Shown in pieces: positions 1 to 37,955 of a DNA stretch of 37,955 nucleotides. The position numbers and the translations under genes were made by a program. Where the stretch lies: contig QBMK01000036.1 in the NCBI GenBank assembly GCA_003249035.1, positions 1-37,955 on the forward strand. The letters run 5' to 3'. Every line of letters starts with the position of its first letter. Positions within the stretch are counted from its first letter, which is position 1. This DNA comes from Pseudanabaena sp. (GTDB lineage Bacteria > Cyanobacteriota > Cyanobacteriia > Pseudanabaenales > Pseudanabaenaceae). Under the pieces are notes generated by a model, which was given only the letters and a program-made list of their open reading frames with translations, was not told where the DNA came from and searched no databases.

Positions 1-18
1 GATGCCAAGCTTAATTTT

Positions 19-71
19 AAAAAGAGAAGAGGAGATAGATAACATTGTTATCTATCTCCTCTTCTCTTTTT
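19..71. repeat. Perfect 25-bp-stem palindrome
   Basis: Arms 19-43 and 47-71 are exact reverse complements around a 3-base loop (att, 44-46). The stem is purine-rich on one arm (agagaagaggagat) and starts and ends with A/T runs, so an RNA copy would resemble an intrinsic terminator in either direction. The next gene on this side is the minus-strand binding protein ending at 327, with two other palindromes lying between. It is one member of the hairpin set that recurs in this window. A terminator for a gene left of the window is possible. Confidence 0.85.
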
Positions 72-209
72 AGTTTAATCTCCAGACTGGCAATGTCATT
101 CTGGGGATTAAGGGCTTAGAAAGTTACGCCGCAAAGCTCCACAATTCTTTTCTGCTCTAAAATCTCAGGCTATATCTGTGCAAAAGAAGAGTTAGCTAGT
201 AAGAATCTA

Positions 210-260
210 AAAACCAGAGATGAGTTGCGGCGCTTCGCGCCGCAACTCATCTCTGGTTTT
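210..260. repeat. Perfect 24-bp-stem palindrome with TTC triloop
   Basis: Arms 210-233 and 237-260 match perfectly around the loop ttc (234-236). The tip reads GCTTCGC, the complement of GCGAAGC, a heptamer known to fold into an unusually stable mini-hairpin as single-stranded DNA. The same tip occurs in the hairpins at 30045, 33786, 35680, 36654 and 36822. The stem body (aaccagagatgagttgcgg) is not shared with them, so the similarity is in architecture rather than whole sequence. Confidence 0.88.
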
Positions 261-288
261 ATGTCCTAAGTAAAACTTGCTTTACTAT

Positions 289-322
289 AACTATCAAAAT
301 TGTGATCACAATTTTGATAGTT
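289..322. repeat. Spacer-less 34-bp palindrome next to the binding-protein stop
   Basis: A fully self-complementary stretch of 34 bases centred on tgatca, with no unpaired spacer, ending 5 bases from the stop codon of the minus-strand gene at 327. For that gene it would be a 3' hairpin and may help termination. There is no long T run after it on the minus strand, so terminator strength is uncertain. With the two upstream palindromes it fills the gene-free stretch 1-326; I see no coding signal there. Confidence 0.75.
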
Positions 323-326
323 GGTA

Positions 327-1556
327 TTATTGGATGAATGTGAACTTGCCGCTATTGCCGTCAGGTTCCATTTTGATTTGAGCTACAAAAAATTGCTTCT
401 GGACAATTTCGCCTTCAGGTGTGAAGGATATCTCTCCAAGAGGAGTGGTGTATTTACCTGTCAGCAATGTGTCATTTAGCTGTGTGCGAAGTTGTGGTAG
501 AGCTAGTGTGGATATCTTAATCGTTTTATCTAGAGTGCTCAACGCTTCAACAAATACTTGGACACCTGTAAATGCTTGAGCTGTAAATTGAGGTGGTTCT
601 TTTTTATTTTGCTCGGTATAGAGCTGACGAAAAGTAGTATTGATTTCATTCTTCATCTCAGGGCTATAGGCTTGAGCGATGATGATGCCATCGCAAAGCG
701 CTTTACACACAGGTAGAAGATTGGAAGTGTTTAACCCATTTCCGCCGATAATTAGATCTTTGTAACCTAGTTCCCGCAACTGTTTGACTAGATTTCCGCC
801 ATCAGCAGATAGCCCTGAAATGATAATTAAATCAGGCTTGATATTAATCGCATTAGTGACTTGAGATTGAAAATCGGTATCGGTAGTTTGGAAAGTTTGT
901 ACAGTTGCTAGTTCTAAACCTTTTTGCTTAACGGTTTCTTGAAAAGTACCTGTTTCTGATTTGCTGAAAGCATCGTTTTGAGCGAAAAAGACTGCAACTT
1001 TCTTGATTTGGGGATTGATTTTGAGAGCTGCATCGATCGCATTAGGAGCAACAACTGCGACAGGAGCGGATACACGCGAAATGTATTTGCCGATTTGGGG
1101 AATGCCTTTGGCGGTATTTGATGGCGCAATCACAGGAACACCTGCGCGTTCAGCGATTGGGTCAGCGCTAAAGGCTTGTTGCGAGAGTGTAGGCCCAACT
1201 ATACCAACCACTTTATCTTGGGAAATTAGCGTGTTAAAGGCATTAATTGCGCCCTGCTCATCACCAGCGGTATCTTGGAAGATAAGGCGAATTGGTGTGC
1301 CATTGATGCCACCTTTTTTGTTGAAATAAGCCTCAGCAATTTTTGTACCAGTGACTTGTTCTTGTCCTAATAGGGCGACATTGCTGGTTTGGGCAACAGC
1401 GATGCCAATAGGGATTGGGGTTTGATTGCCGCTTGTGGTGGGACTGTTAGGGGTGGTTGTGGTGGAATTATTTGTTGGGATGCAAGCCACTGCTAGTAAG
1501 CAGGTCATAAGAGCAGCGATCGCGTAACTAAAAAGTTTTTTGATAGATTTTGCCAT
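327..1556 (-). CDS. ABC transporter substrate-binding lipoprotein, branched-chain amino acid type
   Basis: A 409-residue periplasmic binding protein of the type 1 fold (LivJ/LivK, UrtA-like, Peripla_BP_6). It would capture an amino acid, amide or urea-like ligand and deliver it to an ABC permease. The N-terminus is a lipoprotein signal: Lys-rich start, hydrophobic stretch and lipobox LAVAC with Cys25. A Thr/Ser/Pro/Asn-rich linker follows, then the family opening 'IPIGIAVAQTSNVALLGQEQ', the 'GTKIAEAYFNKKGGINGTPI' region and 'VVGIVGPTLS'. Length fits the family. No permease or ATPase gene lies beside it here, so the partner transporter is elsewhere or left of the window. The ligand cannot be told from sequence. 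A 57-bp gap separates its start from the stop of the upstream kinase gene on the same strand. Confidence 0.9.
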   Translation of the reverse strand: MAKSIKKLFSYAIAALMTCLLAVACIPTNNSTTTTPNSPTTSGNQTPIPIGIAVAQTSNVALLGQEQVTGTKIAEAYFNKKGGINGTPIRLIFQDTAGDEQGAINAFNTLISQDKVVGIVGPTLSQQAFSADPIAERAGVPVIAPSNTAKGIPQIGKYISRVSAPVAVVAPNAIDAALKINPQIKKVAVFFAQNDAFSKSETGTFQETVKQKGLELATVQTFQTTDTDFQSQVTNAINIKPDLIIISGLSADGGNLVKQLRELGYKDLIIGGNGLNTSNLLPVCKALCDGIIIAQAYSPEMKNEINTTFRQLYTEQNKKEPPQFTAQAFTGVQVFVEALSTLDKTIKISTLALPQLRTQLNDTLLTGKYTTPLGEISFTPEGEIVQKQFFVAQIKMEPDGNSGKFTFIQ

Positions 1557-1613
1557 AATTTAAAAAGCCTTAAAGTAGCATTACTCGAATCAGTCTATCA
1601 AAGTAGGGGTAAT

Positions 1614-3116
1614 TTATGAATTGCCTTGGCTTTGACGGCAGATTTCTAAGCGATAGAGAACTATATCGACTAGATTAAATCCTTCCCAAAAGAATAGGCT
1701 TGGCAAATGACCTTTTGGTGCAGAGATATCGAAGCTTAGATTCTCATATTTGCGCCAAATCTTTGGAGAAAATGCTAGATTTAACCAACGTGGTTTGCGC
1801 CATCCAACACGAGCGGCAAACTTCTCATAGACCTTGGCAAATTCCCAATAGTTATTTTCTTCATAGATCAATCTGCCGCTGAGACTTTTCCAGATTTGTT
1901 GCTGAATACTCCAACCAAAGCGATTATTACTAGCTTGTATCCATGCTTGGTCGATCGCTATCCATATATCACAAGAAATCTGAGAGATGTCATTGGAAGT
2001 TAATTCGGCAATTCTATTTTTATTTGCGAGTTCTAAAATGATTGCGTTAGTTAGTCGATCGCTTTCTTGCCATTGCCCTAAATTTAAAGCTTCAATTAAT
2101 TTCTTTATCTGAGGGATGTTAATTTGTTTAATATAACTAACTTCTAAACTATTGGAATTAATGAATGAACTAGTTGTTACAGATTGGAGATCATGCAAGA
2201 CCTCCATAGCGGAACTGTAGCGATTAGCGATCGCTCTTTCTAAGAGACGATTGAGAATTCCTGCTAAATGATTAGATATAGAAGCTTGTATCTTTTCTCT
2301 CCAAGTCCAGCGATCGCTTTTATCGTCATATAAATCAAAGGGGGAAATTCCTGTCAGTAAATAAATGCAGGTTACTCCTAAACTATAAAGATCGCTTTGA
2401 GGAACCGCTTTGCCTCTTGCTTGTTCAGGAGCGATATATTCAACACTGCCGATTAATGTGCCCGTGCGGTTAGCGGTATTAGTAGTAAAAGCTTTGGCGG
2501 CTCCAAAATCAACTAGAACAAAATTGATCCCAGAAGAATTGGTAATTGGTGATTGGTAATTCGAGATCTTTTCTTTTTGATCTAGCTCAAGAGATTTTAA
2601 AGACCGTCTGATAATATTGTCGGGTTTGATGTCGCGATGGATAACTTGGCGATCATGGATGAATTGAAGAACTGGCAGAATATCTACTAGTAACTCATAA
2701 ATCTGTGCTTTGCTAAATATGCCATTACGCTGTAAGTCGATATAGAGATTTTCGCCTTCGATGAGTTCTTGAACTAAATATAGACATCCATCTTCTTCAA
2801 AATAGGCGATTAATTCAGGGATCTGTGGATGAGAGCCTAATGCTTTGAGTTGGGCGGCTTCGCTTTCAAAGAGAGTGATCGCCTTTTTCATTAACTCAGG
2901 ATCTTGAACCTGTGGCAGAAATTGCTTGATTGCACAGGGCTTTCCAAATCGCCCTAAATCATGCGCCTGAAAAGTACGCCCCATCCCTCCCTGTCCAATT
3001 AAGGCGATCGCCTCATATAAACCTTTAAGCCGCAAGTTCTTACCACAATTCATGCAAAAACTCGCACTTTCGGGATTGCTCGGCTTCTGGCAGCTAGGGT
3101 TTAGACAATAGGGCAT
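1614..3116 (-). CDS. Ser/Thr protein kinase with N-terminal zinc ribbon and C-terminal GUN4 domain
   Basis: 500 residues in three parts. Residues 1-28 hold four cysteines (Cys4, Cys9, Cys21, Cys24) in a small zinc-ribbon arrangement. A Hanks-type kinase follows, with glycine loop GQGGMG (41-46), catalytic Lys64 in AIK, HRDIKPDN (160-167), DFG (203-205) and APEQ, so all key catalytic residues are present. The C-terminal part (about 345-490) has the GUN4 signature: 'QWQESDRLT', 'FGWSIQQQIWKSL', 'VGWR' and 'KGHLPS'. GUN4 binds Mg-protoporphyrin/protoporphyrin IX and stimulates Mg-chelatase, so tetrapyrrole sensing coupled to phosphorylation is a reasonable inference. The linker between PDNI and DFG is lengthened and partly encoded by a 7-base tandem repeat (2538-2561). 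No transmembrane segment is evident. Confidence 0.92.
   Translation of the reverse strand: MPYCLNPSCQKPSNPESASFCMNCGKNLRLKGLYEAIALIGQGGMGRTFQAHDLGRFGKPCAIKQFLPQVQDPELMKKAITLFESEAAQLKALGSHPQIPELIAYFEEDGCLYLVQELIEGENLYIDLQRNGIFSKAQIYELLVDILPVLQFIHDRQVIHRDIKPDNIIRRSLKSLELDQKEKISNYQSPITNSSGINFVLVDFGAAKAFTTNTANRTGTLIGSVEYIAPEQARGKAVPQSDLYSLGVTCIYLLTGISPFDLYDDKSDRWTWREKIQASISNHLAGILNRLLERAIANRYSSAMEVLHDLQSVTTSSFINSNSLEVSYIKQINIPQIKKLIEALNLGQWQESDRLTNAIILELANKNRIAELTSNDISQISCDIWIAIDQAWIQASNNRFGWSIQQQIWKSLSGRLIYEENNYWEFAKVYEKFAARVGWRKPRWLNLAFSPKIWRKYENLSFDISAPKGHLPSLFFWEGFNLVDIVLYRLEICRQSQGNS
2538..2561. repeat. Seven-base tandem repeat (ATTGGTR)n inside the kinase gene
   Basis: Three full copies of attggta/attggtg/attggta plus a partial att. 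It lies in frame in the kinase gene and encodes the 'NYQSPITNS' part of the insertion between the HRDIKPDN and DFG motifs. Short heptamer tandem repeats (STRR-type) are known from cyanobacterial genomes, usually between genes. Because 7 is not a multiple of 3, a change of one unit would shift the frame. Confidence 0.75.
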
Positions 3117-3202
3117 ATTTCTGACGATAGATTTACATTTGGCTGCATTAAATATAAAGTTTGGTTAACTAAAATTAAAGATTGTGTAGGAAAAAATTAA
3201 CC

Positions 3203-3520
3203 ATGGTAGTCACACCAACCAAAATCTCGTCAGATGATAACAATACTGCAAAAGCAGCTAGCAAGACATTATTTCTCAATGTCAATCCTACAGGTGCGGG
3301 CATATTTGGTTTCGGAAATTTTGCTGAGACTTGGAATGGTCGGATGGCAATGATTGGATTAGTTGCGGGCTTTACCAATGAAGTTTTGACTGGTAAAGGG
3401 ATTCTGGCTCAAGTTGGTATTACAGGCGGTATCAGTGTTTTGTTTGCCCTCTTCTTCACAGGATTTACCATTGCCACATTGCTTGGCTACTATGCTGTTA
3501 AATCGACTCAAGCAGACTAA
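3203..3520 (+). CDS. High light-inducible protein (Hlip/Scp), chlorophyll-binding
   Basis: 105 residues from ATG 3203. A TTG 21 bases upstream is in frame but adds only 'MCRKKLT'; AGGA lies about 12 bases before the ATG. The LHC-type chlorophyll-binding helix is 'FAETWNGRMAMIGLVAGFTNEVLTG', with the ExxNGRxAMIG motif in which Glu and Asn/Arg ligate chlorophyll and lock helices. Hlips dissipate excess light energy and help chlorophyll recycling and photosystem assembly in the thylakoid. Unlike minimal one-helix Hlips, there is a second hydrophobic helix (about 78-97, 'GGISVLFALFFTGFTIATLLGYYAV'), so this is a longer form. Hli genes are typically stress-induced; no regulator site was identified. 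Confidence 0.9.
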   Translation: MVVTPTKISSDDNNTAKAASKTLFLNVNPTGAGIFGFGNFAETWNGRMAMIGLVAGFTNEVLTGKGILAQVGITGGISVLFALFFTGFTIATLLGYYAVKSTQAD

Positions 3521-3640
3521 TTTGAAAGCAAAATCATCAGAATGAAAAATCTTTTGAGGCTGAATCAATTTACTAAAACTACTATTCATCGACTCAATAG
3601 TATTAGTCTTAATAAGTCTCCCTGATAATTTTTGTTGCAA
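3521..3640 (-). pseudogene. Probable IS256/Mutator-type transposase C-terminal scrap
   Basis: Read on the minus strand, this stretch encodes 'KTNTIESMNSSFSKLI' followed by 'FHSDDFAFKL'. It resembles the C-terminal pattern of IS256-family transposases as I remember it (TTNAIESLN..L.K, then FPNDEAALKLLYLA). The frame runs into a stop about 40 codons upstream, and no other transposase blocks are seen, so this is at most a remnant. It abuts the stop codon of the Hli gene, which raises the possibility that the insertion reshaped that gene's 3' end. The rest of 3641-4362 carries two palindromes and no coding signal I can support. The similarity is from memory only. Confidence 0.4.
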
Positions 3641-3797
3641 AGATAATGAAGGGAGTAAGTTAGTGGAATGACCTGGTTAGCAATTAATGATCGATTGATA
3701 GTGCTTATACCACTTCTCGGAAAGGAACTCGAGATAAAACTCGTTTTAACTATTGCATGTCAGCGCTGTAAATCGCCTTAGGAACTTGCAATAAATA

Positions 3798-3855
3798 ATA
3801 AAACCCAAAAACATGGAGGGGGGGCTAAGCCTGCCTCCATGTTTTTGGGTTTTAT
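3798..3855. repeat. 22-bp-stem palindrome with ATAAAACCCAAAA ends
   Basis: Arms 3798-3819 and 3834-3855 are exact complements around a 14-base G-rich loop that can itself form a small ggc/gcc pair. The outer end, ataaaacccaaaa, is the same as that of the hairpin at 30045-30101, so the two share a terminal motif while their inner parts differ. It lies between two plus-strand genes, about 280 bases after the Hli stop, which is far for a simple terminator. Confidence 0.85.
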
Positions 3856-3953
3856 ATGGATCATTTTTTTCTTGGAGTTCCCTTAAGGTCAGCACAAATC
3901 TGCTTATAAGTTTGCCAATTTACAAAAGCAATTGAGTTACGAACCATGTAGAC

Positions 3954-3999
3954 AATGCATAACTAACTGAGTTTTCCTAAACTCAGTTAGTTATGCATT
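3954..3999. repeat. 21-bp-stem palindrome with 4-base loop
   Basis: Arms 3954-3974 and 3979-3999 pair perfectly around tcct. The stem core is gcataactaactgagt. It lies about 360 bases before the CGLD27-family gene at 4363, with no neighbouring gene end that clearly needs it. Confidence 0.85.
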
Positions 4000-4362
4000 A
4001 GGGAAACTAGTAAATTATCGATATAGGGAATTAAAATAGCCTTCTTTAATCCAACGATTTTGAATTTTTTCATTTATACTTGGCTACTCTGCAAAACTCT
4101 TGTCTCGCTTACACAGGGCTATTTTATTTCCGACTAGTCAAGATAATTCCGCTACTACAAAGACTCCCTTAGAGCAAGTGTTCCTTTGGATCCCTAACTT
4201 CCTAAATCCTCAGCCTGAGTAGTTATAAAAACAGAATAAATATAGTTGCTGGTTGCGTAATGATTGCGAACAGTATGTTCGTAATAGCCAAATCTTAGAT
4301 ACAACTCAAAACTCTTGAAACAAGTTACACTGACTGAATATTTGATCATCATCGCATAACTC

Positions 4363-4845
4363 ATGACCTGTCCAGTCCCAAAAGATCAACAACCTCTAAA
4401 TGAATATGTCGAGCTTAAGGAGGCTTTCTTTTATCGCTGGGCAAAGCTGGCGCGATCGCAATATTTGAAAGTTTTGTTGTTTATGTGGTTCGGTTTCACT
4501 GTTATTTTTTTGCCAGTGGCGATGAGCATTGAGTCACCAAGCCGACATTTGTGGCAATTTATCTGTGTGGCGAGTATTGGTGGCTCGGTTGGACTGATTT
4601 TACCGGTGTTGCTATTACTGTCAGGATGGAGTCATGTAAAGCAAAGGCTTGATAGCGCGAAGATTTTTTATGAAGAGTCAGGCTGGTATGACGGGCAAAC
4701 ATGGGAAAAGCCAGAAGCAGATTTAGTTAAGGATCGTTTGTTAGTGGCATATGAGATTAAGCCCGTTTTAAGTAGACTGCAAAAGACTCTTTTGGGAATC
4801 ATTGGATTTATAGCTCTTGGCTTTGGGGCTCTAAATATTCTGTAA
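4363..4845 (+). CDS. CGLD27-family (DUF1230) membrane protein
   Basis: 160 residues beginning 'MTCPVPKDQQPLNEYVELKEAFFY', close to the conserved opening of the CGLD27 family (conserved in the green lineage and diatoms). Three hydrophobic segments are visible: about 36-57, 66-88 and 141-159. The family block 'YEESGWYDGQTWEKPEADLVKDRL' lies between the second and third. Plant CGLD27 has been linked to iron-deficiency adaptation in plastids; the molecular function is not settled, so only the family assignment is firm. Length is normal for the family. The gene stands alone, with a small hairpin about 40 bases after the stop. Confidence 0.82.
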   Translation: MTCPVPKDQQPLNEYVELKEAFFYRWAKLARSQYLKVLLFMWFGFTVIFLPVAMSIESPSRHLWQFICVASIGGSVGLILPVLLLLSGWSHVKQRLDSAKIFYEESGWYDGQTWEKPEADLVKDRLLVAYEIKPVLSRLQKTLLGIIGFIALGFGALNIL

Positions 4846-4882
4846 ACCCAATCGTTTTCTTCGCAGCGCATTCGGCACTTTA

Positions 4883-4907
4883 CAGAAAAAATTAGCAATT
4901 TTTTCTG
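4883..4907 (+). terminator. Small hairpin after the CGLD27 gene
   Basis: An 11-bp perfect stem (cagaaaaaatt, 4883-4893, with 4897-4907) around the loop agc, 38 bases after the stop codon. The right arm contains a six-T run, giving terminator-like features, though the T run is inside the stem rather than after it. Confidence 0.5.
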
Positions 4908-5050
4908 CCCGATAGGATGAAGCTAATTGCGCAAAACAAGACTTAACATATGTTTACAAATAAACTAATATGTCTTTTAAGACTTAAATAAAGCTTGCTT
5001 AGTTAATGTTAAGGAAGTTTTAAGCTTAAAACTAATTCAGGTAAGGGATT

Positions 5051-5407
5051 ATGACCGTTTTAGACCAGTATTTTGAACTTTCCGATCGCGCTAATGATGA
5101 CGAGCAAGCATTTAACGAATTGGTAGAGCTATTCGCTGAGCAAGCTGAAGTGCATCCATCAGGGGCAAAAAAAGTAGTAGGCAAAGATGAAATAGCGCAA
5201 CTATATCGCAAATTTTTTGACGCTTATTCTGGGATGCAACGCGTTTGGACGACCAGAAAGACCGAGAATGGACTAGAAGCTATTTGGGCGATCGCAGGCA
5301 AGCGAGATAGTGGTGAACTATTCGCGATGCAAGGCAGACATATTGCCGAAGTTGATGCCCATGGCAAAATCTACGCCTTAGAAGTTCATGTATCCAAAGC
5401 TAGCTAA
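5051..5407 (+). CDS. NTF2-like/SnoaL-type small protein
   Basis: 118 residues with the pattern of the NTF2-like cone fold: an N-terminal helix ('VLDQYFELSDRANDDEQAFNELVELFAEQAEV'), then 'VGKDEIAQLYRKFFDAYSGMQRVW' and a strand-rich end. Such domains act as small enzymes or ligand-binding modules; the substrate cannot be told. The start is supported by TAAGGG three bases before the ATG. Its last 20 bases overlap folC in another frame, so the two genes are probably translated in a coupled way. A role in folate metabolism is not implied by overlap alone. Confidence 0.75.
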   Translation: MTVLDQYFELSDRANDDEQAFNELVELFAEQAEVHPSGAKKVVGKDEIAQLYRKFFDAYSGMQRVWTTRKTENGLEAIWAIAGKRDSGELFAMQGRHIAEVDAHGKIYALEVHVSKAS

Positions 5408-6692
5408 CCCATCGATTGAAGAATATCTCGCCAGTTTCGATAAATTTGGCATTCACCTTGGTCTAGAGCGTATTCAGCAGCTTCTTAATACTTTAGGAAA
5501 TCCCCATCAACAAATTCCCGTAATTCATGTCGCTGGCACAAATGGAAAAGGTTCTGTTTGTGCTTTTTTGTTGTCAATTATACGCGCATCAGGCTATCGC
5601 GTTGGGCGTTACACTTCACCGCATCTACTTAATTGGCGCGAACGAATTACGATTAATGGCGAATGGATTAGTACTCAGGATTTATTAGAAGCTTTGCATC
5701 AAGTCGATGCGGCGATCGTACCAGAGTTTCCACCAACGCAGTTTGAGGTGATCACGGCGGCTATGTGGTGGTATTTCGCTCAACAAAAGTCACAGCAAAA
5801 TCTTGATATTGCAATTATTGAAACTGGTTTGGGAGGTAGATTAGATGCAACTAATGTTTGCGATCGCCCTTTAGTTTGTGCAATCACCTCAATTGGGCTT
5901 GATCATTGTCAGCAATTGGGAAGTACCTTAGGTGCGATCGCCTCAGAAAAAGCAGGAATTATCAAACCTAAATGTCCCGTAGTCATTGCCGATAATCATC
6001 CTGAAGCGATCGCAGCTTTACAAAAAAAATCAACAGAATGTGATGCGCCGATAACTTGGGTCAATGCAGCTACTCGAACAGCTACAGGCGCAGTATGGCA
6101 AGGCTTCGCATATCCTTTACCGTTACTGGGAAATCATCAGTTAATTAATTCCGCGATCGCGACCGCTGTAGTTCAATCGTTGAGAACACAAGGTTGGCAA
6201 ATTAGCGATGATGCGTTACGAACTGGAATGGCAAATACAGAATGGGCAGGTCGCTTGCAATGGGTAGAATTCAACTTAAATGGAAAGACCCGCCACATCT
6301 TAATTGATGGCGCACATAATGTCGCAGCGGCAGAATATCTCAGACAATTTGTAAATGAGTCTTTCCCAAATCAACGTAAGCTCTGGGTAATTGGAATTCT
6401 CAATACAAAGGATCAATTGGGAATTCTCCAAGCACTTCTCCATCCTGATGATTTACTGTATCCACTGCCTGTTCCTAATCCCGCAACGACATCGCCTCAG
6501 GATTTAGCCAAGATTGCTTCTGCAATCCTTAAGACCCACCCTCATGCTTATGAGCATCTGCAATTAGCACTAGAGGCAGCTTTTGATGATAAGCGATCGC
6601 AAGATATTGTGATTCTCTGCGGCTCATTATACTTAGTTGGTGAGTTTCTTGGTCAAAATTCAATTTTCTCGCAATCCTCAAATAACCATTAG
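5388..6692 (+). CDS. folC: Bifunctional dihydrofolate synthase/folylpolyglutamate synthase
   Basis: 434 residues, normal for FolC. It adds glutamate to dihydropteroate and extends the gamma-glutamyl tail of folates, using ATP, in the cytoplasm. Visible motifs are the Mur-ligase-type P loop 'GTNGKGS' (50-56), 'SPHLLNWRERI', 'TQFEVITAAMWWYF', 'ETGLGGRLDATNV', 'ITSIGLDHCQQLG' with 'IASEKAGIIK', and 'LIDGAHNVAAAEYL' near the start of the C-terminal domain. The start ATG lies inside the end of the NTF2-like gene. The stop faces the stop of the J-domain gene at 6729 with a 36-base gap, and I see no strong hairpin there. Confidence 0.95.
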   Translation: MYPKLANPSIEEYLASFDKFGIHLGLERIQQLLNTLGNPHQQIPVIHVAGTNGKGSVCAFLLSIIRASGYRVGRYTSPHLLNWRERITINGEWISTQDLLEALHQVDAAIVPEFPPTQFEVITAAMWWYFAQQKSQQNLDIAIIETGLGGRLDATNVCDRPLVCAITSIGLDHCQQLGSTLGAIASEKAGIIKPKCPVVIADNHPEAIAALQKKSTECDAPITWVNAATRTATGAVWQGFAYPLPLLGNHQLINSAIATAVVQSLRTQGWQISDDALRTGMANTEWAGRLQWVEFNLNGKTRHILIDGAHNVAAAEYLRQFVNESFPNQRKLWVIGILNTKDQLGILQALLHPDDLLYPLPVPNPATTSPQDLAKIASAILKTHPHAYEHLQLALEAAFDDKRSQDIVILCGSLYLVGEFLGQNSIFSQSSNNH

Positions 6693-6728
6693 GAAACGTA
6701 AAAGTTAGAGTTGAGCAATGCTTAGATT

Positions 6729-7826
6729 TTACGATCTTCGGGAAAAAGCCCATTCAAGTAAATGGGATAGCCAACTGTTTTTTTGTGGTTGAGTTATAGG
6801 TTTCTTAATGGTTGAGGGAATTGATTTGCGATCGCCTTTAGTATCGCTTTTAGTAATGCTTTGATTAAACTCTGGGCTGTTGAATTCTAGAAGATGTTTT
6901 AGGGCTATGGCTTCTTGAGGATTAATCTGAAGCGATCGCTTAAAGCTCGCTTTTGCCATTTGAGGTTGATTGATGTTTTTGTATACTACGCCTAGCAGAG
7001 CAAGACATTTACTATTGTTATTATCAATTGTCAAAATTTCTCGCAAATCTTGGAGCGCTGCTTTCCAATTGTTCTGCGATATGTATATTTCACAGATTTT
7101 CATGCGATTGTTAATCATCTGCATATCATTGCCATCAACTCTAGCCTGAATTATGGTTTCATCAGATTTATCCTGAGGCTTACTAGTTTGTTGATCGTTT
7201 GCATACTGCTGATTGTATGTGTAACTGGGCTTTGAGGGTGGAGGGAGAAAAGTTTTTGAATGAGATTTAGTACTTTTGGGCGTCAACAATGGGGCAAGTA
7301 CTGGTGGCATATTGTCCGCTCCATGTCGATACCCCTCTTTATAAAGGATATAAACAAGATTTAGTTCACTGATTTCCGCCGTATACTCCAAAATTTGGGT
7401 GAGGGATTCATATTGAACTTTTGCGACTTCCGTAACCAATCGCTCATATACCTCATCACTGGGATTCATTACCAACTCACAGGCGAACTCTGAATGAATC
7501 TGGATATTTCGAGTTCTTTGCATTAATCTTTTGGCAAGAAGCTTAAATATTCCTTGATAGGCTTTACGATCTTGTTCCCGCATCAGACCGTTGTAGGCAG
7601 GATTGACCAGTTTTGCTAAATATTGCGTGGCAATTTCTTTTTCTTCTGTCGAAAAGCCAAATATATCGGGATGTAATATGCGGGCAACCCGCAAATAAAC
7701 ATTGCGAATGTACATAGGATTGCTGATTATTGGTAAGCCCAAAGCAGCATAATAGTCATGATTGTACTGACTAATACCTCGATCGAAGCGAATAAACTGA
7801 AGTTTTGACTCCTTGGGCTGATTCAT
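6729..7826 (-). CDS. J-domain/TPR protein
   Basis: 365 residues. The N-terminus (about 20-90) resembles a J domain: 'NHDYYAALGLPIISNPMYIRNVYLRVARILHPD' with the HPD tripeptide that stimulates Hsp70 ATPase, followed by 'YLAKLVNPAYNGLMREQDRKAYQ'. The middle (about 180-225) is low-complexity, rich in Ser/Pro/Gln. About 230-305 hold two or three TPR-like helices ('NNRMKICEIYISQNNWKAALQDLREIL', 'CLALLGVVYKNINQPQMAKASFKRSLQINP'). A cytoplasmic co-chaperone or scaffold role is inferred. No zinc-finger or glycine-rich region of a full DnaJ is present. The neighbouring stretch 7827-8088 has no gene; it contains ttataccaataa, similar to the ends of the three-hairpin element seen elsewhere. Confidence 0.8.
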   Translation of the reverse strand: MNQPKESKLQFIRFDRGISQYNHDYYAALGLPIISNPMYIRNVYLRVARILHPDIFGFSTEEKEIATQYLAKLVNPAYNGLMREQDRKAYQGIFKLLAKRLMQRTRNIQIHSEFACELVMNPSDEVYERLVTEVAKVQYESLTQILEYTAEISELNLVYILYKEGYRHGADNMPPVLAPLLTPKSTKSHSKTFLPPPSKPSYTYNQQYANDQQTSKPQDKSDETIIQARVDGNDMQMINNRMKICEIYISQNNWKAALQDLREILTIDNNNSKCLALLGVVYKNINQPQMAKASFKRSLQINPQEAIALKHLLEFNSPEFNQSITKSDTKGDRKSIPSTIKKPITQPQKNSWLSHLLEWAFSRRS

Positions 7827-8088
7827 GTTTGCTCGCTTTGCCCATGGCTAGAGGATGGCGAAGATCTGATCTATTAAATACTTATACCAATAATAAAGTC
7901 AAAAAAATAGAGAGTCTTTTGTAGCTATCCTATCAACGCTTTATGCTGAAGCTAAAATCTTGTGGGTCTAAGCCATGTTAGTGCCCTGAAGCCTATTAGG
8001 TTAAGCATAGTGGGGTTTGTATAACTCTTTAAGGAATCAGAATTGCGTCACACATCCATACAAAAACTAAATTTTTTAGAATTCAATC

Positions 8089-11000
8089 ATGTTATATCGC
8101 TCAATCCTCTCAACTTTGTTGATTTTGAATGCTTCGACGTATTCAGCAAATGCCGAAATGATTTTGCAGTCCTTAAATTCTCAGAATCCAATTGCTCAGA
8201 GACAAGCACCAAAAACAGAGCTAAGCGACTTAGATCGCGGGTTTCAGTTTGTGATTGATGGTCGAGAAAGCTTTCAGCGTGGCGACCCGCAGGAATCACT
8301 ACAACTACTTCAAAAGGCGATCGCAATTTTTCAGAAAGAAGGCGATCAGCTCTCTGAGTCACGGACTCAGAATTTTATGGGAAATGTTTATCTAAATTTA
8401 CAGCAATTAGATAAGGTGATCGCTTCCTATCAGGAAGCTTTTAAAATAATCAGTACAATTCGGTTAAATGAAGCTAAGGCTAATTTGCAGGTTAGATCAG
8501 ATGAATTAATGATCTTGCAAAATCTTGGCTTTGCTTTAAATCGAGCTAATAATTGGCGACAGGCGATCTCCACCTATGAGCTAGCCTTGGAGAGATCGCG
8601 AGTAATTAAAGCTCAAGATCGGGAACTAATAATTCTCAATAATATTGGCAATATTTATGTAGAGATCGGTCAATTTAGTCAGGGTCTAGAGAAGTTACAG
8701 CAAGCCCTGGCTATTTATGAATTAACTAATAATCAGAAAAATTCAGCGGGTGTCCTACTAAATATTGGCTTTGCCTATCGGAGACTTGGACAATTTGAGA
8801 AGGCACTGGACTTCTATCAGCAATCTCTAAAAATAGTGCGTGCAACAGGCGATCGCAAAATTGAGACCAGCATTCTCAATAATATGGCTGGTATATATCG
8901 TAGTCAGGGTAAATACATACAAGCTTTAGAAAAATACAATGCATCACTAAAATTATCCGAACAGTTGGATTTAACTAGTCAAGCCGCAACCACACTCAGT
9001 AATATTGGTACTGTTTATAAAGAATTAGGTCAGTTAGATAATGCTTTGCGGTTTCAGGAATTAGCACTACAAAAAACTCAAAAACTTGGTGATCGGCAAG
9101 CAGAAAGCATTTTTTTAAGTAATATAGGTTCCATTTACGATGACAAGGGAGATCTCAAGAAAGCATTGAATTATTATGAAGAAGCACTAGCCATTCATAA
9201 AGAACTGAATGATATTCCTGCACAGGGCATCACTTACAATAACCTCGGTGAAATATATCGGATTTTAAAGCAGAACAACGAAGCTATTCGCCACTATCAA
9301 AAATCATTGGAAATTTTACGAGAAATAGGTGATCGCTCTTCTGAAGCAACGGCTTTGAGTAATCTGGGTGTAGTTTATGTAGATATTAAACGATATGCTG
9401 AAGCTCTTGATGTCTATCAACAAGCCGCTACAATTCATCGTCAGTTGGGAGAACGCCGAGGTGAAAGTATTGATCTTAGTAATTTAGGAAATTTGTTTTC
9501 TAATTGGAAACAACCAGATTTAGCAATTTTCTTTTATAAGCAATCCGTTAATATCCGAGAATCACTTCGCAAAGAGCTGCGATCGCTATCTGTCGCAGCG
9601 CAGAAAACCTATACAGGCACTGTCGAAAGAACCTATCGAGATTTGGCAAATTTACTTCTTAAGCAAAATCGTGTTTTGGAAGCTCAACAGGTTCTTGACC
9701 TGTTAAAAGTACAAGAGCTAGATGACTATCTCAAAGATGTGCGTGGCAATGTCGAGACAGCTAAAGGGATTGATCTTTTAGAACCTGAACAAAGGTTCTT
9801 AACCGATTATAGAGCGATTCAAAATCGCTCTATTCAGGCTGGCAAAGAACAACTAGACATCCTAAAACTTACTCAAGCAAATAGATCTCCGCAACAAATT
9901 CAGCGATTGCGTGAGTTGTTAGATGTCCAAGAAAGGTCCTCCCAACAACTGAATATTTATGTGCAGAGTCCCGCCGTTGCCTCGATCTTAAATCAATCGG
10001 GCGATCGCTCAGCTACTGCCGATCCCCTGCAATTCGTATCTCTTCAAAAGAGTATCCAACAGCTACCGCATAAAGCTGCTATTTTCTATCCATTAATATT
10101 AGAAGATCGCTTAGAATTAATTCTCGTTCTTGCTAATGGTGCTCCGATTCGACGGACTGTGGCAGTTAATCGAGAAGATCTCAATCGGGCGATTGTTGAA
10201 TTTCGGTCTGATGTTCGTGATCCTAGCTCCTTTGATATCTTAGATTCATCTAAACAACTTTACACTTGGCTAATCGAACCGATCTCGGCTGATTTACAAA
10301 AAGCTGGTGTGCAAACGATCGTCTATGCTCCTGACGGACAGTTACGCTATCTGCCACTCGCGGCGCTCTATGATGGCAATCAATGGCTTGTGGAGCGCTA
10401 TGCCATTAATACGATTACCGCTGCAAGTTTGACTAATTTAAGCGATCGACGACGTAATACCCTACCTCGAGTTCTAGCAGGTGCTTTTACATCTGGCAAA
10501 TATGTATTTAATGTAAATGGACAAACTTTTAACTTTTCTGGGTTACCTTTTGCTGGGAAAGAAGTTGATAACCTGATTGGTAAGTTGCCTAATTCTGCGA
10601 AATTTATTGATCGCGATTTTAATGTTAATTCTACTGTCGCTAAATTTAAGCAATACAATATTATCCATCTGGCGACTCATGCTGCTTTTGTGATTGGTAA
10701 ACCCGAGGACTCCTTTGTGATGTTTGGCGATGGAAGTCGTGCTTCCTTACGCGATGTTTCGACTTGGTCATTGCACAATGTAGATCTCGTAATTCTTAGT
10801 GCTTGTGAAACAGGGTTAGGTGGCAGACTTGGAAATGGTACGGAGATTATGGGCTTTGGATATCAAATGGAATTTGCGGGTGCAAAGGCAGCGATCGCTT
10901 CTCTTTGGCAAGTTTCCGATGGTGGTACACAAGCTTTAATGGATGCTTTTTATGACATACTTCAAGATACAAAGCTAAGCAAAGCTGAAATATTAGCAAG

Positions 11001-11094
11001 ATCTCAAAGAACTTTGATTAAAGCTGGCAAGAATAGCAGCTTTAGCCATCCCTATTACTGGTCACCATTTATCATTATTGGTAATGGCTTATAA
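8089..11094 (+). CDS. Exported TPR-CHAT protein (putative caspase-like peptidase)
   Basis: 1001 residues. The N-terminus (about 1-22, ending SANA) looks like a cleavable signal peptide. About ten TPR units of the kinesin-light-chain spacing occupy residues 50-500 ('ALEKYNASLKLSEQL', 'ALNYYEEALAIHKEL' and so on). A helical linker follows, then a C-terminal CHAT domain (about 680-1000), a relative of caspases. The predicted catalytic pair is present: His864 in 'IHLATHAAF' and Cys906 in 'LSACETGLGG'. CHAT proteins with TPRs are common in cyanobacteria; proteolytic activity and targets are unknown for this one. It is followed 29 bases later by the phytol-kinase-like gene on the same strand, so co-transcription is possible. 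A 25-bp palindrome (9809-9833) lies inside the gene. Confidence 0.92.
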   Translation: MLYRSILSTLLILNASTYSANAEMILQSLNSQNPIAQRQAPKTELSDLDRGFQFVIDGRESFQRGDPQESLQLLQKAIAIFQKEGDQLSESRTQNFMGNVYLNLQQLDKVIASYQEAFKIISTIRLNEAKANLQVRSDELMILQNLGFALNRANNWRQAISTYELALERSRVIKAQDRELIILNNIGNIYVEIGQFSQGLEKLQQALAIYELTNNQKNSAGVLLNIGFAYRRLGQFEKALDFYQQSLKIVRATGDRKIETSILNNMAGIYRSQGKYIQALEKYNASLKLSEQLDLTSQAATTLSNIGTVYKELGQLDNALRFQELALQKTQKLGDRQAESIFLSNIGSIYDDKGDLKKALNYYEEALAIHKELNDIPAQGITYNNLGEIYRILKQNNEAIRHYQKSLEILREIGDRSSEATALSNLGVVYVDIKRYAEALDVYQQAATIHRQLGERRGESIDLSNLGNLFSNWKQPDLAIFFYKQSVNIRESLRKELRSLSVAAQKTYTGTVERTYRDLANLLLKQNRVLEAQQVLDLLKVQELDDYLKDVRGNVETAKGIDLLEPEQRFLTDYRAIQNRSIQAGKEQLDILKLTQANRSPQQIQRLRELLDVQERSSQQLNIYVQSPAVASILNQSGDRSATADPLQFVSLQKSIQQLPHKAAIFYPLILEDRLELILVLANGAPIRRTVAVNREDLNRAIVEFRSDVRDPSSFDILDSSKQLYTWLIEPISADLQKAGVQTIVYAPDGQLRYLPLAALYDGNQWLVERYAINTITAASLTNLSDRRRNTLPRVLAGAFTSGKYVFNVNGQTFNFSGLPFAGKEVDNLIGKLPNSAKFIDRDFNVNSTVAKFKQYNIIHLATHAAFVIGKPEDSFVMFGDGSRASLRDVSTWSLHNVDLVILSACETGLGGRLGNGTEIMGFGYQMEFAGAKAAIASLWQVSDGGTQALMDAFYDILQDTKLSKAEILARSQRTLIKAGKNSSFSHPYYWSPFIIIGNGL
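9809..9833. repeat. Intragenic 11-bp-stem palindrome in the CHAT gene
   Basis: Arms 9809-9819 and 9823-9833 pair perfectly around caa. It is in frame and encodes part of 'YRAIQNRSIQAG' in the linker between the TPR and CHAT regions. The length is near what chance can give in 38 kb, so membership in the hairpin family is uncertain. Confidence 0.55.
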
Positions 11095-11123
11095 ATTTTT
11101 TGCTCGCTTACATAGCTTTTCAT

Positions 11124-11813
11124 ATGCCCATAACTAGTGATATATCTCCACTTACAGAACTAACGATCCAGATTAGCGCTGTGGCTATCTGGCTTGGTTT
11201 AGTATTTCTAGCTTCAGAAATCTTGCGTCGCCTCAAGCAAGATTCAGAACTAGTGCGCAAAGTTGTCCATATTGGCACTGGCAATGTTTTGCTGATCGCA
11301 TGGTGGTTGCATATCCCAACATGGCTATGTGTTACCGCAGGAGTGACATTTAGCGCGATCGCCTTAGCCTCTCACTATACAAATATTTTGCCTATGATTC
11401 ATGATGTAGGACGCAAGACCTACGGAGTGTTTTACTACGCTCTTAGTATCACGATTTTAGTTACTCTTCTTTGGGATAGCCATCCGCAATATGCTGTCAT
11501 TGGGGTAATGGTCATGTCTTGGGGTGACGGTATGGCGGCATTAATTGGCAAACGCTTTGGTAAACACACCTTTGTTCATCTTGGTAATAAGCGTAGCCTT
11601 GAAGGATCGTTTGCTATGTTTTTCACCAGTTTGATGGTGATGATCGGCATTTTTGGTATTACTCACGGAATCCATGCTCGCGACATTGGAATTGCAATGC
11701 CTGTTGCCGCGATCGCAGCCTTACTCGAAGCCTATTCTCCTGGTGGTACGGATAATTTCTCAGTTCCCTTGTCTAGCGCTGCTTTAAGCTATGTATTGCA
11801 ATCATTTTTGTGA
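11124..11813 (+). CDS. Phytol kinase-like membrane protein (VTE5/CTP-transferase family)
   Basis: 229 residues from ATG 11124; an upstream in-frame TTG at 11100 would add eight residues that overlap the spacer. The protein is strongly hydrophobic, with about six to seven membrane spans. It carries family motifs near the first loop ('RKVVHIGTGNVLLIAWW'), 'VMSWGDGMAALIGKRFGKH', 'KRSLEGSFAMFFTS' and 'ALLEAYSPGGTDNFSVPL'. VTE5-type enzymes phosphorylate phytol released from chlorophyll, using CTP, feeding tocopherol and chlorophyll recycling. Dolichol kinase and other polyprenol kinases share the fold, so the substrate is inferred. Its 3' end overlaps the stop of the opposite-strand fragment at 11802 by 12 bases. 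Confidence 0.85.
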   Translation: MPITSDISPLTELTIQISAVAIWLGLVFLASEILRRLKQDSELVRKVVHIGTGNVLLIAWWLHIPTWLCVTAGVTFSAIALASHYTNILPMIHDVGRKTYGVFYYALSITILVTLLWDSHPQYAVIGVMVMSWGDGMAALIGKRFGKHTFVHLGNKRSLEGSFAMFFTSLMVMIGIFGITHGIHARDIGIAMPVAAIAALLEAYSPGGTDNFSVPLSSAALSYVLQSFL

Positions 11814-12098
11814 AGCAGTGACAAAGATAGCGTCTTCTAGCCAATAGTCTTTTAAGTCACTGAATTTTTTTTCCTGGATTCCATATAAGGGATTAGCTAC
11901 TGTTACTTTTTCCTTGATGGGGTCGATATCTAATAAAGCGATCGCATGTTGGTTTTTTGTGCCTGATACTGGCTCCATCACATGTAAAACAGCCATTTGT
12001 TTAAGTGCTACTAAATCTGCAATTGTCAAATGTCTTTCACAATTAGGATTGAGCCCCAATTGCTCCATTTTGAGCAAAATACCAGCATAAGAATGAAC
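11802..12098 (-). pseudogene. C39-like peptidase domain fragment, 5' part missing
   Basis: An open frame of about 98 codons starting just after stop codons at 12099-12104. Its content ('LTIADLVALKQMAVLHV', 'QHAIALLDIDPIKEKVTVANPL', 'EDAIFVTA') resembles the C-terminal half of C39-like peptidase domains: a conserved His followed by D-x-D and a strand-rich end. The N-terminal block with the catalytic Cys is absent in this frame. The likeliest start codon is TTG 12077 or ATG 12068. A truncated remnant is favoured, but a short intact protein of unknown role cannot be excluded. The family match is from memory. Confidence 0.4.
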
Positions 12099-12208
12099 TT
12101 ACTAAAAAGAAGCGCAAACAGTTCCCGCTAAATACACGATTATATTTTTGATGCTAAATATTTTAGAATGACAGCTTTGTTCCCCTACCCTCTTTTTGGG
12201 GTTGATTT

Positions 12209-12660
12209 TTAAGAAAGAGGCATTCTTTCAGTAAATATAAATTTCTCACTCAATGCATAGGTTAAAGTCGCGCCGATCCCAATACCTATCCCAGTGTTCA
12301 CTACAGGATCAATCCCTAGCCAATCCATCAATGGAAATAATAATAAAGAACGAATTGCAATTACCATAGCTATAGATAGGTGATAGCTTGGTAATTCTGT
12401 TTGCAAGACTAGTCGCCAATTAAATTCTTCTATTTGCCAAACAATTTGACGATTTGCAAAAAAACTTGCAATTAAGCAAATTTCAGTGATCATAATATTG
12501 GCTATTGACCTCAAAAAGGTTGTCTCCCAATGTAAGCTATCAACTAAAGCTGCAAGAAGCAAAATATTTGTTAATGCTCCTACACCCCCCACTAATAGAA
12601 ATCTTAGACTACGAGGTTCCAAAAGCTTTAGCCAAATTTTCTGTAAAAAGTTGTGCATTA
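12209..12660 (-). CDS. GtrA-family membrane protein
   Basis: 150 residues from ATG 12660; an in-frame ATG at 12697 would add 'MIGITLFILTFKI', which family members usually lack. No good ribosome site marks either. The hallmark 'LRFLLVGGVGALTNILLL' forms the first span, followed by 'ITEICLIASFFANRQIVW' and two further spans with a glycine-rich 'GIGIGIGATLTYALSEKFIF'. GtrA-like proteins are thought to flip lipid-linked sugars or otherwise assist surface-polysaccharide glycosylation. It lies downstream of ndhE on the same strand but beyond a strong terminator, so it is probably a separate unit. Confidence 0.82.
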
Positions 12661-12750
12661 TTTTGAACGTTAGTATAAACAATGTGATGCCAATCATCTA
12701 GACAGTAGATCTATTTTGATGATTACAGTTACTTTTGATAAGATTAACCA

Positions 12751-12793
12751 AAAAAAATTGAAAGTGTCAGTTTTCAACACTTTCAATTTTTTT
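12751..12793 (-). terminator. Intrinsic terminator of the ndh operon
   Basis: A 17-bp perfect stem (12751-12767 with 12777-12793) around a 9-base loop. Read on the minus strand, the stem's second arm ends in a long T run (attttttttgg), 109 bases after the ndhE stop codon. This is the best-formed rho-independent terminator in the window. Confidence 0.8.
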
Positions 12794-12901
12794 GTTTCAC
12801 ATTATATTTAAAGCATCTGTGTAAAACTCCTACAGGAATTTGTATTATTGAGATTGCCGAAAATGCAACTGAATGCTAAGCAATCTCAATTAATCAAGAT
12901 T

Positions 12902-13207
12902 TTACCAACGTAGTAAATTGAACTGTTCCATATCTACAGTGTCGCGACTGCGATAGATGGATAGCACGATCGCAAGACCAACTGCGGCTTCGGCAGCAGC
13001 GATCGAAATTACAAAGATTGTAAATACTTGACCACGAATACTTGCTGAATCAAGATAATTTGAGAATGCCATCAGATTAAGATTTACAGCATTTAACATT
13101 AACTCGACTGACATTAATACACGAACAGCATTACGACTGGTAATTAATCCATAGATGCCAATGCAAAAAAGTGCGGCGGCAATAATCAAAAAAGGTTCTA
13201 AAGACAT
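12902..13207 (-). CDS. ndhE: NAD(P)H-quinone oxidoreductase subunit 4L (NuoK homologue)
   Basis: 101 residues, the family's usual size. Three membrane helices are visible: '[20 protein letters not shown]', '[19 protein letters not shown]' with the conserved Glu, and '[22 protein letters not shown]' with the second conserved Glu. It is part of the proton-pumping membrane arm of thylakoid NDH-1, used in respiration, cyclic electron flow and, with variant subunits, CO2 uptake. It is the last gene of ndhHAIGE. A 19-bp hairpin separates it from ndhG. Confidence 0.97.
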
Positions 13208-13234
13208 ATTTGTTTACAATTAATTTCAACTACT

Positions 13235-13277
13235 AATAAATTTTGATTACTGCCTAATGCAGTAATCAAAATTTATT
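13235..13277. repeat. 19-bp-stem palindrome between ndhG and ndhE
   Basis: Arms 13235-13253 and 13259-13277 pair perfectly around ctaat. The arm nearest ndhG overlaps its stop codon (13273-13275). Because it lies inside the operon, it could set a partial stop, an RNA-processing site or mRNA stability, or it could be an inserted hairpin of the family seen elsewhere. There is no long T run on the minus-strand exit, so full termination is not expected. Confidence 0.8.
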
Positions 13278-13881
13278 TAGAAGCAACAAGTTGCTCTTTG
13301 GGTTTTTCTAATAGCTCAAGTGAGTCTTCATCAACTTGACCAACAGCGACAGAGTCATGTACAAGCTCACGACGAGCAAGCACGATCGCGCCAATTAGGG
13401 CAACTAAAAGTAAGACAGATGCTAGTTCAAAGGGTAGTAAGTAATCGCTGAAGAAATGCTGACCAATCACTACCATTGTCGATGGTAGTTTGGCGATCGT
13501 TGGACTAACAGCCCAATTCGTTGAAGTTACTGTGACTCCTAACAATGCAAACAAACCTAGACAAACAACGCCTGTAACAACATTGCGTAAAGCTCCATAT
13601 TTGACATCTTGATAGTCTTGGCGCTTATTCACTAGCATGATCGCAAATAGAATCAAAATATTTACCGCACCAACATAGATTAAAACCTGAGCTGCCGCCA
13701 CAAAATCAGCATTTAGTAGGACGTAAAGTCCTGCCACGCTAATAAAACAAGCACCCAGCAAAAATGCTGCATAAACTATGTTTTGCAACAAAACCACTCC
13801 CATCGCCGAAGCTATGAGCATTGCTGTTAAGACAATAAGGGATACGGTTTGCGAACCATCACCTAAACCAATATTACTCAT
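13273..13881 (-). CDS. ndhG: NAD(P)H-quinone oxidoreductase subunit 6 (NuoJ homologue)
   Basis: 202 residues with five hydrophobic segments. The conserved 'NIVYAAFLLGACFISVAGLYVLLNADFVAAAQVLIYVGAVNILILFAIMLV' block, quoted here as three pieces (NIVYAAFLLGA, GLYVLLNADFVA, AQVLIYVGAVNILILFAIML), contains the pi-bulge-like glycine region of NuoJ. It is a membrane-arm subunit of NDH-1 in the thylakoid. Its hydrophilic C-terminal tail of about 30 residues is typical of cyanobacterial NdhG. Spacing to ndhI is 69 bases. Confidence 0.96.
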   Translation of the reverse strand: MSNIGLGDGSQTVSLIVLTAMLIASAMGVVLLQNIVYAAFLLGACFISVAGLYVLLNADFVAAAQVLIYVGAVNILILFAIMLVNKRQDYQDVKYGALRNVVTGVVCLGLFALLGVTVTSTNWAVSPTIAKLPSTMVVIGQHFFSDYLLPFELASVLLLVALIGAIVLARRELVHDSVAVGQVDEDSLELLEKPKEQLVASK

Positions 13882-13950
13882 TAAAATTTCCTTTGATAGT
13901 CTTATTTGAAGCTAATAAATAATGTTATGAACAACGTTACAAACTAGCAA

Positions 13951-14541
13951 TTACTTACTCTCAGAAGTGACTTCAGCAATTTCTTCGGGACGGAAGCCAG
14001 CTCGTTTAGCTGTGTGCGATACTTCATGACCTTCGATGACACCCTTTGGTAAATAGGCTAGCTCACGTATAGGGGTAACAAAAGGATCTTCAGTAACCTT
14101 GGTGGGCATACGTCCTAGGGCGATGCTATCAAAGTTTAGTTCATGGCGATCAAAGGTAGACAAATCATATTCTTCGGTCATTGACAAGGCGTTAGTGGGG
14201 CAGTATTCCACACAGTTGCCACAAAAAATACATACTCCAAAGTCAATACTGTAACTCTTGAGTTCCTTTTTCTTCATCTCAGTGTTAAACGTCCAATCAA
14301 CTACAGGCAAGTTAATTGGACATACACGCACACAGACTTCGCATGAAATACACTTGTCAAACTCAAAGTGGATGCGACCACGAAAGCGCTCGGAAGGAAT
14401 AAGCTTTTCGTAGGGATATTGCACAGTAATCGGACGACGACGCATATGGTCAAATGTTACCGACATGCCTTGACCGATGTACTTGGCAGCTTGGATCGCG
14501 TCTTTGGTGTATTCACCAACTTTATTGAGGAATTTCAGCAT
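13951..14541 (-). CDS. ndhI: NAD(P)H-quinone oxidoreductase subunit I, 2[4Fe-4S]
   Basis: 196 residues, family length. Two ferredoxin-type cluster motifs are intact: '[12 protein letters not shown]' and '[12 protein letters not shown]', each giving CxxCxxCxxxCP. The upstream '[22 protein letters not shown]' matches plastid and cyanobacterial NdhI. It forms the connecting iron-sulfur relay between electron input and the quinone site of NDH-1, at the stromal/cytoplasmic side of the membrane. It is separated from ndhA by 65 bases containing a 13-bp palindrome. Confidence 0.97.
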
Positions 14542-14568
14542 GATGGTAATTGATAATTAGGTTTATCT

Positions 14569-14599
14569 TTAGGAAAGTGCGATAACCGCACTTTCCTAA
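14569..14599. repeat. 13-bp-stem palindrome between ndhA and ndhI
   Basis: Arms 14569-14581 (ttaggaaagtgcg) and 14587-14599 pair perfectly around ataac. It fills most of the 65-base ndhA-ndhI spacer. Together with the ndhG-ndhE hairpin, two of the operon's three non-overlapping junctions carry a palindrome. Confidence 0.75.
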
Positions 14600-14606
14600 T
14601 CAGTCT

Positions 14607-15725
14607 CTAGCCGCCAAACGCAAAGGGAAAAGATAATTTCAACGCGGCAGTAATCAGCAGATTAGCGAGTCCGATGGGTAATAGGAATTTCCAGCCGAGG
14701 TCGAGCAGTTGGTCGATCCGCACTCGGGGAACTGTCCAACGTAATAGAATTGCAAAAAATATAAAAGCATAGGTCTTGACAAGTGTTGCTGTTAAGCCAA
14801 TAAAAGCAGCAATAACTTGCCACCATGCAGTATTGGCTTCGATACCAAGTGCTTCGCTAACCCTATCAATCGGGAAAGGTAATTCCCAACCGCCAAGATA
14901 GAGAATTGATGCAAGTAAACCTGCTAGCAGTAAATTCGCGTAAGAACCTCCATAAAAGAATGCAAATCTGATTCCAGAGTATTCGGTTTGATAACCTGCA
15001 ACAATTTCTTCCTCTGCTTCTGGTAAGTCGAAGGGAAGTCGCTCACATTCGGCAAGAGCAGCAATAATAAAGATAACGAAACCAATTGGCTGTCGCCAAA
15101 TGTTCCATGAGAGAATCCCATACTCTGCCTGCCGATTGACAATATCAATGGTGCTAAGTCCATTAGTCATCAACGCGACGGCAAGTACCGCCAATGCAAG
15201 AGGGATTTCATAGCTAATTGACTGAGCAGCCGCTCGTAAACCACCAAGCAGTGAGTACTTGTTATTCGATGAATAACCCGCCATCAGCAAACCAATAGGG
15301 GCAATACTAGAAATTGCAATTATAAAAAATACCCCTGTGCCTAAATCAGAGATGATCATGTTTTGACCAAAGGGTATGACCAAGTAGCACAGAAACACCG
15401 AGACAAAGACGAGAGCTGGGCCAATCGTATATAGCAAGGGATCGGCTTTAGCTGGGATTGTCCCCTGCTTGATTACTAATTTGGCTACGTCAGCGATCGG
15501 GATCAAAAGTCCAAATGGACCCGCATATTCGGGACCAATCCGTTGCTGAGCGGCAGCCGAGATTTTTCGTTCAAGCCATGTACAAACTAGTGCGCCGACG
15601 GTTACGCCTAAAACCATTACTGCCATGGGCAATAACATCCAAATCACCTTGGCAACATCGCCGGGTAATCCCAGCCCAGTGAGGACTTCGATTAAAGATT
15701 TCTGTAAATCAATTCCACCGTACAT
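14607..15725 (-). CDS. ndhA: NAD(P)H-quinone oxidoreductase subunit 1 (NuoH homologue)
   Basis: 372 residues, typical for cyanobacterial NdhA. About eight membrane helices and the signature loops are visible: '[32 protein letters not shown]' (as [14 protein letters not shown] and [12 protein letters not shown]), '[15 protein letters not shown]', '[21 protein letters not shown]' (as [11 protein letters not shown] and [12 protein letters not shown]) and '[12 protein letters not shown]'. This subunit forms the quinone channel between the peripheral and membrane arms. Its start codon overlaps the ndhH stop in a TAATG arrangement, so translation of the two is likely coupled. Confidence 0.97.
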
Positions 15726-16906
15726 TAGCGATCGACCTCACCCATAATAATATCAACACTTCCTAAGATTGCCATGATATCGGCGAGCTTCATGCCACGC
15801 ACTAGATCTGGCAAGATTTGCAAATTAATAAATCCTGGTGGACGAATCTTGAAACGCCAAGGGAACACACTATCTTCGCCAATGATATATACTCCCAATT
15901 CGCCCTTTGGCGCTTCAACTCGGACATAATGTTCACCCGAAGCAACTTTGAATGTAGGTGATGGTTTTTTGCTGATGAACTGATAGTCCATCGAGTTCCA
16001 TTCGCTTTTTGGTCCCGCTAGAACTCTTTGTGCTTCGAGGTTTTCGTAGGATCCACCAGGAATTTGCTTAAGGCATTGCAAAATCATTTTTGTTGATTCA
16101 CGCATTTCCTTTACGCGCACAAGATAACGAGCGAGACAGTCGCCACCGTTGTCCCACTGAACATCCCAGTCAAGTTCGTCGTAAAGCTCATAATGATCAA
16201 CTTTCCGCAGATCAAGTTTTACGCCTGAGCCGCGCAACATAGGACCAGATAAGCCCCAGTTAATTGCCTCATCGCGAGTAATTGTGCCTAAGCCTTCCAC
16301 CCGTTTGCGGAAAATGGGGTTGTTAGTAATTAGTTTTTCATACTCGTCAATGACGGGCATGAAATAATTACAAAAATCTTCGCATTTCTCAATCCAGCCG
16401 TAGGGAAGGTCGGCTGCAACACCTCCGATACGAAAATAGTTGTGCATCATCCGCATACCTGTCGCAGCCTCGAACAGGTCATAGATCATTTCTCGTTCGC
16501 GGAAGACATAGAAGAATGGCGTTTGTGCGCCAATGTCTGCTACGAATGTGCCGAGCCACAGTAGGTGAGAGGCGATGCGGCTAAGTTCTAGCATGATCAT
16601 GCGTATGTAGCTAGCGCGCCGCGGAACTGGCACATTCGCTAGTTTTTCGGGCGCATTGACGGTTATTGCCTCAGTGAACATGGTCGCGAGGTAATCCCAT
16701 CGGGTCACGTAGGGCAAATATTGGATAATCGTTCGATTTTCGGCGATTTTTTCCATTGAACGATGCAAATAACCTAAAACAGGCTCGCAATCGACCACAT
16801 TTTCGCCGTCTAGCGTGACGATAAGTCTGAGAACGCCGTGCATGGATGGGTGGTGAGGCCCCATATTTATGACCATGCGTTCGGCTTTGGTTTCAATCAT
16901 CACCAT
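15725..16906 (-). CDS. ndhH: NAD(P)H-quinone oxidoreductase subunit H (NuoD homologue, 49 kDa)
   Basis: 393 residues, family length. Hallmarks are '[15 protein letters not shown]' near the N-terminus, '[15 protein letters not shown]', '[16 protein letters not shown]', '[11 protein letters not shown]', '[16 protein letters not shown]' and the C-terminal '[29 protein letters not shown]' (quoted in part: [12 protein letters not shown]). It lines the quinone-reducing site on the peripheral arm. The start '[16 protein letters not shown]' matches the family opening; M3 is an alternative. It is the first gene of the cluster, adjacent to ndhA as in plastid genomes, whereas in Synechocystis ndhH stands apart from ndhAIGE. 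Confidence 0.97.
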
Positions 16907-17211
16907 GATTTGCGATCGCCTCTTTACTCTGTAAACTGTTGCTCTGATTAAGTAGTGCTAGTTTTTACTAGTTGATTAGGATATGCAGCACATCCTAAAC
17001 GTTTGTTATTTTAAGTCACAGCTAGGGCTATTGCTACAGCAAATGACTCTATTAGTTATGTTATTTAAGTAGATATACCTTAATGGTTATCAGTATATCG
17101 CCATGTTGAGGCTCGAATCTGTTATAAAAACTAGCAAATCAAAGATTATTTCAATGTATTATTTTACTATATCCATAGTATTGAATCTAGTCTTAAAAAG
17201 AAAATCATTAC
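16907..17211. other. Gene-free stretch upstream of ndhH
   Basis: About 305 AT-rich bases between the start of ndhH and the stop of the YdcF-like gene on the same strand. It should hold the ndh operon promoter and the end of the upstream transcript. I see short inverted repeats only (for example ctagtttttactag near 16958) and no convincing box that I would name. Confidence 0.5.
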
Positions 17212-17952
17212 TTAATTACTATAGATAGCCTTGTTTTTTTCTCCGTTAACGCGACAGTTCCAATCTTTGAGCCGAAAGTTAACTTCTGCAGTTGGTTGAT
17301 CGATTTCGTCTTGGGTGCGTTGACGCAGGCGATCTTGCCATCGATAGCTAGCCAACGCGGCATACTCCCGCATTACCACAAGTAATTGATCCGTTGTGCT
17401 CAATTTCTGAGATAGAGGGATTGGGTGAGGCGTTACATTAAACCCAAAACTTTGGAATAAGATTTGAGATCGCAGCATGTGGGGAGCATCTGTCACTAAA
17501 ATAATCTTCTGAACCCGTTGAGGATGTAGCACCGCCACAGTATATTGAGCATTTTCTTCTGTTGTCTGTGAGCAGCGTTCGCCACTCAAGTGGCTATTGG
17601 GAATTCCCAAATTTTGCAATTGGGAGACTATTTCTTCGGCATCTAACATCCCACTCACAAAAATTTTAGAAGCGCGTTGTGCTTTCCAGAGTTCGCGAGC
17701 CGCTTCTACTCGTTTAGAACGCAACGATTCTCCTCGCCCCAAAATGACAATTGCTTCATTTTTTTCGCCAGTATCTGGGAGTAGAGCAAATGTCAAACCT
17801 TGACTTGCTATGGCAACTGCGATCGGCGAAGTTAAAAACATGCAACTCACACCAATGATCGCTATAGGAAGAATGACTCGAAGTTTCCATCTTCGAGGGC
17901 TCACCAGCCATAGCACCCATAGAATGGCAAAAAAAATCAAAGATTCCAGCAT
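17212..17952 (-). CDS. YdcF/SanA/ElyC-like (DUF218) membrane protein
   Basis: 246 residues. Two N-terminal membrane segments (about 2-17 and 25-51) are followed by a DUF218 domain: 'NEAIVILGRGESLRSKRVEAARELW', 'SKIFVSGMLDAEEIVSQLQNLGIP', 'CSQTTEENAQYTV', 'KIILVTDAPHMLRSQILFQSFGFNV'. The TxEN and VTxxxHxxRS motifs are characteristic. E. coli relatives ElyC and SanA affect envelope and peptidoglycan precursor metabolism; the enzymatic activity is not settled, so a cell-envelope role is only inferred. It stands alone on the minus strand, divergent from the glycosyltransferase gene. Confidence 0.82.
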   Translation of the reverse strand: MLESLIFFAILWVLWLVSPRRWKLRVILPIAIIGVSCMFLTSPIAVAIASQGLTFALLPDTGEKNEAIVILGRGESLRSKRVEAARELWKAQRASKIFVSGMLDAEEIVSQLQNLGIPNSHLSGERCSQTTEENAQYTVAVLHPQRVQKIILVTDAPHMLRSQILFQSFGFNVTPHPIPLSQKLSTTDQLLVVMREYAALASYRWQDRLRQRTQDEIDQPTAEVNFRLKDWNCRVNGEKNKAIYSN

Positions 17953-18200
17953 AACTATTCGAGCGCTCAGACATTTTTGATCGATAAATTTTTTATGTTA
18001 AATAGATTCGAGGTGTATCTAGATATTTGACGATAATTGGGAGTTAACACAACATTTCCTTTGGATTTCTAGCTCTCAAGCAAGCAATCATAACTTTTCA
18101 CACTTTCAGTAACTTGGGTTTTAGATGACTTGCATTGGACTGAAAATTGTTATGAAATCTAGTTTTTCTATTAGCTAACAACGTAATGATATTTCTTAAA

Positions 18201-18346
18201 TAACCCAAGTTGCTACCTATCAAAAATCACTTCAAAATAGCTTGAAACTAGCCTTGCAAAGCATTAAATGCTGTTATTTTTATATAAATACCTGATATTT
18301 ATCGTTTTAAGTTGAGTTTTAAGCCAATAGGTAGCAACTTGGGTTA
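18201..18346. mobile_element. MITE-like element with 20-bp terminal inverted repeats
   Basis: The ends at 18201-18220 (taacccaagttgctacctat) and 18327-18346 are perfect inverted repeats enclosing 106 bases without a reading frame. Each end begins or ends with TA, which would fit insertion at TA as done by IS630/Tc1-type transposases. A third box, aacttgggtt, lies at 18111-18120 in the orientation of a right end, perhaps a remnant of another copy. The surrounding gene-free stretch 17953-18565 contains nothing else I can name and includes the divergent promoters of the YdcF-like and glycosyltransferase genes. Confidence 0.7.
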
Positions 18347-18565
18347 AATAATACATATAGATAATACTTTGTAAGTTATAGAAAGTTATGAAAAGGTTAT
18401 GATGACACTTTCTTCTTCGATTAACGACTAAACTTCATGTAATTTAGATCTATCAGCATTAATATTTCTATAGCAATATTCAGAATTATTTCCTTTAGCT
18501 ACTGATTGTATTTGCTCATATCTATACTCTGATTTTGTTCTTTTAATACTTTTTCGCTTGAAGAG

Positions 18566-19372
18566 ATGTTACATTTCTTTGAAAATAAACACATACTTGC
18601 TTGTAAATTCCGTATGCATACCCGAAACTTGATTGGAACGCCAGTGTATGTTGAACCCTTTGATGAACAAATTAAACTTATTGTGACTTGGGCAAAAAAT
18701 TGTCAAAGCAAGGTGGTTTGTGTTGCAAATACACATATGTTAATTGAGGCTCGTCGTGATTCTCAATTTGCTAATGTGTTAAATCAGGCTGATCTAGTCA
18801 CACCAGATGGAGTGCCTTTGGTTTGGATGATGAAAATGATGGGAGCAAAGCAGGCTCAAAGAGTTGCTGGCATGGATATTTTCCATTCAGCTTGCGAGCA
18901 GGCATCTAAAGCCCAAATAAGTATCTTTTTAATGGGATCTACTCCTGAAGTACTTGATAAAATCAGTCACAGATTAAAGGATGATTTCCCTCTATTAAAA
19001 ATTGCAGGAATGGAATCACCACCATTTAGACCACTTGGTTTAACCGCAGATATGGATATTACAAATACTATTAATGCAAGCGGTGCAGGAATTGTCTTTG
19101 TTGCCCTAGGTTGCCCTAAGCAAGAACAGTGGATGGCTTTGCATAGAGGAAAGATTCATGCTGTTATGATTGGAGTAGGTGCAGTATTCCCAATTTATGC
19201 TGGCGAGCTTAAGCATGCACCTAAGTTTATGCAAAATACTGGCTTTGAGTGGTTGTTTCGACTTTCTCAAGAACCTCAACGTCTTTGGAAGCGTTACTTC
19301 AGCACTATTCCAATATTTATATGGTTAGCTCTGAAGCAAATTTATTTTGAACCAAATCATTCGGATGATTAG
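18566..19372 (+). CDS. WecG/TagA/CpsF-family glycosyltransferase
   Basis: 268 residues from ATG 18566; ATG 18614 (residue 17, 'MHTRNLIGTPVYVEPF') is an equally plausible start, and the first 16 residues are not typical of the family. Conserved blocks are 'VVCVANTHMLIEARRD', 'LVTPDGVPLVWMMKMMG', 'RVAGMDIF', 'IFLMGSTPEVLDKI', 'IVFVALGCPKQEQWM' and 'AVMIGVGAVFPIYAGE...APKFMQNTGFEWLFRLSQEPQRL' (last part quoted as GFEWLFRLSQEPQRLWKRY). Members transfer a sugar (such as N-acetylmannosaminuronate) to lipid-linked intermediates of surface polymers at the inner membrane. It is followed by the Wzc-like gene, which supports an exopolysaccharide role. Confidence 0.92.
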   Translation: MLHFFENKHILACKFRMHTRNLIGTPVYVEPFDEQIKLIVTWAKNCQSKVVCVANTHMLIEARRDSQFANVLNQADLVTPDGVPLVWMMKMMGAKQAQRVAGMDIFHSACEQASKAQISIFLMGSTPEVLDKISHRLKDDFPLLKIAGMESPPFRPLGLTADMDITNTINASGAGIVFVALGCPKQEQWMALHRGKIHAVMIGVGAVFPIYAGELKHAPKFMQNTGFEWLFRLSQEPQRLWKRYFSTIPIFIWLALKQIYFEPNHSDD

Positions 19373-19397
19373 TGCTAACAACGTAGAAACTCTAGAT

Positions 19398-19420
19398 AAC
19401 ACATAAAATTAGTATGTGTT
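19398..19420 (+). terminator. Weak hairpin after the glycosyltransferase gene
   Basis: An 8-bp stem (aacacata with tatgtgtt) around a 7-base loop, 26 bases after the stop, followed by a short T-containing stretch. It is weak, so read-through into the Wzc-like gene is possible. Confidence 0.3.
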
Positions 19421-19642
19421 TAGTCTTAACTCAGTAAATTTGGTTAAAAGGTGTATAAATGACTCAGACCCCCACTCTAATCCTCAAGTTGCAAATTAAA
19501 GCCATTATTTTTAAGTTGCTTATACATTACACTTATTTAGATATGAACAAGTATTTACAATACTCAATGAGAGTAAACTGGTAATAATTTCTCATTTTAG
19601 ACTAAAAGAAACATTACATTCAACACATGTAAGGAACTAAAT

Positions 19643-21892
19643 ATGCAGAATGAACAGTATCCTCAAATATCCTCCTCAAAAAGTGATATCAAGCGACTAG
19701 AAAAAGTGGGTTTGCTTAACTTGCCCTCTTCTGATGATGAGGGGGGATTAAAGTTGGGATTGATGTTTCAATCTTTGCGGAGGCAATGGCGCGTGATTAT
19801 TGGAGTAACTATTGTGGTTACTTCTTTAGCATTATTAAGATCTGTCACCAGCAAACCAAATTATCAATCTGAATTTGAAATTTTAGCAAGAGCAATTACA
19901 AAGGAATCTAAAATAATTTCTGATGTAACTAAAGATACTGGCAACAATGATGGTAACGGGAAAGGATCAATTGATAAAGCGACTCTAAAAACATTAAAAA
20001 GTCCTAGTGTTCTTGTCCCAATTGTTGATCAGTTAAAGTTAAAATATCCAGATATAAGTTATGATAGCTTAGTTAGCAATCTAGATGTAAAACCAGTACC
20101 TGAAAGTGAAATTTTAAATGTTAGCTATCAGGATAAAGATCCTGAAGAAGTCAAAGAAGTTTTAGATTTGGTTTCTAAAGCTTACCTCAATTACAGTCTA
20201 CAAGAGAGATTGTCTGACGTACAACAAGGAATTGAATTTGTTGAAACGCAACTACCTCAAGTACAGAAAAGAACAGAAAAATTACAGGATCAGCTACAAA
20301 ACTTTCGTCAAAAATATAATTTGATAGATCCGGGGTCAAGTAGTACGCAATTAGCAGCGCAAATCAGCACTATTAGCCAACAGAGACTAGAAAATCAGGT
20401 CAAGTTAGATGAAACTCGGGCACTTTTTGTTGAGCTAAATCGCCAGATTACTGAACCAACAGTTAACTCAAAAGCTTCTTCCGCGTTCCAAAACAATGCT
20501 AGATACCAGTCGCTCTTAGCTCAAATTCAGTTATTAGAAACCCAAATTGCTAAAGAATTGAGTGTCTTCACAGAGAATACTGATAGGGTTCAATCGTTAA
20601 GGGATCAGATGGGAAATTTAGTACTCTTGTTAAGTCAAGAGGAACAGAGAACAAGAGAATTGATAGCAAGCAAAATACAAGAGTTGGAAGACCGTAATAC
20701 TGTGTTATTGCTGTCTGAAGAGCAATTGAATCAACAAGTTAAACAGCTATCAGTTGTATCTCGACAATATACTGATATTCAGCAGGAAATTAAGATTACA
20801 AATGATACCCTAAATCAGTTTTTGACAAAGCGCGAAGCTTTACTTATTGATGCTGGGCAGCGCAAAGCTCCTTGGCAGATTCTCACTCCGTTAAAAGATC
20901 CTGTGTCTTCTTTCACTCTCAGACAAAATGGAATTCTAGGATTGATTTTAGGTTTGTTAGTTGGCATTGGTGTTGCCTTATTTCTTGAAAAAGTAAGTAA
21001 TCTGATCCGTTCCACTCAGGAGATAAAAGATTTGGCAAAGTTGCCGATCTTAGGTGTGATTCCATCTAATGCTGTTTTGATAGATGACACAAGCAAAGAT
21101 AAAGTTTTGGATATTGTTTCAGGCAATCAATCCTTGCCGGACAAAGATAACCAATCTTTTACAGGGAGTTTGACTAAAATAACAAAATTTATTCCGTTAA
21201 TTCATCGATCTGACAAAAATTTGGAAGACAAATTCAATTCGACACACTCATACTATTCGACACCTCTATTCTTAGAGTCTTTTCGATCGCTCTATACAAA
21301 TATTCGTCTACTTAGCCCCGACAACGAAATTCACTCTGTTGTAATTAGCTCTTCTATCATAGGTGAAGGCAAAACTACTACTTCTGTTAACTTAGCTCAA
21401 GCAGCAGCAGCTTTAGGCAAACGAGTACTGCTTGTTGATGCCGATCTACGTCGTCCAAAAATTCATAGTCAATTATTGCTCAATAATGACTTAGGCCTTA
21501 GCAATCTAATTTCTGCGGATCTAAGTTTAGATGAAGTTGTTCAGCGATCTCCTCTCGAACCAAACTTATCAATACTCACATCTGGTCAAGTGCCACCCGA
21601 TCCCACTCGACTGCTTTCTTCTCAAAAAATGCAGAGTTTAATGCAACTATTTTACGAGAAATTTGATTTAGTGATTTATGATACTCCTCCACTCATAGGT
21701 ATGGTCGATGCCAAATTAATTGCGTCCAAAACTGATGGCATGATCTTGGTAGTTGGTCTAGATAAAGCTAAGAGTTCAAATTTAATCCAATCTCTGGAAC
21801 AATTAAAAAATTCTCGAATCACAGTATTTGGCATAGTTGCTAATGGTTCAAAAGATTATGCTCCAAGTACGAGTAATACCTACTATTCATAA
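19643..21892 (+). CDS. Wzc-like polysaccharide copolymerase with BY-kinase domain
   Basis: 749 residues. A Wzz-type first membrane segment (about 50-70, 'WRVIIGVTIVVTSLALL') and a long periplasmic coiled coil (about 190-400) precede the second membrane segment (about 427-447, 'ILGLILGLLVGIGVALFLEK'). A cytoplasmic P-loop kinase domain follows, with Walker A 'IGEGKTTTS' (about 573-581), Walker A' 'LLVDADLRRP' and Walker B 'DLVIYDTPP'. It controls chain length and export of exopolysaccharide through cycles of tyrosine autophosphorylation. The C-terminal tail is short, with only three tyrosines ('YAPSTSNTYYS'), fewer than the cluster of E. coli Wzc. AAGGA lies 8 bases before the ATG. No Wza, Wzx or Wzy gene is nearby. 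Confidence 0.92.
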   Translation: MQNEQYPQISSSKSDIKRLEKVGLLNLPSSDDEGGLKLGLMFQSLRRQWRVIIGVTIVVTSLALLRSVTSKPNYQSEFEILARAITKESKIISDVTKDTGNNDGNGKGSIDKATLKTLKSPSVLVPIVDQLKLKYPDISYDSLVSNLDVKPVPESEILNVSYQDKDPEEVKEVLDLVSKAYLNYSLQERLSDVQQGIEFVETQLPQVQKRTEKLQDQLQNFRQKYNLIDPGSSSTQLAAQISTISQQRLENQVKLDETRALFVELNRQITEPTVNSKASSAFQNNARYQSLLAQIQLLETQIAKELSVFTENTDRVQSLRDQMGNLVLLLSQEEQRTRELIASKIQELEDRNTVLLLSEEQLNQQVKQLSVVSRQYTDIQQEIKITNDTLNQFLTKREALLIDAGQRKAPWQILTPLKDPVSSFTLRQNGILGLILGLLVGIGVALFLEKVSNLIRSTQEIKDLAKLPILGVIPSNAVLIDDTSKDKVLDIVSGNQSLPDKDNQSFTGSLTKITKFIPLIHRSDKNLEDKFNSTHSYYSTPLFLESFRSLYTNIRLLSPDNEIHSVVISSSIIGEGKTTTSVNLAQAAAALGKRVLLVDADLRRPKIHSQLLLNNDLGLSNLISADLSLDEVVQRSPLEPNLSILTSGQVPPDPTRLLSSQKMQSLMQLFYEKFDLVIYDTPPLIGMVDAKLIASKTDGMILVVGLDKAKSSNLIQSLEQLKNSRITVFGIVANGSKDYAPSTSNTYYS

Positions 21893-21894
21893 AC

Positions 21895-22333
21895 ATGTCA
21901 TTGATGTCTGAAACACCTGTCATTAAAAGCATTGAGTCGTTTATCATGTTAGACCCGCCCGAAACATCTATAGAGATATCCATCTTCTACGATTAGAGAA
22001 GTTACATCACTTACCTTCAAATACATCTATTACTGAAATTGAGGCGGAGCTAAAGTATGTTCATATTTTGATCAACTTAGAGTAGATATCAAAAACTTTA
22101 AAACACATTTTTTCTTTAGTCCCTCTGCCTATTCTTTGACCGGGAAGCGAGTATTATTGCCCATCATCACTTACATTTTTGATAGCAGCACGGAGACGGG
22201 AAAAGTGTTTCACCTGATGAGTTGTTTGTCAGAATTTGGCAAATTAGGACTAACGAGTATTGGCAACAATGCCGCTGAAGCGCAAGCAATCTTTAATCAA
22301 GTCGAGAAAGTTCTCGATAGTGAAACAAAGTAA
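21895..22333 (+). pseudogene. Decayed reading frame, possibly an ATP-grasp (PGM1-like) ligase end
   Basis: Three successive open stretches lie in three different frames: ATG 21895 to 21996; then 'EKLHHLPSNTSITEIEAELK' up to about 22084; then the frame ending at 22333, whose last part reads 'TETGKVFHLMSCLSEFGKLG' and 'LTSIGNNAAEAQAIFNQVEKVLD'. The last block resembles the C-terminal end of PGM1-related ATP-grasp proteins as I recall them. The usual ATP-binding core is absent, so this would be a remnant. An alternative is a small genuine protein of 65 residues starting at TTG 22136. Confidence in the family is low; the coding-like character of the last block is clearer. Confidence 0.35.
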
Positions 22334-22513
22334 AAATATCGACAGCAAAAATATCGCTCTGTTTACAATTTGCAGTAAATTGCTAAAACTAAATCTTTCT
22401 AGTAGAAATCCTTAGAGCTAAAACATTTTGCAAAAAGATTTTTGATTTAAGACGGATAGATTGAAAAATATTCCGACGCTTTACAACAGACATACATAAA
22501 GCTTCATTTAGAA

Positions 22514-22587
22514 CGGGTTCGACGGGGCTCGAACCCGCAACTTCCGCCGTGACAGGGCGGTGCTCTAACCAATTGAACTACGAACCC
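22514..22587 (-). tRNA. tRNA-Asp (anticodon GUC)
   Basis: Read on the minus strand, the 74-base sequence folds as a complete cloverleaf: acceptor stem GGGTTCG/CGAACCC with discriminator G, D arm with AGTTCAATTGGTTAGAGC, anticodon stem CCGCC/GGCGG enclosing CTGTCAC (anticodon GTC), and T arm GCGGG TTCGAGC CCCGT. The G discriminator is an identity element of tRNA-Asp. CCA is not encoded: the bases following on the minus strand are TTC. It stands alone. Confidence 0.96.
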
Positions 22588-22908
22588 AATTTTTAGCTTA
22601 AATCTCTAATTGAAGAAGCCCAAACCATCAACTACATTGCGGTTCATTTTTTTTAGTTCTTCATTTAAGCGCTCCTTATTATGTAGATTTAGGAGGAGTT
22701 TGTCAATACTCCAAGCATATTTTTTTTGTATAACGATCGCCTAAGCCCCTAAATAAGCGCAAAACCCAAGTAGCGGAGGAAGATCGCCTTAAAAAATCGT
22801 AAAAAGACTGAAAAAATCATTGCAATTACTCCAGTCCGTGATATCCTTTCACCCATTATTTGCCAGCTAAATTTGTCCATTAGGATTTAATTGGTGTAGA
22901 GGACTCCC
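22588..22908. other. Gene-free stretch between tRNA-Asp and the exported protein gene
   Basis: About 320 bases that should contain the tRNA promoter (minus) and the promoter of the gene at 22909 (plus). I see no long palindrome here, in contrast to most other spacers of the window, and no regulatory box I can name. Confidence 0.4.
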
Positions 22909-23553
22909 ATGAATTGCTTTAAGTGCTCAAACATCAAAAATGCGAAAATTGCGATCGCTACAACGCTTTTGATGCAAATCGCCAGTATTGTCTTACCGAC
23001 GACATGGCAAACAGTCATGCCATCAGCGATCGCCTTACCAGGGCAAAGACCCGATCAAGTGATGGACTGGATTAAAACTCATCCTGTATTGCGTCCCGAA
23101 AGTGGCGAACGATTGCTAGTACGAAAAAGTGATACCCCTTCCAGAAGATTTCAGTTTCAGGCAAGTGTGTTGATACCTGGGCTAGCATTAATGCGGGGAG
23201 ATACAAACTTAATTCGCAGTGAACAAATTAAGTTTTTTGACATCGTCAATGGTGTAACGAAATCACGACTAGAAGAAACTTTACGCTCAATTTATGGCCC
23301 AGAGATCATGCGTGACTACGCTACAGCCAAAAGAGTATATGCCTATCCGACGGCTGCGATGGTGCAACGATCTCAAGCTAACAATGCTTCGCCAATTCTA
23401 ATTGCTTTGCAAGGGGAATTGCGCCAAGGCAAGAAGTATGGGTACTGGGTAGAATTATTGCAAACTGGCAGGGGAAGCGCTAATTCTGGACAAATCACTA
23501 TCTTTGAGTTAGACAACCTTCCCCAACTTGAGGAAAAATTAAGCAACCGCTAA
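22909..23553 (+). CDS. Exported protein of unknown function
   Basis: 214 residues. A signal peptide is evident (Lys/Asn-rich start, hydrophobic 'IAIATTLLMQIASIVLPT', predicted cut after SAIA, about residue 42). The mature part contains 'LPGQRPDQVMDWIKTHPVLRP' (start LPGQRPDQV), 'GERLLVRKSDTPSRRFQFQASV' and 'YGYWVELLQTGRGSA'. It is probably periplasmic or lumenal. I do not recognise a named domain; the overall look is of a cyanobacteria-specific exported protein. GAGGA lies 5 bases before the ATG. It faces ccsA tail to tail with a shared terminator. Confidence 0.7.
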   Translation: MNCFKCSNIKNAKIAIATTLLMQIASIVLPTTWQTVMPSAIALPGQRPDQVMDWIKTHPVLRPESGERLLVRKSDTPSRRFQFQASVLIPGLALMRGDTNLIRSEQIKFFDIVNGVTKSRLEETLRSIYGPEIMRDYATAKRVYAYPTAAMVQRSQANNASPILIALQGELRQGKKYGYWVELLQTGRGSANSGQITIFELDNLPQLEEKLSNR

Positions 23554-23597
23554 ATCTAAAAAAGAAGGCTCGCTTAGCGAGCCTTCTTTTTTAGATT
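23553..23597. terminator. Bidirectional terminator between convergent genes
   Basis: A 21-bp perfect stem (23553-23573 with 23577-23597) around tta. A six-A run on one side and a six-T run on the other suit termination in both directions. It is so tightly placed that its ends overlap the stop codons of both the exported-protein gene (23551-23553) and ccsA (23596-23598). Confidence 0.85.
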
Positions 23598-24663
23598 AGA
23601 GAAACCAGCCGTAACTGTGTAAGCCTTTACCGAGCAAATTTACACCCAGATAGCAAGTCCAGACAACTAGTAGACCGACACTCGCTAAAATTGCAGGCTT
23701 ACGTCCTTGCCAACCTTTAGTTATGCGTGTATGCAAATAGGCTGCAAAAACTAACCATGTAATCAAAGACCATGTCTCTTTCGGGTCCCAACTCCAATAA
23801 GATCCCCATGCTTCGTTTGCCCATACACCACCAGCGATGATGCCAATCGTTAGCAGCGGAAATCCTAGTCCAATTGCCCGATAACTGAGATTGTCTAAAG
23901 TTTCACCAATGGTGAGACGGCGCAAAGATAAGGTTTTGGATTGGGGTGTGATCGCATCTACGGTCAACGTCGAACTATTTGCTGATTGTAAATTCCCTGA
24001 ATTAATACCTGAATTAAAAAAATCGCCCATGCCCTCAACCGCAAAAGCGGCAAATGTCTCAGAGCTAGGATTAATGGTATTACTGCCATCGGCAACGCTG
24101 CGGAGATTTGTGCCAAATGAGCTTCCCTGCAACACTACATCTTGACCACGAGTAACGATCAAAAAGGCGATCGCCAAAATACTTCCAGTCATCAAAGCCG
24201 CATAACTAAGCAACATGACACTAACATGCATCATCAGCCAGTTAGACTTCAGCGCAGGTACAAGTGGCTCTGACACTTGCATCCCTGATGGTAAAGCGAG
24301 CGCCGCAAAGGCAGTGATACCCATCGCGAGGGGAGAGGTGAAAGCACCAACTAAGCGTTTAGCCTTGTCATTGGCGCTTTTGTTGCCGATGCGATTAACC
24401 ACAAGATGCATGGTGCAAATGCCCCATGCTAAGAAGAATAGAGATTCGTAAAGATTACTGAGGGGGAAATAGCCTGCATCAATCCACCGCGCTCCCAGCA
24501 ATGTAGCAATACAGAGATTAGCGATCGCTATACCTGCGTTACCAAGAGATCGTAAATATGGCAAATTAGGAAATGCGACATGCACCCAGAAAACGAGCAT
24601 GGTCGCAAAGAGGACGGCAAATGATGAGTTGTCCAGTAAGTTCTGAAGCGCGACGAGTTGCAT
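23596..24663 (-). CDS. ccsA: Cytochrome c biogenesis protein CcsA (System II; CcsB/ResC in some schemes)
   Basis: 355 residues with about eight membrane helices. The tryptophan-rich haem-handling (WWD) motif is '[21 protein letters not shown]', quoted as [11 protein letters not shown]. Conserved His residues are visible in '[16 protein letters not shown]' and '[13 protein letters not shown]'. It works with Ccs1/ResB in the thylakoid or plasma membrane to deliver haem to apocytochromes c such as cytochrome f and c6. A hydrophilic insertion (about 175-240) with many Ser/Asn separates two helices, as in other cyanobacterial members. The partner gene is not in the window. Confidence 0.93.
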
Positions 24664-24774
24664 TCAGGCAATTCTCCAGCAATTTTGAAAAGTTTGTATG
24701 ATTGGATTTTTAAAAGCGCATATTCAATGCAATTTTATTGTAGGCGATGTTGATAAGCCTTATCATTTAACACT

Positions 24775-24877
24775 CATACCAATACACAAAATGGCGTAGC
24801 CATTTTGTGTTTTTAAAACCCTTACTGGGTTTGGTTTTCAATTCACAAAAGTGTGACGACACTTTTGTGAATTGGGA
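24775..24877 (+). mobile_element. Three-hairpin repeat element, copy A
   Basis: About 103 bases without coding capacity, made of three consecutive hairpins. The first has a 12-bp stem (24784-24795 with 24799-24810, loop gta), the second is aaaccc/gggttt (24816-24832), and the third has a 16-bp stem (24839-24854 with 24859-24874, loop gacg). The ends, ataccaa and ttggga, correspond to those of copies at 31389-31491 (inverted) and 36911-37013. Copies differ by point changes, several of which sit in the loops. It lies between two minus-strand genes, downstream of the FHA-TPR gene's end and upstream of ccsA. Confidence 0.85.
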
Positions 24878-24927
24878 TCACTTGTTCTAGGACAATTAGC
24901 GACAAATATATATATTTTTAAATGAGG

Positions 24928-26064
24928 TTATTTACTGATTTGGCTACATTCGTTGCCAGATATTGATTTGACACTGCCGTCGGGTAAACTCTTAACACAG
25001 GTATTGTCTCTTTTTGGAGCAAAAACTATATAGGCAATAACGACTGACAGCAATATCAAAGAAGCAGGAATTAGCACATTTAAAGATAGCCACTTTGGGC
25101 GTAACTGCTTCTTGACATTCGCCAGCTTTTTCTGAGCCGATAAAATGCTTGGATGTTTAGCTTCAAGCGATCGCTTAAAAATTTTTATCGCCTGTTCGTA
25201 GAGGTTTTTAGCCTCTAGATAACGCTTTTGAAGATAGTAGATTGCGGCTAAATCTACCAAGCTAGCTGCAACTTCTGGATGTTCTGCGCCTAAGACATTT
25301 TTTTTGATTTCTAATGCTTGCAAAAAAAATGTTTCTGCTTTTGAGTACAAAGCTTGAGAATTATAAATAGTGGCTAAGCTGAGCATTGCTGATACCACAT
25401 CAGGATTTTGTTCTTCCAAAGACTGCTGACGAATTTCGATAGCTTGCAAAAACAATGGCTCTGCTTTAACAAAGTCATTTTTTTTATAATAAAATACTGC
25501 CAGTTCCATCAAGCTAGTTGCAACATTGGGATGCGTCTCTCCATAAAAATTTTGTGTAACCACTAAAATTTGTTGAAGTGTGCCTTCAGCTTCATTGGTG
25601 TAGTTTCCTAATGTAAGATAAAGTTTAGCTAGGTTTTTTAAACTATCCAAAAAAACATCTATCTTGCCGTTAGCGTAGGGTGGCTCCGGCTCAATCCGAT
25701 AGTAACCCATGCTATCACTGCTGAAAACGATCTCGTCGCCATGCATCAGCACCCAATAATCTCGTTGTTCCCCGTTGATTTGGATACCGTTCGTACTTTT
25801 CCCCTTTTCAGGATTGCCATCAATCAGACGAAATAGTTGAAACAATGGTGGATCGATCAATATGCCTGTTAAAGTTGCATGTTGACGAGATACCAATTGA
25901 GACCGCACCACAATACCATTTTCAGGCGCTCTCCCAATCTTATAGAATCGGTCGGCTAGTAATATGCCTTGTATTCCTTCAGGATCTTTAACAATGAGGG
26001 AATGCTCAAATTGACTACCTTCAACTACAGTTGATTCCTGTGAGCTCATATGCTTATAAACCAT
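24928..26064 (-). CDS. FHA-TPR membrane-anchored protein
   Basis: 378 residues from ATG 26064; ATG 26049 (residue 6) is an alternative. The N-terminal FHA domain (about 20-125) binds phosphothreonine peptides: 'YKIGRAPENGIVVRSQLVSRQHATL' (quoted as GRAPENGIVV and SRQHATL) and 'NGIQING' carry the key Arg, Ser, His and Asn residues. Four kinesin-light-chain-type TPRs follow (about 150-320, for example 'AETFFLQALEIKKNVLGAEHP'). One membrane segment (about 330-350) leads to a short tail with two cysteines. It may scaffold signalling with Ser/Thr kinases such as the GUN4 kinase; this link is speculation. Confidence 0.88.
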   Translation of the reverse strand: MVYKHMSSQESTVVEGSQFEHSLIVKDPEGIQGILLADRFYKIGRAPENGIVVRSQLVSRQHATLTGILIDPPLFQLFRLIDGNPEKGKSTNGIQINGEQRDYWVLMHGDEIVFSSDSMGYYRIEPEPPYANGKIDVFLDSLKNLAKLYLTLGNYTNEAEGTLQQILVVTQNFYGETHPNVATSLMELAVFYYKKNDFVKAEPLFLQAIEIRQQSLEEQNPDVVSAMLSLATIYNSQALYSKAETFFLQALEIKKNVLGAEHPEVAASLVDLAAIYYLQKRYLEAKNLYEQAIKIFKRSLEAKHPSILSAQKKLANVKKQLRPKWLSLNVLIPASLILLSVVIAYIVFAPKRDNTCVKSLPDGSVKSISGNECSQISK

Positions 26065-26369
26065 AGAGATAATATGATATAGCCAATTTAAGGAAAGCAG
26101 AAATCAAAACTTGCATATTGATATTTAAGGCCGGTTCGATTTAGAAATGCCTAAACAAAATAAAGGTTTCTAAGTTAATACTGAGCCAAGATCTCTAGAC
26201 TTTTTAAACGCATTAAAGCTTTCCTAGGACTAAAATCACATGAAAAATCTTTTTTAAAATTACTATATGGCTTAAAAATAGTCTACTCACATCAAATTTG
26301 CAAGGAATAATTAACATCTATTTGACTGAAGTAAACTGAATCAAACTAATGTAATTGCGAATTTGTAAT
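26065..26369. other. Gene-free stretch
   Basis: About 305 AT-rich bases between two minus-strand genes. It should contain the promoter of the FHA-TPR gene and the end of the next gene's region. No palindrome of notable length, no RNA gene and no reading frame that I can support. Confidence 0.4.
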
Positions 26370-27137
26370 TTATGCGCTCTTAAAAAAGCGGATAATTTCG
26401 CGGACATGCTCTAAAAATTGACTGTCAGTACTTAGTTGAGCGATCGCTTGTCGAGACTCTCTAGCCAGTCGCTCATGCTCTCGATCGTTTGTAGCGCGTA
26501 AATCTTCGATATTTGCACCTAATCTCGATAAATCTTTGCGTGTCTCATCAGCAAACTGCTCATATTTCGACACCCAAGAATAGGGGTTTTCGTTACTGAG
26601 TTGTTCGTTAATTTGTCGCACTGACTCTTCCAAATTGACAAACCGTTGCCTTAACTCCATCACATCTTCGCGAGGATAGTCGATTTGTTGCGAAATTAAT
26701 CTTAAGCGTTGAGCTATATATTCATAGGCACTTATTGCAGGACGTAATACGGTCAGCAACAACGCCGCGATCGCACCCACATAGCCGATAGTGCCAACGC
26801 CACTCGAAGCTAAAACATATAGGGTGATCGCCGAAATTACATGCAACCCAATCGCTAATCCTAGAGACTTCTGAGCAAGAGATCGGACATAAGGCAATTG
26901 ATTTTCATCAATGGCGATACCTTTCTCCTTAGAAATTGTTGCTTGATTGAGTACGGCCTTAGATTGAAAGTAAACATTCCAAGGCACGGTGACGATAATA
27001 ATCAGCCATACAAAAATGCTTGCCCCAATTACCCAATCAATGAAATTGCCAAAGGGTAAATTCAACCATTGAGTCAGTCCAAATCCTGCCAGAAAAATCA
27101 GTAGTAAGGCTCCCAGCCAACCAATAAAATTACCCAT
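26370..27137 (-). CDS. Membrane protein with C-terminal coiled coil, function unknown
   Basis: 255 residues. Four hydrophobic segments are seen at about 4-24, 33-55, 93-110 and 116-133, followed by a charged helical region (about 140-250) with heptad character ('VMELRQRFVNLEESVRQINEQL', 'RKDLSRLGANIEDLRATNDREHERLARES' quoted in part). I do not recognise a named family. The architecture suggests a membrane-tethered coiled-coil protein. It lies downstream of the HtrA-like gene on the same strand but beyond a hairpin, so it is probably its own transcription unit. Confidence 0.65.
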   Translation of the reverse strand: MGNFIGWLGALLLIFLAGFGLTQWLNLPFGNFIDWVIGASIFVWLIIIVTVPWNVYFQSKAVLNQATISKEKGIAIDENQLPYVRSLAQKSLGLAIGLHVISAITLYVLASSGVGTIGYVGAIAALLLTVLRPAISAYEYIAQRLRLISQQIDYPREDVMELRQRFVNLEESVRQINEQLSNENPYSWVSKYEQFADETRKDLSRLGANIEDLRATNDREHERLARESRQAIAQLSTDSQFLEHVREIIRFFKSA

Positions 27138-27177
27138 AGGACTTTACCTGAATATGTATCTGCTATTGGATTATGAC

Positions 27178-27218
27178 AAAAGATGAAAGGCGGCGCAAAG
27201 CACCGCCTTTCATCTTTT
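27178..27218 (-). terminator. Hairpin between the HtrA-like gene and the coiled-coil gene
   Basis: A 16-bp perfect stem (27178-27193 with 27203-27218) with tip cgcaaagca, a GCAAAGC-type variant of the GCGAAGC tips seen elsewhere. On the minus strand it exits into TTTTGTC, 23 bases after the protease stop, a good place for a terminator. Confidence 0.75.
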
Positions 27219-27241
27219 GAATTTATAGAGATTGGAGCATC

Positions 27242-28474
27242 CTAATTTGGGAATTTTTGTGGAAACTGAGCAGTTTCTACGCTCAAAGCCACTGTCTGAC
27301 CATTACGTTTGACTTCCATACTAATCCTTTCACCAACAGCACGATCTTCCACTAATTGGGTGACCTGCTCCGCAGTCAAGATTTCTTTGTCGTTAAACTT
27401 GGTGATTACGTCACCGCGCTTAGCACCTGCCTTTGCTGCAGGCGAATCATCAACAACTCTAGTAATCAGTACTCCTTTGTCTTCGGAAATTTTAATGCCA
27501 AATTCAGTGTCCTGATTGACTTGTTTCTTTACATTCTCATCGACTGTCACCATCTGAATGCCAAGATAGGCACGACTGACCCGACCATTCGCAATTATCT
27601 GTTTAGCTATGCGCTGAGCAGTTTCGATTGGAATTGCAAAACCTAAACCCTGCGCACCTTGGATGATTGCCGTGTTTACCCCTATTACCTCACCATTTTG
27701 ATTAAGCAAGGGACCACCCGAGTTACCAGGATTAATTGCAGCATCAGTTTGAATGAAGCTAACCCGTTTATCGACTCCAATTTGACCGCTATTACGACCG
27801 ATCGCACTGATGATTCCGGCTGTGACGGTGTTGTCTAAGCCAAGAGGATTACCAATCGCGATCGCCCAGTCGCCTGGTTGCAAATTTTGAGAACTGCCGA
27901 TGCTCACGGTAGGCAAATTATCAGGCTTAACTTGAATAACAGCAATGTCAGTAAGTTCATCACTACCCAATACTTTGCCTTCGATTTGGCGACCATCTTT
28001 AAGAATCACAGTTACTTTGTCAGCACCGCTAACAACATGGGCATTGGTAATAATGTCGCCTTCTTTGTTGATGATGAATCCTGAGCCAGTGCCACGCTCT
28101 ACCCGTTCTTTGGGCATACGACGTAGTTGGTCGCCAAAAAATTGACGAAACATAGGATCGTCTAAAAATTCCTGCGGAATTTGTTGATTACTCGCGACAG
28201 TACGCGAGGCGTTAATTCTCACAACGGCTGGTCCCGTGCGATTAACTGCGTCCACAACGTAATTTCGGGGAACAGAGATAGATTTAACTCTGTCGCTATC
28301 CTGTGCGATCGCAGGTGATACAGAGGCAACTTGAGTTACGGGCGTAACCATCGTTGTATTTGGGGATCTCACTCCAGACACAACTGCCCAAGCTCCCAGA
28401 ATTACGCCTAAGAGGAGCATCGAAACATAAATCAAAGGTTGCTTGTAACGAGATTTTTTATTTGGGTCTCTCAT
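27242..28474 (-). CDS. HtrA/Deg-family serine protease with one PDZ domain
   Basis: 410 residues from ATG 28474; an in-frame ATG at 28498 adds 'MLLVAEIA' and lacks a ribosome site, whereas GGAA precedes 28474. An N-terminal hydrophobic segment (about 11-36) anchors or exports the protein. The trypsin-like domain has the full triad: His146 (TNAHVV), Asp176 (LTDIAVI) and Ser252 (NPGNSGGPL). A single C-terminal PDZ domain (about 295-395) contains 'GVLITRVVDDSPAAKAG' and 'GDVITKFNDKEI'. Cyanobacterial HhoA, HhoB and HtrA degrade damaged proteins in the periplasm and lumen; which of the three this is cannot be decided here. Confidence 0.93.
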   Translation of the reverse strand: MRDPNKKSRYKQPLIYVSMLLLGVILGAWAVVSGVRSPNTTMVTPVTQVASVSPAIAQDSDRVKSISVPRNYVVDAVNRTGPAVVRINASRTVASNQQIPQEFLDDPMFRQFFGDQLRRMPKERVERGTGSGFIINKEGDIITNAHVVSGADKVTVILKDGRQIEGKVLGSDELTDIAVIQVKPDNLPTVSIGSSQNLQPGDWAIAIGNPLGLDNTVTAGIISAIGRNSGQIGVDKRVSFIQTDAAINPGNSGGPLLNQNGEVIGVNTAIIQGAQGLGFAIPIETAQRIAKQIIANGRVSRAYLGIQMVTVDENVKKQVNQDTEFGIKISEDKGVLITRVVDDSPAAKAGAKRGDVITKFNDKEILTAEQVTQLVEDRAVGERISMEVKRNGQTVALSVETAQFPQKFPN

Positions 28475-28711
28475 AGCTATTTCCGCTACCAATAACATTT
28501 AAATTCTACTAAAGATTTTGTCTCAGTAGGTGTTTCGGGGAATTACTTTAGTTTAAAAGCCTGAAATGTTTGATTGACAGGTGATTGACAAAAATTGATT
28601 AAGCTTTATTTTGGACTTGCTGTATTGACAGCTTGAGAACCAGACATTTGAAGCCCTATTTGTTTGCTAATGGCTAATCTACGGAGCATATTAGTCTTTT
28701 AAGTAGATGTA

Positions 28712-28752
28712 CCGTAAAAAATAGCGCCCCTACAGGGCGCTATTTTTTACGG
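28712..28752. repeat. 18-bp-stem palindrome between divergent genes
   Basis: Arms 28712-28729 and 28735-28752 pair perfectly around ctaca, with GC-rich inner pairs (gcgccc/gggcgc) and A/T-rich outer pairs. It looks like a strong terminator, yet it lies between the start of the HtrA-like gene (minus) and the start of the COG0523 gene (plus), where no flanking gene ends. The rest of 28499-28905 has no gene. A TATAAT-like hexamer lies near 28849, about 55 bases before ATG 28906, as a possible -10. Confidence 0.82.
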
Positions 28753-28905
28753 GTTTGTGTAATTTATTTTGCACAAGTACTTACGATTTTTTTCTGACCT
28801 GTGCAAGTTCCAAAATCGCTTCTAATCGCAGGCTTACAAATCAAGAGCGCTATAATTTTGTCAGTACATCTTATTAGTTAGCATCACAGGCATTTGGCAT
28901 CAGCT

Positions 28906-29976
28906 ATGATCGCAACATCGCAAATTCCCGCCACTGTCCTTACAGGATTCCTTGGCGCAGGAAAAACTACTTTACTTAATCACATCCTTACATCTGAACA
29001 TGGCAAAAAAGTTGCCGTGATCGTTAATGAGTTTGGTGAAGTTGGCATCGATCAACAACTTGTGATCGGCGCGGATGAAGAAATTTTTGAAATGAATAAT
29101 GGTTGCATTTGCTGTACCGTGCGCGGCGACCTAATTCGGATTATCGGTAATTTAATGCGTCGCCGAAATAAATTCGATCATCTCTTGATCGAAACTACGG
29201 GCTTAGCCGATCCAGGTCCAGTGATTCAAACTTTCTTTATGGATGAAGACATTCATCGACAAGTTTCTCTTGATGCTGTGGTGACGGTAGTTGATGCCAA
29301 GCATGTCCAACAACATTGGGGCGATCGCGAAGTTCTCGAACAAATTGGTTTTGCTGATGTGATTTTGCTAAATAAAACTGATTTGGTTACTGAAGCTGAA
29401 ATAGTAGAACTCGAAGCGAAAATCATGCATCTAAATGTCTTGGCAAGAGTCGATCGCGTTCAGTTAAATCAAACCAATGCTGAGAATATCGGAAATAGCA
29501 TCAACAAAGTTCTTAATGTCGGTGGTTTTGACCTCAATCGTATTCTTGAAAAAAATCCTGAATTTCTTGCTGCGCAAGTTAAGGAAGAACATGCGCATGA
29601 GCACGAGCATGAACATGAGCATCATGACCACGACGATCATCACAAGCATGACCATGAACATCACTACCATGTCCATGATGAAGAAGTTGGATCTGTCAGT
29701 ATTTTAGAAGCAGGTGCTGTCAGTCCATACAAATTTCAAGCATGGATTAGCGAACTCTTAAAAACTCAAGGTCAAGATATTTTCCGTTCGAAGGGAATTA
29801 TCAATCTCTCTGGTTCTAATGAGCGACTGGTATTTCAGGGAGTTCACATGCAGTTTGACGCAACTCGCGATCGCATTTGGAAAGACAATGAGCTTCGCAA
29901 AAATCAATTAGTCTTTATCGGTAGACACTTAGAGAGCGAGAAACTTCGCGAAGGTTTTTTGGGTTGCCTAGTCTAA
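28906..29976 (+). CDS. COG0523 (CobW/ZNG1-like) GTPase with His-rich metal-binding stretch
   Basis: 356 residues from ATG 28906; a TTG at 28894 would add four residues. A G3E-type GTPase: Walker A 'GFLGAGKTTLL' (14-24), the metal-site motif 'GCICC' (Cys67, Cys69, Cys70), 'ETTGLADPGPV' and 'LNKTDLV'. A histidine-rich stretch around residues 226-260 (repeated EHEHEHH, HDHDDHH) can hold several metal ions. A C-terminal CobW_C domain ('SSNERLVFQGVHMQFD'-like, seen as SNERLVFQGVHMQFD) ends the protein. Such proteins deliver metals, often zinc, to client enzymes under limitation. Cobalt and other clients are alternatives. No Zur box was found upstream. Confidence 0.9.
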   Translation: MIATSQIPATVLTGFLGAGKTTLLNHILTSEHGKKVAVIVNEFGEVGIDQQLVIGADEEIFEMNNGCICCTVRGDLIRIIGNLMRRRNKFDHLLIETTGLADPGPVIQTFFMDEDIHRQVSLDAVVTVVDAKHVQQHWGDREVLEQIGFADVILLNKTDLVTEAEIVELEAKIMHLNVLARVDRVQLNQTNAENIGNSINKVLNVGGFDLNRILEKNPEFLAAQVKEEHAHEHEHEHEHHDHDDHHKHDHEHHYHVHDEEVGSVSILEAGAVSPYKFQAWISELLKTQGQDIFRSKGIINLSGSNERLVFQGVHMQFDATRDRIWKDNELRKNQLVFIGRHLESEKLREGFLGCLV

Positions 29977-30044
29977 TCAGCATTTAGCAATCACCTATTG
30001 TTTTTGATTAGTTCTTAGGAATGAAAATTAAATAACAAGTGCAT

Positions 30045-30101
30045 ATAAAACCCAAAATTGGTTCGGCGGGCGAAGCCCGTCGAACCAATTTTGGGTTTTA
30101 T
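30045..30101. repeat. 27-bp-stem palindrome with GAA triloop
   Basis: Arms 30045-30071 and 30075-30101 pair with a single G-T mismatch around gaa. The tip reads gcGGGCGAAGCCCg. The outer end, ataaaacccaaaa, is shared with the hairpin at 3798-3855. It lies between the convergent COG0523 gene (stop 29976) and the AI-2E permease gene (stop 30309), where it could terminate both. The gene-free stretch 29977-30308 contains nothing else I can name. Confidence 0.87.
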
Positions 30102-30308
30102 TAAATTATCATTCCTTAATGAACTGGCGATCTCTTTATTATTAGGCTTAGAATAATTGAGTGCAGGAATCTGAAGAAAATTCATTCATGATTTTCATGA
30201 GCCTGAAATGCATATCTAAAAAAGTAGAGCTAGTAATTCTATCGATGTGATTGACCTATAAAAAATCATAATTACTTTGTTTGAGATAAATCGAGTAACC
30301 CGATTAGA

Positions 30309-31361
30309 CTAATCCTTGAACAATTCTTCTTTCGCTGCTTTATTCTCTTTCTCTTCTTTGATTGATCGCAACCAGATAGCAATCATGCCAGCAATAGGAA
30401 TAGAAAGAAAGACTCCCAAAAGCCCCGCCACCCTTTCGCCAATAAACAGAGAAAGAAATAGAATAACTGGATTTAACTCTAGAGCATTCCCCATAACCTT
30501 TGGCCGCACCGCATTATCTTGGATTTGTACTAATAGAACACTGACAATTAATACTCTCAAAGCAATTGCATCTCCTTGAGATGTGTATGCCAACAGGGTA
30601 ACTAACGTAATTCCCAGAGTGGCTCCAATCCCTGGAATTGCATCGATTATGCCAATAATAGTCGCCAAAAACAATGCATACTTCACTCCTAAAACCGTAA
30701 ATGCGATGAAAGTAGTGATAGATAGAAATAACATCAACAGCATTTGTCCACGAATAAATCCTAGAAAGCTTTGCTTAAACACCTGAGCAAAGCGATCGCG
30801 AGACTCGAATGGCAAGAGTCCAAGAAATGTCTTCCAAAGCTTGTCACCATCAATTAACATGTACAAGCTGATAACAGCCCCAAAAACCCCTGCAAAGACA
30901 CTAGAAAAAATACCCTGCACAAATCCTAAACCAGAAATCAAACCATTCTGTAGCGTTGAAATTACTTTACCTATGTCCACTTTATTCAAAAAATCTTGGA
31001 AGGGCAAAGCATCTTGCTGCGTCAGCGCATCCTTAAGATTGACTATTAAACCCTGTCCCTGACTTAGAACTTCTAGTCCGATACCAGTAAGCATACCAAA
31101 TAGTAAGATTAACGTTCCTATGAAGGTGATGGCGATCGCTAATCCTCTGGGAATATAGCGAGATAACCAAACCACTGGATAATTTAAGAGTGCAGCAAAG
31201 ATTGCTGCCACTGTAAATAGAGCGATCGTGCCATAGAAATAATTGATCAGTATGACCGTGACCCAACTACTAGCAAACAACAAAAGGTAGCGCAGAAGTG
31301 AAGAGTTATTGAGGGTTCGCCACAATTTAGATGATGGCTTTGGAGATCTCTTTGGGCGCAT
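30309..31361 (-). CDS. AI-2E-family membrane permease (PerM/YdbO-like)
   Basis: 350 residues from ATG 31361. The open frame continues 33 codons further to 31460, but that part is encoded by the three-hairpin repeat at 31389-31491 and by the spacer, so it is not counted. About seven to eight membrane helices are visible, with the family block 'RGQMLLMLFLSITTFIAFTVLGVKYALFLATIIGIIDAIPGIGATLG' (quoted as YALFLATIIGIIDAIPGIG) and 'VRPKVMGNALELNPVILFLSLFIGERVAGLLGVFLSIP' (quoted as ELNPVILFLSLFIG). The family includes AI-2 exporters and Na+/H+ antiporters; the cargo here is unknown. Confidence 0.88.
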   Translation of the reverse strand: MRPKRSPKPSSKLWRTLNNSSLLRYLLLFASSWVTVILINYFYGTIALFTVAAIFAALLNYPVVWLSRYIPRGLAIAITFIGTLILLFGMLTGIGLEVLSQGQGLIVNLKDALTQQDALPFQDFLNKVDIGKVISTLQNGLISGLGFVQGIFSSVFAGVFGAVISLYMLIDGDKLWKTFLGLLPFESRDRFAQVFKQSFLGFIRGQMLLMLFLSITTFIAFTVLGVKYALFLATIIGIIDAIPGIGATLGITLVTLLAYTSQGDAIALRVLIVSVLLVQIQDNAVRPKVMGNALELNPVILFLSLFIGERVAGLLGVFLSIPIAGMIAIWLRSIKEEKENKAAKEELFKD

Positions 31362-31388
31362 AGTATCTGGCAATTGGTAATTGATTTT

Positions 31389-31491
31389 ATACCAATTCAC
31401 AAAAGTGTGACAACACTTCTGTGAATTAAAAAACAAACCCTGTAAGGGTTTTGAAAACACAAAATGGCTACGCCATTTTGTGTTTTGGTAT
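31389..31491 (-). mobile_element. Three-hairpin repeat element, copy B (inverted)
   Basis: About 103 bases, inverted relative to copies A and C. The parts are aattcacaaaagtgt pairing with 31413-31427 (one mismatch), aaaccc/gggttt (31435-31451), and a 15-bp stem (31454-31468 with 31472-31486, loop tac). The outer ends ataccaa (31389) and ttggtat (31491) form a 7-bp terminal inverted repeat; this copy has the cleanest ends of the three. It lies between the divergent permease and serpin genes and adds an in-frame upstream ATG to the permease frame. The remaining spacer to 31670 has no gene. Confidence 0.87.
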
Positions 31492-31670
31492 TATTCTTAT
31501 ACCTTATTCAATAAGATCAATACTAATGAAGGGGATCTATTTCGGGAAATCAAAATCATTTTTAGAAGCATAAATAATATTGAGTTACAGAAAATGTAAC
31601 AGCAACGGGCGATCGCAAATTATGTCCTAAGTTAAAAATATAGAAATCTAGAGGCTTAGAAATTAGCATT

Positions 31671-32981
31671 ATGAAAATTTATTATCGTGCCACGATTATT
31701 AGTCTGTTAGCCTTAACCTTGATGGGATGTGCAGTCCCTGACACTCGCAATTCTCAAGCTTCACTCGTTAGCACTGTAAGTCCATCACCAACAAGTATCG
31801 CTGCATCTCCTAAGCCAATTATCAATAATCGCCCAAATAATCTCAAAGTAAAACTGGATGATCGATTAGTTGAAGCAAATACCAGTTTTGGATTTAATCT
31901 ATTCGATCGCATTGCTAAGCAAGATCCCAATAAAAATATATTTATCTCTCCTTCGAGTGTAGCGATCTCATTATCAATGATCTATAACGGTGCGAGTGGT
32001 GAAACTCAACAAGCAATCGCCAAGACTTTGGAGTTGCAAGCTATCAAAATTGACGATGTGAATAGCTTTAATCAGATGCTTCAGCAATTACTTGCTAATG
32101 GTGATACCAATGTGGAATTGAACATTGCTAACTCCTTGTGGGCTAGAAAGGATATTGCCTTAGAGCAAACTTTTTTAAATAAAGTCAAAGAGTTCTATCA
32201 AGCCGAAGTTAGCAGCCTTGACTATCAAGATCCTAATGCAGCAAATGCTATTAATGCTTGGGTAAAGACAAATACTAAGAATAAAATCGATAAAATCGTC
32301 GATCGCATTGATCCAGATAGTATGCTCTTTTTAATCAATGCTGTTTATTTTAAAGGGAAATGGGAAGCGCCTTTTGAGAAATCTCTGACTAAGCCACAAC
32401 CCTTTACTCTTGCTGATGGCACAAAAATCCAACATCCTGCTATGTCGCGATCTGGAGAATACAGTTACTACGATGCGCCGACATTTCAGGCGATCAGTCT
32501 CCCCTATGGCTCTGGACGCTTTAGTATGGAGATTTTCTTGCCAAAGTCTAAATCAAGTCTTTTAGAATTTCAGAAACAACTGACGGCAAAGAATTGGCAA
32601 GAATGGTCAACGAAATTCTCGCGCAAAGAAGGATTGATTCAATTGCCACGCTTTAAAATGGAATATGAGACTAGTCTCAAATCAGCCTTGCAAAATATGG
32701 GCATGGCGATCGCTTTCAAGCCAGATAAAGCAGATTTCCGTAATCTCTCTACAGTTCAGGCTTTTATCGGCGATGTGAAGCATAAAACCTTTGTCGAAGT
32801 CAACGAAGAAGGAACAGAAGCGGCAGCAGCAACTTCTGTCGAGATGAAAGCAACTTCGGCGATGCCTTCTGAGGAACCTCCATTTCAGATGATTGTCGAT
32901 CGCCCATTTTTCTTTACAATTAGCGATCGCCAAACTGGCACAATCATCTTCATAGGTAAAATTAAAAATCCATCTAAATAA
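31671..32981 (+). CDS. Lipoprotein serpin (serine protease inhibitor)
   Basis: 436 residues. A lipoprotein signal ends in LMGC with Cys20, so the protein is likely anchored on the outer face of a membrane. After a Ser/Pro-rich linker comes a complete serpin fold: 'NIFISPSSVAISLSMIYNGASGET', 'NIANSLWARKDI', 'FLINAVYFKGKWEAPFEKSLT' (as INAVYFKGKWEAPF), and the C-terminal 'DRPFFFTISDRQTGTIIFIGKI'. The reactive-loop hinge reads 'EEGTEAAAATS', matching the small-residue consensus of inhibitory serpins. Counting from it places P1 near the Thr-Ser of 'MKATSAM', but this is approximate. The target protease is unknown. It is followed 58 bases later by ligA on the same strand. Confidence 0.93.
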   Translation: MKIYYRATIISLLALTLMGCAVPDTRNSQASLVSTVSPSPTSIAASPKPIINNRPNNLKVKLDDRLVEANTSFGFNLFDRIAKQDPNKNIFISPSSVAISLSMIYNGASGETQQAIAKTLELQAIKIDDVNSFNQMLQQLLANGDTNVELNIANSLWARKDIALEQTFLNKVKEFYQAEVSSLDYQDPNAANAINAWVKTNTKNKIDKIVDRIDPDSMLFLINAVYFKGKWEAPFEKSLTKPQPFTLADGTKIQHPAMSRSGEYSYYDAPTFQAISLPYGSGRFSMEIFLPKSKSSLLEFQKQLTAKNWQEWSTKFSRKEGLIQLPRFKMEYETSLKSALQNMGMAIAFKPDKADFRNLSTVQAFIGDVKHKTFVEVNEEGTEAAAATSVEMKATSAMPSEEPPFQMIVDRPFFFTISDRQTGTIIFIGKIKNPSK

Positions 32982-33027
32982 GACAGATCTCCGACTGCTA
33001 TATAATTAAGCATATCGATTTTTGTAA

Positions 33028-35127
<2,100 letters not shown>

Positions 35128-35130
35128 ATA

Positions 35131-35261
35131 TTTCGGGGAGGTCAATCATGATAAATGGAAATTCTCTTAATGACAAGCGTTTCAGTTGTCATTAAACACA
35201 GAGGTTGAGAAAATTGCACATAAAGTATTTCAGACCTTCAATCTAAAGAGCCTCCCCGAAA
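35131..35261 (+). other. 131-bp structured stretch after ligA
   Basis: An 11-bp inverted repeat (tttcggggagg, 35131-35141, with 35251-35261) encloses a 10-bp hairpin (35167-35176 with 35186-35195, loop gcgtttcag). It begins four bases after the ligA stop, and the next gene converges from the other side at 35314. It could be the folded 3' end of the ligA mRNA, a small RNA, or a MITE-like element. No reading frame is present. Confidence 0.55.
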
Positions 35262-35313
35262 AGCTTATGGAGTTATATGTGTATGTTTTGTCTCCACGCC
35301 AGCAAACATGTTC

Positions 35314-35733
<420 letters not shown>

Positions 35734-35761
35734 TCAAAGCATCGCCATAGCCACAACTTAT

Positions 35762-36607
35762 TTACAATTCGCTCTGCGCTAAACCAGTAAATACTAACGT
35801 TGCAGGACCAGTCATCAAGATGCGATCGCTTTCAGCTAACCAATTAATTTTGAGATCGCCTCCAGGCAGATTGACTGTGCAGATGCGATCACAAAGATCA
35901 TTTAAAACGCCAGCTACAACCGTCGCGCAAGCACCTGTACCACAGGCTAGAGTTGCCCCTGCGCCACGTTCCCATACCCGCATTTTTACATAGCCACGAT
36001 TAACGACTTCCACAAATTCCGTATTTGTCCGTTTTGGGAATACAGGATGATGTTCAAAAAGAACGCCAATTTCTGCTAAAGGAATCGTATCAACATCATC
36101 AACAAAGGTCATACAGTGAGGGTTTCCCATGCTCACTGTCGTGACATTCCAAGTCTTGCCACCAACTTCAAGCGGAAGATTGACAACCTTGCAATCACTT
36201 TCGCCCAGGGTTGTCGGAATTTCAGCGGCAGTCAAAAATGGTTTGCCCATATCCACAGTCACATGTCCATCCGTATCCATTTGTGGCACGATCAAACCAG
36301 CCCCAGTTTGAATCTGATACTTGCTATCAGTAGTTGGAATATTCAAGTCCTGCATAAATTTAGCTAAGCAGCGAATTCCATTACCGCACATCTCTGGCTC
36401 AGAACCATCGGAGTTAAAAATCCGCATCTGAAATTCGCCATCATCCCCTGTTAGCAGAAAAATAACCCCATCAGCCCCAATACCAAAATTGCGATCGCAC
36501 CATTTGAAAGCCTGCTCAGGGGTGAGAATTGGTTCAGCACTGTGACGGTTATCGATCAGAATAAAATCGTTACCTAAGCCGTGATATTTACTAAATGCGA
36601 TCGACAT
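35762..36607 (-). CDS. dapF: Diaminopimelate epimerase
   Basis: 281 residues, normal length. It interconverts LL- and meso-diaminopimelate for lysine and peptidoglycan synthesis in the cytoplasm, without cofactor. Both catalytic cysteines are in place: Cys74 in 'EMCGNGIRC' and Cys222 in '[11 protein letters not shown]'. Other family blocks are '[13 protein letters not shown]' near the start, '[14 protein letters not shown]', '[14 protein letters not shown]' and 'RTNTEFVEV'. The start is the ATG followed by '[14 protein letters not shown]'. It stands alone on the minus strand, divergent from cynS across a palindrome-rich spacer. Confidence 0.97.
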
Positions 36608-36653
36608 GGATTAATTCAATATATTTTTGAATATTATATCGATCTCCATCACC

Positions 36654-36702
36654 AAAACAAAAAGGAGATGAAGCGCGAAGCACCTCATCTCCTTTTTGTT
36701 TT
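36654..36702. repeat. 18-bp-stem hairpin with GCGAAGC tip
   Basis: Arms 36654-36671 and 36685-36702 pair perfectly. The 13-base tip agcgcgaagcacc contains GCGAAGC (36675-36681) with flanking mismatches. It lies 47 bases upstream of the dapF start codon, in dapF's 5' region, so it cannot terminate dapF. Confidence 0.85.
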
Positions 36703-36707
36703 GACAC

Positions 36708-36766
36708 CCGAACCAATAAATTTGAAAAGTATTGCTAAGTCCCACTTTTCAAATTTATTGGTTCGG
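36708..36766. repeat. 23-bp-stem palindrome with 13-base loop
   Basis: Arms 36708-36730 and 36744-36766 (acttttcaaatttattggttcgg) pair perfectly. Starts five bases after the preceding hairpin. It shares the string cgaaccaat with the stem at 30045-30101. The loop, attgctaagtccc, has no GAA/TTC core. Confidence 0.85.
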
Positions 36767-36821
36767 ATTTGAGGGCAAAGCGCTTAAATATGGTTGGTAA
36801 CAGTTACAGCTGTTGATATTC

Positions 36822-36876
36822 CAAACCCTATAAGCGAATTGAGGCGCGAAGCGCCTCAATTCGCTTATAGGGTTTG
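36822..36876. repeat. 26-bp-stem palindrome with GAA triloop
   Basis: Arms 36822-36847 and 36851-36876 pair perfectly around gaa. The tip is GGCGCGAAGCGCC and contains GCGAAGC. With 26 uninterrupted pairs it is the longest perfect stem in the window. Confidence 0.9.
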
Positions 36877-36910
36877 TTTTTTAGAAATATATCCGTGCAA
36901 AGGACTATTT

Positions 36911-37013
36911 ATACCAAAACACAAAATGGCTACGCCATTTTGTGTTTTTAAAACCTTTACTGGGTTTGATTTTTAATTCACAAAAGTGTGACAACACTTT
37001 TGTGAATCGGCAT
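36911..37013 (+). mobile_element. Three-hairpin repeat element, copy C
   Basis: About 103 bases in the same orientation as copy A. The parts are a 15-bp stem (36916-36930 with 36934-36948, loop tac), a short aaacc/ggttt pair in the middle, and a 14-bp stem (36976-36989 with 36994-37007, loop gaca). The left end ataccaa is kept; the right end (gaatcggcat) has diverged from the ttggtat of copy B. A spurious reading frame starting with 'MFLKPLLGLIFNSQK' crosses it, echoing the one in copy B. Confidence 0.87.
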
Positions 37014-37016
37014 TAT

Positions 37017-37030
37017 GTAATCAAAGATAC
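37017..37030 (+). promoter_or_regulatory. Possible NtcA-binding site upstream of cynS
   Basis: gta-atcaaaga-tac matches the NtcA consensus GTA-N8-TAC exactly. NtcA-activated promoters usually have a TAN3T box about 22 bases further on; here the nearest candidate is tgaaat at 37051, which does not match exactly. The site is 214 bases before the cynS start codon, with a 23-bp hairpin in between. Cyanate use is a nitrogen-scavenging function, so NtcA control would make sense, but the match could be chance. Confidence 0.4.
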
Positions 37031-37145
37031 CGAATTGGGATGGGGATTGATGAAATCCTTGAACGAGATTTTCACTATCTGCGATCGCGGAAAAATTATC
37101 TACTGCAAGAAACTCACGTCATTGAAACTGTGAGAATGTAACAAG

Positions 37146-37196
37146 CATATTTTCAGAAGAAAGATTTATTTTGTAAATCTTTCTTCTGAAAATATG
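37146..37196 (+). repeat. 23-bp-stem palindrome in the cynS leader
   Basis: Arms 37146-37168 and 37174-37196 pair perfectly around ttttg. It ends 47 bases before the cynS start codon, so if transcription starts upstream it would form a very stable hairpin in the leader RNA. It could shield cynS from upstream transcription, act as an attenuator, or be one more inserted hairpin. Its AT-rich stem differs from the GCGAAGC group. Confidence 0.85.
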
Positions 37197-37243
37197 AGTT
37201 TTAATTCGCTTCAAGGCAAAAACACTTAAAAACAAAAAACACT

Positions 37244-37690
37244 ATGACAGTCGAATTTCCTAGCTTTACCTATACGCTCCTAGCCGCAAAAAAAGCTAAA
37301 GGCATTAGCTTTTCAGATCTCGAAAAACTATTAGGACATGATGAAGTCTGGATTGCTTCCCTTTTTTACGGTCAAAATAGCACCAATGTTGAAGAAGCCA
37401 CAAAAATCGCCGATGCATTAGGGCTAGGTGAAGATATCATTTCCGCCTTAAGTGGATACCCTAGCAAAGGCTTAGGGCCAGTCGTACCTACTGATCCACT
37501 GATCTATCGCTTCTATGAAATTATGCAGGTCTACGGCTATCCAATGAAAGAAATCATCCATGAGAAGTTTGGTGATGGCATCATGAGCGCGATCGACTTC
37601 ACTCTCGACATTGAGAAAGTGGAAGATCCCAAAGGCGATCGCGTCAAAGTAACAATGAACGGTAAGTTCCTTCCCTACAAAAAATGGTAA
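37244..37690 (+). CDS. cynS: Cyanate hydratase (cyanase)
   Basis: 148 residues. It converts cyanate and bicarbonate to ammonia and CO2 in the cytoplasm, as a decamer. An N-terminal helical DNA-binding-like domain is followed by the catalytic domain. The three catalytic residues are at the family spacing: Arg89 and Glu92 in '[11 protein letters not shown]', and Ser115 in '[10 protein letters not shown]' (corresponding to Arg96, Glu99 and Ser122 of E. coli CynS). The C-terminus '[13 protein letters not shown]' is typical. No cynABD cyanate transporter lies beside it. No clear ribosome site precedes the ATG. Confidence 0.97.
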
Positions 37691-37845
37691 TATTTTTTGC
37701 CCTCTCTTAATTTGCCATAGGGAGAGAATGTCTATGCCATTCTTTACCTATGGTCTATAATCGCTTATTTACTCCCTTCCCAGTCAAAGAATAGGCAGAG
37801 GGACTAAAGAAAAAATGTGTTTTAAGGAGATTTCTAAGAAAGAAT

Positions 37846-37955
37846 TTACCCACTGGTAGGTCGAATCAGGATGTCCCATTTCGGTAATTCTGGATTACGG
37901 TCCAATCTCTTCTCAATTTCCCGCATATCCACTTTAGTCAGGGAGATCCCCTTTG
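37846..37955 (-). CDS. 3' end of a gene running off the window, function unknown
   Basis: The last 35 codons of a minus-strand frame: 'KGISLTKVDMREIEKRLDRN' followed by 'PELPKWDILIRPTSG' and a stop at 37846-37848. The amphipathic, charged sequence looks coding, and the frame is open to the window edge. I do not recognise the family. The 155 bases between it and cynS hold no clear terminator hairpin. Confidence 0.55.
   Translation of the reverse strand, partial: KGISLTKVDMREIEKRLDRNPELPKWDILIRPTSG

Follow-up and report, generated by a model that had tools for sequence, protein, structure and literature searches.

How a 636-bp spacer between two divergently oriented genes came to hold five palindromic units, and what keeps their arms perfect, is the question raised by the dapF-cynS locus of Pseudanabaena sp. 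in the 37,955-nucleotide stretch analysed here (the window). The spacer lies between dapF (diaminopimelate epimerase; 35762..36607, minus strand; PF01678, E 1.1e-68; protein 94% identical to that of G019) and cynS (cyanate lyase; 37244..37690, plus strand; PF02560, E 1.5e-38; up to 94% identical to the proteins of relatives). G000 is the source genome, the other G numbers are the genomes compared with it, and C and L numbers denote contigs and loci. A first-pass annotation, made from the letters of the window, had placed the two gene starts at 36607 and 37244, 636 bp apart, all of which was borne out; the five palindromic units that it listed, including a three-hairpin copy C, are likewise real and far above chance. 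Hairpins 2, 3 and 5 have the perfect stems of 23, 26 and 23 bp that it had read, while that of hairpin 1, also perfect, measures 19 bp and not 18. Its estimate that more than half of the spacer is palindromic was slightly high, hairpins with stems of at least 14 bp covering 281 of the 636 bp (44%), or about 50% if the whole 101-bp element C is counted. An Rfam search of the window returned no known RNA family in the spacer at the gathering threshold, the only match being a tRNA gene at 22514-22587 (minus strand).

The spacer was placed in the context of a 718-kb sample of its own genome (4555 kb in all), in which genes were called by a simple ORF rule. The sample held 233 hairpins with stems of at least 14 bp, against none in one order-3 Markov sequence of equal length; among hairpins so chosen the median stem was 17 bp and the longest 36 bp, and GC preceded the loop in 88 of the 111 with three-base loops. 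Folded as DNA, each of the five units was 7.2 to 15.5 sd better than its own shuffles. With six such hairpins, two of them contributed by element C, the spacer ranked first among 327 spacers of at least 100 bp, the next four having three each; a single 636-bp spacer would hold six or more with a Poisson probability of 0.0011, a value not corrected for picking the best of 327. Top rank in this series marks the spacer as the extreme of a genome-wide trait rather than a lone oddity.

The trait extends to the genus. Six genus genomes yielded 415 hairpins of this kind in about 1.15 Mb (0.36 per kb), roughly 29 times the density in 12 other cyanobacterial genomes (5 in 400 kb, 0.0125 per kb), although G+C is higher in 11 of those 12 and may explain part of the difference. 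In the same family outside the genus there was one hairpin in 180 kb, and G027, a member of that family with like G+C, had one in 40 kb. Elhai et al. (2008) reportedly described small dispersed repeats, tiny and mobile, in cyanobacterial genomes. Our literature search, to which most subscription journals were closed, found nothing on such hairpins in this genus.

Comparison with relatives suggests why this particular spacer stands out. In G016, about 6.7 kb separates dapF from cynS; this interval contains an ABC-transporter operon (NMT1-like substrate-binding protein, permease and ATPase) as well as an OsmC-like and an acyl-CoA-dehydrogenase-like gene. In G008 and G011 the corresponding distance is about 6.4 kb, and only in these three genomes does the operon lie between dapF and cynS on a single contig. 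The substrate-binding protein was found at 93-100% identity in six of the nine genomes searched (G016, G011, G005, G008, G022 and G013), in each with its gene upstream of cynS on the same contig, dapF being located elsewhere in G005, G022 and G013. G000, G018 and G019 have it only as paralogues of at most 36% identity. A stretch of the spacer at 37043..37141 (plus strand), ending at its own stop codon, reads as the decayed 3' end of the lost ATPase gene: in a single BLASTP comparison with the intact G016 ATPase it gave E 2e-5 with 16 of 48 residues identical and a 16-residue gap, and its DNA (spacer positions 443-496) was matched at 12 loci from 10 relatives. The spacer hence looks like a deletion scar, from which the transporter operon was lost and in which a decayed ATPase tail was left, a feature invisible to the first-pass annotation. 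We take the remnant to be cynD/nrtD-like from its position before cynS, and the lost operon is called cyanate/nitrate-like from the same place, with a putative substrate. In G024, a member of the genus with contamination given as 6%, cynS gave eight match rows on contigs C9, C13 and C17: four belong to full copies that match equally well, a fifth to a copy at 87%, and the other three to one decayed copy.

Within this apparent scar, the clearest trace of mobility is element C (36912..37012, plus strand), 101 bp long and composed of hairpins of 15 and 14 bp with a small one in the middle. It is framed by a TTA target-site duplication (36909..36911 and 37013..37015) and has TACCAA...TTGGTA ends, the right one degenerate here. 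We aligned 42 full copies, 37 of them, with at least 80 aligned bases each, from the 718-kb own sample; their consensus ends were TACCAA...TTGGTA, of the TACCAAAACACAAAATGG-type, with short terminal inverted repeats, and in clustering the element fell among 54 hairpins. The flanking 3-mers were identical in 31 of the 41 copies with both ends recognisable (mean 14.2 and maximum 24 in 2000 shuffles); they were mostly TNA, and only one was a reverse complement. Judged on these ends and flanks, element C is a MITE that has transposed, leaving a TNA target-site duplication of 3 bp. Two further full copies lie in the window in opposite orientations, at 24776-24878 and 31389-31491, with TCA/TCA and TAA/TAA duplications. 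Element C was matched in 25 of the 26 genus genomes and, in a class-wide draw of 145 genomes, in 11, all of this genus (one of 87 genera); as the searches scored only some of the candidates from the first look (40, up to 34 and, class-wide, up to 6 in each genome), the copy numbers are minimum values, and weak copies in other genera may have escaped detection.

MITEs are a known kind of element, and element C resembles them in being about 101 bp long and gene-free, with terminal inverted ends, a 3-bp TNA duplication and many copies. It differs in that the arms of its internal hairpins vary in matched fashion between copies, and in that no autonomous partner was found in the sample: about 1.15 Mb contained one far pair of ends, in G011, and no transposase was recognised by eye among the ORFs between them. 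A possible second MITE, with AAGTAGCT...AGCTAC-type ends around a central perfect hairpin, has near-identical copies in G000 at C22:164925, C22:179203 and C4:4334.

The other four hairpins differ in origin. Hairpin 1 (36653..36703; 13-nt loop), about 45 bp upstream of the dapF start codon, was recognisable in G016, G008 and G011 when the dapF upstream regions of 24 relatives were compared; it was broken in G022, replaced by a different hairpin in G005 and missing from G018 and G019. It is probably an older hairpin, in place in three relatives. A dapF promoter with its -35 box inside hairpin 1 was considered by eye and set aside; it is absent from the list of the promoter scan. Hairpin 2 (36708..36766), whose conserved tail TTTGAG-GCAAAGCGCT reaches about 36784, belongs to a dispersed family, with partial copies of 72-85% identity elsewhere in the own sample and others in relatives; its single-linkage cluster of 10 also contains hairpin 1, because the extracts overlap. 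By single linkage, hairpin 3 (36822..36876; GAA loop) joined a cluster of 31 members characterised by AAAACCC-type ends and GC-nnn-GC cores, and its longest other matches in the own sample were 75-83% identical over 41-60 bases. Hairpin 5 (37146..37196), between the stop codon of the remnant and cynS, was a singleton in clustering and gave only self-hits in the own sample. Upstream of cynS, in a comparison that covered plus-strand loci together with G008 and G011, hairpins of unrelated sequence were found in G016, G005, G022, G008 and G011, and none in G013.

Two relatives, G018 and G019, were found to have dapF and cynS paired in the same way; their spacers, of 327 and 232 bp, lack all five units. 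Insertion in the lineage of the source genome would fit this, while G018 and G019 may have lost sequence of their own, the pre-insertion state not being proven. If the two are sisters of the source genome, hairpin 1 would have to have been lost there. The G018 spacer carries a different insert with AGGACTTACGC...GCGTAAGTCCT ends (L011 1204-1293), within the dapF upstream region and absent in G019. What follows element C in the source genome at first seemed to resemble the G018/G019 spacer (GGCATT...TGTA), but GGCA is the degenerate end of the element and the likeness was discounted.

The perfection of the stems is a separate matter from their arrival, and it was approached through orthologous places, taken from the contigs around dapF and cynS and from whatever aligned to the own sample. 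At 132 such places the other genome had a hairpin near the middle in 104, some of them unrelated in sequence, and none in 28. From 88 hairpin alignments an identity cut of 0.6 left 73, and dropping reciprocal pairs left 49, in which 789 pairs were unchanged, 46 had changed on both sides and were still paired, 71 had changed on one side, 3 had changed on both sides without forming a Watson-Crick pair and 45 involved gaps; query hairpins had been chosen as perfect or near-perfect, and the species pairs are not independent of one another. With 71 changes confined to one side, arm correction is clearly incomplete. Among element C copies, 48 cells had changed on both sides and remained paired, compared with a shuffle mean of 8.0 (maximum 15 in 300 shuffles) and with 2 to 11 when the partners were slid. 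Selection for pairing could be the source of part of these paired changes.

Other changes are of a kind that points to copying from the opposite arm. Loops were reverse-complemented in 11 of 32 ortholog rows, identical in 10 and otherwise different in 11 (some loci being counted in both directions), and the first hairpin of element C had the loop TAC in 17 and GTA in 10 of the 34 copies scored. One stem changed length symmetrically, reading CCCAAGAT-A-GAGAATGCTG in G016 and CCCAAGAT-TTTTGTT-GAGAATGCTG in G019, and is perfect in both. Beside dapF, G008 has a 16-bp palindrome where the near-identical sequences of G016 and G011 are non-palindromic; this birth can be polarised, and the change in G008 is a reverse copy of the neighbouring arm. 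At one place in G016 a dispersed repeat forms a perfect 31-bp palindrome, the G019 ortholog of which is imperfect; the repeat occurs in 5 of the 26 genus genomes, and those copies with a listed opposite-strand match self-pair at 73-78%. Hairpins of some element C copies run past the end of the element into the flank, for instance at C22:394641 and C59:6957, where they reach 29 and 36 bp. Apart from these cases, G018 has a matched-arm palindrome at L070 6508 inside an open frame, with the protein reading FASLSMDLPDLQ compared with FDSLSMDLPDLQ in G008, a difference that may have arisen in either genome.

A scan that covered more than hairpins found 12 of 1944 substitution clusters (0.6%) equal to a reverse complement found within 60 bases, against no hits for reversed and none for complemented control strings; alignments overlap between species pairs, so that several hits are one locus twice, and about seven distinct loci were counted by eye. 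At 0.6% of clusters, template switching is a minority cause of clustered change overall. Taken together, the symmetric multi-base changes, loop flips and reverse-copied flanks favour template switching over selection for pairing alone. We infer from sequence, with strong comparative support in the genus, that stems are kept perfect, extended and sometimes created in this way. Hairpin 1 showed paired changes and a loop flip among G016, G008 and G011. Relative to these three, the copy in the window's own spacer had its outer arm changed symmetrically (one substitution and one A/T length step per side), and at two inner positions the left arm had changed with no matching change opposite, leaving uncorrected mismatches. 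No polarised multi-base event was seen in this spacer, neither in hairpin 1 nor in hairpins 2, 3 and 5, which have no ortholog for polarising.

The reading that we prefer, with a probability of about 0.7, is that mobile hairpins landed in a deletion scar and that template switching during replication keeps their arms perfect. The operon-free spacer would tolerate insertions, since no gene is hit. A nascent strand would then fold on a short hairpin seed, copy its own arm and return, thereby homogenising the arms, flipping loops and copying flanking DNA in reverse, and matched changes in the two arms would need no selection for structure. If the hairpins also act as terminators or insulators, that role would be a secondary one. 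The first-pass annotation had offered two explanations, a landing site for hairpins inserting next to each other and a structural locus. Of these the former agrees with the TTA duplication of element C, the dispersed families of hairpins 2 and 3 and the unit-free spacers of G018 and G019, and the latter fares poorly. That annotation had also regarded conservation of the five palindromes in place, with compensatory changes, as the mark of a fixed local function; the five are not so conserved, and compensatory changes were seen both in hairpin 1 and elsewhere. Template switching yields such changes without selection, which makes them a weak criterion for a fixed function here.

The strongest competitor, which we nevertheless consider unlikely, is that the hairpins are bidirectional intrinsic terminators or insulators, selected as RNA structures that halt antisense transcription and read-through between divergent promoters. 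Hairpins with stems of at least 16 bp were densest in convergent spacers (34 in 14.2 kb, compared with 80 in 65.7 kb of co-directional and 26 in 26.9 kb of divergent spacers). T-rich tails accompanied 120 of 233 hairpins, on both strands in 63 and on one strand in 57, counts that have no background control; in the remaining 113 a T-rich tail was absent. The spacer gave eight terminator-like matches (0.7 on average in shuffles), every one a nested register of hairpin 3 or hairpin 5, and hairpin 1 stands just upstream of dapF in four genomes. From the convergent-spacer density and the tails on about half of the hairpins, some may act as terminators. Against selection on RNA pairing, in element C, whose copies have a defined orientation, one-sided mismatches comprised 25 G-T and 26 A-C, which gives no strand-specific G-U preference. 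Nor does pair selection alone explain stems extended into flanks or a palindrome arisen from non-palindromic sequence.

The structural locus, by which the spacer would be a fixed site of cruciform extrusion, nucleoid-protein binding or replication, draws on the highest hairpin count among the 327 sampled spacers, but it is very improbable: hairpin 1 is the only one of the five units found in place in relatives, G018 and G019 have dapF next to cynS but lack all five, and relatives of hairpins 2 and 3 and of element C are scattered through the genome. Mobilisation as REP/REPIN-type palindromes by RAYT (Y1) transposases is more doubtful again. The hairpins are indeed short, dispersed and mostly intergenic palindromes, and the own genome has two weak Y1_Tnp matches; however, a GTAG/CGTC-type tag stood near the stem end in 5 of 233 hairpins compared with 29 of 233 at 100 nt, and G007, G017, G021 and G024 have matches to element C (the one element considered in this comparison) with no match to the Y1_Tnp model. 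Element C also has a 3-bp duplication, and Y1 transposition is not expected to leave one. Assembly or amplification chimeras, of which strand-displacement amplification is a described source (PMC9484634), can be practically dismissed, hairpins with diverged stems recurring at orthologous places in separately assembled genomes.

A raised rate of template switching in this genus would not be explained by the loss of two candidate nucleases. Such nucleases cut hairpins or suppress template switching, and their loss as the cause was rejected in a search that covered sbcD and xseA. Both were matched in all 26 genus members, sbcD in 57 of the 58 genomes overall (55 above the cut-off) and xseA in 48 of 58. 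The own genome has two sbcD-family matches above the cut-off (G000:C6:39664-40440 and G000:C44:162438-163199), as do most genus members, whereas other genera mostly have one.

The ingredients of the preferred reading are partly familiar. Quasipalindrome correction was reportedly treated by van Noort et al. in 2003. The hairpins found here are short, dispersed, extragenic palindromes with short loops, like REP/REPIN sequences (PMC3733652), but their stems (median 17, up to 36 bp, among hairpins chosen at 14 bp or more) exceed the 5-13 bp of REP, and they lack the GTAG/CGTC tag and any dependence on a Y1 transposase that we could see. Homogenisation of arms and inversion of loops by template switching are known from PMC8604942 and PMC8794818, which describe the same paired multi-base changes, identical arms and reversed loops; the difference is that the process here acts at mobile hairpin repeats throughout a bacterial genus and extends stems into flanks. 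What appears new is that these features occur together: the genus abounds in mobile hairpins with symmetrically rewritten stems, and within the sample they are densest in a deletion scar.

A broader proposal, tentative and in our judgement somewhat short of even odds, is that template switching is so frequent at the hairpins of this genus that it is a genome-shaping force, a population of perfect hairpins being kept up by mutation. If this were true, template switching would turn mobile repeats with imperfect arms, or even plain DNA containing a very short seed, into long perfect palindromes, extend these into the flanking host DNA and rewrite their stems, and the large, constantly renewed hairpin population of the genus would only appear to be conserved for function. 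Matched changes in the two arms are the usual proof of a functional RNA hairpin, and here they occur in mobile repeats that bear the marks of copying errors. Matched arm changes alone do not, therefore, prove function, and the genus offers a natural test case for how often such proof misleads. In this wild bacterial lineage one could also measure how fast template switching occurs and relate that rate to genes and growth.
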